Assembly (NCBI GenBank): GCA_020832495.1
Contig: JAFIEP010000087.1
Location: forward strand, 1 to 44,780
Direction of reading: 5' to 3'
Length of the DNA: 44,780 nt
Source: Acidimicrobiia bacterium
GTDB lineage: Bacteria > Actinomycetota > Acidimicrobiia > Acidimicrobiales > Acidimicrobilacustridaceae
In this document: piece after piece, positions 1-44,780 of the stretch
Layout of the letters: every line of letters begins with the position of its first letter
Numbering within the stretch: position 1 is the stretch's first letter
Program-made: the position numbers and the translations under genes
The notes under the pieces: model-generated
Database searches by the model: none
What the model saw: only the letters and a program-made list of their open reading frames with translations
Told to the model about the DNA's origin: nothing

Positions 1-344
1 CCGCGAACTCGGTGTACGCCAGATCCACCATCAGCAGGACACCGGGCAGGGCATCACTGAGCTGCTCCAGGCCGCACCCACGATCACCACCGCCTGCTCC
101 AAACCCTCTCCTCCGCCGAGGACTCCACGCTCGCGCTCTCCCAGAACCACACCCTCACCCTCGCCCAGATCCCCGAACTCACCGGCTCCAAAACAATCGA
201 CCACGCCATCGACGCGGACGAAAGCATCGCCCACTACCGCCTCCGCCTCCACCGCCTCGAACCCCACCACCACCCCTCCGCCCGCCACAACGAAACCGCC
301 CGCAAAGCCGCATCCCAAATCCTCCGCGAACTCAAAAAACCCAG
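1..344 (+). pseudogene. Frameshifted fragment of an unrecognised protein
   Basis: No intact gene is visible here, but codon usage is protein-like in two successive plus-strand frames. Frame 2 from the window edge reads RELGVRQIHHQQDTGQG. Near position 90-100 the coding character moves to frame 1, which reads on as LAQIPELTGSKTIDHAIDAD and then RKAASQILRELKKP, ending around 340. The shift implies an indel, either a real decayed gene or a sequencing error. The C-terminal part is charged and looks helical. I do not recognise the family. The fragment is cut by the window edge and then runs into the abnormal poly-C tract, so it could equally be the end of a neighbouring gene damaged by assembly. 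The other-frame readings are Pro/Arg-rich and implausible as protein. Confidence 0.3.
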
Positions 345-596
345 TGTTCTTGGAGCGGGGGGCTTACACCCCCCCGATCGCCCGCAGGGCGATGATCCGG
401 GTGCCACCGGGTGTCCCGAAGGGCACCCCCGGTCTTTCCCCCGCCCCCCGGGGCCCCGGGTTTGGCCGAAGGGCCCCCCGGTGCAGCCCCCCGCCCCGCC
501 CCCCGCCCCCCCCCCGCGCGCCCGCCGCCCCCCCCCCCCCCCCGCTTCTGCTGTGCTCGTGCCAACCGATCCGCCAAGGGACGATCGGCGTCGACG
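345..596. repeat. GC-rich low-complexity tract with poly-C runs
   Basis: There is no gene here. The sequence is a succession of short hairpins and then almost pure C/G. It includes a C10 run at 506-515 and a C16 run at 528-543. A roughly 26-nt unit occurs twice, at 407-432 and 456-481, both copies built as CCGGG..., CCGAAGGGC, CCCCCGG, with the second copy more C-rich than the first. This progressive drift toward C is unlike anything else in the window. An assembly or base-calling artefact, or an unresolved join, is the simplest explanation. Any ORF crossing it should be distrusted. Confidence 0.7.
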
Positions 597-3500
597 CTAA
601 CCCTGCAGGTAGTCGTCGAAGCGGAAGAGGAAGGCGGCCATGGCTTGTCGGGACACCGGATCCACTGGCTTGTAGAGCGGCTTCAACCCGAAGCCCTGCT
701 CGGTGCCCGTCGAGAGCCCGGTCTGCGCCATCCACTGGATCGGTGTGTAGAACGGGTGGTTCTGCAGCACGTCGGCGAAGAACTGTTCGGTCAGGAACAC
801 CGGTTCTTCCCCGGCGAAGCGGTAGAGGAAGGCGCCCATCGCCTGCCGAGACACCTCGTCGTTGGGCTTGTAGAGGGGCTTCTGGCCATCACCCTGGGGC
901 GTTCCGGTGGACAGGCCGGACTCGGCCATCCACTGGATCGGTGTGTAGAACGGATGGCTCTGCGGCACGTCGGCGAAGAACGGCTCGGTGAGTCCGACTG
1001 CGGGTTCGCCGTCGAAGCGGTAGAGGAACGCAGCCATGGCCATTCGCGACACCGGGGCTGCCGGTCGATACTCGATCGAGCCATTGGGCATCGTGGTGCC
1101 GGTGGTGATCCCCGTGGCAGCGAGCCAGGCGATCTCGGTGCAGAACGGGTTACCGCCCGGCACGTCGCTGAACGACGTCCCCACGCACCCCGGTGGCGCG
1201 GCGTTGGCCGTGGCCGCCGGACCTTGTCCTGTCGGTACGAGCGCCACCACCGAGATGGAGTACGACGTGCCGTTGATCAACTCGGTGAACCGAGCTGAGG
1301 CCGTGTTCGCATTCACCGTTCTCTCGTGGCCACCCGGCGACAACGTCACCCGGTAGCCGGTGAGGGGAGGATCACCGACGTTCGACGGCGCCTGCCACGA
1401 GATGTCCAGCACCCCGCCGCTGGCGTTCACCGAGAGATTGCGCGGTGCGGTTGGCATGACGCTCGAGTCACGAGTGAACTTGCGTGGTGCCGAGGTGCCC
1501 ATGCTCTCCCCGCTCGGGGTGAGCGCTTCCACTCGCCACCACCAATCGCCCTGGGACACCCGACTGGTGGGCGCCCAGGCGGTCATGACCGTCTCCTGGC
1601 TCTCCTCGATGCCGGCGAACGTGGGCGAGGCGCTGAGCTGCCACCGGTAGGACCCGGCCTGTGGCACGGTGTCCCAGGTGAAGACCAACTCGTCGTTCTG
1701 CACCACGATGCCCTCGGCAGGCGACAGCAGCAGCGGGGCGTAGCCCGAGATGGTGAACTCCCGGAAGTCGGTCCACGGCCCGAAGTTGTTGCTGGCGTCA
1801 CGCCGACGAACCCGCCACATGTAGTCGCCAGCGCCGAGCGCCTGGGTTGGGATCCACGACGGGTAATTGAGGTCGTTCAGGTTGATGACGCTCGGTCCTT
1901 GGGCACCACCCACCTTGCGGTAGACCTCGAGGTGGTAACGGGTGCTGTAGGCCTGCGGTTCCCAGGCGAAGTTCGGTGCCCCGTCGATCGTCTCGCCGTC
2001 CTCCGGCGTCTGCATGACCAACTCGGGCGATGCCTTGGTAAAGGTGCGCACCGGGCTCCAGGTCAGCGAGTTGTTGCTGTTGTCTATGCCGCGCACCCGC
2101 CAGTAGAGCGGCCCTTCGGGATAGGTGCTGCTCCGCGGGGTGTAGAAGGGCTGGTCCACCACGGCGCTGTCCAGCAGCGACGAGAACGACGGAACCGTGG
2201 ACACCTCGATGCGGTAGTTGCGCACGTCATAGCTGGAACTGGCGCTCCCGAGGAACGGCTGCCAGGTGAAGGTCGGCTGGTTGGGGACCGACGCCCCAGC
2301 GGCCGGACTGACCGGCACCACCCCGTCCGAGCGCTTCTGGAAGGCCTGGCGGGTCGGGTTCACCTGCCCCTGTGGTGGCACGGTGCAGTTCTGGAAATCG
2401 TGGGTCTTGCAGGGCTGCACGTGCCAGAAGTAGGCCTGTCCGGCGTCGTTGTCGGCATAGGACTCGCGGGGAGTCACCCGATGGCTCGGCACCTCGTAGC
2501 GGGCGTAGACGTTGGTGAAGTTCTCGTCCGTCGCCACCCAGACCACGTAGCCACCAGCCCGTTCGATGGGTTCCCACTCGAGGGTCGGCGTCGACGTCAG
2601 GGGTGAGCACCCCCCGCCCGGCGGACAGTCGGGCGGCCCGGTGTAGGGGAAGGTGGGCTCGTTCAGCTGCTGTACCGTGAAGCCGCGGAGGAAGTCCGTC
2701 TCGCTGATGAACGTGCTGCCGTTTCGGGCAATCACGCGCCACTCGTAGTTGCCAGCAGGCAGCATGCCGTCGTAGGTCAAACCGGGGAGACGCAAACCGT
2801 CGTCGAGGACGAACTCGGTCACCGCACCGACCGTGCGGTACCGGACCTCGTAGCGATCGGCGCCCGTCACTGGTTCCCACAGCATGGCGGGCATGTAGCG
2901 GCTGGCTGCGCCGTCGGCCGGGCTGATCGGCATCGGCGTCGACGAGGTGCTCGGTGGAGGAGCGAGGGTGAACGAACGCCACGCTCCCATGGGCGGCACC
3001 GGCGTGAACTTGCCGTCCGGCATGCGCCCGATGACGTACCACTGATAGGTGTCGCCCTCCGACAGACCGCTGACGGTCGACGGCACGTAGGTCGTCTGCA
3101 GGGTGTTCTCCGTGCGAGTCGAGCCGTTGGGCCGCACGATGGTGACCCGGTAGTCCCGCACGCCCTGCATGGGGGTCCACTCGAGCACCGGGGCGACCAT
3201 CGTCGCTCCGTTGGGTGGTGCGACGAGTTGCACCGCGCCGATGTTGCGCGACACGGTGCGCGTCGATGACCAGAGTCCGAGTACGCCGGACGGGGCGTCG
3301 ATACCGCGAACCCGCCAGTAGAGCGTCTCACCGAAGTTTCGACCGAAGACGCGACAGTTGCCCGGCAGGGACGCACTGCCTTGGCGGCGGTTCTCCGCCG
3401 ACACGTCTGTCTGGTTAGTGAAGCAGGTGTCGACCTCGACGCTGAATCCCGGGTCGGCGGCCACCTGGACCTCGTAGTGCGAGGCACGGGGGACGGGGTC

Positions 3501-4571
3501 CCACCGGTAGCGCTCGGGCTGAGCGAACTGCTCGCCGTTGCTCGGCGACACCAGCGACGGCGATTGCGGCCAGTTGCGCACGAATGCGAACGTGCCCGAC
3601 CACGGACCAACCCGGTTGGAGATGTCGCGAGCCCGCACCCGCCACCAGTACTGGCCGTTGTCGAGCGTATTGTTCGGTTGCCAACGAGTGCCGACCTGCG
3701 TGGAGGTGGCCACCGGGGAACCGGAGAAGTCCTCGTTGACGCTCACCTCGAGTTGATAGTCCTTGGCCCCGAGCACCGGGCTCCACTCGAGCGCCACGTC
3801 GCTGATGGCGTTGGCGAACGAGGTGCTGCTCGGAGGCGACACCAACTGTGGCTGGCCCACGGTGTCCCACTCGACGGAATAGTTGCGGGTCTGCGACCAC
3901 TCGGTGAGCACGCCCGTGCCATTGGCATTCGATGCGCCCCGCACCCGCCAGTAGAAGGTCTGGTTCTTCTCCTGGGTGCTGATCAGCACCGCGGCGGTGG
4001 TCTGCACCACCCAACTCTGAGGGCTCACGAACGTCGGCGACTCCGACAGCTCGAACCGGTAGCTCCGCACCCCCGGCACCGGGGTCCAGGAGAACTCGGG
4101 CGGCTGCACCGGGAACTGCAGGGTGGCCCCGTTCGCCGGGCCAACGAGCGTCGGGCCCGCGACCTGGGACTTCTCGAACTGTGCCTCCTCGTAGTCGTTG
4201 CCACCGCTCTCGTCGGCCCGAACCCGCCAGTAGATGGTGCCGAGGGGCAGTTCTGCCGTGGGGGTGTAGGAGGTGTTGTACGTACGGGTGTTGACGATGG
4301 TCCCCGAGAAGCCGGGGTTGTCGGCAATCTGGATCCGGTAACGGCGGTCGTAGCCTGGCACCGGATCCCAACTGAACACCGGATTCGACGAGAAACTGCC
4401 GCCGTCAGGTGACAGACCCTCCATCGGATCCCAGCCCTGAGCCCCCGCCGGTGCCGGCGCCACACCTTCGGCCAGCAGGCTGGCCATCAACGCCATGACG
4501 ACGACCAGCGCCGCCCGTCGCCGACGCGGCCTGTGCTCGCGCTGCTCGGCGCCCCGATTGGTGGTGTGCAT
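597..4571 (-). CDS. Secreted Fn3-like repeat protein with C-terminal SLH repeats
   Basis: A large cell-surface protein of about 1324 residues. The N-terminus has an Arg-rich n-region, a hydrophobic stretch (ALVVVMALMASLLAEG) and an APAGAQG cleavage site, a classical Sec signal. Ten Ig/Fn3-like repeats of about 90-110 residues follow, each with a PxLVSPxxG opening, a FxWxPVPGAxxY middle and a YWRVRxxD end. Next come one true Fn3 domain (TAPRNLSV ... ISWQAPSNVGDPPLTGYRV) and three C-terminal SLH-like repeats (FxDVPxxHPFYTPIQWM ... GLSTGT ... YKPxxxVSRQAMAAFLYRF). SLH repeats normally bind cell-wall polymer, so the protein is probably wall-anchored with an adhesive or structural stalk. An in-frame GTG lies at 4592, but the ATG at 4571 has GGGAGG upstream and is preferred. 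The gene is monocistronic. The ligand is unknown. Confidence 0.9.
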   Translation of the reverse strand: MHTTNRGAEQREHRPRRRRAALVVVMALMASLLAEGVAPAPAGAQGWDPMEGLSPDGGSFSSNPVFSWDPVPGYDRRYRIQIADNPGFSGTIVNTRTYNTSYTPTAELPLGTIYWRVRADESGGNDYEEAQFEKSQVAGPTLVGPANGATLQFPVQPPEFSWTPVPGVRSYRFELSESPTFVSPQSWVVQTTAAVLISTQEKNQTFYWRVRGASNANGTGVLTEWSQTRNYSVEWDTVGQPQLVSPPSSTSFANAISDVALEWSPVLGAKDYQLEVSVNEDFSGSPVATSTQVGTRWQPNNTLDNGQYWWRVRARDISNRVGPWSGTFAFVRNWPQSPSLVSPSNGEQFAQPERYRWDPVPRASHYEVQVAADPGFSVEVDTCFTNQTDVSAENRRQGSASLPGNCRVFGRNFGETLYWRVRGIDAPSGVLGLWSSTRTVSRNIGAVQLVAPPNGATMVAPVLEWTPMQGVRDYRVTIVRPNGSTRTENTLQTTYVPSTVSGLSEGDTYQWYVIGRMPDGKFTPVPPMGAWRSFTLAPPPSTSSTPMPISPADGAASRYMPAMLWEPVTGADRYEVRYRTVGAVTEFVLDDGLRLPGLTYDGMLPAGNYEWRVIARNGSTFISETDFLRGFTVQQLNEPTFPYTGPPDCPPGGGCSPLTSTPTLEWEPIERAGGYVVWVATDENFTNVYARYEVPSHRVTPRESYADNDAGQAYFWHVQPCKTHDFQNCTVPPQGQVNPTRQAFQKRSDGVVPVSPAAGASVPNQPTFTWQPFLGSASSSYDVRNYRIEVSTVPSFSSLLDSAVVDQPFYTPRSSTYPEGPLYWRVRGIDNSNNSLTWSPVRTFTKASPELVMQTPEDGETIDGAPNFAWEPQAYSTRYHLEVYRKVGGAQGPSVINLNDLNYPSWIPTQALGAGDYMWRVRRRDASNNFGPWTDFREFTISGYAPLLLSPAEGIVVQNDELVFTWDTVPQAGSYRWQLSASPTFAGIEESQETVMTAWAPTSRVSQGDWWWRVEALTPSGESMGTSAPRKFTRDSSVMPTAPRNLSVNASGGVLDISWQAPSNVGDPPLTGYRVTLSPGGHERTVNANTASARFTELINGTSYSISVVALVPTGQGPAATANAAPPGCVGTSFSDVPGGNPFCTEIAWLAATGITTGTTMPNGSIEYRPAAPVSRMAMAAFLYRFDGEPAVGLTEPFFADVPQSHPFYTPIQWMAESGLSTGTPQGDGQKPLYKPNDEVSRQAMGAFLYRFAGEEPVFLTEQFFADVLQNHPFYTPIQWMAQTGLSTGTEQGFGLKPLYKPVDPVSRQAMAAFLFRFDDYLQG

Positions 4572-4704
4572 TTGCCCGCTGCCTCCCGGCACTCGACGAC
4601 GTGGTGGAGCTCGGACCCCTGGGGGACTGTAGTCACTCTTTCGACAACGTGCTGCGCGCCTACTTCAGGAGCGTGAAGAGCCCTGGACGCGGGAGAATGA
4701 CGCC

Positions 4705-5283
4705 GTGCCGGCACTCGAACGATCAGTTGCACCGCCCCTCGGAGCGCCGCTCCCGGTCTACCTGGCCGGGCCCGACGTGTTCCTCCCCGATGCCGCCGGC
4801 ATCGGCGCCTACAAGCAGGATCGCTGTGCTGCGGCAGGGCTCGACGGGCGGTTCCCCCTCGATGCGGTTCGAGCTGACGATCTCACCGGCCGATCTCCGA
4901 CCGACCAGGCGACGCTGTTGTTCACGGGGTGCCTGACCATGATGGACGAGTGTGTGGCCGGGTTGATCAACCTGTCGCCGTTCCGGGGCCCGAGCGCTGA
5001 CGCCGGCACGGCGTTCGAACTCGGCTACCTGTTCGCCCAGGGCAAGCCCGTCGTCGGCTACACCTCCGAGGCACGTCATTACGACCACCGCGTCACCGAC
5101 GCCGAGCGGGTCATCGAGCGCTTCGATCTCAGCGACAACCTGATGCTCGACCGGGCCGCAGCCGCCGCCGGGGTCGAGGTCGTCCGCAGATCCCCCGGAC
5201 CCGGCGAGGATCCACTCCCCGCCGTGGCGGCCTTCGAGATCGCCGTGGAGCACCTGGCGGCGGTGCTCGCCACCCGCAGCTGA
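4705..5283 (+). CDS. Nucleoside 2-deoxyribosyltransferase-like protein
   Basis: A soluble protein of 192 residues matching the nucleoside 2-deoxyribosyltransferase fold (PF05014-like). The family transfers or hydrolyses the (deoxy)ribosyl group of nucleosides or nucleotides in salvage or sanitation. Visible marks are the N-terminal substrate loop VYLAGPDVFLPDA and the central DAGTAFELGYLFAQGKPVVGY, whose Glu is in the position of the catalytic nucleophile. The conserved NLSPFRGPSADAG segment precedes it. The GTG start at 4705 follows GGGAGA by about 8 nt. The DUF389 membrane gene begins 14 bp after the stop, so the two are probably cotranscribed. Substrate base preference cannot be read from the sequence. 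A nucleoside hydrolase role is an alternative. Confidence 0.82.
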   Translation: MPALERSVAPPLGAPLPVYLAGPDVFLPDAAGIGAYKQDRCAAAGLDGRFPLDAVRADDLTGRSPTDQATLLFTGCLTMMDECVAGLINLSPFRGPSADAGTAFELGYLFAQGKPVVGYTSEARHYDHRVTDAERVIERFDLSDNLMLDRAAAAAGVEVVRRSPGPGEDPLPAVAAFEIAVEHLAAVLATRS

Positions 5284-5297
5284 GACCGACCGGTACG

Positions 5298-6854
5298 GTG
5301 GCCGCCGTGCCAGCGGCCACCTCCACCGCCTCTCCCCCGGGATCCGACCACGACAGGGCCCCCTCTCCCTTCCGACCGGACCAGGTCTGGACCCGACGAT
5401 GGAAGAGCTACAGCGACGAGTCACGTCAACGCATCCAGCGGGCGATCTGGTGCAAGGGGGAGGCCTTCGTCTGGCGGTTCGCCGTCATGATGGTGGCGGC
5501 CTCGATCATCGCCGCAGTGGGACTCAACCTCTCCTCCACCGCCGTGGTCATCGGCGCCATGCTGGTGGCACCGCTGATGACCCCCATCGTCGGTTTCGCC
5601 GCAGCTGCCGTCGGCGGGAACCCCGACCCGGCTCGCCGCTGCGCAGTCTTCACGGTGCTGGCCAGCGCCGGCACCGTCGCCACGGCCTACGTCACCTCTG
5701 CTGCCCTCCCGGTGGTGGGGAACCCGGTGACGTCGGAACTGTTGGCCCGCACCTCACCCGATGTCCGCGACCTCCTGGTGGCCGTCGCCGCCGGGACCGC
5801 CGGCGCCTATGCCACCGCCCGAGAGGAGATCTCCTCGTCCTTGCCCGGCGCAGCGGTGGCCGTGGCCCTCGTACCACCGCTGGCGGCAGTGGGCATCTGC
5901 TTGGAGTTGGGCCGCTGGGAACTGGCCTTCGGTGCCTTCCTGCTCTACGCCGCCAACCTCATCGGCATCCTGGTGGCGGCGGCGGTGGTGATGGCGCTGA
6001 CCGGGTTCGCCGAGCCACCGTTCATCCGCGGCGGTGGCCGCACCGCTGCGATCGTTGCGACCGCCTCTGCCGTGGCCCTGGTGGTGGTCACCCTCCCGTT
6101 GCTGGCGGCGGTCGACGCGGCAGCGAGCGGTGCACGCCGCGACGCCGCCGTGCAGGAAGCGGTGGCCGCCTGGAGCGAAGCCAGCGCGGAGCCGGTGACG
6201 CTGCGGGGGGTCAGCGTCATCGACGGCACGCCCGTGCGTGTGGAGATCGACCTGGTCGGCAACGGCCAACTCGACCGGTCCGACACCCTGGTGGCCGCGC
6301 TCGAAGCCGAGTTGGGCGATGACGTGGAGATCGACCTGCGCTGGGCGACCACCGTCTCGACCGATCGTGCCATCGACCGGCCTGACGTGGAACCCGAACC
6401 AGCCACTGACCCCCGTGAGGCCGTCGAGCGGGCACTGGCCCAGGAGGGCCTGTCGGCCACGGTGACCGTCGAGGGCGTCCACGGCTCCACCGACGAGCGG
6501 ATCGTCGACCTCGCCGGCAGCGACGTCACCGTGGTCGACGAGTCGCTGCGCAGCGCGCTGCTCACGGCCCTGGGGGCGGACGAGGTCGAGGTGCGCTGGA
6601 CCAACCGCATCGGCGTGACCTCCGAGGCCGCCGGTGTCGAGCGACGTGTCCAGGAGTGGGCGCGACGAGCAAACCTCGAGGTCCTCCGCGTCTCCGTCGA
6701 CGAGGATGCGGTGTGGGTGGCGGTGGCCGCCACCGAGGCACCCAACAGATCGGATGTGGCTGAACTCGAGGAGCGCCTGGACCGCAGCGTCGAGCTTCGC
6801 TGGGCGCCGCTGCTCGAGCTCCCGGCCGACGTGGTCGCTGACCCAGACCCCTGA
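5298..6854 (+). CDS. DUF389 family membrane protein
   Basis: An integral membrane protein of 518 residues. The N-terminal half carries about seven hydrophobic segments and the DUF389 hallmarks: a first helix FAVMMVAASIIAAVGL, then STAVVIGAMLVAPLMTPIVG, then SSSLPGAAVAVALVPPLAAVG and LLYAANLIGILVAAAVV. The second half (about residues 275-518) is soluble and acidic, with repeated small alpha/beta units rich in VEIDLV and VEVRWTN strands. The function of DUF389 is not established; a transport role has been suggested from its topology. It lies 14 bp after the deoxyribosyltransferase-like gene and converges on the SDR gene. GTG at 5298 is the outermost start; GTG at 5307 is also possible. Confidence 0.85.
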   Translation: MAAVPAATSTASPPGSDHDRAPSPFRPDQVWTRRWKSYSDESRQRIQRAIWCKGEAFVWRFAVMMVAASIIAAVGLNLSSTAVVIGAMLVAPLMTPIVGFAAAAVGGNPDPARRCAVFTVLASAGTVATAYVTSAALPVVGNPVTSELLARTSPDVRDLLVAVAAGTAGAYATAREEISSSLPGAAVAVALVPPLAAVGICLELGRWELAFGAFLLYAANLIGILVAAAVVMALTGFAEPPFIRGGGRTAAIVATASAVALVVVTLPLLAAVDAAASGARRDAAVQEAVAAWSEASAEPVTLRGVSVIDGTPVRVEIDLVGNGQLDRSDTLVAALEAELGDDVEIDLRWATTVSTDRAIDRPDVEPEPATDPREAVERALAQEGLSATVTVEGVHGSTDERIVDLAGSDVTVVDESLRSALLTALGADEVEVRWTNRIGVTSEAAGVERRVQEWARRANLEVLRVSVDEDAVWVAVAATEAPNRSDVAELEERLDRSVELRWAPLLELPADVVADPDP

Positions 6855-6883
6855 GCGGGTGGCTCTCCCACCAGCTCCGACGG

Positions 6884-7693
6884 TCAACGACGTCCGACGA
6901 AGTGTTCCATCGACACGTTCACGCCCAACAGGTCCATCACCCGATCGAAGGCCCGTGGCGGAAGGACCCGCAACGGCGCCAGCAGTCGAACCGCAGGTGG
7001 CAGGATCACCTGTGCGCGGTTCCGCTCGACGGCAGCCACGATGCGGTCGGCCACGTCGTCGGGATCGAGGATCGGGAGCAACCACCGAAACCGGGTGCGC
7101 ACACCATCGAACATGCCGGTGTCGATGTAGTAGGGACACACCACCGTGGTGCGCACGCCGGGCGCCGAACGCCGCAGTTCCACCCGCAGCGACTCGTCGA
7201 ACCCCACCGCCGCGTGCTTCGACGCCGAGTAGTCGCTCTGACGGGCGACACCCACCAGGCCGGCAGCCGACGCCACCGTCACCAGGTGGCCGCTGTTCCG
7301 CTCGATCATGCCCGGTAGGAAGGCGCGGGTGGTCCAGTACAGCGCAAGGGCGTTGACCTCGAACGTGCGGCGGATGTCGGCGTCGGCCAACTCGAGCAGT
7401 GGACGACCACTCACCACACCGGCGTTGTTCACCAGCACGGTGGGTGCACCCACGTCGGCGTGCACTCGCAGCGCTGCGTCCGCCACGGCATCGGCGTCGG
7501 CCACGTTCACCACCTCACCGTGCGCTCGACCACCGGTGCGCTCGATGTCGTCGACCAGAGCGGCGAGTGCCTCCTCGTCGAGGTCCCAGGCCACCACCGT
7601 GGCACCCCTCGATGCCATGCGCAGTGCCATCAGCCGACCCAGTCCCGACGCTCCCCCTGTGATCAGGGCGATCCTGCCTGCGAGTGCCGTCAT
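6884..7693 (-). CDS. Short-chain dehydrogenase/reductase (SDR)
   Basis: A classical SDR of 269 residues, a cytosolic NAD(P)-dependent oxidoreductase with a Rossmann fold. The cofactor motif TGGASGLG is at residues 12-19, followed by WDLD at the end of beta-2, NNAG near 90, the catalytic Ser in VTVASAAG and the YSASK Tyr/Lys pair near 160. The acidic residue after beta-2 (WDLD) favours NAD(H). A hydrophobic, Arg-containing C-terminus (ILPPAVRLLAPLRVLPPRAFDRVMDLLGV) resembles the retinol-dehydrogenase-like SDR16C group, which can associate with membranes. AGGAGG sits 4 nt before the ATG. The gene is transcribed divergently from the acyl-CoA ligase, 118 bp away, and a shared lipid role is plausible. 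The substrate is unknown. Confidence 0.9.
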   Translation of the reverse strand: MTALAGRIALITGGASGLGRLMALRMASRGATVVAWDLDEEALAALVDDIERTGGRAHGEVVNVADADAVADAALRVHADVGAPTVLVNNAGVVSGRPLLELADADIRRTFEVNALALYWTTRAFLPGMIERNSGHLVTVASAAGLVGVARQSDYSASKHAAVGFDESLRVELRRSAPGVRTTVVCPYYIDTGMFDGVRTRFRWLLPILDPDDVADRIVAAVERNRAQVILPPAVRLLAPLRVLPPRAFDRVMDLLGVNVSMEHFVGRR

Positions 7694-7811
7694 CGTGCCT
7701 CCTGTCGCAGCATCCCGGGCAGGCTAGTGGCGGCGTCCTCCCGACCAGGACCGAGGGGGTCGACGCCCACCGGTTGAAGTCGTCCTGCGACCATCCGCGA
7801 GACTGTGCCCC

Positions 7812-9410
7812 ATGGACCTCCGCTCGGTGCCCATCAGCCTCCGGACCCTGGGCCGTTCCGGCCTGCTCCGACCGCAGAACCCACTGCGCCTCCTGGGAGC
7901 GGCTCGAGCGCTCCGGCACTGGGGGCCGACCATGGCCGCCGGCTTCGCCGCCGCCGCTGCCCAGCATCCCCATCGACGCTGCCTCACCGACGAGCGTGGG
8001 GCCATGACGTGGAGCCAGGTCGAGGAGGCGTCGAACGCCATCGCTCACGGACTCGCCGAACGCGGTGTCCAGCCCGGCTCGGTGGTCGGCACCATGTGTC
8101 GCAACCATCGAGGGTTCGTCCTGGCCACCGCCGCGCTGGCCAAGCTCGGTGCGGTGACCGTCTACCTCAACACCGGGTTCGCCGGCCCACAGCTCACCGA
8201 GGTCCTCGGGCGGGAAGGCGCCACCGCCCTCATCACCGACGAGGAGTTCCTCCCACTCCTCGACGGCGGGTCGGAGGTCGACCTGGTCGTGGTGTCGTGG
8301 CTCGACGACCCGACGATCACGTCGAGCAGCCACCTCACCCTCGACGCACTGGCCGACCGCGGCCAGGCAGCACCACCCGAGCCGCCCCCGAAGCCCGGAC
8401 GTACGGTGATCCTCACCTCTGGCACCACGGGCACACCCAAGGGCGCTCCTCGGGACCAGCACAGCGGGCTGGGTGCAGCCGTGTCCATGCTCGAACGCAT
8501 CCCCTACCGGGCCGGGGAGACCGTGGTGCTCCCGGCGCCGATGTTCCACTCCTGGGGGTTGGGCAACCTGACCATCGGCCTGGCCCTGGGCAACTCGTTC
8601 GTGCTCCGCCGGCGGTTCGATCCCGAGTCGGTCCTGGCCGACGTGGCCGCGCACCGGGCCGAGGTGCTGGTGGCCGTGCCGGTGATGTTGCAGCGCATCT
8701 TGGATCTCGGTCCGGAGGTGCACGCTCGCTACGACACCTCGTCGTTGCGGGTCGTCCCGCTCTCTGGCTCGGCCATCCCCGCGGGACTGGCCACCCGTTG
8801 GATGGACGCCTTCGGGGACAACCTCTACAACCTCTACGGCTCGACGGAGGTGGGCTGGGCCACCATCGCCACACCCGAAGACCTGCGAGCCGACCCCACC
8901 ACGGCGGGTCGACCACCGCTGCACACCGTGGTGAAGCTGCTCGACGCCGATGGGCACGAGGTCCCCCAGGGGGCGTCCGGCCGCATCTTCGTGGGGAGCG
9001 AGTTGATGTTCGAGGGCTACACCGGCGGGGGTGGCAAGGAGATCATCGACGGCTTGATGAGCACCGGGGACACCGGACGGTTCGACGAGCACGGCCGACT
9101 GCACGTCGAAGGGCGCGACGACGAGATGATCGTCTCGGGCGGAGAGAACGTCTTCCCTCGCGAGGTGGAGGACCTCCTGTCCGAACTCGACGACGTGGTG
9201 GAGGTTGCCGTCATCGGTGTGGACGACGAGGAGTTCGGCCAGCGCCTGAAGGCAGTGGTCGTGCGCCGGGAGGGCAGCGCACTCGACGAGGACGCCGTGC
9301 GCGCCCACGTGCGGGCCAACCTCGCCTCCTACAAGGTGCCGCGCGACGTGGTCTTCACCGAGGAGCTGCCACGGAACCCCACCGGCAAGGTGCTCAAGCG
9401 AAACCTCTGA
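7812..9410 (+). CDS. Acyl-CoA synthetase (AMP-forming, FadD-like)
   Basis: A 532-residue ANL-superfamily adenylating enzyme that activates a carboxylic acid, probably a fatty acid, to its CoA thioester through an acyl-AMP. Motifs appear in order: P-loop-like TVILTSGTTGTPKGAPR (about 198-214), LYGSTEVG (A5), STGDTGRFDEHGRL (A7), GRDDEMIVSGGENVFPREVE (A8 hinge) and the C-terminal PRNPTGKVLKRNL with the catalytic Lys (A10). It resembles mycobacterial FadD2/FadD12-type ligases; this is recollection, not a search. No convincing Shine-Dalgarno precedes the ATG. The 3' end overlaps the convergent GGDEF-EAL gene by 17 nt. Chain length preference is unknown. Confidence 0.92.
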   Translation: MDLRSVPISLRTLGRSGLLRPQNPLRLLGAARALRHWGPTMAAGFAAAAAQHPHRRCLTDERGAMTWSQVEEASNAIAHGLAERGVQPGSVVGTMCRNHRGFVLATAALAKLGAVTVYLNTGFAGPQLTEVLGREGATALITDEEFLPLLDGGSEVDLVVVSWLDDPTITSSSHLTLDALADRGQAAPPEPPPKPGRTVILTSGTTGTPKGAPRDQHSGLGAAVSMLERIPYRAGETVVLPAPMFHSWGLGNLTIGLALGNSFVLRRRFDPESVLADVAAHRAEVLVAVPVMLQRILDLGPEVHARYDTSSLRVVPLSGSAIPAGLATRWMDAFGDNLYNLYGSTEVGWATIATPEDLRADPTTAGRPPLHTVVKLLDADGHEVPQGASGRIFVGSELMFEGYTGGGGKEIIDGLMSTGDTGRFDEHGRLHVEGRDDEMIVSGGENVFPREVEDLLSELDDVVEVAVIGVDDEEFGQRLKAVVVRREGSALDEDAVRAHVRANLASYKVPRDVVFTEELPRNPTGKVLKRNL

Positions 9411-11709
9411 TCGCCGAGGGCCGAGGGACCGACGCGGCGTGCGGCGGGTCGGCGCCGGCGAGGTCGAGCCCGAGCCGGCCGGCCAACTGCTCGTCGGGTT
9501 CGGGACGGGAGAGGTGGAAGCCCTGGGCCCGCGTACACCCGAGGTCGACCAGCGCATCCCGTTGTTCGGGTCGCTCGAGGCCTTCGGCCGTCACCCCGAG
9601 GCCGAGGGCTGCCGAGAGCTGCACCGTGGCCCGCACGATGGCGGTGTCACCCGCATCATCGGGTAGGCCGGCGACGAACGCCCGGTCCACCTTCAGCCAA
9701 CTGATCGGCAGGCGCTTGAGGTACAGCATCGACGAGTAGCCCGTGCCGAAGTCGTCGACCGCCAAGCCGACCCCCAGCGTCCGCAGCTCGCCGAGGACAC
9801 TGACCGCGTGATCGGGATCGGTGAGCAAAGCGCTCTCGGTCAGTTCCAGGCACAGCATCGTCCCCGGCACGCCGGCGTCGTCGAGCGCTTCGGCCACCAG
9901 GGCCACCAGACCCGATGAGCCGCTCCCCCGCAATTGGTGGGCAGAGACGTTGACCCGCAGCACGAACTCACGGTCGAGGCCGGCATCGAGCCATCTCCCC
10001 AACGACCACAGGGCCTTGCGCAACACCTGTTCTCCCATGCGGACGATCTGGCCTGTCTCCTCGACTGTGGGGAGGAACGCAGCTGCCTCGAGCAGGCCCT
10101 CGGTCGGGTGCGGCCAACGGGCCAGTGCCTCGGCGCCCAGCACACGCCCTTCGACGAGATCCCACTCGGCCTGGAACCACACGTCGATGGCTTCGGTCTC
10201 GACGGCCGTTCGGATCTCCGAGGCACGACGGAGCTGGCGCGCCAGAGGCTCGGCCAGCGTGTCGTCTGCGCCCACCACGCGGGCCCCACCTTCGGCTTTC
10301 GCCTGGTACATGGCCACGTCAGCTCGGCGGAGCAACTCGACACCGTCGATCTCGGCCGAGCCGGTGTGGGCAACACCGGCTGACGCGGTGAGGACGAACG
10401 GCCGTCCCCCCACCTCGAAGGGGTGCCGCAACGGCTCGAGCAGGAGCTCCATCAACTGACGGGAGGCCCCTGCGTCGGCCACACCGCTCGCCACCACCAG
10501 CAGCTCGTCACCACCCAACCGCGCCAGGAGCACCCCTTCCGGGGCGCTCTCGGCCAGACGCGCGGCCACGTCGGCGAGCAACCGGTCACCGGCCACGTGG
10601 CCGAGCGCATCGTTGACCACCTTGAAGCGGTCGAGGTCAACGATGCCCACGGCCACCCCGATGTCTGCGCCGGCCTCCACGCTCACGAGTGCGCGCCGCA
10701 GCGCCGTGTCGAAGGCGACCCGGTTGGGAATGCCCGTGAGCCGATCGGTTTGTTCGAGGTGCTCGAGGCGTCGCGCCGCCTCGGCGCGGGCGAATGCAGC
10801 GCCGAGCACCCCCGCAGCGGAGCGCAGCGTGGAGAGGTGCGTCGCACCGAAAGCGATCTCGGCGAGGGTCACCTCCGCCATGAGCATCCCCGAACACTGC
10901 CCGGCCTCCACCATCGGGACCGCCAACATCGAGCGGACCCCCGCCTCCAACAACAGTTCTCGCTCGGCGCCCCACTCGTCGGGAAGGTGACGCACCGAGC
11001 GGATGTGCACCTCGGCCAGCGCGGCGATACGACGGAGGACGATCGACCGTTCGACGCGCACCCGTTCGGGTAGTGGCACCGTGGGGTACTGCACCGGCGC
11101 CTCCCACACAGCGCAGCGAGCCATGTGCTCACCGTCGAGACGCCACACCGACAACCGCGTGATCCACTCCAGCCCGGCCAACTCCTCCATGGCCGCGTTC
11201 AACGCCAGCTCGAACTCCGACGGCGGCCGGGTGAGGAACACCGTGGCCAGGCGTACCAACCGGGCCTCGGCCACGTCGCGCGCCCGCAGCTCCCGTTCGC
11301 TGCGGTCGACGGCGTCCGCCGGGCGGAGGGTGAGCACGACGTCGCCGAACGGCGCCACCTCGGGCCCGGTGCTTGCGTCGTAGGAGACCTCGATCCACTC
11401 ACCATTGGCATCGAGGACCTGGTGGGACTCGCCTCGGGGTGCCCCCGACCGGCCGCTCCACCGAACGAGGCTGGACGCGGCGTCGTGGCGATCGTCGGGG
11501 TGGAGGTAGTCGAGGATGCTCTGGCCCACGAGCGCCCGAGGATCGTGGCCCAGTACACGTCGGACACCGGGGCTGGCCCACGTGACGGTACCGTCGGCGG
11601 CGATACCGAGCAGCGCCTCGTCGATGTGGGCCAGCAACGCCTCGAGCGCCGCTGCATCCACCGGGGGCCGAGCGGCGTCGGGTCGTGCTCGCTCGGTCGG
11701 CTCGGCCAT
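9394..11709 (-). CDS. PAS-GAF-GGDEF-EAL cyclic-di-GMP signalling protein
   Basis: A hybrid of about 771 residues. It has an N-terminal PAS domain (LLGIAADGTVTWASPG ... ILDYLHPDD), a GAF-like domain (SMLAVPMVEAGQCSGML), a GGDEF domain near residue 396 and an EAL domain from about 523. The cyclase signature is RLGGDELLV, Leu replacing the usual Phe, and the RxxD inhibitory site normally upstream is absent. The phosphodiesterase domain keeps EALARW, ELTES, DDFGTGYSS, KVDRAFV, TAEGLE and QGFHLSRP. Phosphodiesterase activity is therefore likely, and cyclase activity is plausible without product inhibition. No transmembrane segment is seen, so it is cytosolic. GTG at 11715 is possible, but ATG at 11709 has the better GAGGGGG spacing. 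The 3' end overlaps the acyl-CoA ligase tail to tail. Confidence 0.93.
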   Translation of the reverse strand: MAEPTERARPDAARPPVDAAALEALLAHIDEALLGIAADGTVTWASPGVRRVLGHDPRALVGQSILDYLHPDDRHDAASSLVRWSGRSGAPRGESHQVLDANGEWIEVSYDASTGPEVAPFGDVVLTLRPADAVDRSERELRARDVAEARLVRLATVFLTRPPSEFELALNAAMEELAGLEWITRLSVWRLDGEHMARCAVWEAPVQYPTVPLPERVRVERSIVLRRIAALAEVHIRSVRHLPDEWGAERELLLEAGVRSMLAVPMVEAGQCSGMLMAEVTLAEIAFGATHLSTLRSAAGVLGAAFARAEAARRLEHLEQTDRLTGIPNRVAFDTALRRALVSVEAGADIGVAVGIVDLDRFKVVNDALGHVAGDRLLADVAARLAESAPEGVLLARLGGDELLVVASGVADAGASRQLMELLLEPLRHPFEVGGRPFVLTASAGVAHTGSAEIDGVELLRRADVAMYQAKAEGGARVVGADDTLAEPLARQLRRASEIRTAVETEAIDVWFQAEWDLVEGRVLGAEALARWPHPTEGLLEAAAFLPTVEETGQIVRMGEQVLRKALWSLGRWLDAGLDREFVLRVNVSAHQLRGSGSSGLVALVAEALDDAGVPGTMLCLELTESALLTDPDHAVSVLGELRTLGVGLAVDDFGTGYSSMLYLKRLPISWLKVDRAFVAGLPDDAGDTAIVRATVQLSAALGLGVTAEGLERPEQRDALVDLGCTRAQGFHLSRPEPDEQLAGRLGLDLAGADPPHAASVPRPSAIRGFA

Positions 11710-11856
11710 CCCCACCCCCTCTGGTGTGTGCCCCGAAGCGTAGTGCAGTGCTCCGCTGCATGATCAGCTGACGATCCACTCAGGTGTGGGACCGGTCGAC
11801 CCCACCACCGTGGCCAACCTGCCCCGACACGGTCACCGCGCGCGGCGGCGCGTTCG

Positions 11857-12582
11857 TCAGGCGTCGTCGCCCAGCATGGCCCCGACGAGGTGTTCGAAGG
11901 CCGCCAACTCGCGGCGACGCGCCTCGGCCACCTGCGTCGAGCGTCCCTCGAGGAGCAGTTGCTTGGTGGCCACGAGCGGCGCCAACGGCAACCCCCCGAT
12001 GTGGTTGGCAAGGGCTGACGTACAACTCAGCAGGTCATCGTCGGGCACGACGCGCAACGCCAGCCCGGAGGCCACCGCTTCCTCGGCGCTGACCCAGGGC
12101 TCGGTGAAGAGCACCTCGGCGGCCCGTTGCCACCCCATGGTCGCCGGAAGGAGGACACTCGCCGAGGCCTCGGTGGTGACACCGAGGCTGATGAACGGCG
12201 CCCGCAGCCGGGCACTCTCGGCCATGATCACGATGTCGCAGTGGAGCAGCAAGGTCAGCCCGATGCCGACGCCGAGACCGTTGACGGCAGCCAGCAGTGG
12301 CTTCGGAAACTGCTCCACGACGGGCATCAGCGCCTGGTAGCCCGGCGGGCGCTCGGCGAAGGCACTGGGATCGCGCATTTCGTCGAGATCCTGCCCGGCG
12401 GTGAAGGCCCGTCCCGTGCCGGTGAACACCACACAGCGGAGGTCGTCGTCGACGGCCGCCTCCTCGAGCGCTGCGGTGATGGCGTACCACATCGACTGGT
12501 TGAACGCATTCAGACGCTCTGGCCGGTTGAAGGTGAGCCAACGCACCCCTCCGGCGTCATCGATGACGACCGGACCGCTCAT
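11857..12582 (-). CDS. Enoyl-CoA hydratase/isomerase family protein (isomerase-like)
   Basis: A crotonase-fold protein of 241 residues that should bind acyl-CoA thioesters. The oxyanion-hole segments are clear: FTAGQDLDEMRD and AVNGLGVGIGLTLLLHCDI. Both catalytic glutamates of true hydratases appear replaced: the GGCEL position reads GIGLT and the QPE position reads APF. A Glu is kept in GVTTEASASVLLP, the position used by delta3,delta2-enoyl-CoA isomerases of the ECI2 type. Isomerase, or another crotonase activity, is therefore likelier than hydration. This is an alignment by eye. The ATG overlaps the stop of the RecB-like gene upstream as ATGA, so translation of the two is coupled. Confidence 0.87.
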   Translation of the reverse strand: MSGPVVIDDAGGVRWLTFNRPERLNAFNQSMWYAITAALEEAAVDDDLRCVVFTGTGRAFTAGQDLDEMRDPSAFAERPPGYQALMPVVEQFPKPLLAAVNGLGVGIGLTLLLHCDIVIMAESARLRAPFISLGVTTEASASVLLPATMGWQRAAEVLFTEPWVSAEEAVASGLALRVVPDDDLLSCTSALANHIGGLPLAPLVATKQLLLEGRSTQVAEARRRELAAFEHLVGAMLGDDA

Positions 12583-13571
12583 CGACCCATCGGCGCCGGT
12601 TCCGGCATCGGCACCGCCGACCCGACAACAGGGTCGGCAACGGTCACGCCGGGTGTACCGGCATCGTCGACCAGACCCAGCACCCGCACTGCCGGTGCGT
12701 CGGAGCGCAGCCGTCGCTCACCGGTCACACGATTGCGTGCGTCCCACCGCTGCCGGCACTCGTCCTGGCCGACGCTGCAGTGCTCGACGTAAGGGCACCA
12801 ACCGCACAAAGGCCCAGGGGAGGCGTCGACGTGTCCGGTCTGCAGCGCCTCGCCGATAGCCCCCCATCGGCGTCGGAGCTCGTCCACTGCAGGCTCGAGC
12901 GCGTCGGGGGAGGTGTCGACCACCAGTTCCTCGGTGCGCAGGTCGAACGAACCGGGCGTCTGGCCGTCGAGCGCAGTGAAGTACAGCAGCCGTGCCCGGG
13001 TGGGCACGTGATCACCGAGCGCAGCCAGTGCCGCCGCGTACCACTGGGGCTGCAGCAGCTTCTCGGCACGTTGCTCCTCCGACCAGGGCTTGCCCGGACG
13101 CGGCGGGAGGCCGGTCTTGTAGTCGGTCACCACCACCGCATCGTCGTCCGCCGTCTCGACGAGGTCGATGAAGCCGCGGAACGGGACCCCGCCCACCTCG
13201 GTCTCGACGAGTAGCTCCCGGGCGACCGGCCGAACGGACTCGGGCTCCTCGTGGCTGAAGTAGGCCAGCAGGGTGGACCACGCCCGTTGCCGGAAGCGAC
13301 GAGCAGCGGCGTCGTCGAGTTCGAGGCTCTGCCAGTCCTCACTGCGCTCGGTCACCTCCCACACGTGGCGGGCCAACGCCTTGGCCGTGGCCTCGGTGCG
13401 GTCAGCGGGAGGCTGGTCGAGCAGCAACTCGAGCACTCGGTGAACGAACGTACCGAGTACCGCCGGTTCGCCCGGCGGTGGTTCGGGCAAGCCCTCCACG
13501 TAGCGGTACCACCAGCGTTGCGGGCACTGAGCCCACATCCCGGCAGCCGAGGGGCTGAGTCGGTCCGGCAT
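12579..13571 (-). CDS. RecB-like PD-(D/E)XK nuclease
   Basis: About 330 residues, a stand-alone RecB-family (PDDEXK_1) nuclease-like protein. The N-terminus LSPSAAGMWAQCPQRWWYRY is the usual opening, with the first Cys of an iron-sulfur site. GTFVHRVLE gives the motif-I His, FRGFIDLVE the motif-II Asp, VVTDYKTG the motif-III D-x-K, and LLQPQWYAAAL the downstream Gln-Tyr helix. The C-terminal cysteines in CGWCPYVEHC complete a four-Cys [4Fe-4S] cluster as in AddB/Cas4 relatives. The longer ORF runs to 13664, but the segment before MPDRLSP is not family-like and GGAG precedes the ATG pair at 13571/13574. It overlaps the downstream crotonase gene. No helicase or CRISPR gene is nearby, so the role is probably general DNA repair. 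Confidence 0.88.
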   Translation of the reverse strand: MPDRLSPSAAGMWAQCPQRWWYRYVEGLPEPPPGEPAVLGTFVHRVLELLLDQPPADRTEATAKALARHVWEVTERSEDWQSLELDDAAARRFRQRAWSTLLAYFSHEEPESVRPVARELLVETEVGGVPFRGFIDLVETADDDAVVVTDYKTGLPPRPGKPWSEEQRAEKLLQPQWYAAALAALGDHVPTRARLLYFTALDGQTPGSFDLRTEELVVDTSPDALEPAVDELRRRWGAIGEALQTGHVDASPGPLCGWCPYVEHCSVGQDECRQRWDARNRVTGERRLRSDAPAVRVLGLVDDAGTPGVTVADPVVGSAVPMPEPAPMGR

Positions 13572-13701
13572 CATGGCTCCAGTGTGGCCCAACGGTGTGA
13601 CAGCCACCGTGATGGCGGGCGCTCCTCGGGAGCAGCCGCACCTCTGTCCCCACCCGCCGCACACACGCGGACGGGCTCACTCCTGCGGCCACGACCCTCG
13701 C

Positions 13702-15084
13702 TCACACCCACTTGTGAGGGTTGAGGATGCCGGCTGGATCGAGCGCTCCCTTGACGGCACGGGTCACCTCCATGACCTCGGCACCGAGCTGTGAGCGCAG
13801 GTGGTGGGCCTTGAGCGAGCCGACGCCGTGCTCGCCCGTGACGGTGCCTCCCAACGCCAGCGCGGCCTCCATCACCTCGTCGAACGCCGCCTCCGCCCGG
13901 GAGGTGGCCGCCGGGTCCGTTGGGTCGTAGGTGACCAACGGATGGAAGTTGCCGTCACCGGCGTGACCGATGACGGGGATGGCGGTGCGGCGACGACGAG
14001 CGATACCAGCCACCGCGGCGAGCAGGTCGGGAATGGCCGGAAGCGGGACACCGACGTCCTCGATCAGCACCGTTCCCAGCCGCTCCACACACGGGATGGC
14101 CATCCGTCGGGCACCCATCAACAACTCCGCTTCTTCCTCGTCGGTGCTCGCCGCCACGTAGGAGGCGCCTGCCGCCGCGCAGGCAGCGGACACCACGGAC
14201 GACTCGTCGCCGCCGGCGTCACACTGTGCGAGGAGCAGCGCGCCGACGTCGGCGTCGAAGCCCATGGGTCGGACCCGCTGGACCGCTGCCACCGCAGCGC
14301 CGTCCATCAACTCGAGCGCCGACGGACGCACCGAGGTGCTGACGGCTGCCACGGCGTGGCCGGCGGCCACGACGTCGGTGAACGTGGCCACCACCGTGGT
14401 GGCTGGCGGCGGCGGTGGGCGAAGGCGGAGCGTGGCCTCGGTGATCACCCCAAGGGTGCCCTCCGAACCCACGAACAAGCGCTTCAGGTCGTAACCGGCC
14501 ACGTCCTTCACCGTGCGACCACCGAGGTGCAGGACCCGTCCATCAGCCAACACGACTTCGAGCCCGAGCACGTAATCGGTGGTCACGCCGTACTTCACAC
14601 AGCACAGCCCGCCGGCGTTGGTGGCCAGGTTGCCGCCGATGGAGCAGATCTCGAACGACGACGGGTCCGGCGGGTACCACAGCCCGTGGGCCGCTGCGGC
14701 CCGCTTCACCTCCACGTTCAGCAGACCCGGGCCCACCACGGCCACGCTCGCCGCAGTATCCACCTCGAGGTGCCGCAGCCGCTCGGTCGACAACGTCACC
14801 CCGCCGTCGACGGCCGCCGCGCCGCCCGACAAACCGGTGCCCGCGCCGCGGGTCACCACCGGCACACCCAGCTCGCTCGCCACGCGGAGCGCTGACTGGA
14901 CCTCGGCGGTGTTGCGAGGCCGCAGCACCGCCAGCGGTCGCCCTGGTCGCACAGTGCCCGCCCGGTCGTAGCGGTAGCTCTCAGCCACGTCGTCGTCGAC
15001 AACCACCACATCGGTACCCAACTCAAGGAGGAACCGCTGTCGGACCCGGTCAGCGTCAGTGGCGGCGTCGCCGGTGGAGGTCAT
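13702..15084 (-). CDS. FAD-linked oxidase, GlcD/D-lactate dehydrogenase-like
   Basis: A flavoprotein of 460 residues in the VAO/PCMH family, related to glycolate oxidase subunit GlcD and D-lactate dehydrogenases, which oxidise 2-hydroxy acids. The FAD-binding half has VVTRGAGTGLSGGAAAVDGG, CSIGGNLATNAGGLCCVKYG, GGRTVKDVAGYDLKRLFVG and SEGTLGVITEATLRL. The C-terminal FAD-oxidase domain has IPVIGHAGDGNFHPLV and GTVTGEHGVGSLK. A longer ORF starts at 15126, but the ATG at 15084 overlaps the stop of the upstream carboxyltransferase fusion (ATGA), so the start is taken there and translation is probably coupled. No GlcE or GlcF partner is adjacent. The substrate is not determinable. Confidence 0.92.
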   Translation of the reverse strand: MTSTGDAATDADRVRQRFLLELGTDVVVVDDDVAESYRYDRAGTVRPGRPLAVLRPRNTAEVQSALRVASELGVPVVTRGAGTGLSGGAAAVDGGVTLSTERLRHLEVDTAASVAVVGPGLLNVEVKRAAAAHGLWYPPDPSSFEICSIGGNLATNAGGLCCVKYGVTTDYVLGLEVVLADGRVLHLGGRTVKDVAGYDLKRLFVGSEGTLGVITEATLRLRPPPPPATTVVATFTDVVAAGHAVAAVSTSVRPSALELMDGAAVAAVQRVRPMGFDADVGALLLAQCDAGGDESSVVSAACAAAGASYVAASTDEEEAELLMGARRMAIPCVERLGTVLIEDVGVPLPAIPDLLAAVAGIARRRRTAIPVIGHAGDGNFHPLVTYDPTDPAATSRAEAAFDEVMEAALALGGTVTGEHGVGSLKAHHLRSQLGAEVMEVTRAVKGALDPAGILNPHKWV

Positions 15085-16901
15085 CTCGGTCGGGCAGTGT
15101 GCGCGTCGAGCAGCGTCACGAGCCATCGTCGCGTGTCCGCGGGGTCGATCACGTCATCGATCTCGAAATGACTGGCCACGTTGGTCGCCTTCCCGTGGGC
15201 GTAGGCCGCTGCCACCATGGTGTCGAACAGCTCCTCACGCCGCTCGGGCGCCGCCTCCTCCAGTTCCTTGCGGAAGCCGAGCCGCACCGCTCCTTCGAGC
15301 CCCATGCCCCCGAGCTCGCCGGTCGGCCAGGCCACACAGCACCGGGGCACCTTGAGCGAGCCACCGCCCATGGCCTGGGCGCCCAGGCCGTAGGCCTTGC
15401 GCAGCACCACCATGTAGATCGGCACCCGCAGGTGGGCACCGACGGTGAACAGGCGGCCTGCCGCCCGCACCAACCCGCGCTGCTCCTCGTCGGGTCCGAC
15501 CATGAAGCCCGGCGTGTCACACAGCGAGATCACCGGCTGGCCACCCGCATCGCACCGGGACAGGAAGTCGGCCGCCTTGGTGGCCGCATCGGTGTCGATG
15601 GCCCCACCGAGGTGCACCGGATCGTTGGCCAGCACGCCGACGGCGTGGCCGCCGAGACGGGCAACGGCAGTGATCATGGGCGAACCCCAGCCACCACGCA
15701 GTTCCAGCACGCTGTCGCTGTCGAACAGCGTGCTCATGACGCTGCGGACGTCGTAGGTCCGCGTACGACGTTCGGGCACCAGTTGCCGGAGCGCCTCCTG
15801 GTCGGCATGCCGACCCGGCGTCGACGTGCTGTCGACGATCGAGAGATAGCGGCGCACCACCTCCACGGCGGATGCTTCGTCGTCGACGGCGACGTCCACC
15901 ACGCCGTTACCCACCTGGGTACTCAGCGGACCGATCTCGTCGGGAGCCACCACGCCGAGGCCGCCCCCTTCGATCATGGCCGGGCCTCCCATACCGAGGT
16001 TCGCTCCCTCCACGCCGATGATCACGTCACAGCAACCGGCCAATGCGGCATTGCCGGCAAAGCAGCGACCCGCCACCACGGCCACGAGCGGCACCTGGCC
16101 GCTGAGGCGGGCGAACAAGTGGAACGCCATCACGTCGAGCCCCGACACCACCGGGGCGTCGACATCGCCGGGGCGCCCGCCGCCTCCTTCGGCGAACAGC
16201 ACCACCGGCAGTCGGTCCCGCTCGGCGATCTCGAACAGCCGATCCTTCTTGTGGTGGTTCACGTAGCCCTGGGTCCCGGCCAGCACCATGTAGTCGTAGG
16301 AGACCACCACGGTGGGGCGACCGTCGATCCGGCCGATACCACCGACGAGGCCGTCCGCCGGCGTCGAACGCATGAGGTCCTCGACGTCGCGTCGACGTCG
16401 CTGCGCGGCGATGGCCAACGATCCGTACTCCACGAAGCTGCCCTGGTCGCACAGGTCCTCGATGTTCTCCCGCGCCGTTCGCAGACCCCGACCGTGCCGC
16501 TTGGCCACGGCCTCCGGACGCGCCGCGTCGGACCCGAGCGCTCGCCGCCGCACGAGGTCGGCGAGGTCGTCCCGGTCGGCCCCGGTGGCGCTACCGCCGA
16601 CGCCGGCAGCGTCGGACGACGACCCAGCGTGCTGCGCGAGCGTGGGTTGCGACGCGTCGACCGGCCTCAGCACGACAATGACCTCGCCTCGCTCCACCGC
16701 GGCGCCGACGGTGACCGGCACCTCGAGCACGGATCCGGCCACGGGAGCGGTCACCTCGTGCTCCATCTTCATCGACTCGAGCACCACCAGCACGGCGCCC
16801 GACGCCACGTGGTCGCCAGCGCCCACCGGCACGGCCGAAACGGTGGCCTGCATCGGAGCCGTCACCCTCTGCGGCTCCGTTGGATCGTTCGCATCGAGCA
16901 T
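15081..16901 (-). CDS. Biotin carrier-carboxyltransferase fusion (acyl-CoA carboxylase)
   Basis: A 606-residue fusion of two acyl-CoA carboxylase parts. Residues 10-80 are a biotinyl carrier domain with the biotin-lysine motif ESMKMEHEV (Lys45) and flanking beta hairpins. From about 125 to the end is a carboxyltransferase of the AccD/PccB type: KRHGRGLRTARENIEDLCD, FVEYGSLA, VVVSYDYMVLAGTQG, GRCFAGNAALAGCCDVI, LGMGGPAMIEGGGLG, GVLANDPVHLGGAIDTDAA, ISLCDTPGFMVGPDEEQRG and MGGGSLKVPRCCVAWPTGELGGMGLEGA. The biotin carboxylase domain, normally either fused ahead of the carrier or in an AccA-like subunit, is missing and is not in the window. It must act with a separate carboxylase. It overlaps glcD-like downstream. 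The acyl-CoA substrate is unknown. Confidence 0.92.
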   Translation of the reverse strand: MLDANDPTEPQRVTAPMQATVSAVPVGAGDHVASGAVLVVLESMKMEHEVTAPVAGSVLEVPVTVGAAVERGEVIVVLRPVDASQPTLAQHAGSSSDAAGVGGSATGADRDDLADLVRRRALGSDAARPEAVAKRHGRGLRTARENIEDLCDQGSFVEYGSLAIAAQRRRRDVEDLMRSTPADGLVGGIGRIDGRPTVVVSYDYMVLAGTQGYVNHHKKDRLFEIAERDRLPVVLFAEGGGGRPGDVDAPVVSGLDVMAFHLFARLSGQVPLVAVVAGRCFAGNAALAGCCDVIIGVEGANLGMGGPAMIEGGGLGVVAPDEIGPLSTQVGNGVVDVAVDDEASAVEVVRRYLSIVDSTSTPGRHADQEALRQLVPERRTRTYDVRSVMSTLFDSDSVLELRGGWGSPMITAVARLGGHAVGVLANDPVHLGGAIDTDAATKAADFLSRCDAGGQPVISLCDTPGFMVGPDEEQRGLVRAAGRLFTVGAHLRVPIYMVVLRKAYGLGAQAMGGGSLKVPRCCVAWPTGELGGMGLEGAVRLGFRKELEEAAPERREELFDTMVAAAYAHGKATNVASHFEIDDVIDPADTRRWLVTLLDAHTARPR

Positions 16902-17084
16902 TGCTGCTGTCTAGCGCGCACCGACCCCGATGTGCGTCCCCGGGCCTCCGACACGCGTCCACAGTGGCGGCGCCGATCCACTGCAGCCAGCCGGCGACCC
17001 GCGAGTTCGTTCAGGTGGCGCGGTCCTGATCGGGTGTCACTGTCGCTACCGTCTCTGCAGGGAAAGGACCAGGCGTTCATCCAC

Positions 17085-19268
17085 ATGAGCACGAAGCAAC
17101 GATCGGCGACGTCGTCCTCGGCGACCGAGTCGGCCCCCTCGACTGCTGCGCAGCCGACTCCCCTCCGCAGGGAGTTCCAGGCGATCCTCGAGCTCACCGC
17201 CCTCAGCAGCCTGGCCGTGGCGCAACCCGTGCTCGACCTCTACGGGCGCAACGCTGCAGTGCTCGTCAGCGAACGCGTGACGGCCACCGACCTCGTGGTG
17301 GTGGCCCTGCTGTTCGTCCTCGTGCCACCGACTGTCGCATGGGGGATCGAGGCGCTGGTCGGCATCGTCTCGAGACGCGCCCGCCTGGTGCTGCACGTCG
17401 GCCTGCTGGCCGGCTTCGCTGCCGTGTTCGGCGCACAAGTGGCCAGCGAAGTGCTCGGCGACGGCACGACGTTCGTGGTGCTCGGGGCGCTCATCGCTGC
17501 CACTGCGACGGCCGCGGCGGTCACCGAGACCCAGTGGGCATCGACGTTCCTGCGCTACCTGGCGGTGACCCCGGTGGCCCTGCTGGTGATGCTGCTGGTG
17601 GTGTCGCCCGCGTCGCGCACCGTCTTCGCCACTGCCGAGCTGCCACCGGGGGAGATCCTCGTCGACGATCCCGCTCCGGTCGTCGTGATCGTACTGGACG
17701 AACTCCCCACGATGTCGTTGCTCGACGGGGAGGGGGCCATCGATGCCGATCTCTATCCCCACCTGGCAGCGTTCGCCGATGACGCAACCTGGTACCGGAA
17801 CAACACCACGGTGGCGCCGAACACCGTGGCAGCGTTGCCCGCCATCCTGACCGGCGCGATGCCGAGGTCGGACGACGAGTTGCCCATCGCTGCGGACCAC
17901 CCACGCAACCTCTTCACGCTGCTGGCCCAGAGCCACGACCTGCACGTGGTTGAGGCGGTGACCGAACTCTGCCCCCGGTCGCTGTGCGAACGACGTGCTG
18001 GTCCCGGCGACACCGGCTCCCCCATTGCCGCGCTCGTCCGGCTGGCACCGCGTGCCTGGGACGGACTCACCGGAATTCCCGCCACCGACCGACCCACCGG
18101 AGAGGATGCTCCGCTGGATCCCGTCGAGGAGGCGTCCAACGACGACGAGAGCAGCTGGCTCGCCGACGACTTCGACTTCTTCTTGGAGCTCGATGCAGCC
18201 ACCGCCGATCCGGCCGGCACCTTCGCGGCATGGACGGACCAGTTCGCCTCGAATGGCGACCGACCACCGCTGCACTACCTGCACATCCTGTTGCCGCACC
18301 AAGACTGGACGCACCTCCCCGACGGACGACGCTACCGAGCACCCAACCCGCCAGCCGGACTGTGGTTCAACGAGATCAGCGACGATCCCGATGCTGCCGA
18401 ACGGGTGCGGCAGCGGCACCTGCTGCAGGTCGCCTACACCGACGTGCTGCTCGGACAGGCATTCGAAGAGCTACGTCGGGCTGATCTCTACGATGATGCC
18501 CTCATCATCGTGACCGCCGACCACGGTGTGTCCTTCCGACCCGGCGACTCCCTCCGTCCGCTCTCGGCCACCAATGCTGCGGACATTCTGTGGGCGCCTT
18601 TGCTGGTCAAGGAACCTCACCAGCAGGAGGGCCGCGTGGTCGACCACCCGGTGGCGACGATCGACATCGTGCCGACGGTGGCGGACATCCTCGGAGTTCG
18701 CCACGACTGGAGCTTCGACGGACGCAGCCTCCGCGGGGAGCCGCGAGACGTCAACGAACCACGTCGATCGTTCGCCTGGCACGTCGACCTCATCGAGCCG
18801 GGTGACGACGGCTTCCACGAAATCGACGGTGTCGCCGAGTTCGCCGCCGTGCTGGAAGCTGCAGCCAGCCGATGGCCGAGCGGCGACGACCTCCGGCTCT
18901 ACCGCATCGGATCCCATCCCGACCTGGTCGGGCGCCCGCTCGACGAGTTCACGATCGACCCCACGTCGATGGCCAGCGTCCGGGTCGAGCTACCGGACGG
19001 TTGGGACAGCACCGACCTCGACGATGCGTGGCTCCCCGTGTACCTGGAGGGGTGGGTGGACGGGCCGGTGGAGGCAGCGGTGGTCGTGGTGAACGGTCGG
19101 GTGGCCGCTGCTATGTCGGTGAACGAAGGCCTCCTCCCACCGCTGCGACCCTTCGACCTCATCGTGCCCCCGCAGTTCCTGCGGTCCGGCAGCAACGAGG
19201 TATCCGTGTTCACCTTCGATCCGGCCGAGCCCGGCGTGCTCCATCCGACCACAGCGGCCCAGTTGTGA
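17085..19268 (+). CDS. Membrane-anchored sulfatase/alkaline phosphatase-superfamily protein
   Basis: About 727 residues. Roughly four transmembrane helices (residues 40-190: VVALLFVLVPPTVAWGIEAL, VLHVGLLAGFAAVFGAQVA, FLRYLAVTPVALLVMLLVV) precede an extracytoplasmic sulfatase-fold domain. The metal-binding strand VVIVLDELPTMS, the presumed nucleophile region NTTVAPNTVAALPAILTG (Thr rather than the CxPxR of true sulfatases) and VTADHGVSF resemble LtaS-like phosphotransferases more than sulfatases. A beta-rich C-terminal extension (about 620-727) is extra. The ATG at 17085 starts MSTKQRSAT; the reading frame is open far upstream antisense to the carboxylase gene, which I treat as shadow. GGGAAAGGA lies 17 nt upstream. 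It probably modifies an envelope polymer; the substrate is unknown. Confidence 0.85.
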   Translation: MSTKQRSATSSSATESAPSTAAQPTPLRREFQAILELTALSSLAVAQPVLDLYGRNAAVLVSERVTATDLVVVALLFVLVPPTVAWGIEALVGIVSRRARLVLHVGLLAGFAAVFGAQVASEVLGDGTTFVVLGALIAATATAAAVTETQWASTFLRYLAVTPVALLVMLLVVSPASRTVFATAELPPGEILVDDPAPVVVIVLDELPTMSLLDGEGAIDADLYPHLAAFADDATWYRNNTTVAPNTVAALPAILTGAMPRSDDELPIAADHPRNLFTLLAQSHDLHVVEAVTELCPRSLCERRAGPGDTGSPIAALVRLAPRAWDGLTGIPATDRPTGEDAPLDPVEEASNDDESSWLADDFDFFLELDAATADPAGTFAAWTDQFASNGDRPPLHYLHILLPHQDWTHLPDGRRYRAPNPPAGLWFNEISDDPDAAERVRQRHLLQVAYTDVLLGQAFEELRRADLYDDALIIVTADHGVSFRPGDSLRPLSATNAADILWAPLLVKEPHQQEGRVVDHPVATIDIVPTVADILGVRHDWSFDGRSLRGEPRDVNEPRRSFAWHVDLIEPGDDGFHEIDGVAEFAAVLEAAASRWPSGDDLRLYRIGSHPDLVGRPLDEFTIDPTSMASVRVELPDGWDSTDLDDAWLPVYLEGWVDGPVEAAVVVVNGRVAAAMSVNEGLLPPLRPFDLIVPPQFLRSGSNEVSVFTFDPAEPGVLHPTTAAQL

Positions 19269-19289
19269 CCGCCCGGTCGGACCGCACGA

Positions 19290-20750
19290 TCAGGTTGCTG
19301 GTCCCCTCTCCGGCGAACGGGTGAAGTAGAGGGTCGTGATGCGATCGACCATGGCCCGGTCCAGCACCTTCGGCACCCGCTCGAAGCCGCAGATCGACTC
19401 GACGAGGTCGCAGACTGCAGCCGGGAGATAGGGCCGAAGGTCGCCATCGCCGCGGTGACGCGAGACCCACCGGAGGTACTCGGCGGTCTCCGGGGTGAGC
19501 GAGACCCCGAACTTGGGGGCGACCCGTTCGAGGATCTCGTCGAACTGGTCATCGCCGATCGGGGGGATGAGCACCTTGGACCGGATACGTCGGAAGAAGG
19601 CTTCGTCGCCGAGCGTCGCCGGTTCGAGATTGGTGGAGAACACGATCTTGGGGGTGCACGGCACCTTGAACTTGAGCCCGTACGACAGCGTCAGGTAGTC
19701 GACGCCGCGATCGAGCGGCACGATCCACCGGTTGAGCATCTGCTCGGGGGTCATGGTCTGGCGACCGAAGTCGTCGATCACCAAGATCCCGTTGTTGGCC
19801 TGCATCTGCAGCGGTGCCAGGTAGACGCCGCTGCCCTCCTCGAGCGTCAGGTTCAACTCGGAGCTGGTCAGCTCGCCACCGGCGATGATGCTCGGTCGTT
19901 CACACAGTACCCACCTCGGATCCAGGCCGGCCGGCTGATCGGGAGCGACATGGTGCACCACCGGATCGAACACGGTGATGACCTGGCTGTCGACCTCGAC
20001 GGCATGCGGCACCAGGACGTGGTCGCGATGTGTGCGGTTCATCCGTTCGGCGATGGCCGACTTCCCGGTGCCCGGCGGGCCGTAGAGGAAGACGGCCCCG
20101 TTGGCTCGCAGCGCCGGGCCGAGTTCTCGCAGCAGTTCGTCGCGGACGACCAGATCGCTGAATGCCTCGTGCAGGTCCTCGAGGTGGACGTCGTGCGCCA
20201 CCTGCTGGGCCTCCACCACCGCCACATACTGCTCCAGGCTCACCGGGGCAGCCGCCGCGTAGCGACACCGCTCCAGACGATCGTCCGCCTGGCGCTGGCC
20301 GAGGTCGGTGAGCCCCACAACGAAGCTCCGCCGCTCGAGCCCGCGCACCTCGAGGTAGCGCAGGTCGCGGAGCTGCTCGAGCAGGTCCTCGACCACGACC
20401 GGGCTGAGCGCCAACGTGGAGGCCAGGCGAATGGTGGAACTCTCCCCGTCGAGCAGGATGCGCCGGAGCACGAGGTCGTGCAGGACGCCACGGGGGATGC
20501 CCAGATCCGCCAGGCGGGTAGGGGTGCGAGGACACGCTGGATCGAAGGGCGTCGTCGACGGGGTCTCCTCCTCGCCACCGACATCAGGTCCGAGGGCGGG
20601 GTCGATCTCCGGGGGCTCACTGGCGACCGGTGGGCGCCACGGATTGCGCGGCGGCTGGCCCAGTCGGGCCAACGGCTCGTCGTCGATCACCCCGGGATCC
20701 CACATCGTCGAATCGCTGCCGCTGTCGGGCACGAACGTTTCGAAATCCAC
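19290..20750 (-). CDS. AAA ATPase with N-terminal winged-helix-like region
   Basis: A 486-residue ATPase. Residues 1-80 are acidic and disordered. Residues 80-155 look like a winged helix (GIPRGVLHDLVLRRILL ... LRDLRYLEVRG). The AAA core has Walker A GPPGTGKS (224-231), Walker B ILVIDD (322-327), a sensor-1 strand IVFSTNLEP and an Arg-rich sensor/arginine-finger region FFRRIRSKVLIPP. The core resembles the chaperone-like AAA group that includes MoxR, but no VWA partner lies next to it. The GTG start at 20750 is preceded by GGGGAGG at 4 nt. It converges on the sulfatase-fold gene and sits downstream of the partner-switching cassette on the same strand, about 100 bp away, so readthrough cotranscription is possible. 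The role is unknown. Confidence 0.82.
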   Translation of the reverse strand: MDFETFVPDSGSDSTMWDPGVIDDEPLARLGQPPRNPWRPPVASEPPEIDPALGPDVGGEEETPSTTPFDPACPRTPTRLADLGIPRGVLHDLVLRRILLDGESSTIRLASTLALSPVVVEDLLEQLRDLRYLEVRGLERRSFVVGLTDLGQRQADDRLERCRYAAAAPVSLEQYVAVVEAQQVAHDVHLEDLHEAFSDLVVRDELLRELGPALRANGAVFLYGPPGTGKSAIAERMNRTHRDHVLVPHAVEVDSQVITVFDPVVHHVAPDQPAGLDPRWVLCERPSIIAGGELTSSELNLTLEEGSGVYLAPLQMQANNGILVIDDFGRQTMTPEQMLNRWIVPLDRGVDYLTLSYGLKFKVPCTPKIVFSTNLEPATLGDEAFFRRIRSKVLIPPIGDDQFDEILERVAPKFGVSLTPETAEYLRWVSRHRGDGDLRPYLPAAVCDLVESICGFERVPKVLDRAMVDRITTLYFTRSPERGPAT

Positions 20751-20849
20751 GCCGCCTCCCCTTGCGCACGCCGTGGCTGGTCACCACGTCGAACGACGTC
20801 CTCTCACCGTAGTGTTCCCGACGCCGATCCGGGCGAGCTGTCGGCGAGG

Positions 20850-22574
20850 TCAGGCAGCGACTCGTCGCAGTACCAGCAGCGCGATGTCGTCGTCGCGTCG
20901 CTCGATGGGCAGTCGAGCGGCGATGCGCTCGTGGAGCCCGTCCGCCACTTCCTCGGCGCTCGACGCCGTGGCCACCACGTCGCGGACGAGGTCCACCACC
21001 TCTTCCTCGGTGAGGCCGTGCGGAGGCGCCACGTCGGATACCCCGTCGGTGTAGAGGACCACGACATCCCCCTCCCCCAGCTCCAGCGACTGCTCGGTGA
21101 ACGTCGGTTCCTCGAACGGCCCCAGCAGCGATCCGGGAACCCCGGCGGCCAGGGCACCCCTCGTGGGTCGCACCCACACCGGCAGCGGATGACCAGCCAG
21201 GGCAAAGGTGACCGTGCGACCCTCGTCGCGGAGCTCGCCGTAGACCGCCGTGACGAAACTGTCGCTGTAGCTGGCGCGCAAGGCCTGGTTCAGTTGGGTG
21301 AGCACGTCGCTCGGCTCGTCACCGTGCCAGGCCGCGCAGCGGATGGTGTGTCGAGCCAGACCCGTGACCGCCGCCGCACCGGGGCCTGTGCCACAGACAT
21401 CGCCGATCGCCACGCCCCAGCGTCCCTGGGCAATGGGGAACACGTCGTAGAAGTCACCACCCACCTCGGTTGCTTCCCCCGCCGCCCAGTAGCGCACCGC
21501 CACCTCGAGGCCGGGAACCTCGGGCAACTCCACCGGCAGCAGGCTGTGCTGCAAGGTCGTCGAAATCTCCCGGTGGAGACCCGAGAGGCGGAGGTGGTCC
21601 AGCGTCGACGCCACCCGCGTGGCCACCGACTCGGCCAGCGCCACATCGCTCGGGTCGTAGGCCCGATTGCCGTGCTCGGTGGCGAACTGCAGCGCGCCGA
21701 TGATCGACCGACCACGACTGATGGGCACGATGATCGTGCTGCGCAGCCGCAACGCCTTGATGGCGTCACGTGCCTCGACGGGCGCATCGAGCGCGTCGAT
21801 GTCCTCGTCGGTCAGCTCCGGCACGAACACGGTCTCCCCGGTGCGCAGAACTGCGGCTACCCCATTGCGGGCGGCAGGGTCGTAGGGGAATCGTTCCCGG
21901 AGCGAGCGCGCCAGCGCTGCACGCTCGTTGTCGGAGTGACCGACCTCCACCTCAGGCGGACCTCCGGTCTCGGGCACGAGATACACCACACACCATTCGC
22001 CGAGACGTGGCACCGCTGCGGCGGCCACGCGTGCCATCACCTCCCGGCTGTCCGCCGACAGGCGGAGGGCGTCGTTGATGCGCATGAGGAACTCGAGCCG
22101 TTCGCGTTGCAGGCGATCACGGTCCGCTGCCTGGGCGAGCTGGGCGATGAGCACCTCGCGCTCCGCAGCGTCCTCCATCCGGTCGGTGACGTCGGCGGCG
22201 TAGCCGATGGTCCCGGCTGGCTCCCCGGCCTCGTCGAGGAACACCTTGCCTCGACCTTCGATCCAGCGGATCGACTCGTCGGGACACACCACCCGGTGGT
22301 GCACGGTGTACGTACCACCGTCGGTCATCGCAGCCTCGACCACCGCCAAGGTGTCAGCCCGGTCGTCGGGGTGGATCATCGACATCCACGCCTGGTAGCT
22401 GCCGTCGAACTCGCCGGGCTCAAGTCCGAAAAGCTCCTCGAGACGATCGTCCCAGCTGACTGCTCCACTGTGTCGATCCCATTGCCACGTACCCAGGCCG
22501 CCGGCATCGAGGGCCAGCCGAAGACGGTCCTCGGTCGTCGGGTTCACCGGGTCCGAGGCGGCCGGCTCACCCAC
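20850..22574 (-). CDS. PAS-GAF-PP2C (SpoIIE-type) serine phosphatase
   Basis: About 574 residues. The N-terminal PAS domain (LRLALDAGGLGTWQWDRHSG ... MIHPDDRADTLAVV ... WIEGRGKVFLDEAG) is followed by a short coiled linker, a GAF domain (about 205-335) and a SpoIIE/RsbU-type PP2C phosphatase with EVGGDFYDV, VAIGDVCGTGPGAAAVTG and GDVVVLYTDGVSDV supplying the metal-binding aspartates. In partner-switching pathways this phosphatase dephosphorylates the STAS antagonist, freeing it to bind the anti-sigma kinase. The longer ORF reaches 22712, but GTG at 22574 overlaps the kinase stop (GTGGGTGA) and gives a family-like N-terminus; GTG at 22547 is an alternative. The signal is sensed intracellularly by PAS/GAF; no membrane segment is seen. 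Confidence 0.9.
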   Translation of the reverse strand: MGEPAASDPVNPTTEDRLRLALDAGGLGTWQWDRHSGAVSWDDRLEELFGLEPGEFDGSYQAWMSMIHPDDRADTLAVVEAAMTDGGTYTVHHRVVCPDESIRWIEGRGKVFLDEAGEPAGTIGYAADVTDRMEDAAEREVLIAQLAQAADRDRLQRERLEFLMRINDALRLSADSREVMARVAAAAVPRLGEWCVVYLVPETGGPPEVEVGHSDNERAALARSLRERFPYDPAARNGVAAVLRTGETVFVPELTDEDIDALDAPVEARDAIKALRLRSTIIVPISRGRSIIGALQFATEHGNRAYDPSDVALAESVATRVASTLDHLRLSGLHREISTTLQHSLLPVELPEVPGLEVAVRYWAAGEATEVGGDFYDVFPIAQGRWGVAIGDVCGTGPGAAAVTGLARHTIRCAAWHGDEPSDVLTQLNQALRASYSDSFVTAVYGELRDEGRTVTFALAGHPLPVWVRPTRGALAAGVPGSLLGPFEEPTFTEQSLELGEGDVVVLYTDGVSDVAPPHGLTEEEVVDLVRDVVATASSAEEVADGLHERIAARLPIERRDDDIALLVLRRVAA

Positions 22575-22974
22575 CGGGCACCAACTCGGCCCAGACGGTC
22601 TTGCCCCGATCGTGGTGGTCGACTCCCCACCGCTCGGCGACGTGCTCGACGATGAGTAAGCCTCGCCCCGCTGGGCGGTCGTGGGCGCCGTCGACCGGCG
22701 TGACGTCGCCATGGCCGCGATCGCTCACGCTGATGCGCACCCCATCGGCGACCAGGCGAACGTCGATCTCGAGATCGCTACCTTCGTGTTCGACGGCGTT
22801 GGCGGCCAACTCACTCACCACCAGCTCGGCGTCGGGCCCGAGGTCGTCGCAGTCCCAGTCGCTGAGAAGCCGGCGCACCCATCGACGTGCTGCGGACACG
22901 CTCGACGTCCCGCCGACGAACACCCGCGTGCTCGACGGCACGTTCGAAACTGAGCGGGAACGTTCGGGAACCAT
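22567..22974 (-). CDS. RsbW-like anti-sigma factor / ATP-binding serine kinase
   Basis: A GHKL-fold (HATPase_c) protein of 135 residues, the anti-sigma kinase of a partner switch. The N-box is ELAANAVEH, the G1 box VSDRGHGD and the G2 box GRGLLIVEHVAERWG; the C-terminus TVWAELVPGG is typical. Family members phosphorylate the STAS antagonist on Ser and hold a sigma factor when the antagonist is phosphorylated. The basic N-terminal 20 residues (MVPERSRSVSNVPSSTRVF) are less conserved, so the start could be somewhat downstream. It sits between the STAS gene (about 120 bp upstream) and the PP2C gene, which it overlaps by 8 nt. No cognate sigma factor is adjacent. Confidence 0.9.
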   Translation of the reverse strand: MVPERSRSVSNVPSSTRVFVGGTSSVSAARRWVRRLLSDWDCDDLGPDAELVVSELAANAVEHEGSDLEIDVRLVADGVRISVSDRGHGDVTPVDGAHDRPAGRGLLIVEHVAERWGVDHHDRGKTVWAELVPGG

Positions 22975-23094
22975 GTGTTCAACGCCGGCGGACCTTGCCC
23001 GCCAGCGACCTCCATCGGTGCCGCCGGGTGGCGTCGCAACGCCACTGGACGCCTCCAGACCTACCCGAGCCGCTCGTCGTCCATGCCGACGGAC

Positions 23095-23370
23095 TCACGA
23101 ACGCTCGGCGCCCTCGTCGAGGAGCTCGGTCAGTCCGGTGATCTCGAAGATGCGGGCTACCTTCTCGCTGGCGTTCAGCACGAGCAGCCGACCGCCGGCG
23201 TCCAGGTGCCGCTGATGCTCCGCCACCAAGACCCGCAACCCGCTGGAATCGCAGAACACCACCTCGGCGAAGTCGACGCCGTTGCGCTCGGTCGGATCGC
23301 AGGCCTCGAGCGCCTCGGCCAGTTCCGGGGCAGAAGCCGGGTCGATCTCGGATGCGGGGGTGACGATCAC
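23095..23370 (-). CDS. STAS-domain anti-sigma factor antagonist
   Basis: About 91 residues, a single STAS domain of the SpoIIAA/RsbV type. Strand 1 is VIVTPASEIDPASAPEL; the phosphorylatable serine lies in VVFCDSSGLRVLV, the canonical DSSGL; the C-terminus has LLVLNASEKVARIFEITGL. Unphosphorylated, it should bind the RsbW-like kinase and release its sigma factor. The start is uncertain: GTG at 23370 gives the standard N-terminus without a clear ribosome site, while ATG at 23403 has GGGAGG only 1-2 nt upstream. It is first of three genes in the same direction (STAS, kinase, PP2C), the complete enzymatic core of a stress partner switch. Confidence 0.88.
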   Translation of the reverse strand: MIVTPASEIDPASAPELAEALEACDPTERNGVDFAEVVFCDSSGLRVLVAEHQRHLDAGGRLLVLNASEKVARIFEITGLTELLDEGAERS

Positions 23371-23530
23371 GGACGCCAGGATACTGCACGGCGGCGGGGG
23401 CATACCTCCCAGCAGCGCGGGGAAGGTTCGCGTCAGACCCACACGCACGTGACGCACTGCCGCAACGCTGCAGCCGTGCGGACCCGCACCCTCATGGTGC
23501 GACACCGTGAAGAAGCTACGAGGAGGCTCC

Positions 23531-23722
23531 ATGACTCGCTCCGATCCCGACAAGGTCGACACGCAACTGACTGGTGGTGAGCGTCCTGCTGGCACCGATG
23601 ACGTCGGGGCCGAGGCGGATGACAGCAGCGAGACCGCACCCTCGCCCGTGGAGGGGCTCCTGAACCCCGAGGAGGGTGTCAACTCGCCGGCGGCCGACGC
23701 CGACGCTCAGCCACCTGGCTGA
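23531..23722 (+). CDS. Small acidic protein of unknown function
   Basis: A 63-residue, very acidic protein (MTRSDPDKVDTQLTGGERPA ... GLLNPEEGVNSPAADADAQ), probably intrinsically disordered. A near-perfect ribosome site AGGAGG lies exactly 4 nt before the ATG at 23531, the strongest in the window, which supports a real gene; the in-frame GTG at 23507 would place the site inside the coding region and is rejected. It has no domain, Cys or membrane segment. It is divergent from the STAS gene and 139 bp before the hemerythrin gene. A stress-induced small protein is a guess from context only. Confidence 0.65.
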   Translation: MTRSDPDKVDTQLTGGERPAGTDDVGAEADDSSETAPSPVEGLLNPEEGVNSPAADADAQPPG

Positions 23723-23861
23723 GCTGCGAGACCGCAGCACTGACGACGCGCCATCAACGCGATCGGGGCCCGCTGGCGTCGCCTCGGTCGAACGAGACGT
23801 CGGGCCGCTTCCTCTGCGGGTAGGGGTCTGTTCGCGCCGCCAAGCGGGTAGTCCCGCCGTC

Positions 23862-24401
23862 ATGGACATCATCGAGCACCTCATCAGCGAGCATCGGGCG
23901 GTCGAGGACCTCGCCGAGCAGATCCGCGACGCCGACGCCGACGTCGCCCGACGCACCATGTTCGACGAACTGGAGCACGAGCTGCGTGTGCACATGGCCG
24001 TCGAAGAAGGGTGGCTGGACCCCATCATCCGATCGACCCTGGGCGACGACGAGGCGGACGAGACCGAGACCGAACACGACGTCTTGCGCAGCGCGCTCGA
24101 CACCGCCCGCCCACTGGTCGCCGAGTCGGGCTTCGGTGCCGCGCTGGACGCGCTCGACGCTGCCATGCGGCACCATCACGAGGAAGAGGAGTCCGACGTG
24201 TTCCCCGTGCTGCAGCGCGACGCGGCCGACCGGCTGGCAACACTGGATCCCGAGGCTCTCGAGCGCCAGGCGCGCGGCGAGGCCGAGGACACGCGCACCT
24301 ACGACGAGCTCTACGCAGCAGCTGTCGAGGTCGACCTCACGGGTCGATCGACCATGACCCGCGACGAGCTGGCCCGGGCGCTCGAGTACGAGACCACCTG
24401 A
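23862..24401 (+). CDS. Hemerythrin HHE-domain protein
   Basis: A four-helix-bundle protein of 179 residues with the hemerythrin/HHE pattern: MDIIEHLISEHRAVEDLAEQ, ELEHELRVHMAVEEGWLDP, ETEHDVLRSAL and MRHHHEEEESDVFPVLQ. The His and Glu ligands should form a non-heme di-iron site that binds oxygen or senses redox or NO. The C-terminal third (RQARGEAEDTRTYDELYAAA) is charged and helical. The ATG at 23862 begins exactly at the first HHE helix; longer versions read through unlikely Arg-rich sequence. It may belong to the same stress regulon as the neighbouring partner-switching genes, which is inference from position. It ends in a hairpin-bearing gap before a convergent gene. Confidence 0.9.
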   Translation: MDIIEHLISEHRAVEDLAEQIRDADADVARRTMFDELEHELRVHMAVEEGWLDPIIRSTLGDDEADETETEHDVLRSALDTARPLVAESGFGAALDALDAAMRHHHEEEESDVFPVLQRDAADRLATLDPEALERQARGEAEDTRTYDELYAAAVEVDLTGRSTMTRDELARALEYETT

Positions 24402-24419
24402 CCGCCGTCCCGGATGGAT

Positions 24420-24437
24420 GCCGGCCCGACCGCCGGC
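24420..24437. terminator. Short GC hairpin between convergent genes
   Basis: GCCGGC (24420-24425), loop CCGACC, GCCGGC (24432-24437): a 6-bp stem in the 38-bp gap between the hemerythrin gene and the convergent 78-residue gene. There is no T tract, so it is only a weak candidate for a bidirectional terminator. Confidence 0.3.
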
Positions 24438-24439
24438 GC

Positions 24440-24676
24440 TCAGCTGCCCGAGGCGGCCACGCGCTCCGCGGCGGTTGCCACGGCCTGGTCGGCGGTGACC
24501 CACAGCTCGTCGAAGTCGGCGTCCCCGAGGTACCCGGCCTCGACGAGCACGTTCTGCACCGTACGACCCACCTGGAAACCGAGCACGTAGACCGCACTCG
24601 TCACCTCGCCGTCGTTCACCATCGCGTAGCTGGCGAACCGAACCTGGCCGTCCTCGCCGACGCGTGCCCGGCTCAT
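24440..24676 (-). CDS. Hypothetical 78-residue protein
   Basis: A small soluble protein (MSRARVGEDGQVRFASYAMV ... LGDADFDELWVTADQAVATA), not recognised. The N-terminal half suggests beta strands, the C-terminal half an amphipathic helix rich in Ala. Its ATG shares one base with the stop of the upstream membrane-anchored gene (TGATG), a coupling arrangement that supports translation and a joint role with that protein. No signal peptide or metal-binding motif is seen. Confidence 0.65.
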   Translation of the reverse strand: MSRARVGEDGQVRFASYAMVNDGEVTSAVYVLGFQVGRTVQNVLVEAGYLGDADFDELWVTADQAVATAAERVAASGS

Positions 24677-25683
24677 CACTCGGTGATCGCGACCACCTCC
24701 AGGACCGGAACCTGGTCGATCCCGTCTCCATGGTCGTTGTCCGCTGGTGTCGCCATGCGCGTGTCGACCACTGGGTACGCCGTGTCGACCTTCACGACGG
24801 CACAGGACCACCACGGCTCGCAGGCTCCGGGCAACGGTAGGAGCCGTGGCCGATACTCACCGAGCACCTCGCCACTCTCGCTGTCGACTGCTCGGATGGC
24901 CACTGCATCCATCGGCTCACCGCTGACCAGGAGGAACCACGTCTGCCCGTCCGCAGTGGCGTGCTCGGCCCAGACCGCTTGCCGGCCCCAATCCGTGAGG
25001 TGTGCCAACATCTCGATACGCGCCGAGTCGACACAGACGTCGAGCAGGGCCCCGGCCGTCACATCCCCGGGCAACGAGCCACCGCCTGGATCTCGCTGTG
25101 TCCGACGCCAGCTCACTCCGGAGGTCGAACCGGTGAACTCCGATCGGATCCACCTGGCCGACTGGAGGAAGTCCTGCCACTCTTCGCGACCGACACGCTC
25201 GACCGACTCGGCGATCCGACGCGCCTCCGGCACAGGCAAGCCACGGAACTCCACGCCGGCGACGCCACCGCCGGCCCGCCACAATAGGATCTCGAGATCG
25301 GGGTCGCGTTCGGCAGGATTGAGCGTCGCAGCGCGCACACCGTACCCACCGACCGTCCATCCCTCGCTCTGTATCCAGTAGGGCGACACCGCCCCATAGA
25401 CGGAGAACCACGTGGCGTCGGGCTGAGACGTGCGGGTGGGACGTGGCGGTGTGAAGTAGGCATCGGCGCCTGCACCGTGCCGATATGTCTCGGTCAGCGA
25501 CCAACCTGCCGGCACGTAGCGAGGGACCGCCGACACCGCCTCACCGAGATCGAGGGCGGCGCTGCACGCGCTGAAACGGTTGGGCTCCACGTCGACGTCA
25601 GCGTGGAGAAAGACCGCGGCGGTCAGGCTGGCCAGCAGCACCGTGAGGAGCGCGGCGATCGGTCCCTCGAGGTCCTCAGCCAC
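24676..25683 (-). CDS. Membrane-anchored hypothetical protein
   Basis: A 335-residue protein that I do not recognise. Residues 8-28 (PIAALLTVLLASLTAAVFL) form one transmembrane anchor or uncleaved signal, so the remainder should lie outside the membrane. The exported part contains VPRYVPAGWSLTETYR and repeated Trp-rich strands (WFSVYGAVSPYWIQSEG, YRPRLLPLPGACEPWWSCAV) and four cysteines that could pair. The phrase VPAGW recalls small exported proteins of actinobacteria annotated only as DUFs; no function is assigned. Its stop overlaps the start of the 78-residue gene, making a two-gene unit. Confidence 0.75.
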   Translation of the reverse strand: MAEDLEGPIAALLTVLLASLTAAVFLHADVDVEPNRFSACSAALDLGEAVSAVPRYVPAGWSLTETYRHGAGADAYFTPPRPTRTSQPDATWFSVYGAVSPYWIQSEGWTVGGYGVRAATLNPAERDPDLEILLWRAGGGVAGVEFRGLPVPEARRIAESVERVGREEWQDFLQSARWIRSEFTGSTSGVSWRRTQRDPGGGSLPGDVTAGALLDVCVDSARIEMLAHLTDWGRQAVWAEHATADGQTWFLLVSGEPMDAVAIRAVDSESGEVLGEYRPRLLPLPGACEPWWSCAVVKVDTAYPVVDTRMATPADNDHGDGIDQVPVLEVVAITE

Positions 25684-25748
25684 CTCGGCACCCTACTGCG
25701 CCGACCATTCGGTGCCGGCTGCCACACGGCTCGCCGGCCGCGTGCTCG

Positions 25749-26984
25749 CTACTCGATGCGGATACCGGAGATGGCCCGGGCGATCACGAGTTCCTGGATC
25801 TGCTCGGTGCCCTCGAAGATGTCGAAGATCTTCGAGTCGCGATGCCACCGCTCGACGGGGTACTCGCGGGTGTAGCCGTAGCCACCCAGGATCTGGATGG
25901 CCCGCTCGGTCACCCACACCGCAGTGCGGCCGGCGTAGAGCTTCGACATGGAACCCTCGGCGTTGCGGTACTCGCCGTTGCGGGCCAGCCACGCGGCACG
26001 CCATACCAACAGGCGGGCAGCGTCGATCTCCATGCACATGTTGGCCAGCATGAAGGCGATCGACTGGTTCTCGATGATGGCCTTGCCGAAGGCCTTGCGC
26101 TCCTTCGCGTACTCGAGCGAGTACTCGTACGCCGCCCGGGCGATGCCCACCGCCTGGGCGCCCACGGCGGGGCGGGTGGCCTCGAAGGTGGCCATGGCCG
26201 GCTGCTTGCCCGACGGCGTGGCCGCCTGCGGGTTGTTGAGCCGCTCACGGGCCCGGGCCAGCTTCTCGTCGAGCTTCTCCTTGCCACCGAGCAGGCAGGA
26301 ACCCGGCACACGGCAGTCATCGAGCACCACCTCGGAGGTGTGCGACGCCTTGATGCCGTGCTTCTTGTACTTCTGGCCCATGGAGAGACCGGGGTTGTTG
26401 GGCGGCACGATGAAGCTGGCCTGCCCACGGCCCTTCAGTTCGGGATCGACCGACGCCACCACCACGTGCACATCGGCGATGCCGCCGTTGGTGATCCACG
26501 CCTTGGTGCCGTTGAGCACCCATTCGTCCTTGGCCTCGTCGTACACGGCTCTCGTGCGGAGGTTCGACACGTCGGAGCCGGCGTCGGGCTCGGACACGCA
26601 GAACGCACCCAGCTTCACGTCGTCGGCCGTGCCGTAGCACTGCGGCACCCACTCCATGGTCTGCTCGGGAGTGCCGTTGCCGGCGATGCCCGCAGCAGCC
26701 AGGCCAGAGCCCATGATGGACAGCCCGATGCCGGCGTCGCCCCAGAAGAGTTCCTCGAGCGCCACCGGCAGGGTGAGGCCGGTGTCGTCACCCATCATGG
26801 CCTGGGCCATGAAGTCGAAGCCGTAGAGACCGATCTTGGCGGCTTCCTCGACGATGGGCCACGGGAACTCCTCCCGCTCGTCCCATTCCTCGGCTGCCGG
26901 TCGTACGACGTCAGCGGCGAAGTCGTGCACCCAGGTGCGGATCTGCTCCTGATCGTCGTTCAGCTTCAGCGAAAACTCGGCCAT
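25749..26984 (-). CDS. Acyl-CoA dehydrogenase (copy 1)
   Basis: A 411-residue FAD enzyme catalysing alpha,beta-dehydrogenation of an acyl-CoA, passing electrons to ETF. Landmarks are the helical N-terminal domain; CVSEPDAGSDVSNLRTRA and WVLNGTKAWITNGGIADV of the beta domain; VAAMAV-equivalent GAQAVGIARAAYEYSLEYA; the flavin segment QILGGYGYTREYPVERWHRD; and FEGTEQIQ, whose Glu occupies the catalytic-base position of MCAD-type enzymes. The insertion GKEKLDEKLARARERLNNP makes it slightly longer than common family members. GAGGAG precedes the ATG by 9 nt. It is about 90% identical, without gaps, to the copy at 37157-38392 and carries the same upstream palindrome. Chain or branch specificity is unknown. 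Confidence 0.94.
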   Translation of the reverse strand: MAEFSLKLNDDQEQIRTWVHDFAADVVRPAAEEWDEREEFPWPIVEEAAKIGLYGFDFMAQAMMGDDTGLTLPVALEELFWGDAGIGLSIMGSGLAAAGIAGNGTPEQTMEWVPQCYGTADDVKLGAFCVSEPDAGSDVSNLRTRAVYDEAKDEWVLNGTKAWITNGGIADVHVVVASVDPELKGRGQASFIVPPNNPGLSMGQKYKKHGIKASHTSEVVLDDCRVPGSCLLGGKEKLDEKLARARERLNNPQAATPSGKQPAMATFEATRPAVGAQAVGIARAAYEYSLEYAKERKAFGKAIIENQSIAFMLANMCMEIDAARLLVWRAAWLARNGEYRNAEGSMSKLYAGRTAVWVTERAIQILGGYGYTREYPVERWHRDSKIFDIFEGTEQIQELVIARAISGIRIE

Positions 26985-27064
26985 GGGGTCGTGCTCCTCG
27001 TCGGTCCGCCGGTGGCCCTGCGGGCGTCCCCATGGCTGGCGACGGCTCATCGAGGACCGGCAAA

Positions 27065-27080
27065 GTTACTCGTGGGTAAC
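27065..27080. promoter_or_regulatory. Operator-like palindrome upstream of acyl-CoA dehydrogenase 1
   Basis: GTTACTCGTGGGTAAC, an inverted repeat GTTAC-N6-GTAAC, lies 80 bp before the ATG of the minus-strand dehydrogenase. Read toward the gene it is preceded by an AT-rich TAATATTT stretch that could be the -10 region. The same arrangement recurs before copy 2. This is typical in size and symmetry for a TetR-family fatty-acid regulator site; the regulator is not in the window. Confidence 0.65.
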
Positions 27081-27153
27081 AAAATATTACTCCAGTGGTG
27101 GGGTGGCGCCACAGCCGGCGGTGCCCCCTCAGCTCGACCGGCAGCCACCGACA

Positions 27154-27196
27154 CTGCGCGCAACCAACCACCGCAACGGTGGCCCACTGCGCGCAG
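27154..27196. repeat. 43-nt palindromic intergenic element, copy 1
   Basis: Outer arms CTGCGCGC (1-8) and GCGCGCAG (36-43) pair perfectly; the inner stem CCACCG/CGGTGG closes on CAA. It lies between the dehydrogenase promoter and the 3' end of the CSLREA gene, 22 bp beyond that stop. It is one of five related elements, all 43 nt long. Confidence 0.75.
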
Positions 27197-27217
27197 TCGC
27201 TGCGCGCGAGTCCGCCT

Positions 27218-30200
27218 CTACGGCGCAGGGTCCGTCGATGCGCCCTCGACCGAGCCGACACTGCACCCCGCCGCGCCGGGACGGGTGACACCGCGTTGGT
27301 CGGTGGGAATCGCGCCGTCGCACAGCCCAGCGGTGCCGAGCGGGATCGCCTCGAGCAGCGGACTGTCGGCCCACGGCAGGTGCGTCAGCGTAGGGCCACC
27401 GTTGTCAGCAAGCGGACCGAGCAACGCGGCGACGCTCTGCACGTCCCCTGTGGCGGCCACCGAGCACGAGTCGTCGCTCACGACGTTGTAGCCACCGGAG
27501 GTTGCAGCGTGTGAGCAGACGGCGCCGGGAGTCGACAACACGGTGCCGGCCGTCGTCAGCCGTGCGGCGTTGACGAGCAGCGATGCGTCTGCTCCGACGA
27601 CCGTCGTCAGCGTCAGGGTCACCGTTCCCGTGGCACCCCAGTGCCGGATGGCGGAGCCGCTGGGCCCCGTGTTGGCGCTGAGCGTGCTGTTCACCAACGT
27701 GACGTCGTTCAAGCGGCTGTAGATCGCCCCGCCACCGTGATGTGAAGATCCCCCGGCGCTCGAGGCGCTGTTGGCGGCCAGCGTCGACCCGGAGACCTGG
27801 ACCGGAGCGTTGTTGGCATAGACCGCGCCGCCCTGGTGACCCGCCGAGTTGCCGGAGAGGGTGGAGCCACCGATCACGGTGGTCCCGCCATTGACGTACA
27901 ACCCACCGCCCCAGAGGTCAGCGGAGTTGTCCTCGATGACGGAGTCCTCGACGACCAGCGTGCCGGACCCGGTCTTGGAGATCGCACCGCCGAGCATGTC
28001 CGAGTGGTTGCCCGACACGATGCTGTCGACCACCGTCGCTGACGGACCCGAGACGTAGACGCCGCCCCCGTTGCCGGCGGACTCAGAGCCACCCGGCCAG
28101 TCCCACGCCACGTTGTCGACGACCGACGAGCGCTCCATCAGGAGCACGCCGCTGCTGTAGACCCCCGCACCGAACGCGTAGACGTACAGGTCCCACTCCT
28201 GGTCCACGTCGCCTCGCAACTCGTTGTCACGAACGATGACGTCGACGAGGTGCAACGACGCCACCGACTTGACGCCACCGCCGAGGGGGTCGGACCACTG
28301 GCGGTACCCGCCTGTGACGGTGAGGTTCTCGAGCACGAGCGCGCCGCTGTGGTGGTCGATGACGCGGTCCTGCTGCGTCTGGGTGATGGTGGCTCCGTTG
28401 CCGACGATCGTCGTAGTGGCGTGCACGTCGAGATCACCGCCTGCGTTGTTGTTCTCGGCGGCGCCACCGATGGTCAGCGTCGGGTCAACACCGGGGTTGA
28501 TCGTGATCGCGCTGCCGGGATGCAGGTTCGCTTCGTCGATGGCGGCACGGAGCGTGCACACCCCGGTGCCGTCGTCGCACACGCCGTCGCCCGGGTTGGC
28601 ATCAGGAGCGTCGTGGGCGGCGTCGACCACCAAATCGAGCGGCACCGGGTCCGGCCCGCTCCCCGCGCCCTCCACCGAGCCGATGGTGCAGCCGGTGGCC
28701 CCGGGGCGGGCGACGCCACGCTGGTCGGTGGGAAGGGTGTCGTCGCACAGCTCGCTCGTGCCCACAGGGATCGCTTCGACGGCCGGGTTCGACGCAGCCG
28801 GCAGATGGGTCAGTGTGGGACCGCCGTTGTCGGCCAGCGCGTCGACGAAGAAGGCCGCGCCTTCGACATCGCCGGTGCTCCCCAAACCGCACGAGACATC
28901 GCTGACCACGTTGTACCCGCCCGACGTGGCAGCCACCTGACACACGGGCAGGGCCGCAGCCTGCACCAGTGATGCGGCCATGGTGATGCCGTACCCGGCC
29001 AGGCTCGGCGCACCGACATTGCCGACAACCGTGGTGGCGACCAGCGACACCGGGCCCTCTGCCTCGACGGCGCTGCCCCGGGTCACGGTTCCACCCGTGG
29101 ACAGCAACACGTTGGCGCTGAAGGTGGAGTTGGTGACGGTGGCCGAACTCGTGGAGGAGACGAACAAACCGCCGCCCCGCCGAGCATGGTTGTCGACCAC
29201 CGAGCTGTTCTCGATGGTGAGCTGCGACCCACCGACGTAGACACCGCCGCCCCGGGTCGAGAAGTTCACGTCGCCGCCGTCAGCTGCTCGGTTGCCCGTG
29301 ACGGTGCTGTCGATCAGGTGCACGGTGGCGTCGAATGCCGAGAGCCCGCCGCCGCCCCCTCCGACGGCCACGTTGTCGCTGACCGTGCTTCGCTCGATGC
29401 TGGCTGCCGCGTGCTCGACGTGCAGCCCGCCACCGAACCCGCCGGCGTTGTAGGGGTCGACCGCGATCTCGGCAAACCCGTCGTTGTGGTTGCCGCTCAC
29501 CGTGCTGTCGCGCACCACCAGGTCCGCTCGGGCGCGGATGCCGGCCCCTTCGGGTCCGTAGTTGCTCTCACCGATGAGCGCACCGGTGGATCCGCCAGTG
29601 ACGGTGAGTTCCTCGACGACCAGCACACCCTCGTGGTGATCGATGACCCGGTCGGCCCTGGTCTGGGTGAGGGTGGCGCCGCCGCCGAGGATGGTGAGCG
29701 AGCCGTGGACGTCGAGGTCGCCGAAGGCGTTGGTGTTGTCCTCTTCGAACCACAGGTCCGCGCTCGGTATGGGGCGGGTCAGGGTCGGGTTGATACCGGG
29801 GCCGATCTCGATGGTGTCGGCGGTGGGCACTGCGTTGGCTTCGTCGATCGCCGCACGCAGCGTGCAGGCGCCGGTGCCGTCGTCGCACACGCCGTCGCCG
29901 GGATTGGCATCGGGAGCGTCGTGCGCGGCATCGACCACGAACAGCCGGCTCATCGCCGCCCCGTCGGTCTCGACCGCCCCGGCGGTGCAGCCGTTCCCCT
30001 GTGGGCGGGCCTCGCCCCGCTGGTCGACAGCCACGGTGCCGTCACACAGTCCGGGGAGACCGTCGGGCACACGGTCGTTTGCCGGCGAGAACTGGGTGGG
30101 TAGGTGGGTGAGTGTGGGCCCGCCGTTGCCGGCCAGCGGCTCGAGGCCCGTCTGCGCGGCGCTCTGCAGGTCGCCGGTCGCGTCGAGGGCGCACGAGGTG

Positions 30201-31984
30201 TCGGTGACCACGTTCGACGTCCCCGAGGCCACCGCGGTGTTGCACGCACTCAGCGCGCCGGTGCCGTCGATGATGCTGGCCGACACCACCACCGCATCGG
30301 CGTCGCTGCCCGAACGGAACAGGACGTTCGCTCCGCCGTGGTCCTCGATGGTGACGTAGGTGAGCGACACGGCGCCGTCGGCGTGGTGAACCGCCGACCC
30401 GAACCAGCCGAGGTTGCCGCTGAAGGTCGAGTTGGTCACCGCCAGGTCAGCGCCGGCCACGGCGATGGCCCCACCGGCGCCGGTGAACGAGGTGGCACGG
30501 TTGTTCACGAACGTGGAGTCGGTCACCACCGTCGACTCGTTCGCCAGGTACAGCGCACCGCCGCGGCTGTTGGCTGTCTGTGCCCGGTTGTCCACCATCG
30601 TCACCCGGTGCAGCTCGAGGCTCCCGCCCGAGCTGGCAATGCCCCCACCGTGGACGGGGCTGGTGGTGCGGCCACCCCGCACCGTGAGGTCCTCGATGCG
30701 CAGATCCCCACTGTGGTGTTGGATCGCCCGATCCAACCCGGCGGCGTCGAGGGTCGCACTGCCGCCCTCGATGCGGAGGTCGCCGTGGATGTCGAGATCG
30801 CCGGTGGCGTTGCCGTCCTCACCCGCTCCGGGCAACGACAACGTCGGATCAACCCCGTCGGCGATGGTCACAACCGTCTCGTCAGGCCACGCGTTCGCTT
30901 CGTCGATCGCCGCACGCAGCGTGCACGCACCGGCACCGTCGTCGCACACCCCGTCGCCAGGGTTCAGGCTCCTCGCATCGTGTGCGGCGTCGACGGTGAG
31001 CGAAAGCGTTCCGACACCGACCTCGACCGCGCCACGATCGCAGCCCGACCCCTGAGGCCGCTCCAACCACCGCTGATCAGTGCGAGCATGTGGCAACGAC
31101 TCACACGGCTCGGTGCCCGCGGGGACGGCGCCGAGCAGCGGAGAACCAGCCTGAGGCGCATGCAACGGCACCAGTGCCGCCGACAGCGGCGCCAACCCAG
31201 CGTTCGCCGACGACACGTCACCGGTGTCGGCGAACCCGCAGGTGCCGTCACTGTCGAGGTTGTAGCCGCCCGACGCGACTGCTGCAGCGCAGTCATCGTC
31301 GCCGTTGTCGGCCACCACCGAGGCTCGCAGCGACATCGCACCGTCGCCGATCAGGCCGCCAGACGCGTTGTCGGTAACGGTGAGGTACGTGCCCTCGACA
31401 ACAGCCGCCGGGCCGGCACTCATGCCTGCGCCGCCGTTCCCCGACGACGTGGTGTCGGTGGCGGCGAAGCGACCGCCGGCGCTCACCAGCACCCCAGGCC
31501 CGTCGTTGTCGACCAACGCGCCCTTGCCGAACACCACCGTCGCACCATCACCGACGACAACACCAGCCTCGGAAGCGCCCGACACCGCCAGCCCCCGCAC
31601 CACCACGTCCCCGCCGCGGACGTCGAGCCCGTTCGTGGCCTCCGAGGCATCGATGCGCACACCGGGCGCCTGACCCTCAACCGCCACCGGACCCGCCACC
31701 GGGTCCACCACCAACGCACCCGAACCCAGCGTGTACGTGCCCGACGGCACCACCACCGTGGCCTTCCCCTCCAGGTGAGCGTTGGCCTCCTCGATCGCGG
31801 CGCGCAGCGAACAATCCCCCGCACCCGCCGTCATCTCACACACGCCGTCTCCCGCAGTGACCGCACCCCCATCAGCGAACGTCGTCACCTCGAGCACCAA
31901 CTGAGGCGGCGGATCCTCACACGCCGCCAACACCACCGCCGCACCGAACACCACCACTGCCAGCTTTCGCACCTGGGACCCCAT
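27218..31984 (-). CDS. CSLREA/beta-helix lipoprotein with choice-of-anchor repeats
   Basis: A surface lipoprotein of 1588 residues. The signal ends in the lipobox LAAC (Cys22) in VVVFGAAVVLAACEDPPP. Four modules follow. Each begins with a CSLREA domain (GDGVC ... C-T/S-LRAAIDEAN) at about residues 30, 325, 680 and 1115, continues into parallel beta-helix coils rich in NNGGG-like, SGNSA, VVDNVA and DSTVSGN turns, and ends in a choice-of-anchor-Q-like block (DNGGPTLTHLP ... LCD ... TDQRG ... GCxxGxVE). The beta-helix is usual for adhesins or polysaccharide-binding and lyase-like proteins; no catalytic residues can be assigned. The ATG at 31984 gives the lipoprotein signal; the longer ORF to 32176 does not. 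It is divergent from the ECF sigma gene. Modules 2-4 are strikingly similar at DNA level. Confidence 0.9.
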   Translation of the reverse strand: MGSQVRKLAVVVFGAAVVLAACEDPPPQLVLEVTTFADGGAVTAGDGVCEMTAGAGDCSLRAAIEEANAHLEGKATVVVPSGTYTLGSGALVVDPVAGPVAVEGQAPGVRIDASEATNGLDVRGGDVVVRGLAVSGASEAGVVVGDGATVVFGKGALVDNDGPGVLVSAGGRFAATDTTSSGNGGAGMSAGPAAVVEGTYLTVTDNASGGLIGDGAMSLRASVVADNGDDDCAAAVASGGYNLDSDGTCGFADTGDVSSANAGLAPLSAALVPLHAPQAGSPLLGAVPAGTEPCESLPHARTDQRWLERPQGSGCDRGAVEVGVGTLSLTVDAAHDARSLNPGDGVCDDGAGACTLRAAIDEANAWPDETVVTIADGVDPTLSLPGAGEDGNATGDLDIHGDLRIEGGSATLDAAGLDRAIQHHSGDLRIEDLTVRGGRTTSPVHGGGIASSGGSLELHRVTMVDNRAQTANSRGGALYLANESTVVTDSTFVNNRATSFTGAGGAIAVAGADLAVTNSTFSGNLGWFGSAVHHADGAVSLTYVTIEDHGGANVLFRSGSDADAVVVSASIIDGTGALSACNTAVASGTSNVVTDTSCALDATGDLQSAAQTGLEPLAGNGGPTLTHLPTQFSPANDRVPDGLPGLCDGTVAVDQRGEARPQGNGCTAGAVETDGAAMSRLFVVDAAHDAPDANPGDGVCDDGTGACTLRAAIDEANAVPTADTIEIGPGINPTLTRPIPSADLWFEEDNTNAFGDLDVHGSLTILGGGATLTQTRADRVIDHHEGVLVVEELTVTGGSTGALIGESNYGPEGAGIRARADLVVRDSTVSGNHNDGFAEIAVDPYNAGGFGGGLHVEHAAASIERSTVSDNVAVGGGGGGLSAFDATVHLIDSTVTGNRAADGGDVNFSTRGGGVYVGGSQLTIENSSVVDNHARRGGGLFVSSTSSATVTNSTFSANVLLSTGGTVTRGSAVEAEGPVSLVATTVVGNVGAPSLAGYGITMAASLVQAAALPVCQVAATSGGYNVVSDVSCGLGSTGDVEGAAFFVDALADNGGPTLTHLPAASNPAVEAIPVGTSELCDDTLPTDQRGVARPGATGCTIGSVEGAGSGPDPVPLDLVVDAAHDAPDANPGDGVCDDGTGVCTLRAAIDEANLHPGSAITINPGVDPTLTIGGAAENNNAGGDLDVHATTTIVGNGATITQTQQDRVIDHHSGALVLENLTVTGGYRQWSDPLGGGVKSVASLHLVDVIVRDNELRGDVDQEWDLYVYAFGAGVYSSGVLLMERSSVVDNVAWDWPGGSESAGNGGGVYVSGPSATVVDSIVSGNHSDMLGGAISKTGSGTLVVEDSVIEDNSADLWGGGLYVNGGTTVIGGSTLSGNSAGHQGGAVYANNAPVQVSGSTLAANSASSAGGSSHHGGGAIYSRLNDVTLVNSTLSANTGPSGSAIRHWGATGTVTLTLTTVVGADASLLVNAARLTTAGTVLSTPGAVCSHAATSGGYNVVSDDSCSVAATGDVQSVAALLGPLADNGGPTLTHLPWADSPLLEAIPLGTAGLCDGAIPTDQRGVTRPGAAGCSVGSVEGASTDPAP

Positions 31985-32031
31985 GTGCTGAACGTACTCT
32001 GAACCGACACCAAGATGCCTCCGAAGGTCAC

Positions 32032-32051
32032 GACCAGTGGTCAACTGACCA
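32032..32051. promoter_or_regulatory. Overlapping palindromes in the divergent promoter region
   Basis: GACCAGTGGTC (32032-32042) overlaps TGGTCAACTGACCA (32038-32051; TGGTCA-AC-TGACCA), giving three alternating half-sites. It lies in the gap between the CSLREA gene and the ECF sigma gene, 48-67 bp before the CSLREA start, where a regulator of either gene could bind. Part of it also resembles the flank of repeat copy 4 (CAACTGAC), so it may instead belong to the repeat. Confidence 0.45.
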
Positions 32052-32066
32052 GCCCACCCGCCGGGC

Positions 32067-32109
32067 CCGCGCGCATCCAACCACCGCATCGGTGGCCCAG
32101 GGCGCGCCG
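32067..32109. repeat. 43-nt palindromic intergenic element, copy 2
   Basis: Same length and layout as copy 1: arms CCGCGCGC and GCGCGCCG, inner stem CCACCG/CGGTGG closing on CAT. It sits between two divergently transcribed genes, so it cannot be a terminator for either. Confidence 0.7.
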
Positions 32110-32196
32110 TTGATCCGCAGGCTCGCCCAGATGCGCCACAACCGAACCGTCGACGCCCGGTGACACATCGGGCCACGTGCGACCCTTTCTTGGGTG

Positions 32197-32688
32197 ATGG
32201 CCCCCATCGGGAACGACGACACCGACGCGGCCGATCGGTTCGACCGGTTCGCCCGCCACGTCGACCGGCGCCTGTGGCTGGCCCTCGTCCCGCAGGTGGG
32301 CGCCGAGCGCGCCGGCGAAGCGGTGAACGAAGCGCTGCTCTATGCCTGGCGGCACTGGCCGAAGGTGGAGTCGCTCGACAATCCCGGCGGCTACCTGTAC
32401 CGACTGGCGCTGCGCGCCGCCACCCGCCCGGGGCGTGCCGAACGGGCCATCGACATCCTCCCCCGCCCCGAGCCCGCCGACCTCCCCGAGGTGGAGCCCG
32501 AACTCGTGCCCGCCCTGCTGGCGCTGTCGGAATCGCAACGCACCGTGGTGTGGCTGGTCGAAGGGTGCGGCTGGGGCCTCACCGACACCGCCCGACTGCT
32601 CGAGGTGTCCGTCTCGACGGCGCGCAACCACCTGGCCCGGGGGATGAAGCACCTGCGCGCCCACCTGGAGGTGACCCTCGATGCCTGA
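32197..32688 (+). CDS. ECF-type RNA polymerase sigma factor
   Basis: About 163 residues with the two sigma regions of an extracytoplasmic-function factor. Region 2 spans DRFARHVDRRLWLALVPQ ... NEALLYAWRHWPKVE ... PGGYLYRLALRAA. Region 4 is a helix-turn-helix ALLALSESQRTVVWLVEGCG ... TDTARLLEVSVSTARNHLARG. The linker PRPEPADLPEVEPEL is Pro-rich. GTG at 32194 and ATG at 32197 are both possible starts; no clear ribosome site is present. It overlaps the next gene by 8 nt (ATGCCTGA), the usual arrangement of an ECF factor with its regulator. It is divergent from the CSLREA lipoprotein gene, a candidate target. Confidence 0.87.
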   Translation: MAPIGNDDTDAADRFDRFARHVDRRLWLALVPQVGAERAGEAVNEALLYAWRHWPKVESLDNPGGYLYRLALRAATRPGRAERAIDILPRPEPADLPEVEPELVPALLALSESQRTVVWLVEGCGWGLTDTARLLEVSVSTARNHLARGMKHLRAHLEVTLDA

Positions 32689-33955
32689 CCACGACCTCGA
32701 AACCTACGCCCGATGGGTGGGGCAACAGCACGTCCCTGTGGACCCGGCCGACATCCGGGCGCAGGCATCCACGACCGATGACGTCGCCCTGTCGGATCTC
32801 GACAGCGTGACCGTCGAGCCTGCAGGCCACCGGCAGCGGTGGCTCCTGGCGGCCGCGGCGGTGGTCGTGGTCGCCCTGGCCGCTGCCGGGATCGGGGTGG
32901 CCACCGGCGGCAGTGACAGCGAGGTCCACGTCGGCGGCCCGACCACACCCGACCCAGTTCTTCCGAATGAGGCCTCGCCACCGTCCACCACGGAGGCCTC
33001 CACCACACCCACCACGCTGTTCGAGGGCACCTCCGTCGTCGACCTACTCGCCGACCCGGACTGTGCCGTGCCACTCCCACCGATCGCCCAGGTCGAGAAC
33101 TCCCCCGGCCAACAGGAACAGCTCCGCGAGGTGACCGGCAACGAGCGCCTCGTCACAAGTACGCAGCATCTCGGGGAGATCGGTCCCGAATTGGATTCCG
33201 ACGGCGACGGTGAACCCGACCATGTCGTGCGACGCAGTCGTCTCTCGGATCCGGCCGTTATCGAGCGCGGGGACGGTTCGTTGACCTTCGTGGCCGACGA
33301 TGCCGACGTGGGGGTGTCGACGTTCAGTGTCGGCAACGAACACATCGGTCTCGGGGACCTGAACGGCGACGGTCGGCACGAGTTCGTCGTGTCGGCGGTG
33401 CCGGAGGTCGGGCCGCCGGCCATGTACGTGGTACCCGGGTCGACGCCGCCGGGGACCCACCAGGTAGCCGACGTCGGCATCCGCATCGCCGGCCACGCCA
33501 TCGCCATCGGCGACCGCAACGGCGACGGTGTCCCGGATCTCGCCGTTCTGGCGGTGGACGGCCTGCTCACGGAGGACTCGACGACCCAGATCATCTCGGG
33601 CGCCGACGTGATGGCGGTCGATGTCGGGGGCGACGCCCGCGCGGTCGAACCGCTCGTCGAGGCGCCCGGGCAGCTGGTGGGCGTCGTGGACCTCGGCGCG
33701 AGCGCACCGGCGATGATCACTGTCGACGTCGAGGTGAGCGACGACCGCAGCGAGCGGCGGCAGGTCCTCCATATCGTCGACGAGGGAGGAACAGCTCGCC
33801 TGGTCAGCGGACCGACACCGACCGTCACCTCGGTGGCCGGCCCGCCACCACGAGTGATCGATGCCGACGACGGCACCTACGTCGAGTTCGAGGTGTCCAC
33901 CCGCGGGGGAAGCAGCGCCTACCTCTGGCGCCTGAACGAACCCTGCCCGCAGTAG
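32681..33955 (+). CDS. Putative anti-sigma membrane protein with FG-GAP/calcium-loop repeats
   Basis: 424 residues. A cytosolic N-terminus of about 50 residues (MPDHDLETYARWVGQQHVPV) is followed by one transmembrane helix (WLLAAAAVVVVALAAAGIGV), a Thr/Pro-rich linker (TTEASTTPTT) and a large extracytoplasmic domain. That domain has at least three loops of the calcium-binding FG-GAP/dockerin type: DSDGDGEPDH, DLNGDGRHEF and DRNGDGVPDL, each between beta strands, suggesting an integrin-like propeller. Its position overlapping the ECF sigma start makes an anti-sigma role likely, although no zinc HxxxCxxC motif is visible in the N-terminus. It would act as a membrane sensor. Function is inferred from context. 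It ends at a strong hairpin shared with the convergent symporter gene. Confidence 0.8.
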   Translation: MPDHDLETYARWVGQQHVPVDPADIRAQASTTDDVALSDLDSVTVEPAGHRQRWLLAAAAVVVVALAAAGIGVATGGSDSEVHVGGPTTPDPVLPNEASPPSTTEASTTPTTLFEGTSVVDLLADPDCAVPLPPIAQVENSPGQQEQLREVTGNERLVTSTQHLGEIGPELDSDGDGEPDHVVRRSRLSDPAVIERGDGSLTFVADDADVGVSTFSVGNEHIGLGDLNGDGRHEFVVSAVPEVGPPAMYVVPGSTPPGTHQVADVGIRIAGHAIAIGDRNGDGVPDLAVLAVDGLLTEDSTTQIISGADVMAVDVGGDARAVEPLVEAPGQLVGVVDLGASAPAMITVDVEVSDDRSERRQVLHIVDEGGTARLVSGPTPTVTSVAGPPPRVIDADDGTYVEFEVSTRGGSSAYLWRLNEPCPQ

Positions 33956-33969
33956 CAAGTCAACGATCG

Positions 33970-34009
33970 GGCCAGCGGGCCGCGCCCTCCCCTGGGGGCG
34001 CGGCTGGCC
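33970..34009. terminator. Bidirectional hairpin between convergent genes
   Basis: The outer stem GGCCAG (33970-33975) pairs with CTGGCC (34004-34009), and the inner stem CCGCGCCC (33980-33987) with GGGCGCGG (33996-34003). It occupies most of the 64-bp gap between the FG-GAP protein gene and the symporter gene. No T tract follows on either strand, but position and stem strength favour termination. Confidence 0.6.
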
Positions 34010-34019
34010 GCAGCCCTCG

Positions 34020-35360
34020 TCACCACACGATGGTGACGGCGATCCACACCAACACCGCCACCGGGAGCCAGCGGCCGACCAGGTAGATCCGGGCGATCCA
34101 CCACCTCGAGTCGGTGCCCAACGCCTGCTGCAACCGGCTGGGCGGCACCAGCCAGCAGAAGAAACCGGCGCCGAAGATGCCGGAGAACAGGATCACCTGC
34201 CCACCCACGTTCTGGTCCACCCAGTCGAGGAACCGCGTGTCGCCGATGCTCAGCTCGAGGGGCGTGAAGCTGAGCGCGGAGGGCAGCGCCAGGACCAGCA
34301 TGACCCCGACGACCACCACGACAGCCTTCACGTGGCGCAGGCGGAACTCCTCGGCCACCGCGCTCAGGATCACCTTCAACCCGGCCAGGCTGGAGCTGAA
34401 CGCTGCGATGCAGAACAAGGCGAAGAACGCAATGGCCAGCGGAGCGCCCCAGGCCATGGCCTCGAACGCTCGGGGCAGCGTGTTGAAGGCCAACTGGCTG
34501 CCCTCGCCCGGATCCAGGCCGTGGGTGAACACGAACGGGAAGATCATCCAGCCGGCGAGCAGGGCGATGCAGGTCTCGGTTCCCGCAATGGCCAGCGAGG
34601 CGCGCGGCACGTTGGTCTTGGTCGGGATGTAGCTGCCGTAGGTGACGAGGTAGCCCTGGCCGATGGCCAACGAGTAGAAGCCCTGGCCGAAGGCAATCAC
34701 CCACAGCGTCGGGTCCCTCAGCGCGGAGAGGTCGGTCGACAGGAGGAAGTCCTTCGCCTGTTCCCACCCGGCGGTACGACTGGCGGCGACGACCAGTCCG
34801 ATGACGACGACCAAGAGCACCGGCATCATCGCCTTCGAGAACGTCTCGAGTGCGCTGAGACCGCGAACGAGCAGGATGCCGCCCAGGCCGAGGACCACCA
34901 CGAGCCACAGCAGCGAGGCGTAGCCAGCAGAGAAGTCGGCGAACGGACGCACCTGCTGGCGGACTGCATCCACCGCGTAGCCCATCGTCCAGCCGGTGAT
35001 CACCAGGTAGTAGCTGGTGATCACCGTGGTCAGCCCGACGACGAACCAGCCGTACCAGACACCGGCGGGGTGCACCTGGCGGAACGTGTGGACGGTGTTG
35101 CCCTGGGCCAGCCGCCCGGCAGCCACCTCGAGGTACATGAGCGGCAGGCACACGACGACCATGGCCAGTAGGTAGGCCAGGATGAACCCGCCGCCTCCGT
35201 ACTCCCCGGCGAGGTAGGGGAACCGCCACAGGTTCCCGAGGCCCACCGCTGCGGCGGCCATCGAGAAGATGAACGCCGGCTCCGACGACCACTGCCCGCG
35301 ATCCTTGGACGTCTCCGTCCCCGGGCCCGCAGCGTCGGCTTGTGGCACCGGTTCCGCCAC
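34020..35360 (-). CDS. Sodium-dependent NSS-family transporter
   Basis: An integral membrane protein of 446 residues in the neurotransmitter:sodium symporter family (LeuT/MhsT type), which imports amino acids or related amines with Na+. Helix 1 carries the family signature AVGLGNLWRFPYLAGEYGGG, helix 6 has QGFYSLAIGQGYLVTYGSY with the unwound segment, and helix 8 has FALFCIAAFSSSLAGLK with sodium-ligand Ser residues. About 11-12 helices are predicted by hydrophobicity, and the length matches bacterial members. The short soluble N-terminus is acidic. The ATG at 35360 is used; no other start is needed. It is divergent from the LiaF-like cassette across a gap holding repeat copy 5. The substrate is not deducible. 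Confidence 0.93.
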   Translation of the reverse strand: MAEPVPQADAAGPGTETSKDRGQWSSEPAFIFSMAAAAVGLGNLWRFPYLAGEYGGGGFILAYLLAMVVVCLPLMYLEVAAGRLAQGNTVHTFRQVHPAGVWYGWFVVGLTTVITSYYLVITGWTMGYAVDAVRQQVRPFADFSAGYASLLWLVVVLGLGGILLVRGLSALETFSKAMMPVLLVVVIGLVVAASRTAGWEQAKDFLLSTDLSALRDPTLWVIAFGQGFYSLAIGQGYLVTYGSYIPTKTNVPRASLAIAGTETCIALLAGWMIFPFVFTHGLDPGEGSQLAFNTLPRAFEAMAWGAPLAIAFFALFCIAAFSSSLAGLKVILSAVAEEFRLRHVKAVVVVVGVMLVLALPSALSFTPLELSIGDTRFLDWVDQNVGGQVILFSGIFGAGFFCWLVPPSRLQQALGTDSRWWIARIYLVGRWLPVAVLVWIAVTIVW

Positions 35361-35402
35361 GCGGACAGACCCTCCTCGATCACGATGTCAGCAGGTGGGG
35401 AA

Positions 35403-35487
35403 TGACCGGCTCGACCCTACCGGCCAGGCGACCGAGTAGCGGCCCTACGCGCAACCCGGTCCCGCATGCGTACGCAGATGTACACAG
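35403..35487. repeat. Palindromic intergenic element, copy 5, with 42-nt shared flank
   Basis: The 43-nt palindrome is at 35445-35487 (starts CTACGCGCAACC, ends TACACAG) and is the most diverged copy. The preceding 42 nt (35403-35444) align without gaps to the flank of copy 3, with 32 of 42 identical and all ten differences transitions. It lies between divergent genes. Confidence 0.65.
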
Positions 35488-35597
35488 ATCCAGCGCCGCC
35501 GCCAACCAACACCCACCGCCGTCGAGCATCCGGGTGCACATCCGCTGCAGCGCGCTGGTCCTTCCGTCGAGACGGTCCGGCGTGCCAGGATGGGTTC

Positions 35598-36209
35598 GTG
35601 CGCGCCGTGGAGGACCAGACGCGAGCCGAGCCGGACTGGGATCGGCTCGTCACCGGGGTACTCCTCGTCGGGCTGGGTGTCGTCTGGCTCCTCTCGTCCG
35701 CTGAGGTGGTGGACCCGAACTGGCGCATCCTGCTCCCAGCGGCGTTGGTCGCCGTCGGTGCCACCATGGGACTGCTCGCAGCGTGGGGGCGCGGCAGCGA
35801 CCTCATGGGAACCGGCACGCTGCTCACGGTGCTCGTGATCGTCGTTGCGGTCATCCCGGCGAGTCCCAGCTGGCGGATCGGCGATCAGGCCGTGCGCCCC
35901 GCCACCGCAGACGAGGTGCAGGCGCGCTACTCCCACGGCGTCGGCACACTGACCATCGATCTTCGCGAGCTGGTGCTCGAGTCCGACCTCCATGTCGAGG
36001 CCAGCAACGGGATCGGTGAACTCGTCGTCCAGGTCCCCGAGGTAGCAGCTCTCGACGTCGATGTGCGCGTCGGCGTGGGCAGCGCCGTGGTCGGCGACCG
36101 CGAATCCGACGGGTTCAGCGCCCGTCTCGAGACCCGTCTCGCCGGGGAGGGGCCAACGATCCACCTGGACCTCTCGGCGGGTATCGGCGAGATCAGGGTG
36201 GAGCGATGA
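35598..36209 (+). CDS. LiaF-like membrane protein (first of three)
   Basis: About 203 residues. An acidic N-terminus is followed by three or four hydrophobic segments (LVTGVLLVGLGVVWLL, ILLPAALVAVGATMGLLAAW, GTLLTVLVIVVAVIPA). A beta-rich C-terminal domain follows with repeats of the LiaF/toast-rack kind (YSHGVGTLTIDLREL, ASNGIGELVVQVPEV, SAGIGEIRVER). Family members are membrane sensors or modulators of cell-envelope stress. GTG at 35598 follows AGGA by 8 nt; the ORF extends upstream without a family-like sequence. Its stop overlaps the next gene's start (ATGA). No LiaRS two-component pair is adjacent, so the partner is unknown. Confidence 0.8.
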   Translation: MRAVEDQTRAEPDWDRLVTGVLLVGLGVVWLLSSAEVVDPNWRILLPAALVAVGATMGLLAAWGRGSDLMGTGTLLTVLVIVVAVIPASPSWRIGDQAVRPATADEVQARYSHGVGTLTIDLRELVLESDLHVEASNGIGELVVQVPEVAALDVDVRVGVGSAVVGDRESDGFSARLETRLAGEGPTIHLDLSAGIGEIRVER

Positions 36210-36385
36210 AGGACCGTCGTGGCGTGGTCGCAGGACTCGTGTTCGTCGTGATCGGCGCCGGCTTCCTGCTCGACGAACTCGATGTCGTCGAGTTGCGACC
36301 CGCCTACCTCTTGCCGCTGCTGTTGATCGCGGCAGGTGTCTGGATCGTGGTCGGAAGCGCCCGGAGCGGGGGCCGACGCCAGTGA
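36206..36385 (+). CDS. Small two-helix LiaI/LiaF-TM-like membrane protein
   Basis: A 59-residue protein, MKDRRGVVAGLVFVVIGAGF to ARSGGRRQ, short enough to be missed by common length cut-offs. It has two transmembrane helices (VVAGLVFVVIGAGFLLDEL and AYLLPLLLIAAGVWIVVG) separated by a short loop, the same hairpin as the N-terminal part of both neighbours (DUF5668-like). Its ATG overlaps the previous stop and its TGA overlaps the next GTG start, so the three genes are translationally coupled. It probably forms a membrane complex with them. Confidence 0.82.
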   Translation: MKDRRGVVAGLVFVVIGAGFLLDELDVVELRPAYLLPLLLIAAGVWIVVGSARSGGRRQ

Positions 36386-36912
36386 GACGCCGGAGCCAGC
36401 TCCTGCTCGGCGGCCTGCTCGTCCTACTCGGCGTGCTGTGGCTGCTCGACACGGCGGACGTCATCACGGTGTGGCGGTGGGGTGTGATCGTTCCGCTCGT
36501 CGTCATCGCAGTTGGGGTGTGGCGAATCGTGACCGCATTCGGTGGCGCCAAGCGGGACGCCGTGTACGGCAGCGTCGACACCTTGGTCGTCCTGAGCGAC
36601 CGTCACCTGCGCTGCGACGGCGCCTTCGAGGGCGGGTCGATCGCCTCTGTCCTCGCCGACGTCGAACTCGACCTCAGCGGAGCGACGCCGGCCTCGCCGC
36701 CGGTCGAGCTGTCCGCCACCACGATCCTCGCCGATCTCGACATCATCGTGCCGGCCACCTGGCGCGTACGGGTGGAAGGACCGGTGCTCCTCGCCGACGT
36801 GGACGTGGATGACGAGGTGCTCGATGCCGGCGGCGCCGGACCCGATGAGCGACCCGAGCTCGTGATCAGGGCGTTCAGCGTGCTCGGCGACTTCACCGTC
36901 CGCCGCAGCTAG
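36382..36912 (+). CDS. LiaF-like membrane protein (third of three)
   Basis: 176 residues. Two transmembrane helices (LLLGGLLVLLGVLWLLDTA and WGVIVPLVVIAVGVWRIVTA) are followed by a right-handed beta domain: VYGSVDTLVVLSDRHLR, SIASVLADVELDLSGA, LSATTILADLDIIVPATW and IRAFSVLGDFTVRRS. This is the LiaF C-terminal architecture (cell-wall-active antibiotic response family). The start GTG at 36382 overlaps the previous stop as GTGA. The cassette is followed by two palindromic repeats before the convergent acyl-CoA dehydrogenase copy 2. A role in envelope stress is inferred from family and layout. Confidence 0.82.
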   Translation: MRRRSQLLLGGLLVLLGVLWLLDTADVITVWRWGVIVPLVVIAVGVWRIVTAFGGAKRDAVYGSVDTLVVLSDRHLRCDGAFEGGSIASVLADVELDLSGATPASPPVELSATTILADLDIIVPATWRVRVEGPVLLADVDVDDEVLDAGGAGPDERPELVIRAFSVLGDFTVRRS

Positions 36913-36933
36913 TCGATCACGTCGCTGCACCGG

Positions 36934-37018
36934 TGATCGGCTCGACCCCACCGGTCGGGTGACCAGGCGGCGGCTCTGCGTGCAACCGGGTACCGCAGAG
37001 GTACCTCCCAGCACACAG
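36934..37018. repeat. Palindromic intergenic element, copy 3, with 42-nt shared flank
   Basis: The palindrome is at 36976-37018: arms CTGCGTGC and GCACACAG, inner stem GTACC/GGTAC. The flank 36934-36975 is shared with copy 5. It lies in the 244-bp gap between the LiaF-like cassette and dehydrogenase copy 2; apart from copies 3 and 4 I see nothing else in that gap. Confidence 0.75.
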
Positions 37019-37066
37019 AACCTGCGACGAGGCCTGCCCAGGACCAACTGACGCACCCGTCGGGCT

Positions 37067-37109
37067 CTGCGTGCAACCAGGTACCGCATGGGTACCCATT
37101 TGCACACAG
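37067..37109. repeat. 43-nt palindromic intergenic element, copy 4
   Basis: Arms CTGCGTGC and GCACACAG, inner stem GGTACC/GGTACC around GCATG. It is a direct repeat of copy 3, offset by 91 nt. Its flank (CAACTGAC, then CACCCGTCGGGCT) matches the flank of copy 2. Confidence 0.75.
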
Positions 37110-37156
37110 AACCCGCGGCGACGCCTTCAGAGCGGGTGCCAGCAGCGCGTGTTCGA

Positions 37157-38392
37157 TTACTCGATGCGGATGCCGGAGATGGCCCGGGCGATCACCAGCT
37201 CCTGGATCTGCTCGGTGCCCTCGAAGATGTCCATGATCTTGGCGTCACGGTGCCAACGCTCGACGGGGTACTCACGGGTGTAGCCGTAGCCACCCAGGAT
37301 CTGGATGGCCCGTTCGGTCACCCACACCGCGGTTCGACCGGCGTAGAGCTTCGACATCGACCCCTCGGCGTTCTCGTACTTGCCGTTGCGCGACAGCCAC
37401 GCAGCGCGCCACAGCAGCAACCGAGCAGCGTCGACCTGCATGCACATGTTGGCCAGCATGAAGGCGATCGACTGGTTCTCGATGATGGCCTTGCCGAAGG
37501 CGCGGCGCTCCTTGGCGTACTCGAGCGAGTACTCGTAGGCGGCTCGGGCGATACCCACCGCCATGGCCGCCACGGCCGGCCGGGTGGACTCGAAGGTGGC
37601 CATGGCCGGCTGCTTGCCGGTGGAGGCCCCCGCGTCGGGGTTGTTCAGCCGTTCGCGGGCCCGAGCCAGCTTCTCGTCGAGCTTCTCCTTACCACCGAGC
37701 AGACACGAGCCGGGCACACGGCAGTCGTCGAGCACCACCTCGGAGGTGTGCGACGCCTTGATGCCGTGCTTCTTGTACTTCTGGCCCATCGACAGCCCGG
37801 GGGTGCCGGGCGGGATGACGAAGCTGGCCTGTCCACGGCTCTTCAGCTCGGGATCGACCGACGCCACCACCACGTGCACATCGGCGATGCCGCCGTTGGT
37901 GATCCACGCCTTGGTGCCGTTGAGCACCCACTCGTCCTTGGCCTCGTCGTAGACGGCCTTGGTGCGCAGGCTGGACACGTCGGAACCGGCGTCGGGCTCG
38001 GACACACAGAAAGCACCCAGCTTCACGTCGTCCGCCGTGCCGTAGCACTGCGGCGCCCACTCGGCCACCTGCTCGGGCGTGCCGTTGCCGGCGATGCCCG
38101 CCGCAGCCAGACCCGAGCCGAAGATGGACAGCCCGATGCCGGCGTCGCCCCAGAAGAGCTCCTCCATGGCGATGGGCAGCGTGAGACCGGTGGGATCCCC
38201 GATGGAGGCCTGGGCCATGAAGTCCATGCCGTACAGGCCGATCTTGGCGGCCTCCTCGACGACGGGCCACGGGAACTCCTCCCGCTCGTCCCATTCCTCG
38301 GCTGCCGGCCGCACCACGTTGGCGGCGAAGTCGTGCACCCATTGCTGGATCTGCAGCTGATCGTCGTTGAGCTGCAACGAGAACTCGGCCAT
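37157..38392 (-). CDS. Acyl-CoA dehydrogenase (copy 2)
   Basis: 411 residues, gap-free paralogue of the enzyme at 25749-26984, with about 40 differences by eye. All catalytic landmarks are kept: SEPDAGSDVSSLRTKA, GTKAWITNGGIADV, GGYGYTREYPVERWHRD and FEGTEQIQ with the base Glu. Differences cluster in the N-terminal helices, in the substrate-side segment FMAQASIGDPTG (copy 1: FMAQAMMGDDTG), and around NNPDAGASTG, so substrate range may differ. The ATG at 38392 begins MAEFSLQLNDDQ as in copy 1; the longer ORF is not conserved between copies. The upstream palindrome is also shared, so both are probably under one regulator. It converges with the LiaF-like cassette. Confidence 0.94.
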   Translation of the reverse strand: MAEFSLQLNDDQLQIQQWVHDFAANVVRPAAEEWDEREEFPWPVVEEAAKIGLYGMDFMAQASIGDPTGLTLPIAMEELFWGDAGIGLSIFGSGLAAAGIAGNGTPEQVAEWAPQCYGTADDVKLGAFCVSEPDAGSDVSSLRTKAVYDEAKDEWVLNGTKAWITNGGIADVHVVVASVDPELKSRGQASFVIPPGTPGLSMGQKYKKHGIKASHTSEVVLDDCRVPGSCLLGGKEKLDEKLARARERLNNPDAGASTGKQPAMATFESTRPAVAAMAVGIARAAYEYSLEYAKERRAFGKAIIENQSIAFMLANMCMQVDAARLLLWRAAWLSRNGKYENAEGSMSKLYAGRTAVWVTERAIQILGGYGYTREYPVERWHRDAKIMDIFEGTEQIQELVIARAISGIRIE

Positions 38393-38462
38393 GTCACTTG
38401 CCCCCTGCTCGCCTGCGTCGGCGGGTCGCTCGGTCGTGATGTCGGCACCTGCGCCACTGCAA

Positions 38463-38478
38463 GTTACCGCTTGGTAAC
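38463..38478. promoter_or_regulatory. Operator-like palindrome upstream of acyl-CoA dehydrogenase 2
   Basis: GTTACCGCTTGGTAAC (perfect GTTACC-GCTT-GGTAAC) lies 70 bp before the ATG of dehydrogenase 2. Aligned with the site of copy 1, both read, toward the gene, TTTGTTACC-N5-GTAACTT. Conservation of site, position and flanks argues for one shared transcription factor. Confidence 0.68.
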
Positions 38479-38517
38479 AAACGGTACCGTGGCCGGGGGG
38501 ATCACGCCAAGCGAACG

Positions 38518-38553
38518 CCTGCACGCCCGGTCAGGAACGACCGGGCGTGCAGG
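38518..38553. terminator. 15-bp perfect hairpin after small membrane gene
   Basis: CCTGCACGCCCGGTC (38518-38532), loop AGGAAC, and its exact complement at 38539-38553. It lies 33 bp beyond the stop of the minus-strand 51-residue gene and ahead of the dehydrogenase 2 operator, where a terminator is expected. The following minus-strand sequence is only mildly T-rich. Confidence 0.7.
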
Positions 38554-38585
38554 AGCGTTGCAGCTCAGAAGGCTCTCAGCGAGAT

Positions 38586-38741
38586 TCAGACGGCGGCTGC
38601 GCCGCGGCGCATGACACCGAGCAGGATGCCGGCGACGAACACGGCGGCGGCGATGATGGCCAGCCAGATCATGCCCTCGACGAGTAGGCCCACGCCGCCG
38701 AGCAGCAGTGCGAGAACGATGAGAAGAACGACGATGCCCAT
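38586..38741 (-). CDS. Small hydrophobic membrane protein
   Basis: 51 residues, almost entirely two transmembrane helices: MGIVVLLIVLALLLGGVGLL and MIWLAIIAAAVFVAGILLGV, ending MRRGAAAV with positive charges that would remain inside. AAGGAG stands 5 nt before the ATG at 38741, which decides the start against the longer ORF to 38786. It resembles the widespread ~50-residue hydrophobic proteins of actinobacteria, often stress-induced; the function is unknown. It is flanked downstream by a strong hairpin, so it is probably transcribed alone. Confidence 0.78.
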   Translation of the reverse strand: MGIVVLLIVLALLLGGVGLLVEGMIWLAIIAAAVFVAGILLGVMRRGAAAV

Positions 38742-38870
38742 GATGGCTCCTTGGTCTGTGCGGGCCCCCTCGCGGGGCGACAACACTTACCTACCCCAAC
38801 GCTGAGCAGGCAGAACCAAGGCGCGAGAAACAGGTAGGGGTCGAACGTCAGGACCGCTCGGGCCGCCGGC

Positions 38871-40223
38871 TCAACCAGGACGGACCGAGGTCCCCTCGGC
38901 CGTGTCCTCCACCACGTACCCGGCGGCAACGATGGCGTCCCGCAACGCGTCGGCTGCGGCCCAGTCCCGCGCCGTTCGGGCTTCGTCTCGCTGACGGGCC
39001 AGTGCCGCCACCTCAGCAGGCACGTCGCCGGTGTCGGCCAGCAGCTCGAGCCCCACTGCGCCCGTCATCTCCATGACCGCCGCCCCTGCGGCCGCCGCCT
39101 CGTCGACACGGCCCTCGTCGGCAGCCTGGTTGGCCCGGTGCAGGGTGCGGAACATCAGGTCCACCACGGCGGGGGTGTCGAGGTCGTCGTCCATGCGCTC
39201 CCGGAACCGCTCGAGCGTGGCCGCATCAGCGGGCACCGTCGGCCACGTGGCCGCTCGACGCGCCAACGCATCGAGACGACGGAGCGCCGCAGACGCGTCG
39301 GCAGCCACGCCCTCGTTGACCTCGATCGGTGAGCGGTAGTGGGAGCGCAACACCAGGAGGCGGTACGAGCGAGGGTCCGACCGGGCGGCGAGGTCGTCGA
39401 GGTCAGTGAAGTTGCCGAGCGACTTGGACATCTTCTCGCCGCCCACCTCGACGAAGCCGTTGTGCACCCAGTGCGCAGCGAAGCGGTGGCCGAGCGCCCG
39501 GGCCTGGGCCCGTTCGTTCTCGTGGTGGGGGAACGCCAGGTCCTGCCCACCGCCGTGGATGTCGAAGCCGTCACCGAGCAGGCCCAGGCTCATGACCACG
39601 CACTCGGTGTGCCACCCCGGCCGGCCGGGTCCCCACGGTGAAGGCCACGACGGCTCCTCGGGCTTGGCCTTCTTCCACAGGGCGAAGTCGACCGGTGAGC
39701 GTTTGGTCTCGTCCACCTCGACCCGTGCTCCCGCCTGCAGCGACTCGATCGACTGGCGGGCCAGCAGGCCGTAGTCCGTCACCGCCTCGGCACTGAAGTA
39801 CACCCCGTCGTCGGTTTCGTAGGCCGCCCCCTCGGCGATCAGTCGCTCGATCAGCGCCACCATCTCGGCCACGAAGGCCGTGGCATGGGGGTCGTGCGTT
39901 GGTCGAGCCACCCCGATGGCCTCCATCGAGCGCCACCACGCAGCCTCCCATTCCCGGGCCACCTCGTCGTGTGCCCGACCTTCCCTGGCAGCCCGGTCGA
40001 TGATCTTGTCGTCGATGTCGGTGATGTTCGAGACGTAGGTCACCTCGAGGCCCGACCACTCCAGGTAACGACGCAACACGTCGAAGACCAGGGCGAAGCG
40101 GCCGTGGCCGAGGTGTGCCGGCCCGTAGACCGTGGGACCGCAGACGTACATCGACACCTTGCCGGGGTCACGGGGCTCGAGCGGGACCACCTCGCCGCGG
40201 GCGGTGTCGTACAGGCGGATCAT
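38871..40223 (-). CDS. cysS: Cysteinyl-tRNA synthetase
   Basis: A 450-residue class I aminoacyl-tRNA synthetase that charges tRNA-Cys. The HIGH motif is HLGHG in YVCGPTVYGPAHLGHGR, whose Cys is the first zinc ligand; the others are the Cys in WHTECVVM and the His/Glu in AFPHHENE. KMSKSLGN is the KMSKS loop. The anticodon-binding end includes the conserved ALRDAI helix. MshC, the mycothiol ligase relative, is shorter and lacks this C-terminal domain, so CysS is the better call. The ATG at 40223 begins MIRLYDTARGEVV as expected. It is divergent from the CapA-like gene. Confidence 0.95.
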   Translation of the reverse strand: MIRLYDTARGEVVPLEPRDPGKVSMYVCGPTVYGPAHLGHGRFALVFDVLRRYLEWSGLEVTYVSNITDIDDKIIDRAAREGRAHDEVAREWEAAWWRSMEAIGVARPTHDPHATAFVAEMVALIERLIAEGAAYETDDGVYFSAEAVTDYGLLARQSIESLQAGARVEVDETKRSPVDFALWKKAKPEEPSWPSPWGPGRPGWHTECVVMSLGLLGDGFDIHGGGQDLAFPHHENERAQARALGHRFAAHWVHNGFVEVGGEKMSKSLGNFTDLDDLAARSDPRSYRLLVLRSHYRSPIEVNEGVAADASAALRRLDALARRAATWPTVPADAATLERFRERMDDDLDTPAVVDLMFRTLHRANQAADEGRVDEAAAAGAAVMEMTGAVGLELLADTGDVPAEVAALARQRDEARTARDWAAADALRDAIVAAGYVVEDTAEGTSVRPG

Positions 40224-40368
40224 GCCCGGAGGCTAACGGAGCCGCACCCAGGCCGAGACCCGAGTTCCTCGGGCGTCGTAGCCCGGCGTCCGAGCGCAAC
40301 ACTGCCAGCCGCCACCCCGCCGCGACCCTGCCGCGGACGCAGAGCACTGCGCTGCTAGGTTCGCCCAC

Positions 40369-41634
40369 GTGCCGTTGCCGCCGCAGCGCAGCGACGCACC
40401 GGAGGTCTCGGCGGACCCGTTTCGGCCGCGCCGAGCCATGGCGGTGGCGTCGACCATGGTCGCTCTCGTCGTGCTCTTCGTGGCCTGCGGGGGCGGTGAT
40501 CTGAGCGCCGACGGGGCGACATCGGGCACCACGCTCGCCACATCGACCACCGACGCCGACCAGGCACCCACCACCGACACCAGCACCGAGGCGGACGACG
40601 CGGGCGCGGAGGTCACCACCACGGTGCTGTTCGAGCCGCGCCGATTCACGGTGGCGGCCACCGGCGACCTCCTCCTCCACACCCCCGTGCACGCGGCGGC
40701 GCTCAACTACGGAGGTGGCGAGCGGTACGAGTTCGGACCGATGTTCGACGAGGTCCGCCACCTGCTCAGCGCCGCCGACCTGGCCATCTGCCATCTCGAG
40801 ACCCCACTCTCGGCGGACAGCACCAACTTGTCGGGCTTCCCGCTGTTCAACGCCCCCGCCGAGATCGCGCCAGCGGCGGCCGACGCCGGCTACGACGGGT
40901 GTTCCACCGCCTCCAACCACTCGCTCGACAAGGGCTTCGAAGGGGTCCGCCAGACGCTCGACACGCTCGACGCCGCCGGGCTGGTCCACAGCGGCATGGC
41001 CCGCACCGCCGAGGAGGCCGCCAACCCCCCGATCTACGAGGTGAGCACCCCGGTAGGAGATCCCGTGCGAGTCGGGCACCTGTCGTTCACCTACGGGCTC
41101 AACGGCATCCCGCTCCCCGCCGAGGCCCCCTTCGCCGCCAACGTCATCGACCGCGACCGCATCCTGGCCGACGCCGCCGGTCTGCGTGAGCGGGGCGCCG
41201 AGGTGGTGCTCGTGTCGTTGCAGTGGGGCATCGAGTACCAGGCCCGACCGTCGGCCGAACAGGAACAACTCGGCGCAGAGCTGCTGGCGTCACCCGACAT
41301 CGACGCCATCATCGGTACCCACGTCCACGTGGTGCAGCCCATCGAACGCATCGACGGCAAGGTCCTCATCTACGGCCTCGGCAACTTCCTGTCGAACCAG
41401 GTCCACCGCGAGGACACGCTCGACGGGGTCATCGTGGAGGTCGAGTTCCTCGAGGAGGCTCCCGGCCACTTCGTCGCCGGCGACATCTTCTGGACGCCCA
41501 CCCGGGTCGAGGTCGGTCCCTACACCATCCGGCCGGTGACGCCCTCGAGCAACCCGGCCAGCTACGAACGCACCCGCAGCGCCCTCGAGATGCTCGGGCC
41601 CTTCGGCGGCCACTCCACCACCGCTGATCTCTGA
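40369..41634 (+). CDS. CapA/PgsA-like lipoprotein (metallophosphatase fold)
   Basis: 421 residues. The N-terminus FRPRRAMAVASTMVALVVLFVACGGG has a Sec/lipoprotein signal with a Cys lipobox (FVAC), then a Thr-rich linker. The PGA_cap domain follows: VAATGDLLLHTPV (metal Asp), CHLETPLS, GCSTASNHSLDKGFEGV, VSLQWGIEY and GTHVHVVQPIERIDGKVLIYGLGNFLSN. Family members act in poly-gamma-glutamate capsule export or related envelope polymers, but CapB/CapC are absent here, so the substrate is open. The GTG at 40369 is the outermost plausible start; ATG at 40438 would also leave a signal peptide. Confidence 0.88.
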   Translation: MPLPPQRSDAPEVSADPFRPRRAMAVASTMVALVVLFVACGGGDLSADGATSGTTLATSTTDADQAPTTDTSTEADDAGAEVTTTVLFEPRRFTVAATGDLLLHTPVHAAALNYGGGERYEFGPMFDEVRHLLSAADLAICHLETPLSADSTNLSGFPLFNAPAEIAPAAADAGYDGCSTASNHSLDKGFEGVRQTLDTLDAAGLVHSGMARTAEEAANPPIYEVSTPVGDPVRVGHLSFTYGLNGIPLPAEAPFAANVIDRDRILADAAGLRERGAEVVLVSLQWGIEYQARPSAEQEQLGAELLASPDIDAIIGTHVHVVQPIERIDGKVLIYGLGNFLSNQVHREDTLDGVIVEVEFLEEAPGHFVAGDIFWTPTRVEVGPYTIRPVTPSSNPASYERTRSALEMLGPFGGHSTTADL

Positions 41635-41732
41635 CCGGCAACGGCGCCGCTCGCTCCCGGGCACTTGCGACCGCCCGACGGCCACTTCGCCTTTCCGGGC
41701 GCGAGGGGCTGCCCGGTAACCTCTGCCGTCGT

Positions 41733-44321
41733 ATGCCCCGCTCCGACGCAACACCCCTCCCGCAACGATCGCTCCCCGCCAAGCCGGCCCTCGAAGGACT
41801 CGAGCAGCAGTGGGGTGCCGTCTGGGAGGAGCAGGACACCTATCGCTTCGACCGCACCGCCGATCGTGCGCAGGTCTACTCGATCGACACACCACCGCCG
41901 ACGGTGTCGGGATCGCTGCACGTGGGCCACGTGTTCTCCTACACCCACACCGACACCATCGCCCGCTACCAGCGCATGCGCGGCCGCCAGGTCTTCTATC
42001 CCATGGGCTGGGACGACAACGGCCTGCCCACCGAACGCCGGGTGCAGAACTACTACGGGGTGCAGTGCGACCCGTCGCTCCCCTACGACCCCGACTTCCC
42101 CACGCCGACCCCCATGGCCGAGCGCACCAAGGCGGAGCGCAAGGCACCGGCGGTCCACATCAGCCGACGCAACTTCGTGGAACTGTGCGAGCAGTTGACC
42201 GTCGAGGACGAGAAGGTTTTCGAGGAGCTGTGGCGCGGCCTCGGGCTGTCGGTCGACTGGACCATGACCTACGCCACCATCGACCGCCGCTGCCAGCGCG
42301 TGGCCCAGCGGGCGTTCCTGCGCAACCTCGCCCGTGGGGAGGCCTACCAGGCGGAGGCACCCGTGTTGTGGGACGTCGACTTCCGCTCCGCGGTGGCCCA
42401 GGCCGAACTCGAGGACCGAGAGCTGCCCGGCGCCTACCACCGCCTGGCCTTCCCGCGGGTCGACAACGGCGAACCGGTGTACATCGAGACGACGCGCCCC
42501 GAGCTGGTGCCGGCCTGTGTTGCGCTGGTGGCCCACCCCGACGACGAGCGCTACCAGGCGCTCTTCGGCAGCACCGTGCGCACCCCGCTGTTCGACGTCG
42601 AGGTGGCGGTCCACCCCCACGAGCTGGCCGACCCCGAGAAGGGCTCGGGCATCGCCATGATCTGTACCTTCGGTGACACCACCGACGTGGTGTGGTGGCG
42701 CGAGCTGGACCTCCCCACCCGGTCGGTGGTCCGACCCGACGGACGGCTGCTGGCCGAACCGCCGCCGTGGATCACCACGGAGGCCGGCGCACAGGCGTAC
42801 GGCGAACTGGCCGGCAAGACGGTCAAGCAGGCCCAGGCCCGCATCGTCGAGTTGTTGGCCGACAGCGGGGCACTGCAGGGTGAACCCCGCCCCATCACCC
42901 ATCCGGTGAAGTTCTACGAAAAGGGCGACCGGCCACTCGAGATCGTGACCAGCCGACAGTGGTACCTGCGCAACGGCGGTCGCGACGCCGAGGTGCGCGA
43001 CGCCCTGTTGGACCGGGGCAAGGAACTGTCCTGGCACCCCGACCACATGCGGGTCCGCTACGAGAACTGGGTCAACGGCCTCAACGGCGACTGGCTGGTC
43101 TCACGCCAACGCTTCTTCGGCGTCCCGTTTCCCCTCTGGTACCGGGTCGACGCCGAGGGTGCGGTGGACTACGACGCCCCGCTGCTGGCCGACGAGGCCG
43201 ATCTGCCCGTCGACCCCTCGACCGACGTCCCCGACGGGTTCGACGAGGCCCAACGGGGCCAGCCCGGTGGCTTCGTGGGCGACCCCGACGTGATGGACAC
43301 CTGGGCCACCTCGTCGCTCACCCCGCAGATCGCCTGCGGGTGGGGCGAGGACGACGACCTCTTCGCCCGCACGTTCCCCATGGACCTGCGGCCGCAGGCC
43401 CACGAGATCATCCGCACCTGGTTGTTCTCGACGGTGGTCCGGGCGCACCTCGAGAGTGACGTGCTGCCGTGGCGCAACGCCGCCATCTCGGGGTGGGTGC
43501 TCGACCCCGACCGCAAGAAGATGTCGAAGTCGAAGGGGAACGTGGTCACGCCCATGGACCTGTTCGACACGTACGGCACCGACGCCGTGCGCTACTGGGC
43601 GGCCTCGGCCCGCCCCGGGGTCGACACCGCCTTCAGCGAGGACCAGATGAAGGTGGGCCGCAAGTTCGCCAACAAGCTGCTCAACGTCACCAAGTTCGTG
43701 CTCGGCATCGGTGAGGCCGGCGACACGTGGACGGCGTCCGATCCGGTCGACCAGTCGATGCTGGCCGATCTCGACGCCGTGGTGGCCGAGGCCACCGCCG
43801 CGTTCGAGGGGTTCGACTACGCCCGTGCGCTCGAACGCACCGAGGCGTTCTTCTGGTGGTTCTGCGACGACTACGTCGAGCTCGTGAAGGGCCGCGCCTA
43901 CGGCTCTCGGGGCGACGACGGCGCTGCGTCGGCGCGATTCGCCCTGCGCTCGGCGCTCGAGACGATCCAGCGGCTGCTGGCGCCGATCCTGCCGTTCTCC
44001 ACCGAGGAGGCCTGGAGCTGGTGGCACGACACGAGCGTGCACGCCGCCTCCTGGCCGACGTCGAGCCGCGGCGCCACCGACGATCGACCGTCACTCGACG
44101 TCGTGTACGAGGTGCTCGGCCGGGTGCGGCGGGCCAAGACCGAGGCCAAGGTCAGCCAGCGTGCGGAGGTGGCCCGTCTCGTGGTCGAGGTGCCCGAGGC
44201 CGCGGTCGGGGCCATCGGGATCGGACGCGCCGACCTCGTGGAGGCGGGCTCGATCGCGCAGTTCGACGTGCACGTGGGCGACCACCTCACGTGTACGGTC
44301 GACCTCGCCGCGTCGACATGA
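41733..44321 (+). CDS. valS: Valyl-tRNA synthetase
   Basis: An 862-residue class I synthetase charging tRNA-Val. The HIGH region is PPPTVSGSLHVGHVFSYTHT, followed by YPMGWDDNGLPTERRVQNYY. The editing (CP1) domain includes VYIETTRPELVPACVALVAH and IAMICTFGDTTDV, and KKMSKSKGNVV is the KMSKS loop. The anticodon-binding domain and a short C-terminal coil complete it. The NGLPTERRVQN form is the variant I associate with Actinobacteria and archaeal-type ValS. It starts 98 bp after the CapA-like gene on the same strand, so cotranscription is possible. No T-box-like leader is seen. Confidence 0.95.
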   Translation: MPRSDATPLPQRSLPAKPALEGLEQQWGAVWEEQDTYRFDRTADRAQVYSIDTPPPTVSGSLHVGHVFSYTHTDTIARYQRMRGRQVFYPMGWDDNGLPTERRVQNYYGVQCDPSLPYDPDFPTPTPMAERTKAERKAPAVHISRRNFVELCEQLTVEDEKVFEELWRGLGLSVDWTMTYATIDRRCQRVAQRAFLRNLARGEAYQAEAPVLWDVDFRSAVAQAELEDRELPGAYHRLAFPRVDNGEPVYIETTRPELVPACVALVAHPDDERYQALFGSTVRTPLFDVEVAVHPHELADPEKGSGIAMICTFGDTTDVVWWRELDLPTRSVVRPDGRLLAEPPPWITTEAGAQAYGELAGKTVKQAQARIVELLADSGALQGEPRPITHPVKFYEKGDRPLEIVTSRQWYLRNGGRDAEVRDALLDRGKELSWHPDHMRVRYENWVNGLNGDWLVSRQRFFGVPFPLWYRVDAEGAVDYDAPLLADEADLPVDPSTDVPDGFDEAQRGQPGGFVGDPDVMDTWATSSLTPQIACGWGEDDDLFARTFPMDLRPQAHEIIRTWLFSTVVRAHLESDVLPWRNAAISGWVLDPDRKKMSKSKGNVVTPMDLFDTYGTDAVRYWAASARPGVDTAFSEDQMKVGRKFANKLLNVTKFVLGIGEAGDTWTASDPVDQSMLADLDAVVAEATAAFEGFDYARALERTEAFFWWFCDDYVELVKGRAYGSRGDDGAASARFALRSALETIQRLLAPILPFSTEEAWSWWHDTSVHAASWPTSSRGATDDRPSLDVVYEVLGRVRRAKTEAKVSQRAEVARLVVEVPEAAVGAIGIGRADLVEAGSIAQFDVHVGDHLTCTVDLAAST

Positions 44322-44349
44322 TGCGTATCCGGGGGTAACGTTTCCCCTC

Positions 44350-44780
44350 ATGTCCGTACGGTGGAGAACGTCGATGGTCGCGGCCGTGCTCGCGACCGGT
44401 CTCGTGGTGGGCTCGGCCGTGTCGGCCGACGAACCGCCCACCACCGACACGATCACCACCGAGACCGTCACCACGGAGACGATCACCACCGACAGCGCCA
44501 CCACGGTCACCACCGACACCGGCACCAGCGAGGAGTCCGTCGAGACGAAGAGCGGCAACTCCAGCACCTCATCGTCCAGCACGTCGACCACGACCACCGC
44601 GCCACCGCCCACCACGACGATCCCCGCCCTCTCCGACGTCGCCCCCGCGGGATCCACCTCCGGACGCAGCATGAGCGTCGAGTCGCCGGGCCAGGTGCTC
44701 GTCCCGGCCGAGCTGTCCGGGCCGTCGTTGCAGCTCACCGAGCCGCCCGAGGCGCCCACCACCACCACGTTGCCACCGCT
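44350..44780 (+). CDS. Secreted Thr-rich protein (3' truncated by window)
   Basis: Only the first 143 residues are in the window; the frame is open to the edge. It begins MSVRWRTSMVAAVLATGLVV with a Sec signal ending VSADEPP. A low-complexity Thr/Ser linker encoded by imperfect 12-15-nt repeats follows (TTDTITTETVTTETITT, then SSSSTSTTTTAPPPTTT). After it comes a less repetitive segment LSDVAPAGSTSGRSMSVESP. Such Thr-rich stalks carry surface domains across the actinobacterial wall; the following domain is not seen. The minus-strand ORF over the same bases is a Val/Ser-rich shadow. Confidence 0.75.
   Translation, partial: MSVRWRTSMVAAVLATGLVVGSAVSADEPPTTDTITTETVTTETITTDSATTVTTDTGTSEESVETKSGNSSTSSSSTSTTTTAPPPTTTIPALSDVAPAGSTSGRSMSVESPGQVLVPAELSGPSLQLTEPPEAPTTTTLPP

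Follow-up and report, generated by a model that had tools for sequence, protein, structure and literature searches.

Five short palindromes within some 10 kb of a single contig raise the question of what they are: transcribed hairpins, protein-binding sites on DNA or repeats that have spread through the genome. They lie in a stretch of 44,780 nucleotides (the window) from an Acidimicrobiia bacterium (assembly GCA_020832495.1, contig JAFIEP010000087.1). As a sequence-only reading of the window had described, all five are exactly 43 nt long, they align with one another without a gap, and all are intergenic according to the home-made codon-usage gene caller on which every gene placement reported here depends (Table 1).

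Table 1. The five window copies of the 43-nt palindrome, their gene neighbours and the stability of their predicted folds relative to shuffled sequences (z)
Copy	Position	Strand	Type and arrangement	Model pairs	Gene neighbours	z, + strand	z, - strand
Copy 1	27154..27196	-	Subfamily A, 43-nt palindrome, single	18/18	Codirectional; stop codon of a 1588-aa beta-helix gene 22 nt away	-5.8	-5.0
Copy 2	32067..32109	-	Subfamily A, single	15/18	Divergent; beta-helix protein and sigma-70 region 4 protein		
Copy 3	35445..35487	-	Subfamily B-like, degenerate; no hairpin in predicted fold	11/18	Divergent; SNF symporter and LiaF-like		
Copy 4	36976..37018	-	Subfamily B, member of a tandem direct pair at 91 nt	15/18	Convergent gene pair around copies 4 and 5	-3.9	-2.9
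Copy 5	37067..37109	-	Subfamily B, second in the tandem pair with copy 4	17/18	Convergent gene pair around copies 4 and 5	-4.6	-5.5

Taken one by one, such hairpins are unremarkable: eight Markov-simulated windows, counted on one strand, each contained between none and three 43-mers with at least 16 of the 18 model pairs. Copy 2 beats its shuffled versions weakly (z -2.5 and -2.4), and copies 1, 2, 4 and 5 fold better on the - strand because their off-pairs are mostly G.U there. At the level of the family, chance is excluded, since a covariance model built from the five copies (R1), used in the genome-wide search that the sequence-only reading had proposed, gives 74 matches at E <= 0.001 (both strands counted) and 124 at E <= 10. 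The best match in the whole genome is copy 5. A search of the window against Rfam returned no match at the gathering score.

The window has two further features of its own. Two acyl-CoA dehydrogenase genes (25739-26985 and 37146-38393), which share 88% identity at the DNA level and 90% at the protein level, flank the hairpin-rich 10 kb, and their DNA likeness ends at the gene boundaries. The predicted right-handed beta-helix protein of 1588 aa (27218-31984) has several internal DNA repeats of 75-89% identity.

In the 4.46-Mb genome (G000; other G numbers denote compared genomes, L numbers loci and C numbers contigs of G000), we listed about 78 copies at 51 sites. The list was drawn from R1 matches, with 150 first-look candidates scored, and further copies are possible. 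Two of the 78 are 39-nt local matches that were extended to 43 nt, and one weak, shortened match (C66 334-371, 38 nt, E 6.8) was left out. A further model, R2, run over the window and 20 of the 40 stretches fetched from this genome, added no copy at E <= 0.001. All 65 distinct copies among the 78 align without insertion or deletion at the fixed length of 43 nt, and each consists of a pair of half-sites of some 20 bp, inverted relative to each other and set at a fixed spacing around 3 nt. When 76 copies were split into subfamilies (two L042 copies were left out), 49 fell into A, with the consensus CTGCGCGCAGTGGgCCACCG...GGTGGtTGGtTGCGCGCaG between flanking GA and TC, and 27 into B, with the consensus CTGTGTGC..TGggGtACC...GGTAcCtGgtTGCaCgCAG. 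The flank consensus is GA...TCG for A, t...ag for B and CTG...CAG for the copies of G148, and in 78-99% of copies the bases immediately outside the two ends can pair (G.T allowed). On one strand the off-pairs are G.U in 224 cells and A.C in 26, an asymmetry of little weight, because it served to choose the strand in the first place and the copies share ancestry.

Incomplete copies also exist. A 17-nt search of G000 with the subfamily-A 5' arm, in which at most 2 mismatches were tolerated, yielded 51 hits versus 8 for the reversed pattern. Among the 37 matches with 0-1 mismatch, 35 belong to full 43-nt elements and two to half elements (C32 26618 and C13 33411), which end just past the tip. Moreover, a 3'-half copy lies 29 nt ahead of a full copy (L106, 2642), and one element (L012, 1643) is a chimera of a B-like 5' half and an A-like 3' half. 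Breaks at the tip fit processing of, or template switching on, a folded palindrome. In subfamily B (e.g. L044 2001 and L046 2083), the tip is seen in both orientations, CCGCATGG and CCATGCGG, within similar outer arms, as if flipped.

The sequence-only reading had concluded from three paired changes among the five copies that the fold is kept while the sequence drifts. Two of the changes, C-G to G-C at 15/29 and C-G to T-A at 16/28, are exactly as described; at 6/38 the copies had been confused, T-A belonging to copies 4 and 5 rather than 3 and 4, while copy 3 has C.A. The conserved symmetric layout stands. The three pair changes miss tree-corrected significance and therefore record essentially one split between A and B: in a test in which changes were re-placed at random on branches, the noted pairs reached p = 0.0125, 0.02 and 0.02 within G000, none of them significant after correction for 20 pairs, and 0 of 60 control column pairs were significant. 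By simple cell count, 63 cells of the G000 copies changed on both sides versus 32 after shuffling.

Between genomes the picture is clearer. Here 103 cells changed on both sides versus 36 after shuffling, a value reached by 0 of 500 shuffles, with the reservation that the foreign copies were found by pairing-rewarding models, which biases the comparison towards covariation. The tree test on 32 sequences from six genomes (A7) found 4 of 20 pairs significant and 0 of 60 control column pairs. Pairs 4/40 and 6/38, each represented by all four Watson-Crick types, lie at the floor of 800 simulations, and 3/41 and 16/28 pass barely (0.0025 times 20); columns G5, C18, G25, G26, T27 and C39 are invariant. 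The recurrence of the same arms in many copies per genome is independent of the model bias. The proper support for the paired changes comes from the between-genome comparison, which is stronger than the within-genome one. Symmetric change is also expected of a dimer-binding DNA site or of replication correction of imperfect palindromes, and by itself it is no proof of a hairpin.

The spacing of tandem copies offers a different kind of evidence. Copies no more than 200 nt from a neighbour were grouped, and each array contributed one start-to-start value. The 24 arrays of G000 fall at 70-72 (15 arrays), 81-85 (7) and 91-92 nt (2), the longer spacings being mostly those of subfamily B. In G148, 10 of 16 arrays measure 72-74 nt, four others 62, 84, 94 and 105 nt, and two (66 and 78 nt) are off the ladder; further spacings among the matches listed are 61, 71 and 72 nt in G049, 59 nt in G231 and 53 nt in G129. 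Among the 18 arrays away from the mode, 14 are no more than 2 nt off a 10.5-nt rung (37% expected), and the mean rung distance is 1.3 nt versus 2.7 nt expected (p = 4e-5), with one C66 pair with a shortened partner (~74-79 nt, depending on the end taken) excluded, which would oppose the ladder or sit at the edge of the mode. Leaving G000 out, nine arrays give p = 0.016, the mode for G049, G231 and G129 being borrowed from G000. Such helical phasing suggests proteins sitting on one face of duplex DNA, and protein-bound double-stranded DNA accounts for the fixed length and the phasing no less well than a hairpin does.

Going by the best-matching strand, tandem pairs are direct, with one exception in G000 (L028), the second copy of which also matches in the direct orientation; five G148 pairs hold a copy without an assignable strand. 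Some pairs have locus-specific spacers that clearly stem from tandem duplication, as at L003 with a 6-nt repeat at the junction, and in other pairs the spacers are largely unrelated to the flanks. Locus-specific pairing of flanks, apparent by eye in G148, was discarded, within-locus pairing being no higher than between-locus pairing.

In our assessment, the family is probably a dispersed REP-like palindromic DNA repeat, made of paired inverted half-sites for a putative protein. This cognate protein would bind the two half-sites as a dimer, either on double-stranded DNA or on the hairpin when the DNA is single-stranded, and either the protein or replication through the palindrome may multiply the element. 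Against the REP-like reading, some duplications, such as that at L003, could pass for simple slippage of replication between short stretches of homology, and the copies of G148 favour convergent gene pairs (23 versus 8 divergent), as transcription ends would.

How far does the repeat extend beyond G000? A search of relatives, likewise proposed in the sequence-only reading, recovered the same 43-nt layout with other arms in further genomes of the class and phylum. R1 matched 2 of 40 relatives (G031 and G036); 24 of the 40 come from the same family, none from the same genus, and those 24 gave no match at E <= 0.001. At E <= 0.001, a model derived from six genomes (R3) picked out 22 of the 395 class genomes scanned and 13 of the 396 phylum genomes (G000 counted in both; kinship as given by the search tool), as judged by rough E-values for 16 scored candidates per genome, with G031 and G036 absent from the results. 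Nearly all matches are exactly 43 nt long, and 9 of the 13 positive phylum genomes lie outside the class. At least three copies with common arms were found in 12 genomes: G000, G148, G031, G321, G130, G049, G129, G036, G319, G673, G668 and G592, the count for the last including two copies with identical flanks. For G148, 87 copies were listed (R2, E <= 0.5, 46 chosen stretches), and for G031, 13. Single or weak matches (e.g. G097, G181, G538, G547 and G699) are outside these 12 families and may be chance hairpins. In nine genomes compared, the identity of copies from one genome averages 0.67-0.92, versus 0.50 for copies from different genomes; the outer 8-9 bp are genome-specific, and the inner ACC...GGT block is largely common to genomes. 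A DNA pattern search of genome-contig and viral-contig collections, from which G000 is possibly left out, gave no match. In G129 (L264-L267), many copies lie about 1-5 kb apart on short contigs.

This distribution allows a bolder version of the REP-like reading, which we put forward only tentatively: a phylum-wide superfamily of exactly 43-nt palindromes with genome-specific arms, in which a non-Y1 enzyme would co-evolve with the arms and one-face binding would place each new copy at 70-73 nt from an existing one, or whole helical turns more or less than that.

The same geometry could instead mark a site at which a chromosome-organising or regulatory protein (a nucleoid protein, topoisomerase or dimeric regulator) binds double-stranded DNA and which persists through selection and not by selfish spread, with in-phase tandem pairs seating two dimers on one face. 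The fixed, gap-free 43-nt spacing, the symmetric half-sites and the helical ladder all suit such a site, and gyrase binds E. coli BIMEs. A polar chromosomal signal would also agree with the observation that in G000 the strand that folds coincides with the locally G-rich one in 35 of 40 regions (hairpins masked) and 29 of 33 contig units (p 1.1e-5). However, the bias is absent in G148 (27/54; 27/47 by G.T strand) and G031 (3/13; 4/8 by G.T strand), and as a general property it was dropped. Moreover, chromosomal protein-binding sites are usually conserved among relatives, whereas the arms here are genome-specific and the G000 model finds no counterpart in the 24 same-family genomes at the threshold given above. 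The genes next to the G000 copies, represented by 94 flanking proteins, are functionally mixed, which is also not in favor of a dedicated regulatory site. We consider this explanation unlikely.

If the repeat is REP-like, the obvious candidate for its partner is the Y1 transposase domain of RAYT proteins (PF01797). Pfam searches found this domain in none of six repeat-bearing genomes (completeness 84-98%), so the cognate protein would not be a Pfam-recognisable Y1 transposase in these genomes. Nor is Y1_Tnp associated with the repeat across the class, where it occurs in 2 of 22 R3-positive genomes (G245 and G393) versus 30 of all 395. The 94 proteins flanking the G000 copies match 159 Pfam families, and there is no transposase among the 25 commonest. 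Because of these three results, we call the family REP-like, with a putative partner, and leave it outside the REP/RAYT system; a Y1 transposase or RAYT as driver was rejected at all three levels, in G000, in the six repeat-bearing genomes and in the 395 class genomes. An autonomous element bounded by two copies was rejected as well: five proteins were scanned, and neither of the two encoded between copies is a transposase. The one in G321 has an AbiEi_4 domain with sub-threshold MTES_1575 and DUF559 matches, and the one in G319 is alanine-racemase-fold/D-serine-dehydratase-like.

The latter result also bears on the idea of a miniature transposon, in which the two arms would be the terminal inverted repeats of some DDE-type insertion sequence that has lost nearly all DNA in between. 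The inverted arms of 20 bp with 3 nt at the centre, intergenic copies and the existence of half copies are what one would expect of it. On the other hand, the consensus flanks (GA...TC, CTG...CAG) are complementary rather than direct target duplications, no full-length element with such ends was seen, and a search of G000 with one subfamily-A arm (at most 1 mismatch) placed 35 of 37 matches in full elements and two in halves. Such an origin is hardly probable.

Finally, we considered transcription. The 51 sites in G000 comprise 12 convergent, 10 divergent and 24 codirectional gene contexts, 4 at contig edges and 1 overlapping a predicted gene; thus 46 of the 47 sites with genes called on both sides are intergenic. 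At codirectional sites the hairpin strand is that of the genes in 13 cases and the opposite in 11, and a cassette- or integron-like arrangement was discarded, the hairpin strand being unrelated to the gene strand. In G148, 60 sites divide into 23 convergent, 24 codirectional, 8 divergent, 3 overlapping and 2 at edges, with 13 same-strand and 10 opposite-strand cases. Placement is therefore not linked to transcription in G000, whereas G148 favors convergent gene ends. The near-equality of divergent and convergent sites in G000 bears out the earlier view that terminator function alone cannot explain the copies. RNA and cruciform DNA, named in that view as the form of the fold, are candidates only, and the absent orientation to genes argues against an RNA or terminator role in G000. 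A transcribed RNA hairpin that ends transcription or stabilises mRNA, to which the stable predicted RNA folds of several copies, the excess of G.U over A.C and the convergent gene ends of G148 might point, is very unlikely given the balanced gene contexts and strands, the lack of length variation, a helical phasing that would be meaningless for RNA, and a G.U count that leans on shared ancestry and strand choice.

Returning to the REP-like repeat, we compared it with known systems. The relevant passages of PMC3116915 describe REP/REPIN sequences with RAYT as short extragenic palindromes that form doublets and tandem clusters including flanking DNA, with spacing peaks at 71 and 110 bp, arrays with 72- and 112-bp steps that point in opposite directions on either side of the genome, an associated RAYT gene, and doublets of which 93% of 430 are inverted. 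Our family resembles the REPs of those passages in being a many-copy, short extragenic palindrome with doublets, tandem clusters and a tandem spacing mostly of 70-74 nt, and it falls under the general notion of a REP (a high-copy extragenic palindrome of 20-40 bp), 43 nt being slightly above the usual size. It differs in its direct doublets, the missing Y1 transposase in six genomes and the fixed two-block palindrome. The GTAG tag, unpaired at one end, does not appear in the flank consensus of A, B or G148, and an inverted doublet as the mobile unit, typical of REPINs, was not found.

A parallel in one respect is provided by CGTC REPs, small palindromic intergenic repeats without a dedicated transposase, which the pertinent sections of PMC3733652 characterise by 8-9 bp stems, 4-5 nt loops, an unpaired tag and mostly head-to-head dimers. 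Small intergenic palindromes with no dedicated transposase found are common to both, as far as those sections go, but the arms here are about 20 nt long, the dimers are head-to-tail and the flank consensus has no tag. CGTC precedes some G148 copies without being part of the consensus, and the family does not qualify as a CGTC REP. With MITEs it shares a non-coding, dispersed nature and inverted repeats, but the flank consensus has no target-site duplication and no parent transposon was found. Among the papers listed by full-text literature searches, no title or abstract opening describes such an element, the papers themselves having been compared in parts only. According to the portion of PMC12306157 concerned, REP-like sequences are predicted in many genomes, including that of Acidimicrobium ferrooxidans, and that data set may contain repeats such as ours that have not been characterised.

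Classical REPs are ascribed to the action of Y1 transposases, and CGTC REPs are orphans; the 43-nt family would represent another orphan group. Its strict geometry, tendency to helical phase and genome-specific arms should make it possible to trace the partner protein, either through co-occurrence or with the repeat as bait in a pull-down. In addition, it gives annotators of the phylum a recognisable intergenic repeat.

Two observations concern the arrangement of copies along G000. On C50, one hairpin pair with identical 45-nt flanks is present twice (L041 and L042), inverted and 40 kb apart. By eye, copies also look clustered, with 4 sites per 10 kb on C41, 5 per 20 kb on C32 and 3 per 10 kb on C17, versus 51 sites in 4.46 Mb.
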